The notes beneath the pieces were generated by a model. That model was not told where the DNA came from, did no database searches, and saw only the letters and a list, made by a program, of their open reading frames with translations. A program made the position numbers and the translations under genes. 64,000 nt of DNA, from positions 28,358,983 through 28,422,982 of the forward strand of contig NC_058337.1 in NCBI RefSeq assembly GCF_905475395.1, written 5' to 3'. Positions 1 through 64,000 of this stretch are shown piece after piece; positions within the stretch are counted from its first letter, which is position 1, and each line of letters opens with the position of its first letter. This DNA comes from Chrysoperla carnea (taxonomy: Eukaryota; Arthropoda; Insecta; Neuroptera; Chrysopidae).

Positions 1-2525
1 TGATATTTTATTGCCGAAATTAATTGAGTAATTAATACTACAAATTAAAATATAAATGTCTGCAACATGAATCGAATCTTTCTAAGAAAATTACGGCGAT
101 CGATTTTTTTAAATAGTTATTTTAGAAGAGCGTTAAAATAATAGACTGGAGATACTGGTGATCTAAGATTCAAAAACCGAGTTTGAAGAAAAGAATACAT
201 AACTGCAGTGAGAAATTTCAATTTTGACATATAAAAATTGTAAAACATTTTTGAACATACTGCAAAAGATCCCAAATATTTAGTAAATGCTTCAAAAAAT
301 GTCTGTACAATTTTAAACTTTTAGATAAATTCCTTAATATACTTTGTTTTTAGTACTACGCAACCATCAAATTGAATGTGTTATCCCAGAGCCTATAAAA
401 ATTATGCATTTAGTTATAGTTAAATTAACTTAAATAAAGTCATGGCTAAAAAAACCCTTCATCAATTAATGCTTAACAGATTCTTTTAATCTGCTTTCCA
501 GTTTAAATTGCTGTAAAAAATTAAATCCGTTATTAATTAGATTTTCATCTTTATTACTAATGACATTAGCTAAATCTGGACACACTACGCTGTGGCTTTA
601 TCCGACACTAATTATTAGGGGATTAAATAAAAATTTTCTTATACCTATGGATTTTTCGAGGAAACGTTTAAGTTACAAATAAATTGAACAATTTTTTTAA
701 CATAAAATTCGCCTACTATACCAAATTAGTTTTGAAGGGTAGGTAAAGATAAATATTTAGCATATTAGCATTAAGACAAATTAGTAAAAAAAAAGTGATT
801 TTCAAAGATTTCATGGGATTTATTTCTTCGGTGCGGAACCCAAAATTTTTGAAAATAAAATAAAGCCGGTGCTACTTGCTGATAACTTTTACCAACACGA
901 CGGTTCAACCATGATGTAATCAAAAATGATGGTTTTTCATACAAACTGTAACCCCTTTTATAATTTGGGATAAAATTATGTATAAACATTCTGGAGTAAA
1001 ATATAACGACCTGCCAAAATTCCAAGTAAATTCTTCGAAAACAGCTAAAAATATTTAACCGTTACGTAATAATTTTCTGTATATACAAACCATTGTTGTC
1101 ATAAACATTGACGAAAGCAAAAACATACTATTATTGTAAAATTTTGGCACATTCCATCATCTTATTACGGGCTGAAAGTTGCCAAGATCAAGTTACCCTC
1201 ACTTTCAAATCTAAAAATTAATCCTAAAGACAGAGATTGATGTAATTTAATTTCCTATTTGGGTTGACCTCATATGATGCTTACATAATAGAACTAAGAT
1301 GACTTTCAAAATAAGTGTAAATTTTCCATATCTTAACGTGAAAATATTACTTGGTACTCTCATTATTTAGTTATAGTTGCAGTCACTTGTTGATATGTGT
1401 AAAAGTGTTACAAATGAAATAAAATGAATTTTTAAAAATAAAATTAATATTTTTTATAGATATAAACTTTTTAAAATTGTAGTACATTACAAATCATATA
1501 ATCTTACGTCATTTGCACAAAAGTACTTCCATTTCTTGTAACGCGTTTAGTTTCTTTCTAGTTATACAACAGTTTTTGTCACAGAAGTATCGTGTTGTCA
1601 ATAAAAACACGAAATTATTGAGAAAAACAGTTTGTCATGTGATAATTGGTGGCTTAAAGTAGAACTGAGATAACAGGGTTTATCAAACTGTGTGTCAGCA
1701 GCCTAACTGAAACTGCCACCGAGTTGTTGAATAAAGAGATGGAGATTAAGAAACTATAGTACTTTACAACAATAATTTTCAAATGCATGAATGATATACC
1801 TAAACTAAGCCCACTCTTTTAATATTTTTGCATTATTTAATAATAATGCAAAATTCGAATTCACTGTTATTATTTTGTGGATACTTTTAGTTAATTAAGT
1901 TAATTCAGAACTCCCCGATTTTGGCCACCTGTGTCGATATCTTACGAATCTAGAATAAGTATAATAATGGAAGTTAAACGATGTAACTATTACATCAATC
2001 TCGTTTATATATTTATTTTTTAATTCATATAATTATCATATAATACTATTTAATAAAAAAAAAACTTTCAAAATCATACAATAATATATATATTTTTTTA
2101 ACATTAAATAAGAAATTTTATTTATTTATCGAAGGAAATCGAAGAAATAAACCTAATAATTATAATTAGTTGTGAGAAATTTTATCAGATTGAACAAATA
2201 AAAAACCATATTATTTTATTGCATACTATTAATTATTATTAAAAGCATCTTTTAATTTATTATTACGAAAAAAAAATTAAATAATAATAAAACAATTAAA
2301 ATAGTAAAAAAATAAACAGAAAATCCAAATTAGATACAAGCTAATGTTAAAGGTTGAGGCCTCATTTTTTAACAAAAGAGGGTGTTTGTGCAACTTGCAA
2401 ATTAATATATGAACAATAATATACAAAGAGATATACTAAAACGAACTTTTAAGTCTTTTGTTGCAAGTGGCCTTAAATAGGTCGAATTTGGTAATTGTAA
2501 TTGTCATAGGCCTTACTAGTTTATT
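1..2525. other. Gene-free AT-rich stretch
   Basis: I find no coding region that I recognise. Open frames are short and low in complexity; the longest (771-1025, minus strand, 84 codons) has no recognisable motif and no convincing splice context. Homopolymer A and T runs are frequent, especially at 2030-2340. No RNA gene or element boundary was recognised. Confidence 0.5.
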
Positions 2526-2790
2526 TTTATACCATGTATATGAAATATACTAAGGTATATTAAGTTTAGTCCCAAGTTTGAAACGCTTAAAAATATTGAT
2601 ACTATGCACAAAATTTTGGTATAGGTGTTCATAAAATCACCTAATTAGTCCATTTCCGGTTGTCTGTCTGTCTGTCGTCTGCCCGTCTGTCATCACGATT
2701 ACTCAAAGACGAAAAGAGATATCAAGCTGAAATTATAAACGTGCTGAGGACGTAAAAAGTGAGGTCGAGTTCATAAATGAGCAACATAGG
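2526..2790 (-). mobile_element. R1 interspersed repeat, truncated copy
   Basis: This is the 3' part of the R1 repeat, read here from its end (TATACCATGTATATGAAATA) through the pyrimidine-rich GTCTGTCTGTC stretch to the AAAAAGTGAGGTCGAGTTC block, where it breaks off after GCAACATAGG. The same order of blocks occurs in copies near 8.6, 12.2, 18.1, 19.8, 33.9, 40.2 and 62.3 kb. It has no coding capacity, so it is a non-autonomous element of unknown class. The 5' half is missing. Confidence 0.75.
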
Positions 2791-3827
2791 TTATTACATT
2801 AACTTCCTATACAGGGAAGTTAAAAAACGTTCTTTAAAGATAAGCTTTTATTTATTATTCTTTCATCTTTTTACACTAAATAAAAAGTTTAAAGTAGCTA
2901 CTGAGATTAATTTTTTTTATTGCTATAGGAACCACTCAATTTGGTAAGCCTTTTTCTGATTTAAGTGATGAAATATCGTCGAAAGCAGGAAATATTAATC
3001 GGTATTCTTGAGTTCTGTCTGTTCGAGGACCTTTTTTGAGTAGAAGGGGAGAAAAATGAAATAAATTTTTAAGTAAGCATGAAAATTAAAAAATTTCCAA
3101 CTATATTTTATATGATGATATTAACGGAAGTACTATTTACACCCAAATTCATCTAATTTCACTAATCAAAAACCAACCAAATGTAGCTCAACCTTACCAA
3201 ACTCAACTCCAACAAAGCATGATAAGATAAAAATTTAAGAATAATTTTATTGATTGTAACTTGTTATTAAAATAAACTTAAAATAATAAATTCTTAAAAT
3301 TTTTACCACATATTTGGAAGTAGGTATGAATTTCTTCAAAACAATAAATATTATCCGTGTTGTCAAAAAAGACTTTAGGCTTCCCTTAAATTATATAAGT
3401 ATACCTAGCATTTAATTATGAATTAATCGCATGGCTATAATTAGCACATTGCAAAAATTATGATAAAATTAACATGACACGATTTATAGTAAACAGTATT
3501 TTATGATGATAAACTAATAATTAAGAAATTTTGATAAGTATATTATTTTTTTTGGAAAGGTAAAAACATGTTTACATTATCTAACTACGAAACCTTGAAC
3601 GAATAATAGTTTCAAAAATTTTTAGTGCTCCATTTTATGCACCAATGAACAACTTATGCAAAACTAATTTTCACATGGCGTGTACCAGACATGTCCGGGA
3701 TTTTTGCGAAATAGGTACATTAATCAAAACCTATTTTGATACAGAAAACTGCGTAAACTATTTGAACATATAAATGCTGTACTAAAGTTCAGTTCATTTA
3801 CAAAATTTTGCATGATGTAAAAAAATG
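2791..3827. other. Intergenic, nothing recognised
   Basis: The stretch is AT-rich with only short open frames on both strands. No gene, RNA or element boundary was seen up to the left target-site duplication of the SINE. Confidence 0.45.
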
Positions 3828-3839
3828 TAATACATTCAT

Positions 3840-4083
3840 GGTTAGGTTAGGTTAGGTTATATTGGCTGTCCACGAAGGACACACTTAGGCTATAGAACCC
3901 ATTGTGATACCATATATGTGTTTTACCACCTTTTCCGCTGATAATTTCATTTATCAGCTTCTCAATTATTTTCAGAGATTAATTAAAGTAATTTTGTTGC
4001 AACGGCGGGAATCGAACCCGCTACCCTATGCATACCGCGGACGGAATTGGTTACGCCTTAACCAACTGAGCTAGTAGGGCGAC
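3840..4083 (-). mobile_element. tRNA-derived SINE, copy 1, with 12-bp target-site duplication
   Basis: Read on the minus strand, the head is tRNA-like. It has a box A region (TAGCTCAGTTGGTTAAGG) and a box B/T-arm (GGGTTCGATTCCC) about 40 bases later, followed by a non-tRNA body. The tail ends in CCTAACCTAACCTAACC. The 12-base string TAATACATTCAT flanks it exactly on both sides (3828-3839 and 4084-4095), the signature of LINE-mediated retroposition. The acceptor-stem ends do not pair, so it is not a functional tRNA gene. Compared with the second copy near 12.7 kb it lacks an internal block of about 45 bases. The tail repeats the insect telomere unit (TTAGG on the other strand). Confidence 0.9.
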
Positions 4084-4150
4084 TAATACATTCATACTCT
4101 CTTAAAATTTAGGTTTAAAATTGGGTGAAGATAAAATTATCCGTATAAAT

Positions 4151-4640
4151 TATAAATGTGAAAGTAAGCTTGTTTGTTTGTTTGTTTATTCTTTTGGTTG
4201 ATACGCTCTCGCGTAAAAACTACTCAATGGATTTTAATGATACTTTACAATAATATAGCTCATACATCGGAATAACACACGAGCTTTATTATTTATAAAG
4301 AATATTAAAAAAATTAAATAATTAACTTCATTTTTTAATATTTTACTGTGCCATCTACGAACATCATTGTAAAGTATTAATTAAAGATTTTTACAAAAAC
4401 GAGATACAGTTTATGGTCATCGGTTCAACCAGGTTTTGCGGATATACCTACTCAATGCAGAATTATTATTTTATTAATTGAATTTATATTAGGTTTTTGA
4501 TTACTTTTACCTGTGTAAAACAATCCCTATCCCTATTTCGAGTGTTATGGAAGGGAAGAAAGTGAAAGCGAACTATAGATGAAGGCTATACCGCAGTGGT
4601 CTTTACTTTTAGGCCCAGCGAAGCTGGCGGGTATCATAAT
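4151..4640 (+). mobile_element. Helitron-like non-autonomous element
   Basis: The left end (AATGTGAAAGTAAGC) is followed by a GTTTGTTTGTTT run, and the right end is a short GC-rich hairpin-like motif, GCCCAGCGAAGCTGGCGGG. Both resemble ends of non-autonomous Helitron-type elements widespread in insects. The interior is AT-rich and non-coding. Precise borders and class are inferred from this resemblance only; a relic of another element class is possible. Confidence 0.4.
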
Positions 4641-4835
4641 TGTAGGCAGATAAATAATGTTCTATAAATTTAAAAAATTCATCGAAACTTTACTGGTTTG
4701 ATACTCAAGAACAATAACGCTGACCATAAAGGTTATATTTCGTCTCTAAATTTAATGTGCTCAGCACCTCCACCATCATTACACATTTGACTTTATCTGC
4801 TTGTTAGTATCTATTCACGGCGCCTGAGTCCACTA

Positions 4836-5085
4836 CACGGTAAGACATTCATGGCCTTTATTACAACGCTGATATGGTATAGGGACAGATACTCAAAAAG
4901 TGTCTGATAATATTCTATCTATATAATATTGCCGTAAGAACCATAACTATGCCGTTATTTACAATACTGTATGCGAAACAGTGTATGGTATAATATACTT
5001 TGGTGCCAATTACAATAGTACCTACAGTTTTGCGTTCACGCCTATACTTACATAGTATCGGCAACAAAAAAAATGTCTTACCGTG
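4836..5085. mobile_element. Short TIR element, CACGGTAAGA family, copy 1
   Basis: This 250-bp element begins CACGGTAAGACATT and ends AATGTCTTACCGTG, a 14-bp perfect terminal inverted repeat. The dinucleotide TA flanks both ends (4834-4835 and 5086-5087), compatible with a TA target duplication. There is no open frame of note, so it is MITE-like. A second element with nearly the same ends but a different interior sits at 23776-24150. Confidence 0.75.
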
Positions 5086-5900
5086 TATTATATCGGAACA
5101 AATTTTTTATTTTAGTGAATTTCCCTTATTGATGTAGGTAAAGAATCTTATGTTAAGATGATTAGGTAATAAATTTTATGAAAATATGAGCAAAAATTCT
5201 ATTAAATAAAGATTTGATAAAGCCATAGTATAACCATGGTTTTCAAAGAAAAATAATCCAAAATCACGAGAAAAAGAAATATTGAGAGAATGCGATAAGT
5301 TGACAAATACCCAACCATTACATTAAATAAAGCAAAGTTCAAACTAGTTTTAAATTTTCATGACATTGACTTGAGAACTATTAACAAAAACAAAAAATGA
5401 AATAATAACAACAAAATTATATAAATAGGCACTAAAATATATTATGGTAAAAGGTTAAAAAGGTTTTAAGTAATATATATATTGAACAATACTTAAACAC
5501 ACCTGCAATAAATAAATATTTAATATTCAATAGTTTTTTTTACAATTTTATAACCATATTATGTTAAGGTGTAGAAGTGTTTAATGCGTACAAGTTATAA
5601 CAGGTACAACAGGTACACAATATTCTTAAAAATTATATTAGTTTAATTTATACAATGACATAAATTATTTATTTAATTGGAACTTGTACCAAAGAGCAAA
5701 GACACCCACTCTTAAGCTATACACTCTAAAACTAATTTACCTATAAGCTTGTGTCTAGCCCTCATCTTTAAGATGACGTTTAATTTAATACTGAATGACG
5801 TCTACAAAAATATGCAATAATTTTTACTACGTACTGATAATACTTAAATTAGTCTCGCCACAAGGCGAGATCAAGATCAAACTTAGCTACGAGTGTTGGT
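5086..5900. other. Intergenic, nothing recognised
   Basis: AT-rich sequence with no supported gene or element. Several short poly-A and poly-T runs are present. Confidence 0.4.
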
Positions 5901-5914
5901 ATAACTAAAACGCA

Positions 5915-6450
5915 AAGAGAGGGTTGTTTAAATCAATTATCTATATATCTCTTGTGTATATCTCGATCGATCGATTTTGGTGAAATTTCTTGTATGTGTT
6001 CAAGTAGATCTGATGTTGGTTTAGACACAAATTGGTCCACTACAACCCTTTTTGAGGGTTCCGGACCATAATTTTAAATTTTATTAAATGGTGGGAGCGC
6101 ATACAAATAATATATTTCATTATTATTACAACTTACTATGTACTATGTATATTTAATAGTATTGAGGCATTGCAGCGCAGTCAGCTCCACTGCCGAAGAC
6201 TCCAGCCAGGCCAAAGGCCGAGAGATAAAAGCAAAACTTGGGTTTAGCGAAATAGGATGGCGTTTAGGGAGATGTATTTAGCGGGATGGATAGGAGGCAA
6301 TAGATAGGAGTTAAATTTGAGTTTAGCAGGATGGGATGGGGTTTAGCGGGCCTGAGGGGATTAGGCTTGCAAGTAGTCTTAAGCATAGTATAGGTGATAA
6401 TGAATTGGAGTTACGTTTTCACAGGACAACGTCTGTCTGGTCCGCTAGTA
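5915..6450 (+). mobile_element. Helitron-like element with hairpin and CTAG terminus
   Basis: The right end carries a short hairpin (GGAC...GTCC around 6423-6444) followed immediately by GCTAGT, matching the known Helitron 3' pattern of a hairpin just before CTRR. The interior includes repeated GGGATGG/GTTTAGCGGG blocks (6240-6360), a small internal purine-rich repeat. No Rep/helicase coding remains, so it would be non-autonomous. The left border is only approximate. Confidence 0.5.
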
Positions 6451-6479
6451 TCATTTTAAATTAAAATCTACCAATTCGT

Positions 6480-7000
6480 TTTTTCCACCAAAGTACACGA
6501 GACGATACGAGACTATTGTTTACGCAAACATTAGTAGTGGCGTTTATTGTACTGAAAAGTAGAAAATAATTTTATCTATAAGTCACTCATACCCGACTAT
6601 TTGTAAAAGCTTGAGGCGGTTAATTTAAAATATCAAAAATGAATCGGTACGCCTCATCTACTCCACATGCCTAATTACTTTTCGATTAATCCTTGATAAT
6701 AAGCGCCTCAAGCTTTTACAATTGGTCGGGTGTGAGTAACCTATAGATAAAATTATGTTCTACTTTTTAGTACAATAAAAGCTTGTCCCTTAAAAAGTAT
6801 TTTTTATTAAAATTTGTTATTTAAGACTAAAAAAATGTATATATATAAAATATGGTGGAAGCGATGGGAAATCAGACCTTAAAACTTACCATGCATTGTC
6901 ATCCAAACTAAATGTGCATGTAAAATTTCAGCTCAATCGGTTGAAGATATCTACTTCAAAATTGAGTTCAAAGAATCCACAGTAACATACATTGCAAGTT
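6480..7000 (+). mobile_element. Fold-back element with family-B tail
   Basis: Two inverted arms (about 6545-6620 and 6700-6785) contain the blocks AAGTAGAAAATAATTTTATC and its complement, surrounding a loop with GAATCGG. The right side continues as the repeat called family B here, with TATGGTGGAAGCGATGGGAA and an AGCTCAATCGG block. Similar arms occur at 24450-24605 and 25690-25990. There is no coding potential. Confidence 0.6.
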
Positions 7001-8552
7001 AAATAAAAGCTTTTAAAAAGTTGTGAAAAAAAAAGACTCACAATTTGCTTTTACAAATACTATTTCATCAAATTTCTAATATTTTTTTGGATCATAAATT
7101 GTTATTGCAATCATTTACACATTTTCACAATTTATTTACACAAATCTTAAAATTTTTTGCGCTTGATCGAATCGAAACGAGTCTTAATTTTCAAATACAC
7201 ACTTTATAGCAAACAGACAGACGAGAAAATAAGGTAAAATTAATCGATTATTCATTATTATTTCAAAATCGAGCTATTCCTTTTATCATTTTAACGAAGG
7301 CCGCAATATTAAAACCCAAGTCATGTAAAATTATGGTTACGTAAACATGCATGTTTGCCTGATAATTAATAACAGAAACATTAATTAGTGGTATTTTGAC
7401 AATTTTTATAGATATAATTAATAAGTAACAGTAGCTATTGTCAATCATTAATCATAGATAATTTGCTATTTCATTATCATTCTTTTCGTTTTAATAAAAA
7501 TTGTTAGGTCTAAGGCCAGACGTAATTGTGTGTAACAATTTTTTACTCTACGAAAACTTTGTAGATTAAGACTTGTTTTGTGGTGAGCTTGGAAAATGTT
7601 CAATTGCCCAGCAAGCTTAGAATTTTAATGAATATTCATTCTGAACGGTATTTAAATAATTAAATGAATAATAATAATTTGGTCAAAAACACAAAAGTTT
7701 CTGTACCATTTTACAAGGTACAACAGTATCTACCTTTTTTTATTAAATACTTTTCTAAATGAAAAACATAAGTGGGAACTCTTCGGGTACGGAACCCTAA
7801 ACTCACTATTGAATAAGAAGTACCTGGTTTTGAAAATTTTCGTATTGACTATAAAATTATTTAAAATTATAAAATTTTGATCCGTTCTGAAATGAATATC
7901 GAAAAGTACGGTAAAGGGTGGTACTCATAGAAGAAACATTCTGTAATTTCTCGGCAGATATCGCTATTTGTTAGATGCGTTTGTATTGAAATGAGGGTAT
8001 TTTATGAGAATGCAAAATAGGCTGGAGTGCAAAGTGGTGAGAATGTGGTTTTTTTGAATCATCGAAGTGTGTTTTTAAAAGTCTTTACTAGTATGCAAGA
8101 TATGAACGTTTAAAATTCCTAAGTAAAGAAAGAGGAAGATACTCACTAGTGACGTCATACGTAGGTATCGCCATAGAGATTACATATAAAACTTTGTTTT
8201 GCTAAAGGAAGATGGGAAATCTTTCCATGCAATCTTTGATTGCTTATAACTTCTTCGTTTTTTAATCAATTTTAATTTCACTTTCAAATTTTGTCATGGT
8301 ATCAAGTCTAGTTTTACATTTTTTGGGAAATATGGCCAATTCAACATCAGAATCATCCCCTTTTTTATTGTGCAGTACGATTGACGTGTAAGCTGAATTC
8401 GTGCAATTTGAGATAAATGCTCTACATATACCCCGACTACACGTGAATAAAATAGGCAGATTTACAAATCGTGTAACTCTGAATTAGTGTAAGACGGGGT
8501 AGTGTAAGTTAAGGTATTGTTGTATATAACAATATATTCAATATTAGAAATA
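7001..8552. other. Intergenic, nothing recognised
   Basis: The sequence is AT-rich. A minus-strand open frame at 7263-7448 is hydrophobic but without motif or splice context. No supported gene or RNA. Confidence 0.4.
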
Positions 8553-9024
8553 AAACAAGTGAAAACAAACAATTGACTGAGTTAATTGTTGAAATACCAT
8601 GCATAGACAGTGTTGATTACTCTATCACATTACACATACATACATGTCACACATACGTAACTGATATCCCTATACATACTATACAATTTACGCCTAATTT
8701 GCGGCCTCGCGGGTAAACAGTGCTGTTTACGAAAAAATGTTTCAAACAAAATGTTTCAAGACCCAATTGACCTATGTTGCTAATTTACGAACTTGACCCC
8801 ACTTTTTACGCCCTGAGTACGCTGTAAAAATTTCAACTTGATATATTTTTTCGTTTTGAGTTATCGTGTTGGCAGACAGACGGACAGACAACCGAAAATG
8901 GACTAATTAGGTGATTTTATAAACACCTATACCAAAATTTTCTTCATAGCATTAATATTTTTAAGCGTTACAAACTTGGGACTAAACTTAGTATACCTTG
9001 CACATTACAAATATGCATGGTATA
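8553..9024 (+). mobile_element. R1 interspersed repeat, internally shortened copy
   Basis: It starts with ACAAGTGAAAACAAACAATT and the imperfect palindrome CAATTGACTGAGTTAATTG. It then has the GTAAACAGTG block, a jump that skips the GTTCTATCTCTAAC section found in other copies, the ACTTTTTACG block, the AGACAGACGGACAG stretch and the terminal GCATGGTATAA. The boundaries match the R1 copies at 18.1 and 33.9 kb. Confidence 0.8.
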
Positions 9025-9385
9025 ATTAAATTAAGAAAGTCGAACGCAGGTAGCTACATACTGTGGTTCCTCAAATATTTTTTAATTATTTATAAAATTC
9101 AAATAAGTTTTGTTTTTTTTTAACAATAATTATTGTTTAAAAAAATTATTTAAACATTGTACAGCTATGTATTTATCTACACGCATTATTTTTGAGATAT
9201 TTACGCACCAATTAAAAATTAAATTGGTGTTGCAATTGCCTATTATGTGGTTTTATTGGTATTCAACAATTATAAAACTTTTCATTTTTTAATTTTACCA
9301 TAAATATGTATCCTAAGTTTAATTATCAAATTCAATACAATTACAAAAGTGAAATTTATAAAATTGAAAAAAAAATACTAAAAAC

Positions 9386-9741
9386 TATACAGAACCAAAG
9401 TATTAAAGGAAAATTTTAACCTAAATTTCAAACAGCTGTATCTCTGCGAAATATCTTCGAATATTGCATCGCAATAGCTCGAACTTTCTTGTTTTGGAAT
9501 CTATTACTCAAAAATTGATGACACCCTTTGCCGCTTTGCACTGAGGGTTGAAGATATGAAAAATGTTATCCCTAAATTATTTAAATTTTTGAACATTAGA
9601 TTTCAAAACTAGAAAGTACAAGTTTTCAAACGATCTATTGCGATTCGAAATTCGATGATTTGTCGCAGAGATACAGCTATTTAAAATTATGGTAAAATTT
9701 TGTGTTAAAAAAATTTTCTTTCAATACTTTGGTTCAGTATA
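9386..9741. mobile_element. Fold-back element with long inverted arms
   Basis: It begins TATACAGAACCAAAGTATT and ends AATACTTTGGTTCAGTATA. The arms stay recognisable inward, with CAGCTGTATCTCTGCGA near 9433 and TCGCAGAGATACAGCT near 9663, giving imperfect inverted arms of about 120-150 bp around a central part of roughly 100 bp. The interior is non-coding. This is typical of a MITE or fold-back transposon. Confidence 0.7.
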
Positions 9742-12163
9742 TTTATATTTTTATGGTGGAAGCTCAGGGAAGTAATAGATTTTAAAAATATCCACATCTT
9801 TTCTTTTTCTCGTTTCTTCCACAACTTATTCTCTTTAATTAAGATTACTAGACAGATATTTGTCAATAATTAGTTTACGATTGAATGTAACATATTATAT
9901 ATCAAAATTAGTCGAACAGACCATGATGTAAATATTGTGTGCATGATTAAAATGTGAACAACAATAATAAGTAATAATATTTAAAAAATATGTTTAAATT
10001 TCTATAGATCTAGAAAAACAAACAGATATCGTTCAAAATAGTGATCAGATTTCAATCAATCATATTTTAAAAATCGAGTTTAGTGTCTCATTTTTGAATG
10101 CCAGGGGTAAAAACTTCAGGACCCAACCAACTCGTAATTACAACAATCTACAAAATTTTCTATTTCTTTCGGCCTATTTTTACCGGGACTAGTTTTTTCG
10201 AATATATTTTTATGCATTTTTAACCAAAAATATCTTTTCGGTTAAAAAGGCTTTCAAATAAAAACTAATGTGCTATCTACGATGATAGGATACATATATT
10301 TATCAAATTTTAAGAGCAATTTATCAAATAAGCTCTTGTTTTTTATATTTTTTAATTATTGCTCGAATTAGCATGGCAATGATTTTTTGTTTGAAAATGT
10401 TTTCCATATGATACCGACTTATTTGGACACACTGTATATACTAAATCAATATACTGTCGACCACTGCTAATCCTGTTTCGAGGTGCAGAAATGTTCAGTA
10501 TTTTCTTGGGCTAATTATTTGAGGCTATTTTGTCACAAATTTTTGAGAAATGAATCTGTAAACTAAAATATATATATCCAAGGTTTGTCAAAAATATTTT
10601 ACTACTTATATTTATTTTGACAACTTTTTTTAGCAAACCGATATTAATGTGTTAGTTTTAAGATTCCTTTTTACTCGGAATTTCGGTCTGATTTTTTCAT
10701 TCGCGATTGACATGGAATGTTTTCGCTCTAGATTTCAATGGAACTTTCATGGGGATATTTTTATATTTTCTTGAGCACGATTTTCATTACTTTTCGATAT
10801 GGAAATGTGAAAAGAGAACTCGAGTTTGACAGCTAGTGATTAATTAACAATAACATATTACTTCTTCACTTCTCAAGAAATATTTCTTTACTCTAAATAT
10901 ATTTTTACCGTCTTGTTTCGATTGCATTCGTAACCAAAAATCTCGACCCTTATCGCGATTCGCACAAACATTATCTCGTCTTTTTTCTGGATTATTTTCT
11001 TCTCAACAACATCATTACCTGCTTACTACTCCTTCATGAGTAAAACAAAGATACAGATACTACCAGGTTAAAAAATTTGATAAATCTGCGAGATTATAAA
11101 CTTGATAAATTCGTTGCTTAAAAAATCAATCATTCACATACTTACATTCACAACAAATAACAGTAATTGAATTCAATCAAATGACACTTTAATATGCACC
11201 TAAGTATAACCAATTAATTTTTATACAATCAAAAAAAATAAAATAAAATTCTTAGAAGTAAAGCAAAAGTTTACAAAAATAATATACAATTAAAAAATCT
11301 AAAAAACTAAATATTATTATTTCATATAACATATAAATAAAAAATACAACGTTATATCAAAATCATTGAAGCGTATATTTTAAATAATAATAAAAATAAA
11401 ATTATAAAAAAAAAAATAATAATAATAATATTTTTTCAAAAATAATAAGTATTCGAGACATAAAATAGTTCCGCAAAAGTTTATACATATACATATAAAA
11501 TATGTTCCTCATTTCTTGTTTGTTGGGTTCGCTCTTCACTGGTTTATTTAACTTGTTGTACGATGGTGTTGTTTCTTTAATGCATAAAATATACACATCG
11601 TACGTGTATTCCGTTTCTTAGTGTAACCTATCAAGACAACATCAACGTTATATAAATAGATTGATTCGAGCAAAATATATGTATAGCGCCATCAACCCGT
11701 TTATACCGGAAAAGAATTGTCTCCCCGCACTATTTTTCGAGCGATAAATCCCTGGTTATCCAATAACGTTATCATTCATAACGTTATCACTCGTAATAGG
11801 CAATTATCTATTTGTGTGGCACAGAAATTCGTGCTTACAATAATAAAAACTATGCTACTACATGTAGCCTGAAAAAATGGAATATAAGCTTTAGGATTCA
11901 ACCAAAAGAAGTCACTTAACTTGCAATTTATTAGATTCTCAAGAATTGTCAAATTTTGCATTTAATTAAAATGGATGTCCTTGAACTATCTCTACCAAAG
12001 TGGAGCTCAAGATAAGTCGATTTAAGAAAGTATAATTCAGTGAAAAGTTGCTTCATTTAGTCGATTTTTGACTCTGAAATTTCAATTTTAAAATCGTTTT
12101 ATGTAAATAAATTTAAAACGTAGAATGAAATTTTGTTAAAATATGAATTTTTGACTCTTGAAA
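9742..12163. other. Gene-free AT-rich stretch
   Basis: I see no gene. Short minus-strand open frames at 11402-11596 and 11776-11961 have low-complexity composition and no motif. The 11160-11420 part is almost pure A/T. A family-B fragment (TATGGTGGAAGCTCAGGGA) lies at about 9752. Confidence 0.4.
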
Positions 12164-12707
12164 CAAGTGAAAACAAACAATTGAATGAGTTAATTGTTGT
12201 AATATCATATATAGACAGTGTAGATCACGTAATCGTTTGTTTTTTTACGTCATGTAAGTAAATAAAGATAGTCACTCTTAGGTAGCCACACTCGTGTATA
12301 TATAGCACGACATGTGGGGTCACACGTACATAACTGATATTCCCATATAATACATACTATAATGTTATAATCTAATCACGGATAATAATCAGTGAAAAAA
12401 ATGTTTCAAACAAAAGTTGTTTATTTTTTTATAAGAAATATTTTTTGCATTAAAACTTTTGTTCTATCTTCAATTGGCCTATGTTATTCATTTACGAATT
12501 CCACTGCCCTGGGTACGCTATAAATTTCAGCTTGATATCTCTTTTGGTTTTCGAGTTATCGTATTGACGGCCGAATGGAAGGACGGATAGACGGGCAGAC
12601 AAACGGAAATAGACTAATTTGGTGGTTTTATGAACACACTACCAAAATTTTGTTCGTAACAACAATATTTTTAAGTGTTACAAACTGGGGACTAATTTTA
12701 GTATATC
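12164..12707 (+). mobile_element. R1 interspersed repeat, 3' end broken by a SINE
   Basis: The 5' part is complete (ACAAGTGAAAACAAACAATT onward), and the block order follows the other R1 copies up to GACTAATTTTAGTATAT. There the SINE head begins, and the usual GGTATA terminus is not found after it. It carries a private 60-base stretch around 12245-12310 not seen in other copies. Confidence 0.75.
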
Positions 12708-12996
12708 TTCGTATCCTAAGCTCAGTTGGCTAAAGCGTAACCAATTCCCTCCGCGGTATGCTTAAGATAGCGAGTTCGATTCCCACCGTCGCAACAAAAT
12801 TTATTTAATTAATAGTTGTGATGGGCTGGTGTAGTGCATGGTATATGCATGAAGGAGGTGCACTCAGCTTCTGAAATTGAGGAGCTGATAAATAAAAATT
12901 ATCAGCGAAAAGGTGGTAAAACACATATATAGTATCACAATGGGCTCTATGGCCTAAGTGCGTCCTTCGTGGACAGTCATTATAACCTAACCTAAC
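12708..12996 (+). mobile_element. tRNA-derived SINE, copy 2, longer form
   Basis: Same family as the copy at 3840-4083 but in the opposite orientation. It shows AAGCTCAGTTGGCTAAAGCG (box A region), GAGTTCGATTCCC (box B), the shared body with AATTATCAGCGAAAAGGTGG and GTCCTTCGTGGACAG, and a short CCTAACCTAAC tail. It has about 45 extra bases (including GGTGCACTCAGCTTC) that the first copy lacks. It is inserted at the end of an R1 repeat, so it is younger than that R1 copy. A possible short duplication GTATA flanks it. Confidence 0.85.
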
Positions 12997-13318
12997 GTAT
13001 AATAATAATAAATATTTACTTTATGCATTTGTTTTTATGAAAATTTTTTTTTTTAAATTTTTTCCAAATGTCTGATTTTTATTTCGGTATCTATTGAAAG
13101 TATTTAGCCTCAAAGATATGTACCATTAAAATAATTAATATTGAAATGATTTAGGCAGTTATAAAAAGTTATTTGCATCATCTAGAATAGGAAATTGAAT
13201 GTATAGACGTATTAACAGCTGGTTTATTAATAATAATAACTATTTGCTCGAACATATTAAAAATAAAAATAAGCAAGGTATTGGACATGACGACTGACTA
13301 TGTATACTAACGTAGCGA

Positions 13319-13382
13319 TATGTATGTATATATGTATATATGTATATATGTATATACTTAACTTACGTATATACATAAGTAT
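13319..13382. repeat. TATG/TA microsatellite
   Basis: A short run of TATGTATATA-type units, imperfect at its right end, where ACGTATATACATAAGTATAT forms a small palindrome. Confidence 0.8.
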
Positions 13383-13399
13383 ATGGTGGGTTTATTATT

Positions 13400-14384
13400 A
13401 TTAATATTATCTTCAACGTGGTTATAAGAAGTTAAATAACGGTATTAACAAAATATACTGCACTGCCTGCCTATGCGAACGAGTATGTTATTTTAAATAA
13501 TAACATTTATAATAGTTCAGTAACTTCAACGTTCAAATCTAAATTTATTTTTCACTTCAGTTGAATGAAACTTTCAAGTAATTTTCACATATTCACCTAG
13601 TTTACAATACTCAGTACCTATTGCCCAAGTATTTTATAAAACGGTTTGGATTATCTAGTAACGATCGAAAATCCATCAGTACACTTTACTTATCAGTCAG
13701 AGTTTTTAGATTAGAAGCCAATCTCTTCAGAAAAGATTTTCATCACCCACTCTCATCCAGGTGGACCAAATACTGAAAAAGTGCAATCATTTTTTTTCAA
13801 ATAATTTGATGTTGTTCGCGCAAACTTCAAATTCGAATAAGACTAAAAAGCACTGAAAAAAATGATAAGACACCAAGAAAAAATCGATTACTTGAATTTT
13901 TCCACGTTTAACTACCGATTTACTGAGCAATGGTGGATTACTGAGAAGAAGATACAATGTACACTCACTGTCAGAAAAAGTGCCACAGTTAAAACCATTC
14001 TAAGCGTACTCATCATATGTATTGTTATAATAGTAACACTTAGAATGTTTTAAAACGAGCATTTTTTGTGACATTGAGTATACACTAATGGAAATTTGAT
14101 ATATTATTCAGAGAGATGAAAAATATCAACTATTTCAAAAGTAGTTTTTCGATAATTTTCTCGAATAGTGTAGGATTCACGAATTAAAATTTCTAAAAAA
14201 ATTGTAAAAATTTAAAAAATGTTTGCTTTGATCCATAATTCCCATCTCTTATCACGGGTTTACACTAAACGGACCTACAAAAACAAAACTTAAACTCAAG
14301 TAATAAAAAATTTTGCGAAAGTTATTATTTGAGTTTGATTTTTGTTTTTGTTTGTCCGTTTAATGGAAAACCGGAAACACTCAT
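13400..14384. other. Intergenic, no supported gene
   Basis: A plus-strand open frame at 13862-14053 (63 codons) ends in a hydrophobic stretch, but I recognise no family and see no splice or promoter support. At 14258-14365 a small imperfect inverted pair (ACTAAACGGAC near 14267 and GTCCGTTTAATGG near 14353) suggests another fold-back relic. Confidence 0.35.
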
Positions 14385-14855
14385 CTGATAATCAGATGAG
14401 ACATATTTTTTATGAAGTTTTATTTATTTTTAAACACTCCTATCACAGTTTTTCTATCGAAAAGTGTTCATGGCTATTTTTAATTACATTAATTTTAAGC
14501 AATTTTTTCCATGAACGATTTTTTTTAAATCATTATTTTCATAATTAAATTATCTTTCTTCTGGTACCAATTTCGATTCGTTAATAGATTGGTGTAGTTA
14601 CCTATATTGACTTACCTGTCCATATGGTATGAACAGACCTACACCGATCTGTTAGCCAATCGAAATTTGTCTCAGAAGAAAGATAATTTAGTTAGGAAAA
14701 TAATGGTATAGGCTGTTCTGAATAAAACCGTTCATGGACAAATTGATTAAATTTTATTTTATTAAAAATAGCCATGATCACTTTCCGATAGAAAAACTAT
14801 GATAGAAGTAAAATTTCATAAAAAAAATGTCCCCTCTAATTATCAGATTGGTAAA
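14385..14855. mobile_element. Fold-back element, about 470 bp
   Basis: The left arm contains ATCAGATGAGACAT, CAGTTTTTCTATCGAAAAGT, TTCATGGCTATTTTTAAT and AATTATCTTTCTTCTG. The right arm has the complements in reverse order (AGAAGAAAGATAATT, ATTAAAAATAGCCATGAT, GATAGAAAAACTATGAT, ATTATCAGATTGG). The arms are about 200 bp, imperfect, and converge near 14620. The 68-codon frame at 14342-14548 lies inside the left arm and is not a gene. Confidence 0.7.
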
Positions 14856-17800
14856 GATCGACCTTATATCGTCTCTTGTACTATTATCTATAAAGTTCCC
14901 TTATTAGGTTAGTCACAATTTTCAAACAGCATAAGGTACACAATATACATAATTTCGAGTTCCTGACAGTCGAAAATTTAATAGTTCGGTTATTTTATTA
15001 GAGAACTCTCACGATTTTCGAGAAAAGGATAAAAAAGTAATAAAATTAGCTTTCTCTACGCTTCCAACATGATTAAGTCATGTTAATAACAACAAGTTTA
15101 GAAAATTCAAGCAAAGTTTCAATTGAAATAATATCTTGATTTCAAAGTTGAAGTTACTGGACTAATTTATAATATTCATTTGTTCAGTTAATGTCAGCTT
15201 TAGTATAAATTTACTTTGGTTTTTGCTTTGTTTTTTTATTTAGATTTGTTAATTGCGATTGGACCATTAAATTCAATGCATCAGCATAGTTGAAATATGT
15301 TGTACACAAGTACATGCTATGAAAATATAATCAAAACTGAATATGATGTAAACTAGAACTCCATTGTTTTAATTAAAAAAATATGTTGTTTTTTTTATTT
15401 TTTTAACAAAGCAACATCATAACGAGATATTTTTAAATATTCTTCAACAATCGTTGCACAACTGAACGGGATTATTGTGTAGTTTTATTAACATTTCCTT
15501 GTTGATTTTAGATAGGTTCAGTTTTTAAGGTCGTTATGTCTCATTTTATTCGGCTTACGGGTTGTTTTACAAACTAAGGAATAAAATGAGTCTGATTTCG
15601 GCTAGATATTTTATCTACATTCTAGTTGTGAAATTCAGTCTATTGTAAAGAATACAACGTCCTTCAGCCCAAGTTTAGTGAAATAGTCCAAATATTTTAA
15701 AGTTTTAGATTGATGACTATTTAAAAGAAACCAAGTGGCAGAATACTGACAGTGCCTATCTGCATTGACTTCAGAATTGAATTCAGGAAGAAATAAACTA
15801 TGTTTCGATATCTCTAGCCATCTCCGACACTAGGCAAAATATTAAGAATCGGTCCTACTTGTCAATTTGTAGTAGGTTAAGTTTAAAGTTTAAATTTCGG
15901 TTGAGTTTCTAAAAAAAGTGTGACCCATCACCCTGTATGACTGTGCAAAATTTCAAGTCGATACTCCAATTTCATCCCAATCTGTTCAGCGGTTTCAGCA
16001 AATCTTAAGATCCTTGATAGTTCTTAGTATCTCAATTATAAGTTATAATATACTATCCCACAACTGGCTAGTCGAAAAAAAACCGGTAATATTCTTCGTA
16101 TCTTTCGTAAGTACAATTGACTCAGCTCAACAGATCTTGATGAAACACCAGGGGGGGAAGAGTCCTGATATAAAATTCTAGGAAGGGATATATATATATT
16201 TGAGAAAAAAAGAGAATAATGTATCTCCCAGGCAAGGAAAAAATAAACTATATTATTTCGGTTTTGACTCGATTTTCTTCGGGGGACACTGTAGATTCCT
16301 GAGAATTTGGAACGTTTATTACGTCAAGAAAATAATTTTAATTCTAAGTTATTTTTAAGGGCCTACTAGAACACGCAGAATATTACAGTATGTTGCCCAA
16401 ATTTGTTTCCAACATTTTAAAAATCGCATACTTCTCTGTCCCAACCTGTATTCTCATATAATACGTTGTTTATTGCAATAGATCCTACAGCCGCTATAAC
16501 AGGATCTAAGCCATTTTCTAACACTCAAAAATAGTCGACTTTCAAGACATTTCATGGAAAAAATCCCTTGATATAATTTTCTTAGGGAATAATACTTTTC
16601 ATCTCTTTAGTTAATAAAATTCTCCCAGCTATTGCTACATAAGAAACAATCCGTCTGAACAAAAGTCAATGTAGAGCAAATACAAATTTTAAGAAAACTT
16701 ATGGAATTCAGTTGAATTTCCTCAAATAAGGGTGTGTTTCGGCTATAACAATTTTTCGAGTTATAAGGTCTTGAATATCATGCTAATTTTTTTTATCTTG
16801 TGACAGACAAAAAGAACCGTTAATTACAGCATATAATTACACCCTGGAACGCAAATTAATATTAACGTAGTCAAATGATTGATTTTGACTTTTGTACAAT
16901 AATACCAACATTAGTTTAGCATTTTGCTGTAGGTACAATAGGGAAGGAAACTAAGTTTTTTTTATCACTACAAGTGAAGAATTGCTATAAAAAATATGAA
17001 CGTTTAAAACTCCTAATTACACAAAGATGTGACGTCACTACATCAGTTTTATTCTGTATGTAGTTATTCAATCTAATTATGTCGAACTAATTTATCCGCA
17101 GTTGTGAATCGCTTACAAAATACGAATACAATCGAATTTTCTTTCAACAACTTTTTTAGCATTTTTTCGAAATTTTGTAAAAATTTAATCTACTTTAAAA
17201 TAAATTACAGATAAAACCACAAAAAAGGAATTAGCAGGACGGTAATGAATTAAATAAAATTAAATTACCACGCCTAACGTATATACATTATTCTTATTTT
17301 ATCATTATTTTATTCATGTCAAGTTGCCAAATAAAGGTACATAATAATATATTTAAGTGTTATTCTACAGCCACTGCAGTTTTTATTTATTTTAAAATAA
17401 AAACAAAAGATTTAAATAATTGTAAGGGAATTAAGCCACCACCTTCAATTCTAAAATTACTCTATCGAAAAATTTAATCTTAGGAGACATCAGCCTGGAT
17501 CGATCTGTTCTCATCAAGTTCTCTACGAGTTCACTAGACACTCTAAGTGAACCACTTATAGAATTCATTGAAATGAATCATTATCCCGTTCGAAGCCGTA
17601 GGCAAATGCTAGTTATTAAATATATTCGACTTTCTTAAATAAAACAATAAATATGGTGGAAGCGCAGATAAATACATTCTACATAGTAAGAATTCATATA
17701 TTAAATAACTTACTTGCGTTTCCACCATTTAATTATAAAATTATAGGCTTACTTTCAACACGGGAGGATACCTTGATTCGTACGAAAATTTATCCCAATT

Positions 17801-17920
17801 TCCAATAAAATTTTTTTTAAAGTAATGACATTTGATGTAAGGTTTTTACTCCAATGATTATATCAACATGTGCGTTAGTAGGGAAACCCAATTTATGTCT
17901 GGCAAATTAAAATAAAATTT
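14856..17920. other. Gene-free stretch with degenerate repeats
   Basis: No coding region was recognised. Phrases such as AAAATTTCAAGTCGATACTC (about 15948) and CAGCGGTTTCAGC (about 15990) are typical of decayed insect transposons, and a family-B fragment sits near 17653. A G-run (GGGGGGG) occurs at about 16151. Confidence 0.35.
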
Positions 17921-18136
17921 GTATACCATGTATATGAAATATACCAAGGTATACTAAGTTAAGTTCCAAGTTTGTAACGCTTAAAAAAATTAATACTATG
18001 AACAAAATTTTGGTATAGGTGTTCATAAAATCACCTAATTAGTCCATTTCCGGTTGTCTGTCTGTCTTTCGTCTGTCGTCTGTCCGTCTGTCTTCACGAA
18101 TACTCAAAAACGAAAAGAGATATCAAGCTGAAATGA
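17921..18136 (-). mobile_element. R1 interspersed repeat, truncated, abutting an inverted copy
   Basis: This is the 3' half of R1 in reverse orientation, from TATACCATGTATATGAAATA to GATATCAAGCTGAAATG, where it breaks directly against a forward R1 copy. The matching region of that copy lies at about 18500-18736, so the pair forms a long imperfect inverted repeat. Confidence 0.8.
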
Positions 18137-18738
18137 AAACAAGTGAAAACAAACAATTGGATGAATTAATAGTTGAAATACCATGTAAAGACAGTGTTAA
18201 TTATTCTGTCACATTACACGTACATACATGTCACACATATATAACTGATATTCCCTTATAATACATACAATACAATTTGCGCATAATTTGCGTTCTCACG
18301 GGTAAACAGTGATGTGACGAAAAATGTTTCAAACAAAGGTTGTTTCTTTGCTTATAAGGAACATTTTTTACATTTAAATTTTTGTTCTATCTCTAACTGT
18401 TTACAAGATGAGTTCCACAGACCCAAGACCCAATTGACCTATGTTGCTCATTTACAAACTTGACCTCACTTTTTACGTTCTTAGCACGCTATAAAAATTT
18501 CAGCTTGATATCTCTTTTCGTTTTTGAGTAATCGTGATGGCAGATGGACAAACGGGCTGACCACAGATAGACGACAGACGACAGGCAGACGACAGACAGA
18601 CAACCGGAAATGGACTAATTAGGTGATTTTATGAACATCTATACCAAAATTTTGTTCATAGTATCAATATTTTTAACCGTTACAAACTTGGCACTAAACT
18701 TAGTATACCTTGGTATATTTCATAGACATGGTATAAAA
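18137..18738 (+). mobile_element. R1 interspersed repeat, full-length copy
   Basis: One of the most complete R1 copies, about 600 bp. It has the 5' block ACAAGTGAAAACAAACAATT, the GTAAACAGTGATG block, GTTCTATCTCTAACTG, ACTTTTTACG, then an enlarged purine tract of GACAGACGACAGGCAGACGA-type units (about 18540-18605), then GGAAATGGACTAATTAGGTG, and an end at CATGGTATAAAAAT. There is no open reading frame of note, so mobilisation would need a partner in trans. Confidence 0.85.
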
Positions 18739-19790
18739 ATGGCTTAAAATGATTTTAAATTAAACAATTCACAGCTTTATTCGAGAATGCACACTAGTTC
18801 ACGCAGTTAACGTCACCGCTCTCAGATGTCAAACGTACGTTGTTCCTCCCTAATTTCATTAAGAAAATAAAAATCCAATATCCAGCCGACTTAAAATAAA
18901 CTTTTTCATGACTTTATATCAAAAATGACCTGTTTAGATAAAAATTTTGTCGACAATAATATTTTAAAAATGTTATTTATTAATTTGGTCAATAATGACC
19001 ATGGCACACACCATGGTCATTAATGATAATTGTTAATAATAATTTAAATATAAATTAGGTAAATTGTTACATAGAATTAATATTTTTGATTTATTTTTTA
19101 ATTTAATGTTTTTTTAATAATTTTTATTTTAATTTTGTTAGAATCTAATGATGGTTGTAAAAATGATTTGATGATTTCGCCTACTCATTTTCAATTATTT
19201 CTAATTATTTTAACATATATTAAAATTTTATTTTCGAGGACGAATTATCATTTTTATTACGGAAATGCTTACTTCATGTTTTTGTTTTTACAAAACTGAA
19301 CAAGTATAAAAGAAAAAGGAAGCACTTTGAGGCCTAAAAGTGGCCTTAAAAAAAGGTATTGCTAAACGAAAGTAATCGAGTACATAAATGTATTCGAATT
19401 AATCGGGATCTGAACGACATAAAATGATAAAAAAATGAATTCCATTATCTATTAAACTTTTTTTGTCCCTTTTAGAGGCTGTATACAAAATATGTCCAAC
19501 ATCAATTTTTATGGCGGCTACGTTGAAACTAGAAAACTCAAATTTTCTAAAATTTGTTCGTTAAATATCACATTTAGTAAGTATAAATTAATTACAAGAC
19601 TATTTTCGAAAATTTCGCTTAGTAAAAATTTGAATAAAAAATACTTTTAAAGAAACATGCTTTTATTGTACTAAAAAGTAAAAAAAAAAATTTCATTAGA
19701 GTTACTTATACTTGATGAGCCATTCTTGATATTTTTAATTGAGTACCTCCAGCATTTAAAAAGCTTGTCCCTAAAAACTTTTTATACCCT
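18739..19790. other. Intergenic, nothing recognised
   Basis: The stretch is AT-rich. A short palindrome built on ATGACCATGG/CCATGGTCAT lies at about 18991-19026. No gene is supported. Confidence 0.4.
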
Positions 19791-20332
19791 GTATACTTAT
19801 ATGAAATATTCATCAAGGTATTGTAATTTTAGTTCCAAGTGTGTAACTCTTAGAAATATTTATAACACGAACATAATTTTGGTTTAGGTGTTCATAAAAT
19901 CATCTAATTAGTCCATTTCCAGTTGCCTGTCCCCTTGTCCGTCCGTCTATCATCACGATAACTCAAAAATGAAAAGAGATATGAAGCTGAAACTTTTAAA
20001 ACGTAAATGTGGGTCCCTAGGACCCATCATATAAACCGTTAGAGATAAAACAAAAGTTTAAATGTAAAAAATGTTCCTTATAAAAAAATAAACAACTTTT
20101 GTTTGAAACATTTTTTCGTAAACATCACTGTTTATCCGTGAGGGCGAAAAGTAGGACAAAGCTATAATGTCTATTTTCTCCAAAAAATTATTAGCCGAAA
20201 GGCCGCCATAATCGTGTTGGGTTTTTAAACTCTTCTAATTAATTAAAAATAATGAAAGCACTGACATTCAACACTTTCTATACAGGGTATTTCAACAATT
20301 AACTCAGTCAATTGTTTGATTTCACTTGTTTT
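19791..20332 (-). mobile_element. R1 interspersed repeat, variant subfamily
   Basis: The copy is in reverse orientation, from TATACCCTGTATACTTATAT to AATTGTTTGATTTCACTTGT. Its 5' third (about 20155-20275) differs from the main R1 type and contains GGACAAAG...TTTTCTCCAAAA and GTTTTTAAACTCTTC. The same variant segment occurs in the copy ending at 62886, defining a second subfamily. Confidence 0.8.
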
Positions 20333-20374
20333 TTATTTAAATTTTTAATTTACAATTAAAAAACGTACGTATTT

Positions 20375-20480
20375 CAAATACGGTGGAAGCGATGGGAAAA
20401 TCAGGTCATGCTTATCATAAATATGCATTTTCATCCAATTTAATTTCAGTTCAATCGGAAACTGGGAAGTGGTTCAAATT
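20375..20480 (+). mobile_element. Family-B repeat fragment
   Basis: It carries ATACGGTGGAAGCGATGGGA, a TGCATTTTCATCCAA block and AGTTCAATCGGAAACTGGGA, parallel to the family-B segments at 6850-6960 and 25996-26060. Confidence 0.6.
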
Positions 20481-23400
20481 TTAGAATATAGAAAATAGAA
20501 GCATACAAGTGAAGTTTTTAAAATGCATTTAAAATGACTTTTGATTTTTTTGATTGTAGTATTTGGTCTGCACTTTCCTGGGTTCTTTATTTCTAATATA
20601 TCGAAAATTTCAGTATGTTACCATTTTCCAAAAATATTGAATTTTCATTTGAAAAAAATCAAAATGATTTCAATTAATAAATAATTTCCTTCAATAGCAT
20701 TTGTAATTTTTTTTTTTTTTTTTTTTTGGTACGGGTCTCTGTACATTTATTTTAGTGCCCTTTGGTACATACCTTTAAGTAATAGTTTTTGCACTCCAAT
20801 ATAGATGACGTAAGCCTATTGGATTATAACTATTTTAGCCACACCTTCGAGTACATACATATTTCATCGTCTTGCATATTACATATGCTAGAAATATTAA
20901 ATATTATGATGATTATTTTAAGTGTATCAAGGCCGAATCCAAAGTGAATACGTAATTCACAAGAAATTTCTTCGACATCGACAACTTTTTAAAATATATT
21001 ATATTTATAAATTATAATCAAAAAATTGCTGCTCTATAACAAAAATCACTTCAGAAGGAAAACTTTAACGAAGTTTTGTAATTAATTTTATGTTAATTAT
21101 TGGTATCATTTAATTAAGTCCAAATTTTTCTGGAATTTTTCTTCGTATAGACATATGTTTAGTTTCTTTTACTTATCGATTTATAGGATTCTTCAAACAA
21201 AAACTTTAAGGAGAAGAGAGAAATTTGAACCCAAAATGGCTCGTACATAAATTTTTGGTGGAAGGCCTACTTAAGCAGAAGCAGACTTAGCACGACAGGT
21301 TAACACTGCTGTTTTTTAAGGTCCTCGCAATCTACCTGGTGCCCAGCCCTTTGAGAAAAAATTTGACTACTTCGTTTCCCTTTCCTTCTATTCACCCTCT
21401 TTTCTATTTTTTTTAGTCCTCGCAAATCTACCTAGGGCACCACAATCTCAAAATAAAAAAAGCTAAAAAAATTTTTTGATGGGGATTCCCAGACGTCTTA
21501 ATGGGTTTACCATTTAGACGTCTGGGCAATGTTTACCGCTCAATTGTATCGATGTTGATCGAGATCAATTTTTTGTAGGTTAGTTTTGAAAAGCTGGATC
21601 GACAATGTTTTTTTAATTGAATTTATATTTGGTTTTTGGTAGTACATACTATAATACAATAAATAATAAAAAATAATTTTATTGGTGTATGACTACAAGT
21701 TTTATTATATTTTCTCAAAATTTATTGAACTTTCGTTCATTCTCAAGAAATGTTTTTTTATTATTATTAGTTTCTTTTTTTTAATGTCCAACGTCAGATG
21801 AAAATTTTTTTTAAGGGATTTTTCATAAATAACATTCCAAATTTTCCTTAAATTCAGTAGGTAGATTTTCTAGATTTGTGTTATTTTATGGGGCCTTCAG
21901 AGGGGGGCCTTTTATGGTTCTAATTTTTAGGGGCCTTCAGAGAACTGAAAAAAAGATATTTTAAAGATATTTTAACATTGATCCTTATCGCAGATTTTAT
22001 TTTATTTCAAAAAACTGGACGTTCAGATTTTCAGTTCTCTGAAGGCTCCTAAAAATTTAACTGGTTAATTATGATACAATAATGGACAACTATGCCAAGT
22101 TTCATTAAATTCTGAATGCAAAGTCTATTACCGATAGTACTACCCTTATTTACTAATAGTGTTAATATATTATTCCCATTGCTTTCACAAAAAATAATTG
22201 CAAAAAATTGGTCGGGATTTTTATCTGGATACCACATCTGATCCTAACGTTATTTAACTCAAACTGATTGAAAAAAAAAGGCGAGAATTTGATATATAGA
22301 TAGGTTTTGCATAATAATCTGTCTTGCCCTAAAATTAGTAAAAATTTGCCAATCTTTTTTTTTTCAGATTTGCCGATCTTTTATCGATAGTATAAACATT
22401 GATATATAAAATCGAATTTACATAACAAAAAAAAATCGTTAAATCGTGAAACAATGAAATCATATAAAAATATATTTAACTTTCCAAAATGCTTTATAAA
22501 TTCTAAGAACTTGTTTTTGGCAAGACGTCATTTGGCATATTAAATAATTAAATTTTCAAAAATAATTCTTTTTTTGGGGCTTCAATAATTATACTAAACA
22601 TATTATAACGTATATTCAATAGGACCATAGGTGGGTATAACGAAATTAAATATCGACAAGTTGAAGAACCGCACGAGTGGGGATAAAACATATACGTTTA
22701 CAATTACAACAGAAGTTAATACAGGCGTTCTCGTTGTTCATCAACAAACTACTTGACAGTAAGTTAATGACTTTTAGACTGACTTAAGAGCCGTTGGCAA
22801 AATTAGTTGTTACGAAATGAAATTCTTTGACAACTATATTATAGTTATTAAACGCGTAAAATCAGAAAAATACTAAAAGTATACGAACAAGCTTTTGCAA
22901 AATTTTTTCCGTGAGGTTTCTATATATCTCGGTAATTAATTAACTTCTCGATTATCTTAAAATATTATTTTAAAAAACTGAAAAAATATTATCCAATAAG
23001 ATTCATTATTTTTATAAAAATTTAGATTAAGCAAAAAAAATACTCAATTTATTTAATTAAATGTCATAAACGAGTCTAAGCTCCATCATTAACATCCATC
23101 TCACTGTAAACAGGGTGTTTATACAATTAAGTAACTATGATATTTGTTATATTTCTTGTTTAAAATTGAAAAACTAAATTAATTTAATGCTTTCACTTTA
23201 ATATATTTTTTCATCAGATGCGTTATGATATCTGAAAGCAATCATAAGCAGAAATTAAAAAAAAAAAATATTAAAAGGGAGTGAAAAGTGAGTTTAAAAA
23301 CTTAATTAGAAAACTATGTTATAATCTTAAATTTAAAATACTTAGCTTTCCAGAATACAAATATTACCAGAATACTAATTTTATATTACCTATATATATC

Positions 23401-23775
23401 CATATATAATATAAAATTATAGGTAGATATTTATTAAATTCGATAATTTTCACTAAAAATTACCAAGCCTTAATACTAGTAATTGTGTATTTAGTAGCAA
23501 TGCCGAAATAGTAATAATTGTGTATTTAGTAGGAAGAGCAAACACATTCCCGGAAAATTATAGAATTTAGCAACCATAGAAGTCTAAAAATGTGCTTTTT
23601 CTACGAAAATCACACGCAATTTTTTTTTTTAATTTGTCAAAAATAAAGACAAACAAATAACAATTGTAGAAAGTCAATATTCCCATTTAAAATACCAGAA
23701 AATCAAATTTACTGGCGTCAAAACGCTATCTAGAAGTCAATATTCGCAACTCCAAGAAACTATATTTGGTAGCTG
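20481..23775. other. Gene-free stretch
   Basis: No gene is supported. A minus-strand frame at 22049-22237 lacks any motif. An 18-base poly-T tract follows about 20709. CCTCGCAA-TCTACCT occurs at about 21323 and again at 21418, a small direct repeat. An inverted pair at 21924-22057 is listed separately. Confidence 0.35.
21924..22057. repeat. Short hairpin with 28-base arms
   Basis: The left arm TTTAGGGGCCTTCAGAGAAC plus CTGAAAA pairs with the right arm TTTTCAG plus TTCTCTGAAGGCTCCTAAAA across a loop of about 75 bases. A third copy of GGGGCCTTCAGAG lies just upstream at about 21890, so a local duplication probably gave rise to the arms. Confidence 0.6.
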
Positions 23776-24150
23776 CACGGTAAGAAATGTTTGTGGATGT
23801 CACTATGTCAGTATCAGCGGGAACACCATACTGTGTACTGTAGGGAATAGTAACATTAGCAATAGCTATGGCGGGCGAGCCAATGTAGTTTTTGAGCCAG
23901 GCCCATACTGGCTGGCGATGCTCACAATACCTCTAGTGAATAGCCCTATTCATTGCTGTAATATTACTTATGCAAACACAGATAAATGTCCTGGAAGTTC
24001 CTGGATATGTCCTGGAGTTAAACTATCTCGACCCGTGCGAGAAATAATTTAAAATTAATAGTAAGATACTTTATTTATATTTATAGGCTGTTGGTATCTG
24101 TCTGTATACCATACCAGAATGGTAGTAAACGCCATGCATTTCTTACCGTG
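23776..24150. mobile_element. Short TIR element, CACGGTAAGA family, copy 2
   Basis: It begins CACGGTAAGAAATG and ends CATTTCTTACCGTG (perfect 14-bp inverted termini, 375 bp in all). The interior is more GC-rich than its surroundings, with no long frame. Unlike copy 1 at 4836-5085 no TA duplication is visible; the flanks read AGCTG and ACTGT. Confidence 0.7.
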
Positions 24151-24299
24151 ACTGTAATGACAGTTGGAGAGGATAAAAAATCTATTTCCATGGTATAAAC
24201 AAACAAAAAATCATAGAATATATATTCTATTTTATGTCATTCATAACTCTAGTTCGTAACCTCAATTAATAGAAATTCCTTATTTACAAGCTTTTATTT

Positions 24300-24605
24300 A
24301 GTTTCACCTGTCCCGTTGTCTGTCTGTCTGTCTGACCCACTTCCGGCTTTCCGATTAAGCTGAAAATTTGCATGCACATTTAGTTTGGATGACAATGCAT
24401 GGTAAGGTTGTGGCGTCCTAATTTCCAATCGCTTCCACCATATTTGATATATATACATTTTTTTTAATCTTAAATTAAAAATTTTAACAAAAAATACTTT
24501 TTATGGGACAAGCTTTTATTGTACTAAAAAATAGAAATTAATTTTATCTATGAGTCACTCATACCCGACTATGTGTAAAAGCTTGAGGCGCTCAATTTAA
24601 AATAT
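24300..24605 (-). mobile_element. Family-B repeat with fold-back arm
   Basis: Read in reverse it has TATGGTGGAAGCGATTGGAA, the AATGTGCATGCAAATTTTCA block and a GACAGACAGACAGACAACGG tract. The other side carries the arm with GGGACAAGCTTTTATTGTAC and GAGTCACTCATACCCGACTA, shared with 6545-6620 and 25690-25990. Confidence 0.65.
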
Positions 24606-25689
24606 CAAAAAAACAAGATTGTCTAAATATTTTAAATAGTTTTTTATCACACTCTCTAGATTTTTGGATATAGAAATAAATATCCAATTGAAAAGGGTAA
24701 CCTAATTATGATTCATCATATTATCAGCCAACTTTGAACGATATAATAATAAAAAGCCCGATGATCTAGGAATTTTTTGTGATTTTTGGAAACTTTGCTA
24801 ATCAAAAAATGTATTAATAAAGTTTTATTGAAATACCTAATATTATTCAATCCTTGCATATCTCCTTAAAAAAGAAAGGAAAAAAATTGAATTAAAATGA
24901 ATTATCTCTTTGATTTTCTCTAATTTACGAGTTTAATTTGGTAGATATAGACGAAAAGGCTAATTTGGGATTTTTTATTTAGATACTATATGTTTTAGTG
25001 TCTATGACTACTAAGTAATAGGTATTTAACAAGTGTATATACCTACAATAAAACTTTCAAACATTGGTAATTAGGTATCATTACCTAAAGTTTTTATTTT
25101 TAGTCTGTTAACGATAATGGTCTAAAATAGTAAATTAATTCCAAGAGAAAACTTCAATATTTCCTATAGGATTAAAATTATCAAAAATAAATATTATAAC
25201 ACAAGCAGTATAGAATTTTAACAAAGTATCAACACCGGAAATCTTCACTTTATTCAATAAATAAATACGTTCTTTCAGATAATAATGATTAATCGAAAAA
25301 AAGATACTTATTTCCAGAAAATACACCATTTTAGGGAAATTAAAATGAAAATTGATTAATTTTAAAGTTTAGTGTTACAATAATCACAGATCTGCAACTA
25401 AAAACTACTTCTTATAGATTTTTACCTCCTGAAACTGGGTATGCTTATTATAAAATTTCTATCACGTTATCTTGCAAAACTCTTTTCGAAAAGACGATAA
25501 TAATAGGGATACTGACTCACGAAGGGACCTCATAGTTTTGATTATTTATATCCCAACAAAATAACGATGCCAGATTAGTTTGTGATAAACCATGCAGAAA
25601 AAAGAAAATGAAAAACGTCCTCGAAAGCAAAAAAAAATAATTTCAAAGACAAAATCGGTGAAATGGCAATTTTTGATAGGTAGGTATAT
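24606..25689. other. Intergenic, nothing recognised
   Basis: No coding or RNA gene is supported. A 64-codon minus-strand frame at 25135-25329 has no recognisable feature. Confidence 0.4.
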
Positions 25690-26060
25690 ACTTTTTTTTT
25701 AGTCTTAAATTAAAAATTTTAACAAAAAATACTTTTTATGGGACAAGCTTTTATTGTACTAAAAAGTAGAAAACAATTTTATCTATGAGTCACTCATACC
25801 CGACTATTTGTAAAATAGTTCCGATTCATTTTTGATATTTTAAATTGAGCGCCACAGGCTTTTACAAATAGTCCGATATGAGTGACTCATAGATAAAATT
25901 ATTTTCTACTTTTAAGTACAATAAAAGCTTATCCCATAAAAAGTATTTTTTATTAAAATTTTTAATTTAAGACTAAAAAAATGTATATATACCTATCAAA
26001 TATGGTGGAAGCGATGGGAAAATCAGGACTCAATCGGAAACCGGGAAGTAGATCAAATTT
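25690..26060. mobile_element. Fold-back element with long arms plus family-B tail
   Basis: The left arm (25700-25815) holds GGGACAAGCTTTTATTGTAC and GAGTCACTCATACCCGACTA. The right arm (25860-25985) holds GTACAATAAAAGCTTATCCC and the complement of the rest, so the two halves fold around a loop near 25840 that contains CCGATTCATTTTTGAT. The arms are about 120-140 bp and close to identical. The family-B phrase TATGGTGGAAGCGATGGGAA follows on the right. Confidence 0.75.
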
Positions 26061-26892
26061 ACTTGCAAGATTTAAAAAAAAACGAGTTTTTCAGAAAATC
26101 TGACGTGGTAGAAAGCAATGGATATTATTTTTTTATTCAGAACCTTAATATAAACATATAATTTACCAAAACTATCCCATGCAATGGAAAAATTTCTTTG
26201 CATGACTAGCAAAATTTATTAAAAAATCGAAAATATAATATTTAATTCAAAAAATTAATAAATTTAGTCAGATTTCGTTAAAGTTAAAAATATAATAAAT
26301 ATCGTCAATAATTTTAAGGTCCTTAACTGGCGGATTTTATATTTACGAATTTTTTCGAAAGTAGGTACAGAATGTCTCACATGATTCGATAGTAAAAAAA
26401 AATTGAATTATAACACTCTGTAATTAAAAAAATTTACATAAATATGTTAATTTAAAAACTAAATTAAAAAATAATTTTGAAATCATTAGCTGAAAAATTA
26501 GTATAAGGTTACGCTTACGACTTGAATTTTATATAGATATTAAAAAAAATATATTAATAATAAAATATGTTAAATAAATATATTTCTAAAGTCAATTAAT
26601 TTTGACGCATCGAGTACTTCTTATAAGATTTCTTATATAATAAAATTATTAATTATGCAAAGAAAATTACATTAATTTCAAAGAAATACAATTTGAATGA
26701 TAACATCAAGAAAAATTTTATTTTTCACCTGTTATCATGAAATTTTTTTATGATTTGTTTACTATATTAAGTGTAGCAAAATTTTTTATCTAAAATTGAC
26801 AGGTAGCAGCAGGGACACCAACTTGACTGATGGAAAATTTTTTATATATTTTTATTACTCAAAAATCAAAATAAATAATTTTGGATACTAAC
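26061..26892. other. AT-rich stretch, possibly intron of the 27-kb candidate gene
   Basis: No further exon was recognised on the minus strand. If the candidate exon at 26893-27021 is real, this is the start of its first intron. Confidence 0.3.
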
Positions 26893-27021
26893 CTCATTTT
26901 GAGCAACATCAATTATAACATAAATTAACAGAACAATTTCTTCCTCATCTGAGCCCAAATTGTTTCCTTGTTGACCAGCTGTTGCCAAATACAGGCAACA
27001 TAAGTATTGCGGGGCCATCAT
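26893..27021 (-). CDS. Candidate first coding exon of an unidentified gene
   Basis: An open 43-codon stretch starts with two consecutive ATG codons (MMAPQYLCCLYLATAG...) and ends ...VIIDVAQNE at a splice donor of good quality (GAG|GTTAGT), in phase 0. Its base composition is richer in G and C than everything around it, which is what drew attention. The N-terminus is mildly hydrophobic with two Cys, then an acidic SDEEE patch, then a hydrophobic VLLIYVIID strand. I do not recognise the family, and I found no downstream exon in the window to the left, so the next intron would be long or the call false. Confidence 0.4.
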
Positions 27022-28950
27022 ATTTTTAAATTAAAAATATTTTCGTTTCAATATAAAAATTGGAAAACTTTTTTCTCAAAATTTCTAACACATAATTAAA
27101 GTACAATTTTTTTTTTCTGGATATGGGTGTTCGATAATAAAAGTCTTAGAATAGTCTCATTTTTTTTTTCAAAATTTTCTGGTAAATAAATGTTTTTTAA
27201 AATAGAGAAACATCCACAAAAATGTTTCAAAATAAATATATATAAGAAAAAACAATGTTTCAAAACAGTTATTATTATGTTTGAAAAATAAAAACACTGG
27301 CTACGTGGCTCGATGTGCGGTCAACAACTTCGATTCCCAACTAGGAAGCGACCAAAACAACATAAAAACTTTTTTTTAAATTACTTTAAACAAAAAAAAA
27401 AAACAATTACGACACTCAAACATTAATTTACTTCTGCACTGTACGAATTTTTAAAAAATTTTCTTACATCACTTCAACAACAACAAAATTCTTAAATAAT
27501 TTTCCACTAATTAATTAAAAAAGTTCCAATTTTATTTAAATAATTAATAATTCAACAAATGCGTTTTGTACTGATTTTTTAAATTATATAAAAAATTTTC
27601 TTATAATTGAGAAAATTTTACGAAAACTTAATGTTTTTCCCTTTTTTTTTTTAATTAAAAAAATTAATCATTAAAAACGTAAGTAATATTTACTGAGATA
27701 CCTTTTAGAAGGTAACTGGAAACAACTTCTCTTCAACACTGTTAAACAAATAGATAGTCGTTTTCATGGTATATCAGGGGATGAAGTGGGGTACACGTAT
27801 ATAATCAACAGGTAAATTTATAATTTACCTGTATACTTACGTTAAATATGTCTGAATATTTGGAGACGTGGATAGGTACTTAAGTCATTTTTTAAAGTCA
27901 TTAATAAATTTATTTTATTTTATATTTAAAATTCATTAAAGCTATTTACAAATAATTTTTAATCTTTTTCATAATTATTAAATTTAAAAGAATTTTTCTA
28001 ATATTTTTCTATCAACATATATCGCTTAAGTTATGATTAATCAAAGCCAACTTTATGAAAACGTGTTTTATTAAGGTAAAAAAAATTTAATAATATCGAG
28101 GGGCAATGTTCACTGCTCCTCAATTGCAAAGTTCTCGAATTAAAATTACAAAAAAAAATTACATATTTTTTACATTAAAAGTTAGGTAGGTACTTGTTTA
28201 GTGGAAAATGCGTAAATAAAATGTATTTTAGGGAAAATTATAGTTTTATTTTGTATAAAATTTAAATTAATTAATATGTAACTCAAGATTATGCGTAAAT
28301 CAAAACTTGAATTACCAGAAAAGGTAAAATTTAAATTACAAAAAAATCATTAAAGGCGTTAATTATTTATATCTTTTTTACATAATGTAATAAATTAGAG
28401 TATGTCAACATTATTTGATAAAATTATTTCAATGTAGATAAAATATGTCTAAAGAAAATTAAACGATAAAAAAGAAATTTTTTGTATTTTTTCAAGAATT
28501 AAAAAATACCTACTCTAATAATTAAATTAATAAAAATGAAATAATTTTTCATATTATTGGCAAATTAAAATAATAAAAATCTAAAGTAGGATTTAGAATA
28601 ATAATTTTTGTAAAATAAAAATAATTTTATTCAAATTAATAATATGTATTAGAAAATGCATTGGACGCCATTTTGTATGCAAAAATTACTTAAGCATAGA
28701 AACTTTCATAAAAACAAAATGATTTTATCTCACTTTCTAAAAAAAACAATTTCGTACAACTACTGCCATCTCGTAAAGTTTAAATAAACTTGATAAACCT
28801 GCTAACCAAACCTAAATAAATCAAAATACAAAATATTAAAAAAATCTTAATAATAATAAAAAAGAATTTAAAAATTGCATTAAAATTAAAAACTAATAAA
28901 TAAATTGTTTTAATTTTTATTATAAAGTTTTTAGAATTTTCTTATTCGTA
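27022..28950. other. AT-rich spacer between divergent genes
   Basis: It lies between the candidate minus-strand exon and the plus-strand MRGBP start. No gene is recognised. The part from 27860 to 28940 is almost entirely A and T. Promoters of both flanking genes would be expected here, but no motif is distinct enough to mark. Confidence 0.4.
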
Positions 28951-31900
28951 ATGAAAAAACCTATCCAAGTAGAAGTATTTGACGTTTCTAATATAAAAAT
29001 GTCTAAAGAAAAATCAACAGACATCGATTTGGATTATGAAATTCAATTACTTTATGCAATGCAAGGCTTTAAGCCTGTTGGTAAGACCTTTTTTCATTTT
29101 ACAATATATTTTATAAAAAAATAGGAAGCACTTTTGGCGGGTATCAACAGTTGGCTTAGTCCATTGATTCACGTTCCCTTTAAAAACCATTGACAATTGA
29201 TATAGGTACCTGGAAAGCCGGTTTAATATTACCCTATGAATAAGGAACAAGAAAATTTGGGGTGGAAATAATTTTTTTGTAATTTAGTAATTTTCTTTAT
29301 GCCCCAAAATAGTGCCTTGACATCACTATTATTATAAATTACTACAATCAAATATCTTCAATGGTCGGGAATAACACAGTATAGTATCAATTTAACGATC
29401 ATATTTTGGTAAAGATCTAATAGTACCAAAATTTGACTTGTACATTTATTCCCAGCTATCAAAAACGCAATTTGCTGGCTTAAAGTCCAAGACTATTGAA
29501 TATATCAATTTAATCTTCGTTTTCGATTATATTCCACGTTGGGATTGGCACCTTCAAGGCACGTATTTCATGTGCCTTAATCATATAATATTTATACAAT
29601 TATTACTTTAGCACCAGCGTCCCAAAAAGCGTCTTCTTGGGGCTCATACTTTGTCAAATTACTACATTCGAGCTATTATAGTTCCTTTTGAACATTCAAA
29701 CCTCATATTTTAGGCAAAGCATTTTCCGTAAACAGAAAACGTTTTTTTAAATAATATTTATGTTTGAAATGATCGTTTTTATTTTTACAATTGTATCATT
29801 TTCATCAAAATAATTAAAAAAAACTCGGGTAAAATACTATGATTCTCGATTTTCCAGTTTAATTTATCATACTTTTCCATGAAATTCATACATATATTAA
29901 AGTTACATTGAAGGAAGGTAGAAAGAAACTTGAAGGCCAAATAAACTTGATTGATATTTATTTTTATTATGAAACTAAATTTTACATTTATTTCAAATTT
30001 TTGTGTGTATTTTATATATTATATAAGTCCGGATATATAGAGAACCCGGGCACGAGTCCCGGCTTCTGTGTAATTTTTTCGTTTGTTTCTATTTGTTCAA
30101 ATTGATTTGAACATGATTTTTGTGATTTATTAAGTAATAACTTAAAATATTTCAAAAAATTTTTAACTTGCTTTTTGGATTTTCAAAGGTATTTAGGTAA
30201 GACCAAAAAAACGAAAATTCAGTTTAATTGATTATTAGAATACCAGATTTTTAGAAACTGGCTGAAATCGATCCGATTGGTACTCTTTGTTTGGGATTTT
30301 GAGCAGTATATTTTAAAATATGCATACAATTTAAAATAAAATATATCCGCTTTTTGTATTTTTTAGGTCAAAATTATCTTGTGTACTGAGTTTGATTCGA
30401 AATCCAAGACAAAACATTTGAAAAATCGAAAAAATCACAAACAACTGTTTGGTTTAGAATTTGATAGAACTCGGTATATGTAGTAATATTGACTCAAAAA
30501 AATAAAAATCGGGTTCATTTGACGATTGTTGACTGAGTAACGGATACGCTATCTAGTACCGAGTACTGACACGTTAATCACGAATTTATCTCGTCACTCA
30601 AATTTTTTATTTAGAATATATACACTTTGACGAACTATAACTGACATAAAATGTTACCAATTGAATCTTTATTAGATAATATGTATCAAAAGTAAAGAGT
30701 AACGTAACAATACGATTGTAACGGGTACTGATTATTTTAGTAACGAATATATACAGATACTCAATTTCTCGTTACTTTTACAGCACTACTTATTTAGTCG
30801 TTAAATGAACGGGATTTGAGGAGTGTGTGATTTTGGAAACCCTCTAAAACGAAATCCTATCAATTTTTATATTATCTCTTTACCACCTTATATACATAAA
30901 AAAGCCTATAAAAAAATTTGTTGTATTTTTAAGTGAGTTCAGTTAATTTATATTTAATAAAAATATTTTAATTCCTTGTAAGTTACTAACTCCAATAAGA
31001 CGTCGATCGTCTTACACTTACATGCATTATTCTTTCGATAAAACACTTTCACAACGTAAACACAATAGATAATAGGTATTCATTGCTCTATTAAATAAAG
31101 TTTTTCTAACTGTTCGCCGAGTTCTTCGAGACACTTTCACATATCAAATGTTATTATTTCAAATTTTCTTAGAATTAATTATAAATTCGGAACTAGAAAT
31201 TAATTGCGCATTACTTTAATAGGGATCAGCAAACATTTTCAAATGTCGTGTATCATTGAACGATTACAAGAGAACATAGAGAAAACCGTGAACAGTAAAT
31301 CAATATGGGAACATTTAAATAAATGGTACAATTTACAACAATTAAATGAAAATGAAATAATTCCATTTCAAAATCAAGAAATTGATTTTAATCTACCGGA
31401 AGCAGAATTTGGTGTATTAAAACAAAAGAAAAGTACAATTCCAGTCGTAAAAGCACCACCAGTCCCCAGTACACCAGAAAAACCACCTACACCAGTTGTA
31501 AGTCAGACAAAAGTCTCATCATCCACGCCTGCGGTTAGTAAAAAACCAACAGAACCCCCACCAAAAGAAACAACGGCAAAACCTGCGAGTACACCGCAAA
31601 AAGAAGAAACGAAAAAAGAAATTCCCACACCATCAAATACGAAAAATAGTTCATCTCAGCGACGTGATAGTTTCAGCCAAAAAGCTGATCAAACAAAAAG
31701 TAGTACGGCGTCAGGAAAAAAAGATTTTAATCAACCTGGAAATACATCAGCAAAAAAAGTAATTGAGAAACGAAGTGTTCATACTAAAGGACGAAACCAA
31801 AGTACTCCAAATGTTTCATCTTCAAAGACGAAACATTCATCGAACGAATTAGAAAAAATTCGCGACCATAATAAAAACGATAAAAAAGAAGAAGATAACA

Positions 31901-32034
31901 CTGCATCAGTTAAAAGAACTACTCGTGGATCTTTAAAACCTGATGATTCAGAAAGTTCCAAAAGTCAGAGTCCTTTAACAGTTAGTACACCAACCTCTTC
32001 TGGTGGATCAGCACCAAAACGACGCAGAATATAG
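28951..32034 (+). CDS. MRGBP: MRG/MORF4L-binding protein (Eaf7 family), two exons
   Basis: Exon 1 is 28951-29080 and exon 2 is 31223-32034, split inside a Gly codon (GTTG|GTAAG ... TTTAATAG|GGATC); the protein is 313 aa. The join gives FKPVGISKHFQM, which matches the hallmark HKPVG...HF of the Eaf7 domain. The domain spans about residues 26-115 (LLYAMQGFKPVG, the helix to SIWEHLNKWYNLQQLNENE, then IIPFQNQEIDFNLP). MRGBP is a subunit of the NuA4/TIP60 histone acetyltransferase complex and links it to MRG15-type proteins. The C-terminal two thirds are a disordered Pro/Ser/Thr/Lys-rich tail ending in KRRRI, longer than in vertebrate relatives. A second in-frame ATG at 28999 is an alternative start. 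Confidence 0.92.
29081..31222 (+). other. MRGBP intron 1
   Basis: This 2.1-kb intron has a GTAAGA donor and an acceptor at TTTAATAG. It contains no recognised element. A small GC-rich patch, GAACCCGGGCACGAGTCCCGG, at about 30041 stands out from the AT background. Open frames inside it (for example 29908-30105) are short and without motif. Confidence 0.7.
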
Positions 32035-32143
32035 TATTTTATTGAAATTGATGACTCTGATTCCGATTAAAGTTTGTAAATATGAATCTTGACATTAAAG
32101 ATTTTATCAAAAGTTCTATTATATTATCGATAAAGTTTATACG

Positions 32144-32149
32144 AATAAA
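32144..32149 (+). terminator. Poly(A) signal candidate for MRGBP
   Basis: An AATAAA hexamer lies about 110 bases after the MRGBP stop codon, the first on this strand. Further AATAAA hexamers follow near 32286. Confidence 0.4.
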
Positions 32150-33905
32150 ACGAAATAGAAACAAAGTCGGCTACAGTGGAAAGTCGAATTTTTATTTTTG
32201 AAATTAAAAAAAAATTACCCTTTAATATAAAAATTCAGTAACCGGTCTTGAATAGAGAACTTGTAAATTTTTTAAATGATGTAAAATAAATAAATGTACA
32301 AAATATTTTGTTCATGAAAAATGTATAATTTTAAACTAAACCAGGAAATTTTTGCGTAATAACAAATCAAATTCATTCGATGTTATGTAACTTAAAGCAT
32401 ATGTATTTTACATCGTATTGAATGTGCCAGAAAAAATTATATCAAATATACAAATCAGTTTAATTTTATTATGATTGCTATTTACTTTTAAACTATGAAA
32501 TCCAATTCGGTAATTAATAACAATTGTTTCTAGAAAATATTTCTATTTTAATTTTAATAATTATAATTTGTTGTTACTGAGAAGTCTCAATAAAATAAAG
32601 AGACGAAACGTCCAACTGCATCAACTGTAATGTTCTGATTTGATATTCCCAAAGCCAACTTCCCTGTGATTCAATTTGTTTATATATTTTTCTATAAAAT
32701 TTTGTAAATCGATGGTTATGCCAATTTAAAAAAATTATTAAAACATATCTTACCATTTTATCGCTTTATACGTTAATGTGTTAAGTAAATACGTAGTTCA
32801 ATAAGTAAAGCAAAAGATATTGCAAAAATAACATGGAATTTCCTCAAATATATTATAGGTTTTAACAAAAAAAGCCTAATATCTTAACACCACAGCGTTA
32901 AAAGATTTTCGAACTTAAGTTGTTTTAATTGACGATGTAACTATCATATTACTCCTAGATTTTAATAAAATTCATCAGCGCTTTCCCGGAAAGTTTGAAA
33001 AACTCGAATGATGGATTTTTTTTGTTAAGTTTCCTTATTTCGATTTATTTCTACAGCTATAGATATTGCTTATTTTTCGTGAAAACAGTGATTAATTTTC
33101 TTGTTCTAAGAGTTACTCAGAATATGAATAGTCATTTAAAAACAATGTTTACTTGGAAATTTTTTACTCGATAGGATGGTACACGTCCATTGACACTTTT
33201 CCTAACTACATAATCGTACAATAAATAAATTGTTTATTTAGTCTCAGTGTTTAAATTTAATAAAATTTATTTGCATATCTGAGCTACTGAAAATATATCA
33301 TAGCCTGTATTTATAAATGTACTCAATGGTGGATGTTTTCTTACATGTACAAAAAGATATTATCTATTATAATATAACTAAAACTCTTTGTCACTTCTCA
33401 TTCTTATGTTGAAATTTCAAAACTTTTAAGGGATAAGGCCTATGTAACAGGATACAAAATTTACAATTTTATATCAGCTTTTCTACGGACTAATCATTAA
33501 AGAATGAAATATAGCCTATTTTATCAAATAAATATTCAGCAGTTATAAATGTTTATTAAAAAGTCCTATAAATTGATTGAGATATTCGGCGTGATTCAAA
33601 AAAAAAACTTGGATTTAACATTGCCTTTACATTGTAAACAACATATCAAAAACAAACAAAAAAAAAAAAAAAAAATCTTATTTGATGTAAGGTTCACCCC
33701 CTTTTCATGTATAAGTTGACTGAATTAAATTTTTATATTCGTTGTTAAAATATACAATAAATAACTAGCCATTTTATGTAGTGAATTTTTCCATAAATGT
33801 AAATTGTTCAGTGTTTATGTCGTCATTAAATTGTAAACAATTAAAATTTGTTGACAATTCATCCTTTTGAAATTTATGGACACGAATCATGACTAAAAGC
33901 TTTTA
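32150..33905. other. Intergenic, nothing recognised
   Basis: No gene is supported between the MRGBP 3' end and the R1 copy. A poly-A tract occurs at 33660-33675. Confidence 0.4.
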
Positions 33906-34513
33906 AAACAAGTGAAAACAAACAATTGACTGAGTTAATTGTTATAATACCATGCATAGTCAGTGTTGATTTCTTTATCACATAACACATACATAACTAA
34001 TAAAGTATAGTACATATGTAAATGACTTTATAGGTTTCTGCATTACCGACCGACATTTAGTGTATAGTTTGTACACATATTATAAAATTTCCGCCTAATT
34101 GGCGCCCTCACGGGTAAACAGTGATGTTTACGAAAAAATGTTTCAAACGAAAGTTGTTTAATTTTTGATAAGGAACATTTTTTACATTTAAACTTTTGTT
34201 CTATCTCTAACGCTTTATAAGATGGGTCCTACGGACCCAAGACCCAATTGACCTATGATGCTCATTTACGAACTTGACCTCACTTTTTACGTCCTGAGTA
34301 CGCTGTAAAAATTTCAGCTCGATATCTTTTTTCGTTTTTGAGTTATCGTGACCACAGACGGACGGACGGACGGACGGACAACCGGAAATGGACTAATTAG
34401 GTGATTCTATGAACACCTATGACAAAATTTTTTTCCTAGCATAATTATTTTTAAGCGTTACAAACTTGGGACTAAACTTAATATACTATGTATATTTCAT
34501 ACATGGTATAAAA
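33906..34513 (+). mobile_element. R1 interspersed repeat, full-length copy
   Basis: A complete forward copy from ACAAGTGAAAACAAACAATT to CATGGTATAAAAA, including an ACGGACGGACGGACGGACAA tract at 34359-34381 and GGAAATGGACTAATTAGGTG. It carries a private AT-rich segment around 34000-34075. It is the best local reference for the family together with 18137-18738. Confidence 0.85.
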
Positions 34514-37440
34514 ATATTACAAGTTCCCTATTAAAGTGTAAATAATTGTGAACTATCTTAATATAGATGTTGAGTGACCCATATTCGTTCAATGTTTTTC
34601 TCTTTTTTCCAATTGCAGACCAACGTAAATCCTCCCCAATAACATATTATAAGGTTTAGTTATTTTTAATCCACAACTTTTGCCGTCCTTAAAAAGGTCC
34701 AAGGTTTCATAATTTCAAAGATTTAAATACAACTTATATATAAATTGTTAAAAAAAATTCCACAATGCTCTTTTATATAGAAAAGAGAATAGGAAATATT
34801 TGTGCACTCTTTTTCTATCTTTAACAAACGCAACGAACATTATTTTGATCAATTTTGATAAAAATTATCCATTACATCTTTTGCAATACATTAGTTACCA
34901 AGGCAGAGCGTAGTTAAAGAGAGCATAAGGATTCTACCATCTAATTCATGTTTAAACGTAAACAGGACAGGAAAGTATGTTATTGAAAGGGTGAAATCGG
35001 TTTTTTTTAAGATTTTGACCTATAGTGCAGATAAAAGCGTTTTAGTTTTTAACAAAGACGATATATTTACCGATATATTGTCTGGTTTTTAGTGTTATCA
35101 AGGAGGTTACAATCAGCTCTTTTAGTATCTGAAATGTAATAATTATTAGGAACAAAAAGTACAACTTTACGTGTAATGAAACTAAATATTTTTATTGTAT
35201 ATGTATTTTTAAATACTGAAATATTACTTTCAGAAAAACAATTCATTTTTTTTTTTCATACAACTCAAAACATTTTTGTATTTTTTTATTTGTTGATTTC
35301 TTTTTGTAATTTATTGCTGCATAAAAATAAATCATTTAAGAAAAATACTTGTATTTTCATTAAATTATCCTAATTGTTTTTTGTTGATTATGTTTTTTTT
35401 TTAAATGTTTACACGAAATTCATTAAACTAACATTGTTTGCAATAAATGTTCCCTTACAGCTTAAGGCATTTCACAACAAAAAAATTTTCTAAAATAATT
35501 TTACTAAAACACATCGCAACATAAAAAATTACGTAAATAAGTATCCTCAAATTTATAATACGAATTATTTTCAGTCCTGTGAGACCCTGTAGTATCATAC
35601 TCTTGATACGCAAGAAATAAATAAGAATTTATCGTCGTAAGTTTGAGTATTTTTCTATACATTCGATACATCGATAAGCGTTAAAACAAAATTAACGAGC
35701 AACGTTTAAAAATAGGATGTAATCAATTTATTATTAATTAAAATTTAAAAAGGTACCAATACGATGGATGATATAAGAAAAAACCAGTGGCGTAACATAA
35801 TCATGACATTCATTTATTATTTAATTTTAGCACAAGTATCTTCCTGTTGAGACATTGGTAGTAAGATATCATCTAATTTCACCATATACAAATTTTAAAC
35901 CGACTTCCAAAAACTACCAATCTTTTTAACCGAACAAACTTAGTGAATCTATCAAGCCTTATCGGTTTAAATGCACTTTGTATCCGACTATTTAAAAATA
36001 TTATACATATAATGAAATAGAATTAAAATTAGATAAAATTTTGTATCGCCATGATTTTAAAAATGTGTTTCGATGTTTTTCTAAATATGTAAAAATTGAA
36101 ATAAAATCACGCGATTATTTTCCTTTCTTCAGCCCCAAACTGATCAACCCTATCCATATTTCTTACAAAAAAATTAGTTTTCTACAACCATATTCGTACG
36201 TTATTAAGCCGATTACACATATAGTGGATTTCTCCGCGGTATACAGGGGCCATTTTAATCTATTATCGCTAATAGTCCGTTTTGTACTTCAACCAAAAAA
36301 TAACAAACAAAAGTTTCAGAGTTTGATGGTGGGCATAATATTCTGACGACATATTGGACCTAGTTCTCCGGGATTCTTTAATGGTCAGGTTAGATCGTAA
36401 AATGTAAGAGATAGAATAACACTTTAAATTAGAAAGTTGATCCTCATAAAAAAAAAAAAAAACATTTTTTATTCAAAACATTTTTTCAAAAATCGTTAGC
36501 TTTCGGAGGATATGCAACTTAAAAATATATGATTATTCCATTTAATCAAAAGAATTCTCTTAACTTTTACAATCTAAATTGACAATTGAGGCAACCGGCA
36601 GAATTATGTCCAATCTGATGCCAGAATATGGTGTTCCCCCATCAAACTTTGCAACTTTGGTTTAAGTTTTTTTTCGATTGGTTAAATATGAAACGATATA
36701 TAAGCCATAATAGAATAAAATGGTCCACCCCCTTTTAATTTGCTGTTTGCAGTAGTTAAGCAGTCACTGGACATGAAAAGAACTGGTGTAATTTTTGCGT
36801 AAAGAAAAAGAACCTTTGACTTACACATTCAATAGAAGTCATTGTTTTCAGAATCATTTTCCAAAAGAGACTGATAAAAAAGACCAAATAAGGGACTGTA
36901 TCAGAATTATATTAGTAATTGCAAAGACACAACGTTAGTCAGTTTATTTAGATAACTAGCTGATCCCGAAAAATTCTGCCTCTATCATACTGCCATAAAA
37001 TATAGCCTAAAATAATCATTGAACTATCACAGTAAAATTAAAAAAAAACTATTTTCGAGATGACAAAAAGCAAGTAAACTAACGCACATTTACATGGAAG
37101 TAATACATATTGCCCATATCGTTTAAAAAATAACAAAGTTTTTTTCTGCTTTTTCTTAGTATTAAATGTAGAAAAGCATCTTTACAAGAAATTCAAAAAC
37201 CCGTACCTCGATATCTTCACAATTTTCACGAGTGTGGTAGAAGATTCTCCATACGAAATTAATTTTCAGGTTTTGAAATCCTAAGTTGTTACGCCACTAT
37301 ACAAAAACACCAAATTAATGCTTAAAAAGAAGAATACTTTTTTATGAATAATAATAGTAACGAATAATAAGTTCAATTGCACTGAAAATTATATATTTTT
37401 TTAAAGAATTTGTTGAATTTAAATGCAAGAGATTGAAACA
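34514..37440. other. Intergenic region between convergent MRGBP and SMAP
   Basis: No supported gene. Phrases AAACCGACTTCCAAAAACTA (about 35898) and ACTAGCTGATCCCGAAAAAT (about 36955) resemble conserved parts of decayed insect transposons. The 101-codon frame at 36041-36346 between them has no recognisable domain. Confidence 0.4.
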
Positions 37441-37478
37441 TGATCAAGGATAAAATCACTAAACAAAATCTCTAAAAC

Positions 37479-37484
37479 ATTTAT
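37479..37484 (-). terminator. AATAAA overlapping the SMAP stop codon
   Basis: The last codons read CAA TAA ATG, so an AATAAA hexamer overlaps the stop. Use as a poly(A) signal would leave a minimal 3' UTR; downstream alternatives exist in the AT-rich sequence to the left. Confidence 0.25.
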
Positions 37485-39333
37485 TGCCAAACATTTGTAG
37501 TTACTTTAGCCGGCTGTTGAACAACATTATTTAATGTTAAATTCCCAAATTGTTGCTGTATATTATTTGAAACCGGTTGTGTTAAAAATGGATTAGGAAC
37601 AATATTTTGAACGGGCGTCGGTCGACTGTTCATATTTGCAGTAAATTGCTGTTGTGGTTGTGGCGGCTGCGTTACCCCAAAACATTGAGCTGGTTGAAAG
37701 AAACTATTATCTTGTGGAAATAATTGAGGAACGGTATTCGATGTGGCACTACCCATTAAACCAAAATTCTGTTGGGGTGCAACCATTTGCTGCGGTATGG
37801 CGGCTGGTTGTGGAGCAAAATTTTGTCCAAATGCTCCAAATTGTGCTTGCTGCGTGGGTTGTTGATTTAAAAATTGATTGTAACCATTAAACGCGTTATA
37901 TCCAGGAAAAGCATTTTGTATTTGTGGCTGTTGTTGAATTTGTGGTTGAGACACTGGACCACCAAATGCAGTTGGTGGAAAGGCAGCACCAGCTTGTTGA
38001 AAATTTGTTGGAAATGGTGTTTGAAATAAATTTGTTTGTTGTTTTGGTGTATTCCCATAAAGAGCTAAAATACTATCCTTCGTTAATTGAGTCTTCTCTT
38101 TTTCAGTTGGCGCTGGTTGATTAAAAAAGTTCTCCTCCTCCGATTTATCAGTTTCGACTTTTTTTACAGACTCGGTAGGTCCTGACAAGAAACTACTAAA
38201 TGCGTCATCGTTTTGTTTGTCTACACTATTTTGTTGAGCGCTATTTAAACTTAATAAATCGACATTACTTTTACTTGGCGTTTCATTCGTTGTTGCAGTT
38301 GGTTTTGGAGAACTACTTGTTTTTAAATTATTATTTGTTACAGAATTCGTATTACTAGACGATTGGGCCGATTTCGGTTTTGGTAATTGAGGAATTTCAG
38401 CACTTGGTTTAATTGTTATCGATTTACTTTCGGTATACTTGTTTTTCTTACGTTTTTGACGTTCGATTTCTTCGTCAATCTCTTTTTCCCAATTTACTTT
38501 AGGCAATGGCGGCGGAACCTGTGCATAATAAACACATAATAATAACTTCACATATAAATTTGAAAACAGTACTCCTGGCGACGAAAAAAGGAGTAATTTT
38601 TCAGTCAATATGATTAAGTAAGGAAAAAGAAATGAAGCATTTATTATGATACGATCTGATCTGAGTTAACTACCCCAGATTACAATAAATCTATCGAGTC
38701 GACGAATGCGTTTTAATTCTTGTTTTTTCTTTAACATTCAATTATATCGACTGAAAACAACTCTGTACTTTTTTTTCTTTTATTGGAGTGCTACTAAAAC
38801 ATTAACCTACCCATTCTCTGGCTATATATTTTTTATGTTCATATTTCGCACGAACAAAAGATTCTAAACTGGAATCACTTTGAGGTCGTCGAAAATTATC
38901 TGGAAGATTTGCTTCATAAACTGCTCTTGCTCGACTATTACCCATTTGTTGTAACGATGCAACCTGTCAAGATAACGAAAAATAATTAAAAATCATTGTA
39001 GGGGGCGTAAACGGCATCAAATCACCTGTTCAGGAGTCCATGAATCTAAGTTAACACTTTTGACTTTTGAAATATGTACTCCTAAATTACGATGAATACC
39101 AGCGCATCGAATACATAAAAATACACCTAAATTCCATGATGCCCAACGTGGTCCTACCCCGAAACAAAAACACAATTATTACAATGGTCGTAACGAAAAA
39201 TTATTGACGAAATACCTTTAGTGTCGCAATCGACACAATATTTATTATCTTCATCTCTAAGTAATTCATTTAAAACACTTTGGCATTTATCTTGTATTTG
39301 TTTAGCACGATCTTTTTCACTTTTTGTCGACAT
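37481..39333 (-). CDS. SMAP: Stromal membrane-associated protein, ArfGAP of the SMAP family
   Basis: Four exons: 39333-39216, 39153-39026, 38963-38811 and 38518-37481, all with GT/AG borders and consistent phases, giving 478 aa. Start [18 protein letters not shown] is typical of the family. The ArfGAP zinc finger is C33-X2-C36-X16-C53-X2-C56, followed by [15 protein letters not shown] with the arginine finger at R61. After the domain come a charged [13 protein letters not shown] segment and a Gln/Pro/Asn-rich tail. DLLSLN at 220-225 looks like a clathrin-box motif, as expected for SMAP proteins that act on Arf GTPases at clathrin-coated membranes. The end is ...TTNVWQ. The length is near that of vertebrate SMAP1. 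The upstream ATG inside the last intron (38608) is not used. Confidence 0.93.
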
Positions 39334-40176
39334 TTCAACTAATTACTGGCTAAAAGACGAATCTACTTGTATATACAATTTGATAGGAGTTACAAGATGT
39401 CACAAATTGATATAATTTGATCGTATTACAAGTCAACAAAAATTTTAATTAGTCATGTACCAAACATACGTACATTGTTACATATCTACATTTATCTTTA
39501 TTTTTATCTAATTAAATATCATTTAATAAAATTTAAAATTAAATAATAATTATAATGAAAATGATAAATTCAATGAAATTAATTATGGTTGTATATTAAA
39601 AAATAATTAAGATTGTTTTGATTTTAAAGACAATTTTATTTGTATAAAAAACATGATTAATAAATTATATTGTAACACGACACGTCATTTACGCAAGCGT
39701 ATTAAAGGTGTATAATATGAAATAAATTTCAATGATTTAAAAAAAAAATTCATTTTGAATATTTAATTTATCTTATTATCTTTTGTTTTAATTATATATT
39801 TTTACGTGTTTAGTATTTGCTTAAAAGTTTTAAAATAGAATACGAAGATATATGTCGTAAAAAAGCATATAGTTTTAAAAGGTTTTAATTAAATTTTATT
39901 AGATAACTTATAATGTTGTTTTGAAATTCATTTTAAGAAATTTGCATAATTGTGAAATAAAGATTTATTGATTATATATAATTGCATGATATTGAAGTTA
40001 TTAAAAATTCTATAAATATATTTTAAATTAATATTTAACAGAATCAATTATCTCAACGCGTTGCATCTATGTTGCTTGTTTAATATGCGACAAATAAACA
40101 AGATTGGCAGATGAAAAATATTTTTAACCAATCAAATTATAATAATTTTGGCACCATAATGTGTTTTGACCATAAT
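39334..40176. other. SMAP upstream region, AT-rich
   Basis: This region holds the SMAP 5' flank. No clear TATA or initiator can be singled out from the AT-rich background, and no gene is seen. Confidence 0.4.
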
Positions 40177-40723
40177 TTTTATACCATGTATATGAAAAAT
40201 ACCAAGGTATACTAAGTTTAGTCCCAAGTTTGTAACGCTGAAAAATATTGATGCTATGAACAAAATTTTGGTATAGGTGTTCATAAAATCACCTAATTAG
40301 TCCATTTCCGGTTGTCTGTCTGTCTGTCGTCTGTCATAACGATTACTCAAAAACGCATAGAGATATCAAGTTGAAATTATAGCGTGCTGAGGACGTAAAA
40401 AGTGAGGTCGAGTTTGTAAATGAGCAACATAGGTCAATTGGATCTTGGGTCTGTAGGACCCGTCTTGTAAACTGTTAGAGATAGAACAAAAGTTTAAATG
40501 TAAAAAATGTTTCTTATAAAAAAATAAACAACGGTTGTTTGAAACATTTTTTCATAAACATCACTGTCTACCTGTGAGAGCGCAAATAGTATAGTATGTA
40601 TTATATGGGAATATCAGTAATACATGTGTGACATGTATGCACGTGTAATGTGACAGAGTAACCAACACTGCCTACACATGGTATTTCAACAATTAACTCA
40701 GTCAATTGTTTGTTTTCACTTGT
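40177..40723 (-). mobile_element. R1 interspersed repeat, full-length copy
   Basis: A complete reverse-oriented copy of about 547 bp, from TATACCATGTATATGAAAAA to TTGTTTGTTTTCACTTGT. It has all blocks in order: TGTCTGTCTGTCGTCTGTC, AAAAAGTGAGGTCGAGTTTG, GGTCTGTAGGACCCGTC, AGAGATAGAACAAAAGTTT, AAACATCACTGTCTACC and CAATTAACTCAGTCAATTG. No coding capacity. Confidence 0.85.
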
Positions 40724-41126
40724 AAATTGTTAAAATTTTGCTTGATTGCTTAAATTTAGTAACTTTATGTTTATGATTTTTAATAAGCAGATGATTAATT
40801 AATTAATTAATTAAGAAAAATTCAAAAGATATTTTATTTTGAAAAATTTTAATTCTTAATAATTCGCAAAAACTTAGGACATTGTTTTGTGTATTTAAAA
40901 CCATTTTTTTCAACGATAATTGAGTATTTCACCAAATACAAACTTCCAAAATGTTTAAGAATGTTGCCTTGTTGGGCCTCTCTTTTATTTAACACATCTA
41001 CCAAAGAATTGAAGTAGAATAGACCAAGGTAGATTGGATCTATATATGTTTGAAGCGATTTGGATTGGTAAGTATGTATATTTATGAAGTACTACTTACC
41101 TTAAGATTTTTCACATTTTTCAATTA

Positions 41127-41514
41127 CAGTCAAACCTGGATAAGCGAGAGTTCAAGGGAGCACAATCTCATTCTGGCTTATAGAGGTTTCTCACTAACCC
41201 GAGTTTCTTGCTAATGCAGTTACATGGGTATAGCGTTTTTCTCTTATAAAGGTACGCAGCAATAACAAGTCGCCGCAAGTACGAATGTATTTTCATTGTA
41301 GCTATAGTTCCTCCTAAATAATATAAATAATTAAAGCGATCGACTGTCGCTTATACAGGTATAGATAAGTAGCAATCTCATATATGGAGGTCCGTGAGGG
41401 AAAAACGACTCTCTCAGAGGTTTCTGTTTCTCGCTAATAGAGGTTTTGGGAGCTTAAAATGTCCTAGCTATTAATCTCACTTATAGAGTTTTCTCACTCA
41501 CCCAGGTTTGACTG
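41127..41514. mobile_element. pogo/Tigger-like MITE with TA target duplication
   Basis: It begins CAGTCAAACCTGGATAAGCG and ends CTCACCCAGGTTTGACTG, with TA directly outside both ends (41125-41126, 41515-41516). The CAGT start, TA target and GATAAGCGAGAG sub-terminal sequence fit the pogo/Tigger branch of Tc1/mariner. The 388-bp interior repeats phrases such as CTCGCTAATAGAGG and CACTTATAGAG in both orientations and has no transposase frame. Confidence 0.8.
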
Positions 41515-41516
41515 TA

Positions 41517-42835
41517 TAGAATTTAAATGGAAGGGAGTATTTTTACGAATCTTCGTAATACCTTCACCAGTTTTAGTATACGCCTGTCGACTAAACTGTC
41601 CGCTTTTTAACAAGTGGAAATTACTCGCGCATGCCATGGCATTAACAAAAGCTAAATAAGTGTTTTATTCATTTTTCCAGAAATAATTGCTGGGAGAAAC
41701 CTAGTTCCAAATTTTTACAAATTATATAGCGGAAATTGATAATATTAACCAATATGTGGAAATGGGTTATCATACAACTAACCACAGTTGATAATATTCA
41801 ACTATCTGTAAATGGTTTTAAAAAAAAAATAAATAAAAAAATAAACATTTTTTTAGTGCTTACTAATAACAATTTTTTATTGAATTAACTAGTACATCGC
41901 ATTTTACAATATAATTAATAATTTAATAATGTAAAGCTTACAAATAAAACTACATTGCTGTATAGAAATAGACAAAGCAGTAGGAAGGACCACAGCTATA
42001 TTTATTTGATTTAATAAGTTCATCGTGAACTTACATAATTATAATAATATTATAAACATTCAAAACGCTCATGATTTCTGAAAAAGTAAAAATATGTCAT
42101 TTTAGATTCAAAGATAAAATAAATTTTAAAACTTTTAATTATTCAAGAGACCACATTCAAATCTACCCTTGAAAAAAACTTGAGAAACACTTGAAGAAAT
42201 TTCGCAAAAACTAAGCATCGTAGTATCATGATTATATATGATAAAGGATAAGAAGAAGCGACTGAGTATAGCAAATAAATAACGTTGGGTGCGTAGTCAT
42301 TGTAGGAATAATCAAATCGACACCAGCGCTTCCAGAGCATAGTTTTGGCGCTAAAAAGTGCTGTTTATGACTAATTTTCAATTTTTATATAAAAACTGTT
42401 TCTTATGAAAAAGTAAACTTTTGTTTGTTACAGTTTTTCGTAAATATCTTTGTTTTTCAAATTATGGCAAAACTTTAGTTTCCATTTTCGCAAAAAGTAT
42501 ATATAGAGTTGAAAAATTTTAAATAGCTTCATGAATCTTTTTATTTTTCAAACTTATTTTTTATAAAAATAAGTAACTGAATGACCGAACTTTGTTCGGT
42601 ATTTTTTTAGTTAAAAAGACACAAATTTTATCACTAATATAAGAACCGCGTTTTAAATGTCTCCACACAAATACCAATTTGAATGTCCCAGTAATGTACT
42701 TTATTCGTTAACTACGATATGCGTATATATCTCAACAGCTATTTATCAACCAAAACTGACAAAGCCACACGGATTTTACACTATACAATACATACGAAGC
42801 GAACCACGTACAATGTATATACTCGTCAATAGATT
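41517..42835 (-). other. Dystrobrevin 3' flank / intergenic
   Basis: The dystrobrevin 3' UTR must lie at the right end of this stretch. An AATAAA on the minus strand at 42540-42545 is about 290 bases past the stop. A degraded R1 fragment (GTTTCTTATGAAAAAGTAAA and following) lies around 42390-42460. No other gene is seen. Confidence 0.4.
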
Positions 42836-44081
42836 TCAGGAAGTCATATTTTGCAGTTGATGTTTCAGTTTTTCCTGAAAACACGGACAAAACGACGTTA
42901 AAATGAAACCTAGCTAGATTGATTTTTCGCCCCCGAAACCCTTGTATAACAAATTTCATGAAAATCGTTGGAGCCATTTCCGAGATTGTTGATTTATACA
43001 AGAATTGCTCGTTTAAATAAATAAGATAAGATACAAGCACTGATATTCAACATTGTATGTATAGGGTATGTCAACAATTATCTTAGTCAATTGTTTATGT
43101 GTACTTGCTTACATAGGTATCAATCATTGATGGCACGTTAGCGCCGTTGATAACACTACTTATTTTACTTCCTTTGTATCTTCTACAATCTTGATATAGG
43201 TAAACAAATAACATACTCGCAATAGATTTTTCTCAAGGAATAACTTGATTATCGTGAGACATTCTCTCTAGTGAACACTTACTTGCATTTCCTTATTATT
43301 CATTTTATCCGATAAATTTTCATTTCGTGTTTGTGAATCTAACATAAAATTTGCTTCTTGCTCATAACGACGTTGTAATTCTTGCCAAGTGTCAGCTACA
43401 TCATTATAATCATTATTTTCTTCAAAATCTAAAAGCGAAAATTCCTATTATTAAAATAAATACAAATTTACCGAGACTCGATCCGTGGTATGTCTAGTAA
43501 AATTTACTAAAGTGTTAATACTACATTGACCCGAAAAAACGATAAAATTATTGATATAATTAATCGATTGATCTTTTAGTCAAAAATTAAATTTTGTACT
43601 CTCCTCTCATTCATTGCTAAAAAGACAAAATGCGACTTATTTCTTGGAAATAGACAGTAATTTTTTGGGACGCAATCTGAACCCCTGCCCCTTGGTCTCA
43701 TAATTATATTTGAGAGTGTCATTCAGATTCTGATTGATTGATTGACTGTCTATGACGAGTGATCTTTTTCATGATTTTAGCTTAAATTTTATTGATATTA
43801 TGAACGATCGATGCAGTGACGTCAATGATTTACTGTTTTAACGCGAATGATTAACTAGTTATATTTTTGCGTACATTTTATTTCTTAATTTTTTTAAAAG
43901 TATATTTATAAAATCTAGGTAGATCTTCCGACAAAATACTTTTAATAAATTGTTTGTATGTGAATTAAATTGAACTTAAGTTAGTTTTATAAATGAATTG
44001 AAGTAGTGCAATAATTAGATAATTTAAAAAAAATATAATTACCTAAAGGTTTCATAATACCAGATTTATCATTTGGATCTT
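42836..44081 (-). CDS. Dyb: Dystrobrevin exons 8-10, C-terminal microexons
   Basis: Exon 8 (44081-44043) and exon 10 (42874-42836) are only 39 bases each; exon 9 is 43428-43283. They read [13 protein letters not shown], then [20 protein letters not shown] and following, then [12 protein letters not shown] and a TGA stop. The phases (1, 1, 0) join without adjustment, and the pattern of acidic segment followed by a short coil ([13 protein letters not shown]...EKLKHQLQ) parallels the C-terminus of vertebrate dystrobrevins. Support for the two microexons is splice-site quality and phase, not long similarity. Confidence 0.78.
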
Positions 44082-47000
44082 CTGATTATTTCCAATTAAA
44101 TTCGATGATAGCAGCATTCCGATGAAAAAATTAAGTGATGAAGAAAATTTGATGAAAACTAGTATGTTTTTAGTATTAAAAAAATAAAAAACTATACAGG
44201 CATTTAATTGAAAAAAAAAGAAACATCTGCTAAATAAAATTTATATTTGTTTTGTAATAAAATTATAAGGTACATAAAGGAAAAAAAGATATGTTTTTAA
44301 GTACTTAATTAAAGAATAAAAATGTATATAAAATAGTTCTTTTAAAATAATCACAAGACGTTTTTTTCTGTAGACATAGAATCTAATTTTATATTAATAT
44401 TTAAGAAATAGTATTTAAATATTACATTTAAAATATTTACATAAGGGATCTGAATATTCATGTTTTGCAGGCCCCTAGATGACACGCCTCTAGTGGTCAT
44501 ATGATGTAACGAAAAAGTCTTTAAATTTGTGCAACATGAATACATGATCACAGACTTGTATCACTTTTTGTTAAGTCATTTACGATGCCGTTACATACAT
44601 CAAAACACAGTTTCGTCTTTTTAATATGGTAAATAACGCAGATTCATTTAACTATCAATTAAATCCATTATCATTGGATTTTTATACTGATTTTTAAAAA
44701 ATATTAATATAAAATTAGGTAAAAACACATTTCATTCACTATCAATTTCAAAAATAGTTTCTAAACATTTTTTAACTAACACATTTGCAAAGCACTTTAC
44801 AACTTATGTAAATCTTAAATTTTGGACGGATTTTTTTGTATAACCAATTTAAGTGAAAATCATTAGGAAAGATCACAAAAGTTGTAAATTATTGAGCAAT
44901 CAAAAAATAAAAACACTCAAACAATCCTTCATTTTGAAAAGAAAAACAAATGACATTCACATTTATTTTTTTAAAACGTTTGTGCGTTCAAATTTAATTG
45001 AAAATTTATAATTTTTGTCGTAAACGGAAACTCGTATTTGTATAAGTAGACAAATTTGTTAACAAGAATATATACACAACTGTGATTAACAATAATAATA
45101 TATAAAATTTATAAAATCAAAATAACCCCGACTATTTATCGATAAAACGTGGCGTCAAAATACACTACTACTATAAATTTATAGTTGTATTTAAGGTGGG
45201 TCGACGAATTAGCGCCAACTTAATACGCGCAATGGGCTTTTTTTTAACGCATATTTTGGCGTTAAGTTGTCGCCAATTCGCTAGTTTGAAGTTACTAATC
45301 AAATAAATCGTATAATATAGCATGCTACATATCTTACAAACTTGTATTAAACATAGACCGATACCAAATTTCACATTTCATCATTAGTCATTATGCCCAC
45401 TTTTTTTTTCTTTTAATTAAAATAAACGATAGATGAGTATATATAATCCAATTTAATTAAATTTACTTGTCATTTAATCAAAATTTAATTTATGAGAGCA
45501 CAAAATAGGCTTAAATACGAGAGATAAATATAATTCACAGAAAAATATGTATTTCTGGTCTGTATTTAATATAAGCCGAGCTATATTCTACACACATATA
45601 CCGTTCTTCATTATTTCAATAGAAACGATAATGCACTTTTGTTTGTTCAATCAACATTGAGCCAGATTACGAGATAAACTAAGACCCAATGCACACGGCA
45701 GAGGTTTTTGATTTTTTGTTGCAAAATCTGGTTTGAAAGTATTTTCAAACTAATTTGCAATCTTAATCTCAAAAACACTCTTGTCCATGTGTGGGAGCCC
45801 TAAAAATTAATATTTATCGTGCAACTATTTTCGAAAAGTATATCTAACCCACTTCTAGACTACTTAGAATTGTTAACTTTTTCGAAAAATCAAAAAACTG
45901 TAATTTTCTAAACACAATGTCATTTTCCTTCGGAAAATTTCCTGAAAAATATTCTTTTTGAATTCGACGTGGAATACGTTGAAATTTACGAGAAATAGCA
46001 GATAACTTTAATGTTCACAAAATAAAGGCTGAAGTACGTACGTTGCGTTAAATGAGATCTACTTGAAGACGACATATATAAAGTAGTAGAATATATTAGT
46101 CAATATCTACCAATTCAATAAAAATGTAGACTTAAGTTATTACATATTTGTTATTTTATAATAAAATACTCCTAAACTTTTCTCGTTTCTTCGAAATACA
46201 TCTTTCAAATGCAAAAATTATAAATTTTCATAATAAAGCAATCACCATAAAAACAAAATTATCGCATGCAGCATAAAATTTGTATACACATTAAATAACA
46301 ATACAATAATTAATAAAACAATTAAAAACATATAGTTTGCATACGTCACAAAAAAATAATTAACAATAACAAATAATAAATAATTCAAAAAATATTGAAA
46401 CTAATTTAAAATAATATTTAAATAGATATGATTTGATATAAAATAAAGCACCACACACAATGCTAAATACATTTTTTTTAAATCTTTAAAAAAATTTAAA
46501 TGGCATAAAAAAATGGTAAAATGGATATAAATTTTTATTGAAATACGATACTCTTACGATACTCGTATGTAAATTTTCCTAGTAAAAAATTTCCAATTGA
46601 TATTCATTTAAAATGAATAAGAAATTTAAATCGGAAAAATAAATTTTCTATTCAATTTTATTGAAACAGATTTCATAGAATCGAAATGATTTGAATAAGA
46701 AATTTAAACAAATTTCAAAGTTTGAATCGAAATGATTCAGTTTCAATTGGGAAGTATATTTATATCAATCTATTAAAACTCATTCAGAATTTTGAATTGA
46801 ATTGAACGAGTTTCAGTCCGACTAAATTCTACTTAAGTCCATTCAAAATTTGAATTGGAAAAAAATCGTTTCAATTTAAAAAATTATTTACGATTATATT
46901 TAGTGTGAAAGTTTTCAACTGATTTAATTCGTATTAAAGAGATTGACTGGAAAAAAAACCATTTTACAGGGTCCCCAAAGTGGTCGTCCTTCGATTGGCC

Positions 47001-50000
47001 CGAAATTATGTTTAGAACACTCTGTAAACTCTTTAAAAACATAGTGATAGCAATTAGCCTTAACTTAATCGTTAACTTGTCGCCAAATTTAGCACCCTGG
47101 ACATTTTTTTTAATGAAAATTTGATGCCCTACAAAAAATGACTCTCATCACCATATTCACAGCCCCATAATAAATAAGATTTTTTTTTTGTTTAAACGCA
47201 TGTTTTTTCACTAATACAGAGCCGTTTCTTTTGCTTTATTGATTTTTCATTATTAGAACTCAGCTTCGAATTCCCGATGTTCATGATTCCGATGCCTTAG
47301 ATCAGGTAACGGAAACAGAACGGTGTATTTTTTAGAAGTTAGTTATTAGAGATACTCGTCATTTACTTTATTGACATCAGAAACTTTCCTACTATGTCTA
47401 ACTCATTTACCTTGACAGATACTAATGTATTAAGTACTAGTTTCTTATAACCCTACTAACAACAAACCTATTGAAAGTTATCGTAAGAAATATCGTAATT
47501 AAAATTTCAACATTTTGTTTCATCATTTATTCCATTTTATTTGGGTTACCTGAATTTAATTCTCTAACTAATGTTGACATAGCGTTGGTAACTGAATCAG
47601 CCGCAACTAATAGATCATTTCTAAGTGATCGACCACCAGAACCTGTTAAATTATTTAAACCTGACCCTAAGAATTATATATGGGACATTTAATATATACA
47701 TTGTGATTATAAATTCATTGAACGTTTCCCCATTTCTGTTTCCCATTTTGATTTAATGTTTGGCAAGTAACATGGTAAGCAGAAACAATTATTTACTAAA
47801 ATTTAATAATTAAAAAATTATTATGAAAGTAATAAACTTTTAAAAGTCGAAAACTATTGAATATATTTGCACAGTTTTTTTCTGATTGATATTCAACAAC
47901 TGATAAGTGCTTAGCTCGGTTTGCCATTTCATCAGGAATATTCGAACATCAAAATAAAGTTACGAATTGTGCTAACTGATTTTTTGGCGACTGGCTCCAA
48001 TGAATTAAAAGGAATTGGCATGGTTGAGCTTTGGTATCAACAAGAAAATTCAACATTTTTTTATAGAAAGTAATTTTACGGGAGTGCGTAATTTCAGCGA
48101 ATTGATATTCAAGAGTAACTTAGCACCGTTGGATTATTTTCTATAAGGATATGATGCAAACTAGAGACTTTTGACAACTTATATCTCAACAACTCTTGGA
48201 TTATTGCTAATATACACTCCCAACCGCTATATTATTAAAAAAAATTGTCGAAAATGGACTTCGTGATATGCACAAAATCAAATTTAATCACCAATGAGTA
48301 TGGCTTTAAAATGTTTTTCAAATAGTTACCAATATATTTTTAGGTAACCCAATTATTTCTTTATTTTCTCTATAAAAGACAATTTATACAAGCAATAATT
48401 CCAGAAAGGAACGAATTATTAAACCTGCATACAAGTCATCGTACTTTTTTGTTCTACATAATGTACTATTATTTCAAGATCCTCTTATTTCTAAATGGTA
48501 AGGAATTATTCGGTAAAAATATGTGATGACTAATAAGCCAAATCTAACCAGAAATTGGCAGTTATTTAACTACTAACTATTTTTGAAAACGTTCAATAAA
48601 AGAATAATTGGTACTTGTCATCCTCGAAACTAACCCATACTGGAACTAGGAACCCCAAAAGCACTTCGAACATCACCACCAACACAGGCTAGTGAATCGG
48701 ATGGATCCATTCCCATATCCGACTGGTGCATTTGTTGCATTTGATATTGCATATTTTTACCACCTTGTTGGTTGGACATCATATTCTGATTTGAGCTAAC
48801 ACCAGGTAATAATGGCGGTGATTTTGTGCTACGTGGTGAAGAATTTGGTGTAGATCTTGGCGATGATTGATGATTCTAATATTAAATGAAAATTATATGT
48901 ACATTTATACAATCAAAATAGTTAGTTTTCTACGCTTATCAGCTTTGATCTGTTTTAGAACGAGCGTTTGAGCGAATAAACGTTCGCAAATATTATTAAT
49001 TAACATATCAAAGCGAGTAAGCATGCGTTTCAACAAGCGAGTGATATTATGTGCAAGCTATAGAAAAAATAGAATATAAATGCGTGCATTTTTTTAAATT
49101 TAGGCTAAAAATTATTATCAATTTCTCTCGCTTACACGTGTTCACCCGCTTTGATTTGTATATTTCAAAAATTAGCGAGTATTCACTGATTTTTTAGATC
49201 GCACCTTTAACATTTTCATTAAACCTTCTAATTGCACCATCAATTGTCGTCGAGAATCTTGTAATGCTGACAAATGTGTTTCTAACTCGTCTTTACGCTG
49301 ACGTAATGCTCTCAGTTCAGACACTAGAGCTGGGTTATCAGCACCACTTGACATACCAGTCTCAATTTCTTGCTGATGCCGCAATCGTGCTATTTCACGC
49401 ATTATTTCACGATTTTTTGCTTCCAATTGTGTGATTAATTCGCGCTGTGCACGTGAAGTATCCAAACTGAGACTTGCTTCAGATGGTGCACGACCCTAAA
49501 TATAAAATTAAATTAATCAATATCGAACAAATAGAATTAAAATTTTTTTTTTTCAAATTTTGAATATTCAAAAGACATTGTTTTAAAAAAATAATTTGTG
49601 AACATTTTAATTTGTGGATGGGAAGGGTTTTTATGACGAAACCATCAAGTGGGAGACGAAAATTTGAAAAGAGTTAACTTTTTGCGCTCTTTAAGAATCA
49701 AAAATACTTCGAAAAGGATTCACATGCGAGAATTGAAGCCATCTGACGAATGCCTTTACAATTGCGTAATGAAACAGATTATGTGTCACAGTGTGGTACT
49801 GTAGCATCTTTTATCTATTATTGAAATCTTACTATGCTTCGATTTACTTACCGCAAACTTCAATTCACTATATTTTTGGATTGATAGAAAATTAATGAAA
49901 CTTACTATTTTATTTTCTTGAGCAAGTCTGGCTGCATATCGTGCAATCAATCGATGTTCATCATCTATTCGACTGCTATCCAAACTATAAACAAAAATTT

Positions 50001-53000
50001 GGTTGCAAAAATTTTATAACATCGATCTTTTACTCGACGTAATTGGAATATTAAGTTTACCTATACCTTCTTACGGTCGAACGACTATCCATTGAGCCAA
50101 CATCATACATCATTGGAAAAGCATTATTTTCTGAAAAACCATTATGCGATGGTAACGGTGACGGCGGCACAATATGTGACAAATTGAGCGTTTTTTCTGG
50201 CTGATCAGGAAACTTTGGAAGAGCATTTTTAGGCTTTTCTGGGACGCAACGAAATGATTTTCTTAAAGAATGACCAAGTTGTTTACTTGGTGATTTGTAC
50301 GTAGAATATTCCTTCACTTGATGCTCATTTGTATGAGAGGCTGAAACACGACCGCGCCAAAAACATTCTTGGCACAGTGTGTAATGTGGACATTTTTGAC
50401 ATCTATATCTGAAATCAAATTTAAAAATATTTAATTCGATATTAAATTATACTTTTGAAGTATTGCAGCTGACCGGCTGTTTTAATTAGCCGCCTTACAA
50501 AAATTGTAAAAAATATAAAAATTTTGACCAAATAATTTTCACAGAAGTGATTTTTAATTTGGATCTCCCCTAACGAAATACTGACTGTTATTTAGTGTTC
50601 CTTGTATGCATCCAAATTTAAATAGTATCCTTACCTAAACCCTGTGAAATTTTCTCTTTGACAAGCATCACAAGTTGTTGGATGAACAACATTCTCCACA
50701 CTAGCTAAACGGTGAAACAATGGTAACCAAACAAGTGGTGCCGGACCGGGATCAGACATCATACAATCCATAAAATCATTCACCGTAATTTTTGCATTGT
50801 TTGGAAAAATAGTTGAACCTAAATTTTCAGTATACTTAAATGACGGTGACTCATACACGGATGCAGGTAACGATAAAATATCTTGTAAAAACTCATTAAA
50901 TTTCCATGGTACCAACAGTCCATTATTATCGGATATTAACGAAAATATATATCTTAATTTATCCATTAATTTACCAGCACTTATTGTGGCTAGTGCTATT
51001 TTAACAGAAAATACACGAATTTTTCCAACATTATCAACTGTAGCATATGCAGACAATAACCAATTTAATAGTAAGGCTGATGATTGATCGACCATTACTT
51101 GTTGCGATTGAGGTAAACGTTTATTTAAATTATGAAATAATGAACAAAGTAATGTTTCCAATCGGGCAATACTTAATTCACAATTTGGTTCTAATGTATT
51201 TAATGCATGCTCACGAAATGCTTCAATTACATTCCAAATGTCCACTACATTTACTGAAATACAAAGATTCAAAAGAACATTAATCTACAAAACGAGCAGA
51301 ACGATTTTACAACGTATACAGCTCCATGTATAACAGACACACTCACTCATTAATCTGTACAAATTCCAACCCACTTATACATATACTAAAAAAATGCGGT
51401 TTTTTTACTTTTGACGTGGAATAACTTGAAAGTTTCGAAAAAATCAATATATTCTTACTTCAATTTCAAAACAATTGTTGTTTAAATAAAAAATATTGAT
51501 TATGTAAAACAAATTAATAGAAAATATTAAATGGTATGAAAAGTGGATAAATTACACGTAGCCTACAGTATATCAGATGTGGTTTAGTGATTAGAGCGTA
51601 CGCTCAGAAAATAAACTGTTTGAGTTTTATGCCTGTGTAATTTGTATTTCTCGATAAATTATGGTCTTTTATATAAATAATTAACCTTTGAAATACATTC
51701 AGTTAACATAAAGAGATTGGTTGTGTTTAGTTGAGATGAGCGCTCACAGCACTGAGCCTAAGACAGTTTGAATTACAGGCAATTTTATATATGTAATTGC
51801 AAAGATATATATGTAATTGCGATACTAATTTTTTAACAAAATAGTGTTCTGAAAATAATTTGAAAACATTAACAACACTCATGTTTTTCACACAAAAAAA
51901 TTTTAGAAAAATATCAATCATTCCAAGAAATGAACCATTTTCAATGGTTCTATAACTTGTCTTCACGGTTTTTGCTAGCTAGAGCTACAAATTTAGTAAT
52001 AGGCAAAGAAAACATAGGATAGTTGCAATACTCATTTTTAACAGGTTAGTTCTTGAAAGTAATTTTTTTTTTTTAATTTGATGATCGGAATTTTCGAAAG
52101 GAAGTGTCACATTTACTTTCACAGTGCGTAACTTAGTTCAAAATTTTCGAACGAGAATCTATAAAAGTGCATTCATCTAAACAGTGTTGGTAAAGAAAAC
52201 AATAAGTTTTTATTAAAATGTTTAAATTCACTAGTGTCCAATTTCTTTTGAAAATCGCGGATAATGCGTAAACTTTTGAATACATGTTGGATTTTTTGCG
52301 AAATAATATTAGCATCCCTTGTATGCACTCAAAATTCTTGGAAAATTATAAGATAACTTTTCTCATATTTCAACCCTCCACACAAAGCAATAGAAATTAA
52401 TACAAAATTTCACCTTCTTATTCAAAAACTACAAATTACACCATTCGTATGTGTTATAGATGATTCCGATAAAAGCAACTTTTGTCATGATATACATATG
52501 TTCGAAATTTCGCAAACATTTGAATTTTTTCTGTTAAAATTTATATTCCTTAAGACAGTATTTAACAAGCTAATTAGTTATTTTAAGTGGAAGGCTTCCC
52601 AATACAATTTCAATAAAATATTATAAATTATAAAAATATATGTGTTTTCTTGCGAAACATTTCGCATTATTTTTTTTCTCTTAAATTTGACTTTTTTAGA
52701 GAATCTAAACTACAGTCTAGAATAAAATGTCATTTTGGGAATAATGATTTCAGCCAAAAAAACTTATCGTTATATCCTTCCTGAATATAAAATTTTAATG
52801 GTATTAAACGATTTTCATTTATGAGACATTTAACTATCTAATCCAAATAAACTATCTATCCGAATCTTTTAATAGTTGTAGTTTCGGTTAAATTTTTACA
52901 TTTAATTCAATAATTTTTTATCTCTTCCTACGAAATAGGCTCAAACTATTTTTAGACATCTTCCTAGCCTTATATATTCCACACGAATAACACATAAAAT

Positions 53001-53329
53001 CACGCCCTAAATATTTTGTCCACATCTTTAATTACACCCAGTACATAAACTTTTCACACTAAATCACAAACAATACATGATATTTAATAATAAAAATTTG
53101 TAAACATACAATTTGTCTTCTTCTGAATAAATCGTAATTTACAAGCAGTTCGATACGATGCAAATCGAATTAAATCAAAGTTATTCACTTGCATTTCATG
53201 TAAAAATGCAAGACGGTGATCATTTGTAGGTATACGTCCTGGTCCCATATTATCCCCATGATTATTCCCATCGGATCCATCCATTGGATCTATTAAGGAT
53301 AAACGTTCTAGTCCCTGTTGTACTTGCAT
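42836..53329 (-). CDS. Dyb: Dystrobrevin, ten coding exons
   Basis: Exons, 5' to 3': 53329-53110, 51253-50635, 50408-50061, 49984-49906, 49495-49205, 48875-48635, 47642-47550, 44081-44043, 43428-43283 and 42874-42836. All have GT/AG borders and agreeing phases; the coding length is 2115 bases, 704 aa. Domain order is that of dystrobrevins: EF-hand-like region (about 20-255), ZZ zinc finger (268-309), linker with the conserved [19 protein letters not shown], coiled coil (about 430-515), a second conserved block [20 protein letters not shown] (about 604-623), and a short C-terminal coil. Dystrobrevin is a cytoplasmic member of the dystrophin-associated complex and binds dystrophin through the coiled coil and syntrophins nearby. 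The start codon opens [15 protein letters not shown]. Intron 7 is the longest (3.5 kb). Confidence 0.93.
48635..48875 (-). CDS. Dyb: Dystrobrevin exon 6, with read-through stop in the donor
   Basis: The first half is low-complexity, Ser/Pro then Gln/Met-rich ([18 protein letters not shown]). It ends in the conserved [10 protein letters not shown]. The donor is ATGG|GTTAGT: if it is not spliced, the next codons read GGT TAG, so intron retention would end the protein at once after ...SSSMG (600 aa). A short isoform lacking the C-terminal block is therefore possible. Confidence 0.85.
49205..49495 (-). CDS. Dyb: Dystrobrevin exon 5, coiled coil
   Basis: It codes residues 423-519 with long uninterrupted heptads: [20 protein letters not shown], then [20 protein letters not shown] and [20 protein letters not shown]. 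This is the dystrophin-binding coiled-coil pair. Exon 4 (49984-49906) just upstream carries the conserved [17 protein letters not shown]. Confidence 0.93.
50061..50408 (-). CDS. Dyb: Dystrobrevin exon 3, ZZ zinc finger and linker, with tandem donors
   Basis: It completes the ZZ finger: C283, C286, C292, C295, H305 and H309 follow C268 and C271 of the previous exon, so all eight ligands are present. After [20 protein letters not shown] comes the conserved linker [16 protein letters not shown]. Two donors 6 bases apart (after 50067 and after 50061) keep the frame and differ by two residues; both fit a GT consensus. Confidence 0.92.
50635..51253 (-). CDS. Dyb: Dystrobrevin exon 2, EF-hand-like region
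   Basis: This exon codes residues 74-279 and opens with [18 protein letters not shown], one of the most conserved dystrophin/dystrobrevin segments. [17 protein letters not shown] and [17 protein letters not shown] follow in the EF-hand-like fold, then [20 protein letters not shown] leading into the first ZZ cysteines (C268-X2-C271). The acceptor TTTCAG and donor GTAAGG are both strong. The preceding intron is 1.9 kb and shows no recognised element. Confidence 0.93.
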
Positions 53330-54523
53330 TTTGTTTTTAAAATTTTATTCAAAAACTAAAAACGATAATAAAATACATATTTAAAAGGATATTCTTAGGT
53401 TATTTAAATTTAATACGTAGATTTTTTTTCTACTTACTTCATAAAATATTCGAAAAGTCTTAAGTAGGTGTGTTTATAACATTACATAGTTCCAAGATTT
53501 ATAAATATTAAAAATGTTACGATGTATTTTAAATAATAAATGTTTTTCAATTATTTTCTATAATAAAACTTTTGTATAAATCCTGAGACTAATGGATTTT
53601 AAAATGGCGCACAGATTTTTATGATTTATTTCATCTTATTACGGATAAAGTTAAATAAAATAAAATTTAAAAAAAAAACTTTGACAGTTTTTAATTGAAA
53701 TAAATAACATATTCAGAACATATTCTTGAAAGTTATTGATTATTATAAACACTTCTATATATAAGGGGTGTATACAGAATGTTTACTGTAAAATTGGATT
53801 TTTATACATAGAAGAATACCTAATAACATGCATGTTAAAATCTTTTTATTGCATGTTATATTTTGTTTTATTTAATACAGGGTGTACAATAATCAACTTT
53901 CAAAATTCTCTGATAACACAGGTCTGCGACTAAAAAACTGCATAGGATTTTTTTACATTTTCTTATAGAATTTGACCTCCCAATAACAGGAAAAATATTC
54001 AAAACATTATATCACATAGGTTTTTTTAGATATTAGTCACAACATAAACTAGTCTTAAAGTGAAATGTAAAATCTCAAAAACTGTATGGTCAAATGTATC
54101 TTGACTGAAAATTAATTACAGTATTATGATTCGGTGATATAATTATATTAACTTCACTATATCTCATTACTTTCTGGTAGATCTAATGATTTCTCGGAAC
54201 TTTGAGCTGAACATTCTATGTGTAAGTTGATGAACTAATGCTAAAAAATTATTGTCTTTGAATTTATTAGACTAACAATTAGGATCCAATATGGTCACAA
54301 AAAATCGAGTTTATTTGATAGAAAGTTTCTAAGAAATTACCTTTGTATATCATTTTATCGAAATTGAAAACAAAAATTCATAGCAATTTTTCACAATTGT
54401 AAAAAATCAGAAATAATTTTTTGTCTCAGAATTTGATAAAACTGAGTATGTAGAGTAATTTTAACCCAACCTACATATTTAAGCGTCAAGTGAATTGGAT
54501 TTTTGAGTCTTTTTTACTCCATA
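53330..54523. other. Dystrobrevin upstream region
   Basis: It contains the 5' flank of dystrobrevin. No further exon or gene is recognised; short frames (for example 53736-53933) have no motif. Confidence 0.4.
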
Positions 54524-55266
54524 TATCATATAGCACAACAGTGCGTTAGCGTAGAATAAGTAAAATGGAAAATTGAAAGGGTAATGTATGATGATGATGA
54601 TGATGTATATGTGAAATGTCAATGTTTTTGTTGTGACTATATATACAGGACGTCAAATAGCCCTTTTTCACACCCTTATATCTCAGAAACTACTTGAGCT
54701 ATAATGTTGCGCTTTTCAACTTAAGTAGATATATACACTGGGACGCCGTAAATCAAAGCTCACGTTCACGGCTCTCATCGTTTCCGAGCAATAACGCGTC
54801 AAAAAACGGCCACGCCCCGAAATTTTGTTGCTGACTGATATAAATTCACAGCAAAACTGAGAAATGGTAGAAAGATGCGGTTTTCATTAAAATAAATTAG
54901 AGAAAAATCATACCCCAGAAAAAATACCAAATATCAAAATTTTTAACGGGAAATGGGAAATTTCGCTAATTAAAAGTGCATTTTAAGCCCTATTAAAAAT
55001 ACATGGTAAAATATGAACCAATCAGAAGGCTAGTTTTTTTTCCTATACAATTTGTATGGTAAAACTTAAATACGCTTAAAAATTTGTTATTTATATAATT
55101 TTAATTAAATATTGATTAAATTTGAATAAATATTAAATAAATAATCAAAAATTATCTGTGTATTTCAATATTTCCAACTCAAAATATTATAAAAATTAGA
55201 TTAAATATTTCGTATACACTAGGACCCTATGAAATTCAAAGTACCATGTAGAAAACACATAAAAAT
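54524..55266. repeat. Direct repeat A flanking the H2A copy
   Basis: About 743 bp closely similar, in the same orientation, to 57302-58052. Shared landmarks in order are TATCATATAGCAC, GACTATATATACAGGACGTC, ATCTCAGAAACTACTTGAGC, TCACGTTCACGGCTCTCATC, ACGCGTCAAAAAACGGCCAC, GAACCAATCAGAAGGCTAG and AAAGTACCATGTAGAAAACA. The two differ by scattered substitutions and small indels (for example the number of GATGAT units). No open frame spans it. Class unknown: a transposon, an LTR-like pair or duplicated histone spacer are all possible. Confidence 0.85.
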
Positions 55267-56568
55267 TAAATAGTATTTCTAATTTACTGTTGTAGTAAAC
55301 ATGATTTATTTTTTCAATTTCTATAATATATAAAATAATAAATTATAAATTTAATAATAATATTTATTTTATAAATTAAAATATATTTAATTTTTTTATT
55401 AACAATTATTAATAAACATAGTTTAATATTAATTATTTCAACCATACAAAACAATAATATTTTCAAGGTAAACTTAAAAAGTAAATGTTTTTAGTTTTTA
55501 GTATTTATTTAATATTGATTTATTATAAATTATTAGTATATAAATAATTAAAAAATTTAATATATATAAATATATATATTATAGTATAAGATTTCATTAT
55601 TAGAAAAACTTTTTTTGTCAATAATGAAAACGTATTATTATGAAATGTGTTAATCGAACATTGACAAAATATATTTCATTAGAAAATACTTTTATTTATG
55701 CATTAATATCAATAATTAACTATTAAATTAATTTTTTCATAATTATATAAAGAAATTTTATACTGATATAAGTATTTATATATTATAATATTTATTTTAA
55801 ATATCAAAAAAATTTATGACAAAATATAGTATTAGAGTATTTGTTGAGAGTAATATCATTTATAAATTTATCTTGTTAATCAAATTTTTTGTTACTTAAC
55901 TTATGTATTGAGAAAATATATAATATTATTTATATAATTGAAATATAATTGACATAAAATCTTACAAATGAAATTTTATTAATATGTATCAAATGAAGAG
56001 AGTAACGTATTGATATAATATCAAAGGATACTGATTATTTAAAAAAAGAATACGTCATATATTGTTTGTGTAACGAAGTCCACTTGGTCATCTAGTTTAA
56101 AATGACATTTTCAATAGAAAGTTTATATGCTTTTTTTTTTCTTTTATCATTAAACAAATGAATTGAAATTTAATTCAATCAAATTTGATAATAATTTTAT
56201 TAAAATTTTTCCTTTTAAAAAATATTTTGTGATGTTGTGATAATATGTATTAAAACAAGTGCATCCTGATACTTTTATCTCTAGTAAAGCTATGAGTATT
56301 ATGAACAGTTTTGTTATCTAATGATATTATTTTGATAATATTTTGTGAATATTCTTATAATATTTTGTCTAAATATCATCATAATATGACATAAATATCA
56401 TTATAATATGTTACCTAAATGTCATCATAATATGATGAATTATTTTCATAATAACATATAAAAAAAAAGAATCATTAATTTATAATTATTTAAAATTGAT
56501 TCTTTAAAAAAATATTATAATATATTATTTATAAAAATAATTTTTACTCTTATTTTAAATAAATTTGT
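55267..56568. other. Extremely AT-rich spacer
   Basis: About 1.3 kb with almost no G or C. Around 56360-56450 an irregular tandem pattern of ATCATCATAATATGAC-like units is visible. There is no coding signal. Confidence 0.6.
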
Positions 56569-56587
56569 GGCCTTTTATTAAAAGGCC
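56569..56587 (-). terminator. Hairpin in the position of a histone 3' stem-loop
   Basis: On the minus strand GGCCTTTTAATAAAAGGCC forms an 8-bp stem with a 3-base loop, 47 bases past the H2A stop and followed by ACAAA. Replication-dependent histone mRNAs end in a GGYYYTTHTHARRRCC stem-loop at this place. The 5' GGCC and 3' GGCC agree, but the loop does not match the usual four-base loop, so it is either a degenerate or a divergent version. Confidence 0.55.
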
Positions 56588-56634
56588 TATGATCGATGTA
56601 TTATTATTATAAAAATTAATGCAATGTTTTTAAT

Positions 56635-57008
56635 TTATGCTTTCTTTTCAGTTTTCTTTGGTAATAACACTGCTTGAATGTTTGGTAATACACCACCTTG
56701 AGCAATTGTTACACCAGATAAAAATTTATTTAATTCTTCATCATTACGAATTGCCAATTGTAAATGACGTAGAATGATACGTGTTTTTTGTTATCACGGG
56801 CAGCATTACCAGCTAACTCGAGAACTTCTGCAGCCAAATATTCCATAACAGCAGCCAAATATACTGGGGCACCAGCACCTACTCGTTCAGCATAATTTCC
56901 TTTTCGTAATAATCTGTAAATTCTTCCAACAGGAAATTGTAATCCTGCTCGGCTTGATCTTGACTTTGCCTTTCCCTTAACTTTACCACCTTTACCTCGT
57001 CCAGACAT
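56635..57008 (-). pseudogene. H2A: Histone H2A copy with frameshift and altered core residues
   Basis: The reading starts [20 protein letters not shown] and follows insect replication-dependent H2A to AARDNKK. There one A is missing from an A run (T run 56784-56789 on the plus strand), shifting the frame. After the shift the H2A match resumes to [11 protein letters not shown] and a TAA stop; with that base the length would be the usual 124 residues. Three positions that are nearly invariant in H2A are changed: GRIYRLL (normally His), IILRHL (normally Pro) and NKFLSG (normally Leu). Two of these are C-to-T type changes. The broken frame could be a homopolymer error, but the three replacements favour a decaying copy. 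It is intronless, as H2A genes are, and no other histone gene is nearby. Confidence 0.88.
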
Positions 57009-57157
57009 AGCGAATAAATTTATTTAATTAATATTTTTTTTTTGTAAATATAATCACACAGATGTGTACGTTACGGGGATTGTAACATAAATGTTTAAAA
57101 TGTTATTTGGGTATTTTAATTTATAATATTTATAAAATATAAAACTTTAAAAATGAA

Positions 57158-57189
57158 CCAATCACCTTATAGTATTATTTTCAGCCAAT
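57158..57189. promoter_or_regulatory. Paired CCAAT boxes upstream of H2A
   Basis: CCAATCA occurs at 57158-57164 and again at 57185-57191, roughly 150 and 180 bases ahead of the H2A start. Paired CCAAT boxes are common in histone promoters. The same GAACCAATCA phrase is also inside both flanking direct repeats (about 55016 and 57803). Confidence 0.45.
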
Positions 57190-57301
57190 CAGAGAGTAGT
57201 ATTCATTTTTATTGTAATATCTATCTTCGCGTATATAGTACGGTAGTTGTATACACGACACGCTCATACATATACTGACTGTTGTTCTGTAACTATCTGT
57301 G

Positions 57302-58052
57302 TATCATATAGCACAGCAGTGCGAATCGTAGATTAGTTTAAAATGGAAAATCGAAAATTGAAAGTGTAATGTATGATGATGTATATGTGAATGTATATGT
57401 GAAATGTGTATGCTTTTGCTGTGACTATATATACAGGACGTCAAATAGCCCTTTTTCACACCCTTATATCTCAGAAACTACTTGAGCTATAATGTTGCGC
57501 TTTTCAACTTAAGGAGATATATACCCTGGGACGCCGTAAATCAAAGCTCACGTTCACGGCTCTCATCGTTTCCGAGCAATAACGCGTCAAAAAACGGCCA
57601 CGCCCCGAAATTTTGTTACTGACTGACATAAATTCACAGCAAAACTGAGAAATGATAGAAAGATGCGGTTTTCATTAAATTAAATTAGAGAAAAATCATA
57701 CCCCAGAAAAACTTCCAAATATCAAAATTTTTAACGGGAAATGGGAAATTTCGCTAATTAAAAGTGCATTTTTTCCCTATTTAAAAATACATGGGAAAAT
57801 ATGAACCAATCAGAAGGCTAGTTTTTTTTCCTATACAATTTGTATGGTAAAACTTAAATACGCTTAAAAATTTGTTATTTATATAATTTTAATTAAATAT
57901 TGATTAAATTTGAATAAATATTATATAAATATTCAAAAATTAATTGTGTATTTCAATATTTCCAACTTAAAATATTATAAAAATTAAATAAAATATATCT
58001 TATTACTAAGACCCTATGAAATTCAAAGTACCATGTAGAAAACATATTAAAA
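57302..58052. repeat. Direct repeat B flanking the H2A copy
   Basis: The second copy of the roughly 745-bp repeat at 54524-55266, same orientation, start-to-start distance about 2.78 kb. The similarity stops abruptly at both ends, so the spacer with H2A is not itself duplicated. Confidence 0.85.
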
Positions 58053-58087
58053 TTATTATGTTACATTAATTAGGAAAATTTTAATTT

Positions 58088-58360
58088 GCTTTTATAGCGA
58101 AAACTGTAAGAGATAGAACAAAAGTTTAAATGCAAAAAATGTTCCTTGCATAAAATTAAACAATTCTGTATGAAAAATTTTGTTGTAAAGGTAATTGTTT
58201 TCCCGTGAAAAGCAAATAAAGTAAAAAATTAAATTGCAATTTTCGGAAAAACGGTAAGAGATAGAACAAAAGTTTAAATGTAAAAAATGTTCCTTACATA
58301 AAAATAAACAACTTTTGTTTGAAACATTTTTTCGAAAAAACAATCATTTTCCCTCGAGAA
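58088..58360 (-). repeat. Two tandem copies of an R1 internal segment
   Basis: The phrase GTAAGAGATAGAACAAAAGT followed by TTAAATG(C/T)AAAAAATGTTCC appears at about 58108 and again at about 58254, each followed by a TTTTCCC-GAA block. This is only the middle of R1, duplicated in tandem, an arrangement not seen in other copies. Confidence 0.7.
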
Positions 58361-58379
58361 AGTAAATAACCAGTCCTGT

Positions 58380-58944
58380 TTTTTTCGTTAATGCAAAATC
58401 CAACTATTTTTGTCCTTAAATTTAAAAAAAGTATAAATATAATTTCACAAAAAGTTTTAAGCCATTTTGCTTGTATGTCTTGTAGTGTTCACTACTAACG
58501 GTTGCTATGACAACGAATTTTATTTTCTTTAAAACAATGGTATTGTTATGTTCAACAATAAATAATCTTGCAACCCAATTTTGAAGCCGACACCCTCAAT
58601 CGATTACGTTGAAATTTTGTAAGCACGCTGACTTTGAATGACATTGAATTTTTATGGTTGACTTGATCAAATTTTCTCTTCGCTTCCGCCATATTTTGTT
58701 AAATGGGGGGGGGGATGTTATTACTCAATTTTAAAGCAGATATCTTCAACCGATTGAGTTGAAATTTTGTATACACGTTTAGATTTGATAACAAAACATG
58801 GTAAGGTTAGTGTCGTTATTATTTTTCCATCACTTCCACTATAATTGATTTATCTATAAATGATTCAGCTATACCGATTCTAAGGGACTTCTAAATTATA
58901 GAAAGATGCGATTTTGGACATTCGACAGAGACTTGCTTGAATTG
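58380..58944. other. Degenerate repeat region
   Basis: It contains two related phrases, TCAATCGATTACGTTGAAAT (about 58597) and TCAACCGATTGAGTTGAAAT (about 58748), with CGCTTCCGCCATATTTTG and CACTTCCACTATAATT, all in the reverse sense of family B. A GGGGGGGGG run is at about 58707. No gene. Confidence 0.45.
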
Positions 58945-60354
58945 AGGGTCAACCTATGCGCAGTACTATTACATGTAATCCTCGTGTGCGCACAAGCAAT
59001 TTTTAAGGCCTACATGTGCGCAGTAACAAAATATAAATTTAGCGTATGCGCAGTTGCAAGATTCAGGATAAATGCATGCGCACAACTATAATTATTGATT
59101 AATCTGTGGGCACTTCCCGGATATAATACCCAAATATGCGCACTAACAAAATATAAAGTCCCTGTATGTGCAGTTGTAATATTCAGGATCAACCCATGCG
59201 CAGTATTATTACATGTAATCCACATGTGTGCACATGCAATATATAAGGCCTACATATGCGCAGTAGCAAAATATTAACCAAGCTAATGCGCAGTTCTAAG
59301 ATTCAGGTAAAATGCATGCGCAGAACTATCATTTGTGATTAATTTATGCGCATTTTCAATATTTAAGGACCAAATATGCCCATTTACAAAATATAGGGTT
59401 CCCGTTTGCGCAGTTGTAATATTTAGAATCAACCCATGCGCAGTACTACATCATGTAATCCACATGCGTGTACTAGCAATATATAAGGCCTATATACGCG
59501 CAGTAACAAAATATAAATTCAGCGTATGCGTAGTTGTAAGATTCAGGATAAATGCATACGCACAACTATAATTATTGATTAATCTGTGCGCACTTGCCGG
59601 ATATAATACTCAAATATGCGCACTAACAAAATATAAAGTCCCTGTATGCGCAGTTGTAATATTCAGGATCAACATATGCGCAGTACTATTACATGTAATC
59701 CACATGTGCGCACTAGCAATATATAAGGCCAACATATGCGCAGTAGCAAAATATTAATGAAGCTAATGCGCAGTTCTCAGATTCAGGTAAAATGCATGCG
59801 CAGAACTATAATTTGAGATTAATTTATGCGCATTTTCAATATTTAAGGACCAAATATGCCCATTTACAAAATATAAAGTCCCTGTTTGCGCAGTTGTAAT
59901 ATTTAGAATCAACCCATGCGCAGTAATATTTCATGTAATCCACATGCGTGCACTAGCAATGTATTAGGCCTACATACGCGCAGTAATAAAATATAAATTC
60001 AGCGTATGCGTAGTTGTAAGATTTAGGATAAATGCATGGGCCGAACTATAATTTGTGATTAATCTGTACGTACTTCCAATATATAAGACCCAAATATGCA
60101 CACTTACAAAATTTAAGGTCAATGTGTGCGCAGTTGTTGTATTCCAGATTATCCCATGCGCAGAACAATTATATGGGATCAAAGTGTGCGCAATACCAAT
60201 ATATAAGACCCAAATATGCGCACTTACAAAATATAAGGCCCCTGTATGAGCCATTGTAATATTCTGGATCAATCCATGTGCAGAACTATTTTATAAAATC
60301 AAGCTGTGCGTATTACCCATAAATAAGGCCTTAATATTTGCACTTACATAATAT
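58945..60354. repeat. Phased 30-bp tandem array with 480-bp higher-order repeat
   Basis: About 47 monomers of exactly 30 bp, each with a TGCGCA or near-TGCGCA core (58957, 58987, 59017 and so on) followed by alternating AT-rich arms such as GTAATATTCAGGATCAA, AACAAAATATAAAGTC and AGCAATATATAAGGCC. I saw no insertion or deletion across the array. Segments 480 bp apart are nearly identical (59041, 59521 and 60001; 59281 and 59761), and those 240 bp apart are clearly related, so 16 monomers form a higher-order unit. Because 30 is a multiple of three, frames with a 10-residue rhythm (Cys-Ala recurring) stay open on both strands; stop codons interrupt them and I do not regard them as genes. Confidence 0.93.
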
Positions 60355-60712
60355 CTGTCTGTCCGCTTGCACATCTGTCTGCCAACACGATAACTCAAAA
60401 ACGAAAAGAGATATTAAGATGAAATTTTTATAGCGTACTCAGGACGTAAAAAGTGAGGTCAAGTTCGTAAATGATCATTATACGTCAATTGATTTCTGGG
60501 TCTGTGGAACCCATCTTGTAAACCGTTAGAGATATAACAAAAATTTTAATGTAAAAAATATTCCTTATAAAGAAATAACCAACTTTTGCATAAAACATTT
60601 TTTCGAAAACATGACTGTTTACCCATGCGGACGCAAATTAGGCGTAAATTATATAGAATGTATTATATAATAATCAATATCAGTTATATGAAAATGAAAT
60701 TTTCATTATAAT
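60355..60712 (-). mobile_element. R1 interspersed repeat, truncated at the array edge
   Basis: It begins inside the GTCTGTCCG pyrimidine tract of R1 and continues AACGAAAAGAGATATTAAG, AAAAAGTGAGGTCAAGTTC, GTAAACCGTTAGAGATATAA and ATGACTGTTTACCCATGC, fading near 60710. The R1 3' end that should lie to the left is replaced by the 30-bp array. Confidence 0.75.
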
Positions 60713-60868
60713 ATTTATAAATAACACTATTTTGATGATATCTTGTTCGGCATATTTCTTGACGTACGAGGCTCAGTATTCAACAGTAATTCAATGTATG
60801 CATAATGGTGAGTTAAAATTGTTACAAACACTTTCAACTTAAATACTATTGCCTGGCAAAAAGAAGTG
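60713..60868. other. Short spacer
   Basis: Nothing recognised between the R1 fragment and the palindrome. Confidence 0.4.
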
Positions 60869-61865
60869 ATATCCCACCAAAAACATAAATGTGTAAAAAG
60901 GCGTAGATGTCACAGAATTAAAATAAACTCAATTACGTCAGCCCAAAAAAGTTGTGAAATCCCGTAGAGAAAAAAATTCTTCGAAAAAAAATTATAAAAA
61001 TGGCATAAATTTATTGAGTAACTTTTCCGTAAAGAAACATTAAAGTATTACATTAGCAACTTTTCGGTGACTTCATACCTACACGCACCTGTATAGGAGA
61101 ACAAAAGATAATCGTTAACCCCCTACTATCTCCCTCCTCCCCTCTAATGTTATGACGTTATAATTTTTTCACAACTTTTATTAAACATCAAAATTTAAAT
61201 TTAAACAATCAAAGTATTCTTTAGATTAAAGTCAAGCACCTACTTAACAAAGGCCTAATTTTTTTACTAAAGTACGAAAATTGTTGGTTTAAATTTCTTG
61301 TGTAAGTTTCTCCTTAGTACGTATTTATTTAATATTTTACTTCGCAAGTTTTCGGAATACAAAAAACGAATCTAAAAATAAAAAACTTGCGAAGTAAAAT
61401 ATTAAATAAATACGTACTAAGGAGAAACTTACACAAGAAATTTAAACCAACAATTTTCGTACTTTAGTAAAAAAATTAGGCCTTTGTTAAGTAGGTGCTT
61501 GACTTTAATCTAAAGAATACTTTGATTGTTTAAATTTAAATTTTGATGTTTAATAAAAGTTGTGAAAAAATTATAACGTCATAACATTAGAGGGGAGGAG
61601 GGAGATAGTAGGGGGTTAACGATTATCTTTTGTTCTCCTATACAGGTGCGTGTAGGTATGAAGTCACCGAAAAGTTGCTAATGTAATACTTTAATGTTTC
61701 TTTACGGAAAAGTTACTCAATAAATTTATGCCATTTTTATAATTTTTTTTCGAAGAATTTTTTTCTCTACGGGATTTCACAACTTTTTTGGGCTGACGTA
61801 ATTGAGTTTATTTTAATTCTGTGACATCTACGCCTTTTTACACATTTATGTTTTTGGTGGGATAT
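60869..61865. repeat. 484-bp inverted repeat with 29-bp spacer
   Basis: The left arm 60869-61352 and right arm 61382-61865 are reverse complements. Base positions at the outer and inner ends add to the same value (122734), so there is no net indel, and every stretch I compared, including homopolymer runs, matched. The spacer is CGGAATACAAAAAACGAATC plus TAAAAATAA. The outer ends read TATCCCACC ... GGTGGGATA, compatible with a TA-flanked fold-back element with TCCCACC termini. No gene lies inside. A cruciform or long hairpin RNA could form. A read-through or assembly artefact is the main alternative. Confidence 0.92.
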
Positions 61866-62319
61866 ACTAAATCAGCTACAGAACAAATTTTTTTGATAGT
61901 GAAGTTTGCGTGAATTTTTGATACTTCTAATTGTTTAATGTTTTATTTCCATAATAATCCGTAACTTTCTCGTTTTGCACCCGTAACTCTGTAATATGTT
62001 TGAAAAGTGATACTATTAATATCCATCAACATTATATATTGGGCAAAAAGGCTACACATATTTTCATCGTAATATGTGTGTCCTCAGAAGACGGATGGCT
62101 CATGTGATCCCAGATATTTTATCAGTCTTAGCAACCCACTTTGCTTTTAAATTTTTCTACAAAAAAAAAATAAAATAAATATTTATTTTCGATTCTCACT
62201 ATCGCGTTTTTAGACTCACATACAGACAAGATTTCAACAACATTTCCTTCCCTAAAAAAAACCACCTATTTTATCCCATTTGTTACATACTGTTTAATTA
62301 TTTTCCTAAGTATTGATTC
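61866..62319. other. Spacer, nothing recognised
   Basis: No supported gene or element between the palindrome and the next R1 copy. Confidence 0.4.
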
Positions 62320-62886
62320 CCAAAAATATTGATGCTACGAATAAAATTTTGGTATAGCTGTTCTTAAAATCATCTAAAGAGTTCATTTCCGGTTGTCCGC
62401 TGTAAACACGATAACTAAAAAACGAGAAGAGATATCAAGCTGAAATTTTTATAGCGCGCTAAGTGAGGTTGTGCTCGTAAATGAGCAACATAGGTCAATT
62501 GGGTGATGTAAACCGTTAGAGATAAAACAAAAAATTAAATGTACAAATTTTTCCTTATAAATAAATAACTTGTTTGAAAAATTTTTTCGTATACGTCACT
62601 GTTTACCCGTGAGGGCGCAAGTTAGGACAAAACTTCCATTTTCTCCAAAACTATAAAAGATTAGGCAGTTGAAAATTTGCAGATAGCTTCAAGTAATGGT
62701 TTTTTGAAATATTCTCGAAAAACGAAAAAAATTCTAGAAATATTTTCGAAAACCAACTAAATGAATAAAATGTTGGTTTTTAAACTCTTCTAATTTATAA
62801 AAAAGAAATGCAAGCACTAATATTCAACACTTTCTATACATGGTATTTCAACAATTAACTCAGTCAATTGTTTTTTTTCACTTGTT
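62320..62886 (-). mobile_element. R1 interspersed repeat, variant subfamily
   Basis: A reverse copy from TTGATGCTACGAATAAAATT to TTTTTTTTCACTTGTTTC. It carries the variant 5' third (GGACAAAACTTCCATTTTCT, GTTTTTAAACTCTTC, CAAGCACTAATATTCAACAC) shared with 19791-20332. The pyrimidine tract is reduced to GGTTGTCCGCTG. Confidence 0.8.
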
Positions 62887-62983
62887 TCAATTCTAAATTC
62901 TACAAAAACTCTCAATCCTAGAAGATTATACTTTGAAATTAATTTTTAAAATTATAGAAAATACTTAGTAATTTTTTCAGACT

Positions 62984-62993
62984 TTTATTTATT
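62984..62993 (-). terminator. Poly(A) signals for DDX27
   Basis: Two overlapping AATAAA hexamers on the minus strand (complement TTTATTTATT) lie about 20-25 bases after the DDX27 stop codon. Confidence 0.5.
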
Positions 62994-63011
62994 GAATATA
63001 TACAAAAATAA

Positions 63012-63715
63012 TTATTTATTTTTCGCCTTTCCACCTTTTCCACCTTTGAAAACTTTTTTATTAACATTATTTTGTTTATTTTTCTTTTTGATATTACTAT
63101 TCTTACTTTTTTGAACTTTAGTCGCTTCATATCGCATCCGTTTAACGCCTTTCTTCGACACATCAAATAGATCACTTTCAAAATTAGATTTCTTACGTTT
63201 CATTGGACCTTTATTTGGTCGTTCTACATCATCTATAACTGATCTAATCTTTTTCGGTTTATGCTGTTTCTTTGCAGCTTTTGATTGGAAAAATGCAACC
63301 TTAGTTAAAGGATCATTTGCTTGATCATCTTTAATTTTCTTTTTCTTATCTTTTTTGTTAATTGTTTTTGATTTTTCTTTTAATTTTGTTTCTTCTTCAT
63401 TACGCTCCTTTTTCGTTTGGAACCATTCTCGTTTTCGATTATCTTGATTTTCACCTGTTAAAATATTTTTCGCTCGATTTATACGATTCTCTTCTTTAGC
63501 AATCATTCGTTCTTCTTTTTCCGCTTGCAAAATTGCTTCTAATTCAGGTTCGATTTTCTCTATTTTCTCTTTATATTTTTGAATTATATTTGGTGGTATT
63601 ATTCTAGTTTTGACAGGATTTCTTGCTTTTTTAATAATATCTTTAACAATTTTTCGATCCGATTCTGTGGCTAAGCTGACTGAAACTCCAGCACGACCAG
63701 CTCTTGCAGTTCGAC
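63012..63715 (-). CDS. DDX27: DEAD-box RNA helicase DDX27 (Drs1), 3' terminal exon, partial gene
   Basis: This last exon codes 233 residues and starts after a TTTTTAAG acceptor with GRTARAGRAGVSVSLATESD, i.e. the end of helicase motif VI (HRxGRTARAG) and the following core strand. The conserved post-core region follows: RKIVKDIIKKARNPVKTRII, EKIEKIEPELEAILQAEKEE, then REWFQTKKERNEE, a signature of the Drs1/DDX27 group. The tail is Lys-rich and ends VFKGGKGGKAKNK. The protein is a nucleolar helicase for large-subunit rRNA maturation. The upstream exons (motifs Q through V) lie to the right of the window. The internal ATG at 63530 is not the start. Confidence 0.9.
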
Positions 63716-64000
63716 CTTAAAAATTTTAAATTCAAATTGAGTTACACAAGGAGGCTTTTAAGAAATGCGGGTGTTTAAATCTTACTTTTCAGCCAAAGGA
63801 AGTTTTTAAAAAGGAGATTTATATTACAAATCTTACGTAATCGCTACACTCCAGACAAAAAAATTACCTTGATAAACGATTTTCTTTATAATTGAAAACT
63901 GTATGTTCTTTCATTATTCTCAAAGAATTCGTTGCCGTTAAGAACATCGTAAAAATTCGATGAATTGTTTCTCAATTTTAATAATAATTTCGTTTTATGC
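63716..64000 (-). other. DDX27 intron, running off the window
   Basis: Sequence upstream of the last DDX27 exon. No exon-like open stretch in the frame of the helicase is seen, so the next coding exon is beyond position 64000. Confidence 0.6.

What the first reader, a model, noticed from the sequence alone, without database searches (positions are those of the whole stretch)
58945..60354. Indel-free 30-bp array with TGCGCA core and nested 240/480-bp higher-order structure
About 47 monomers keep exact 30-bp register although arms have diverged, and TGCGCA (with its CpG) persists while the rest is AT-rich. Blocks 480 bp apart are almost identical and blocks 240 bp apart related, meaning repeated duplication of 8- and 16-monomer units. 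Thirty bp is close to three helical turns, so the palindromic cores face the same side of the helix. That suggests either a protein-binding platform (GCATGCGCA resembles the NRF-1/erect-wing site, an inference) or a young satellite.
Basis: partly seen in the sequence, partly recalled or inferred. Interest (0 to 1): 0.8.

Follow-up and report, generated by a model that had tools for sequence, protein, structure and literature searches.

The report
Aging 30-bp minisatellite between transposon remnants
A 1.4-kb stretch of probably insect DNA is built of 47 copies of a 30-letter unit that doubled in steps and kept its length and a small central motif; it looks like an ordinary, now decaying tandem repeat, though its strict spacing is unusual.

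Summary
The array is real: 47 monomers of exactly 30 bp (58945-60354), sharp edges, no indel, no further strong copy in the 64 kb. It is not coding. TGCGCA is exact in 28 of 47 monomers; its conservation exceeds a divergence-matched neutral model (19 and 5 of 5000 runs), but since the last duplication core (5/96) and arms (25/384) changed alike. Lack of indels is significant against dispersed repeats of the same window (0 beside about 124 substitutions, against 36 per 301). NRF-1/EWG is not supported. Both flanks carry remnants of GTCY-type (DINE-1/mini-me-like) elements, but on the right the array lies on the wrong side for a DINE-1 central repeat. Best reading: a non-coding minisatellite grown by in-register unequal exchange, once constrained, now ageing. 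The genome search did not complete, so relatives elsewhere remain unknown.

The parts
58945..60354 (+). Tandem array of 47 monomers x 30 bp without indels; four monomer classes make a 120-bp unit, two types of 120-bp unit alternate as a 240-bp dimer
59065..59544 (+). First copy of the only clear 480-bp (16-monomer) duplication
   Evidence: 450 of 480 bases identical to 59545-60024
59545..60024 (+). Second copy of the 480-bp duplication
60145..60354 (+). Most diverged end of the array: block 60145-60264 is 67-76% identical to the other ten 120-bp blocks compared; the last four monomers have no exact TGCGCA
60355..60689 (+). 5'-truncated remnant of a dispersed GTCY-microsatellite element (DINE-1/mini-me-like, A2 side); its short, degenerate GTCY-like start abuts the last monomer
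   Evidence: blastn matches to other copies start at 60354-60378; alignment. The GTCY pattern scan did not list this degenerate tract
58723..58856 (+). Left-flank dispersed repeat (copies at 6838-6967 and 24351-24455); the 24 kb copy has a GTCY tract directly upstream, so it may be the A2-like part of a second GTCY family
   Evidence: no GTCY tract was listed at 58-59 kb itself
58566..58697 (+). Further, weaker copy of the same left-flank repeat (71% to 6847-6974)

Best explanation
A single-locus (within this window), non-coding minisatellite in a repeat-rich intergenic stretch of a eukaryotic, probably insect, genome. Shown: 30-bp monomers in four classes form 120-bp units, these alternate as 240-bp dimers, and one 480-bp block was duplicated once. 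Inferred: each step was an unequal exchange or slippage in register, which gives multiples of the previous unit. Shown: in the older divergence the TGCGCA core changed much less than the arms, and no length change is seen anywhere. Inferred: this reflects past constraint, most simply a DNA-binding protein that read the core at fixed spacing, or a need for core and spacing in the amplification itself. Shown: since the last duplication core and arms have changed alike. Inferred: the array is now ageing and probably has no present function.
For: Register, levels and block matrix. Core against arms, mismatches: lag 120 45/258 against 379/1032 (p about 1e-9); lag 240 38/234 against 214/936 (p 0.027); lag 480 over the whole array 23/186 against 117/744; the 480-bp duplication alone 5/96 against 25/384 (p 0.81). 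A neutral stepwise-duplication simulation matched to the observed divergence (0.464, 0.332, 0.221, 0.150 against 0.465, 0.329, 0.215, 0.151) reaches the observed core information in 19 of 5000 runs and the core-to-arm contrast in 5 of 5000; column permutation p 0.0016. No indel beside about 124 parsimony changes on a neighbour-joining tree of 11 blocks of 120 bp (the last 90 bp left out), while nine disjoint pairs of dispersed repeats show 36 gaps per 301 mismatches; Fisher p 7e-6. Not coding: 13 to 37 stops in every frame; the two most open frames show no excess of third-position changes. CpG observed/expected 1.13 in the window and 1.01 in the array. No further strong monomer in the window.
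Against: Total lack of indels is not expected of an unconstrained minisatellite and is explained here only by inferred past constraint. The test after the last duplication is small (96 core sites), so weak present constraint is not excluded. Indel controls are other repeat families; some pairs have no gaps (for example 39 mismatches, 0 gaps), and the nine disjoint pairs were picked by hand from 46. On the within-class tree the core is only mildly slower than the arms (17 changes on 24 sites against 107 on 96). Single-locus status is known only for this 64-kb window.
Confidence: 0.62

Rival explanations
1. The array is the expanded central tandem-repeat region of a DINE-1/mini-me/HINE-type (Helentron-derived) element, of which flanking remnants survive; such elements carry family-specific tandem repeats beside a GTCY microsatellite.
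For: The right flank begins with a short GTCY-like tract and continues as the A2-like part of a dispersed family with nine other places in the window. Of seven copies whose 5' ends were examined, all have TATACC and five also have GGTATA behind it, like the DINE-1 5' subTIR and inverted repeat (PMC2374699, section 6 part 1 read). The left flank, 88 bp before the array, belongs to a repeat whose 24 kb copy has GTCY directly upstream. In DINE-1 central repeats lie between blocks A and B, so 3' of A2 (PMC2374699); in oyster HINEs they lie 10-500 bp behind a microsatellite-ended left flank (PMC7492417, passages).
Against: The right-hand GTCY lies 3' of the array, where DINE-1 would have block B; the array occupies the place of block A1. 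No block B was recognised beside the array (no dedicated search for 3' subTIR or hairpin was made). No GTCY tract was listed in the left flank itself. No element copy in the window carries a strong monomer.
Confidence: 0.25
2. A working homotypic binding platform: an unidentified protein binds TGCGCA every 30 bp, and selection keeps core and spacing today.
For: No indels against the local control; core conservation beyond matched neutral simulation; 28 of 47 cores exact.
Against: Core and arms changed alike since the 480-bp duplication (5/96 and 25/384). 19 of 47 cores are mutated, including all of the last four. NRF-1 full sites and C/EBP-type sites are not enriched. Dyad symmetry beyond the six core bases is no more than column composition predicts. 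Spacing is not a whole number of turns at 10.5 bp.
Confidence: 0.1
3. A decayed protein-coding repeat (10-residue units), which would explain the absence of frame-breaking indels.
For: Period divisible by three; two frames, plus frame 0 and minus frame 1, have few stops (14 and 13 in about 470 codons).
Against: No excess of third-position changes in those frames; the frames with a slight excess have 30 and 36 stops; no Pfam match for the 100-residue minus-strand ORF.
Confidence: 0.02

Closest known systems
Satellites with higher-order repeats and a conserved short box (alpha satellite with CENP-B box; Meloidogyne satellites, PMC3694981, abstract and section list seen)
   Same: Diverged monomers, higher-order repeats, a short motif more conserved than the rest
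   Different: Monomer only 30 bp, array only 1.4 kb, no indels; TGCGCA was not compared with a CENP-B box, and no centromeric link is known
Responder (Rsp) satellite of Drosophila melanogaster (PMC4280042, passages seen)
   Same: A 240-bp dimer of two related 120-bp types; small euchromatic islands of 1-12 repeats are reported
   Different: Here the two 120-bp types are only 63-68% identical (Rsp Left and Right 84% in the paper) and are made of 30-bp monomers; no sequence comparison with Rsp was possible
Central repeats of DINE-1/mini-me and HINE elements (PMC2374699 passages and part of section 6; PMC4067079 and PMC7492417 passages)
   Same: Tandem repeats next to GTCY-microsatellite elements; 120 bp lies in the 50-500 bp range given for DINE-1 central repeats
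   Different: Array lies on the A1 side of the right-hand GTCY; no block B recognised
NRF-1/EWG binding sites (PMC10810270, passages seen)
   Same: A TGCGC half-site is present in each intact core
   Different: No GCGCATGCGC full site; successive cores are 24 bp apart

Membership tests
Minisatellite / satellite with higher-order repeat | Head-to-tail tandem copies of a unit of tens of bp | tested here: met
   47 x 30 bp
Minisatellite / satellite with higher-order repeat | Multimeric units more alike than neighbouring monomers | tested here: met
   Identity rises from 0.535 (30) to 0.671, 0.785, 0.849 (120, 240, 480)
Minisatellite / satellite with higher-order repeat | Non-coding | tested here: met
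Minisatellite / satellite with higher-order repeat | Large or multi-locus abundance (satellite proper) | not testable with these tools
   Own-genome search unanswered in ten tries; no other strong monomer in the window
DINE-1/HINE central repeat | GTCY microsatellite within block A, 5' of the array | tested here: inconclusive
   A degenerate GTCY tract lies 3' of the array, the wrong side for its own element; none was listed in the left flank, whose family has one at its 24 kb copy
DINE-1/HINE central repeat | Array followed by block B, 3' subTIR and hairpin | tested here: inconclusive
   Array is followed directly by a GTCY-like tract and A2-like sequence; no dedicated hairpin or subTIR search was made at this end
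DINE-1/HINE central repeat | Same array in several dispersed copies with shared flanks | tested here: inconclusive
   Not found elsewhere in 64 kb; genome not searchable
NRF-1/EWG site cluster | GCGCATGCGC-type full sites above chance | tested here: not met
   0 with fewer than two mismatches; 5 with two against 2.04 +/- 1.92 expected for up to two, 13 of 100 shuffles reach 5
Responder satellite | Sequence homology to Rsp | not testable with these tools
   No collection searched here is one of insect genomes

The most novel reading that the evidence does not exclude
A tandem array in which both a 6-bp palindromic core and an exact 30-bp spacing were kept by selection for most of its history: a spacing-reading DNA platform for an unidentified insect protein, lost or relaxed at this locus only recently, and perhaps intact at other loci or in related species.
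Probability: 0.1. Interest if true: 0.6.

Novelty: new member of a known kind. Interest (0 to 1): 0.27.

Why it matters
As an ordinary minisatellite it mainly illustrates stepwise doubling (4, 8, 16 monomers) caught in one short array, with a readable order of events. The zero-indel register together with an old but no longer visible core constraint makes it a clear, testable case of whether short euchromatic repeats pass through a protein-bound phase before they decay.

Tried and rejected
Rejected: NRF-1/EWG platform (the degenerate consensus used is recalled, the core site is in PMC10810270); C/EBP-type site RTTGCGYAAY (21 matches with up to one mismatch in the window against 26.7 expected, none inside the array; consensus recalled); coding repeat; extended palindrome (dyad symmetry beyond the core is as column composition predicts); helical-phase A/T periodicity (power 2.6 at 10 bp and 0.1 at 10.5 bp against 24.1 at 30 bp); RNA family at gathering score, tRNA (none). 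Borderline and not pursued: a single-strand DNA fold of one 480-bp block is somewhat more stable than shuffles (z -1.8, 3 of 100 as good).

Led nowhere: distant blastn of 58400-61900 against phages and plasmids, no match; two exact patterns of 20 and 23 bases in viral contigs, 0 hits. Four TGCGCA at 30-bp spacing occur in 4 viral and 60 prokaryote stretches; none of these 64 loci matched the array by blastn at E up to 1, and I did not look further at what they are. Literature: eight paper searches listed no paper that I recognised from title or abstract as describing this repeat; only six papers were opened, so absence from print is not claimed. The first two simulations were more diverged than the array (lag-30 mismatch 0.636 and 0.520, against 0.465), which favours my reading; the matched one replaces them (one search gave 1 and 8 of 5000). 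In the monomer scan one of 20 Markov controls scored 23.2, above the best site outside the array (9.2), so the scan says only that no strong copy exists outside.

Full report
Observation. The window holds a tandem array at 58945-60354: 47 monomers of exactly 30 bp, in one unbroken register. Tandem Repeats Finder reports it at 120, 240 and 480 bp with 1%, 0% and 0% indels. TGCGCA occurs 28 times in the array and twice elsewhere in the window (5.1 +/- 1.8 expected; 0 of 100 shuffles reach 30). A profile scan, built from the monomers themselves, finds no further strong monomer in the 64 kb (best 9.2 bits outside, lowest 13.9 inside; 19 of 20 random controls peak at 7.3-14.1 and one at 23.2), and the flanks in register score -18.8 or lower, so the edges are sharp.

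Anatomy. Identity between positions rises with lag: 0.535 at 30, 0.671 at 120, 0.785 at 240, 0.849 at 480. Four monomer classes make a 120-bp unit; 120-bp units alternate between two types that are 63-68% alike, while units of one type are 77-96% alike (the first 11 units; the last 90 bp were left out, and the eleventh unit, at 60145, is 67-76% to all others). A neighbour-joining tree shows the same two groups, with the unit at 60145 as a long early branch on the side of the second type. The 480-bp level is one event: 59065-59544 and 59545-60024 share 450 of 480 bases, and identity falls on both sides. The last four monomers have no exact core.

Core. TGCGCA is exact in 28 of 47 monomers. Its six columns are the most informative contiguous six (9.10 bits; permutation p 0.0016). 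A neutral model of stepwise duplication, matched to the array's overall divergence, reaches this value in 19 of 5000 runs and the observed contrast between core and arms in 5 of 5000. The timing matters: the core's mismatch rate is nearly the same at old lags (0.148-0.174 at lags 30 to 240) while the arms' rate falls from 0.54-0.57 at lags 30-90 to 0.367 at 120 and 0.229 at 240. Over all positions at lag 480 it is 23 of 186 against 117 of 744, and for the 480-bp duplication alone 5 of 96 against 25 of 384 (p 0.81). The core was therefore protected during the older history and shows no protection after the last duplication, within the power of 96 sites. On the within-class tree core columns carry 17 changes on 24 sites and arms 107 on 96, a mild difference.

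Indels. About 124 substitutions are counted on the 120-bp tree, and no indel. Dispersed repeats in the same window give 182 gaps away from microsatellites per 1642 mismatches over 46 overlapping comparisons, and 36 per 301 over nine disjoint pairs that I picked by hand from them; Fisher p is 7e-6 for the latter. Single pairs vary, and a few have no gap (for example 39 mismatches, 0 gaps). This is the most unusual feature of the array, and the ordinary reading does not explain it without assuming past constraint.

Not coding, not a known site cluster. All six frames have 13 to 37 stops, and the two most open frames show no excess of third-position changes. The 100-residue minus-strand ORF has no Pfam match. 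NRF-1 binds two TGCGC motifs within GCGCATGCGC (PMC10810270, passages); the array has no YGCGCAYGCGCR with fewer than two mismatches, and five matches with two against 2.04 +/- 1.92 by chance. Dyad symmetry beyond the core is what column composition predicts. CpG observed/expected is 1.13 for the window and 1.01 for the array, so CpG survival in the core needs no special explanation.

Surroundings. The window is eukaryotic: Pfam finds an Eaf7 domain in the ORF at 31.2 kb, EF-hand_2 and EF-hand_3 at 50.6-51.3 kb (dystrobrevin-like, a recalled label) and a histone domain at 56.7-57.0 kb; four of the seven ORFs given had no match. 'Insect' is my inference from the look of genes and repeats and was not tested. 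Both sides of the array are dispersed repeats. On the right, matches to other copies begin at 60354-60378: a short degenerate GTCY-like tract, which the pattern scan did not list, followed by the 3' part of a family with nine other places in the window. Of seven copies whose 5' ends were examined, all have TATACC and five also GGTATA behind it; then come GTCY and a conserved part: the layout of DINE-1 block A (PMC2374699, section 6 part 1 read). On the left, 88 bp away, lies part of a second repeat family; its copy at 24.3 kb has a GTCY tract directly upstream. DINE-1 and HINE elements carry family-specific central tandem repeats (passages), so an origin as such a central repeat is a serious rival. 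Against it, the array lies on the A1 side of the right-hand GTCY, no block B was recognised (no dedicated search for the 3' end was made), and no other element copy in the window has a strong monomer.

Conclusion. The array is best read as a non-coding minisatellite that grew in register (30 to 120 to 240 to 480 bp) by unequal exchange (inferred), kept core and length during its older history (shown; the cause is inferred), and now decays (shown for the core within limited power, inferred for function). Whether it is single-locus, whether relatives keep it, and which organism it is could not be determined: the search of the source genome was tried ten times and never answered.

Noticed in passing
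60869-61865: A near-perfect palindrome about 515 bp right of the array: two 484-bp arms, 100% complementary, 29-bp spacer; the arm has no other match in the window. Either a very recent foldback-type element or inverted duplication, or an assembly artefact.
   Followed up: partly
54524-55268 and 57302-58055: A direct repeat of about 750 bp, 93% identical, on either side of the H2A-like reading frame.
   Followed up: no
56730-57008: Minus-strand H2A-like reading frame; the Pfam histone match ends at residue 75, after which it no longer looks like H2A (recalled comparison): truncated gene, intron or pseudogene.
   Followed up: no
58072-58219 and 58220-58369: Tandem duplication (80%) of a piece of the 3' part of the GTCY-element family, left of the array.
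   Followed up: no
2523-2791, 8757-9033, 12319-12714, 17916-18134, 18136-18740, 19779-20345, 33905-34515, 40175-40723, 62322-62626: Copies of a DINE-1/mini-me-like dispersed family, eight of the nine with a listed GTCY microsatellite (longest copies about 550-610 bp), about 66-91% identical to each other.
   Followed up: partly
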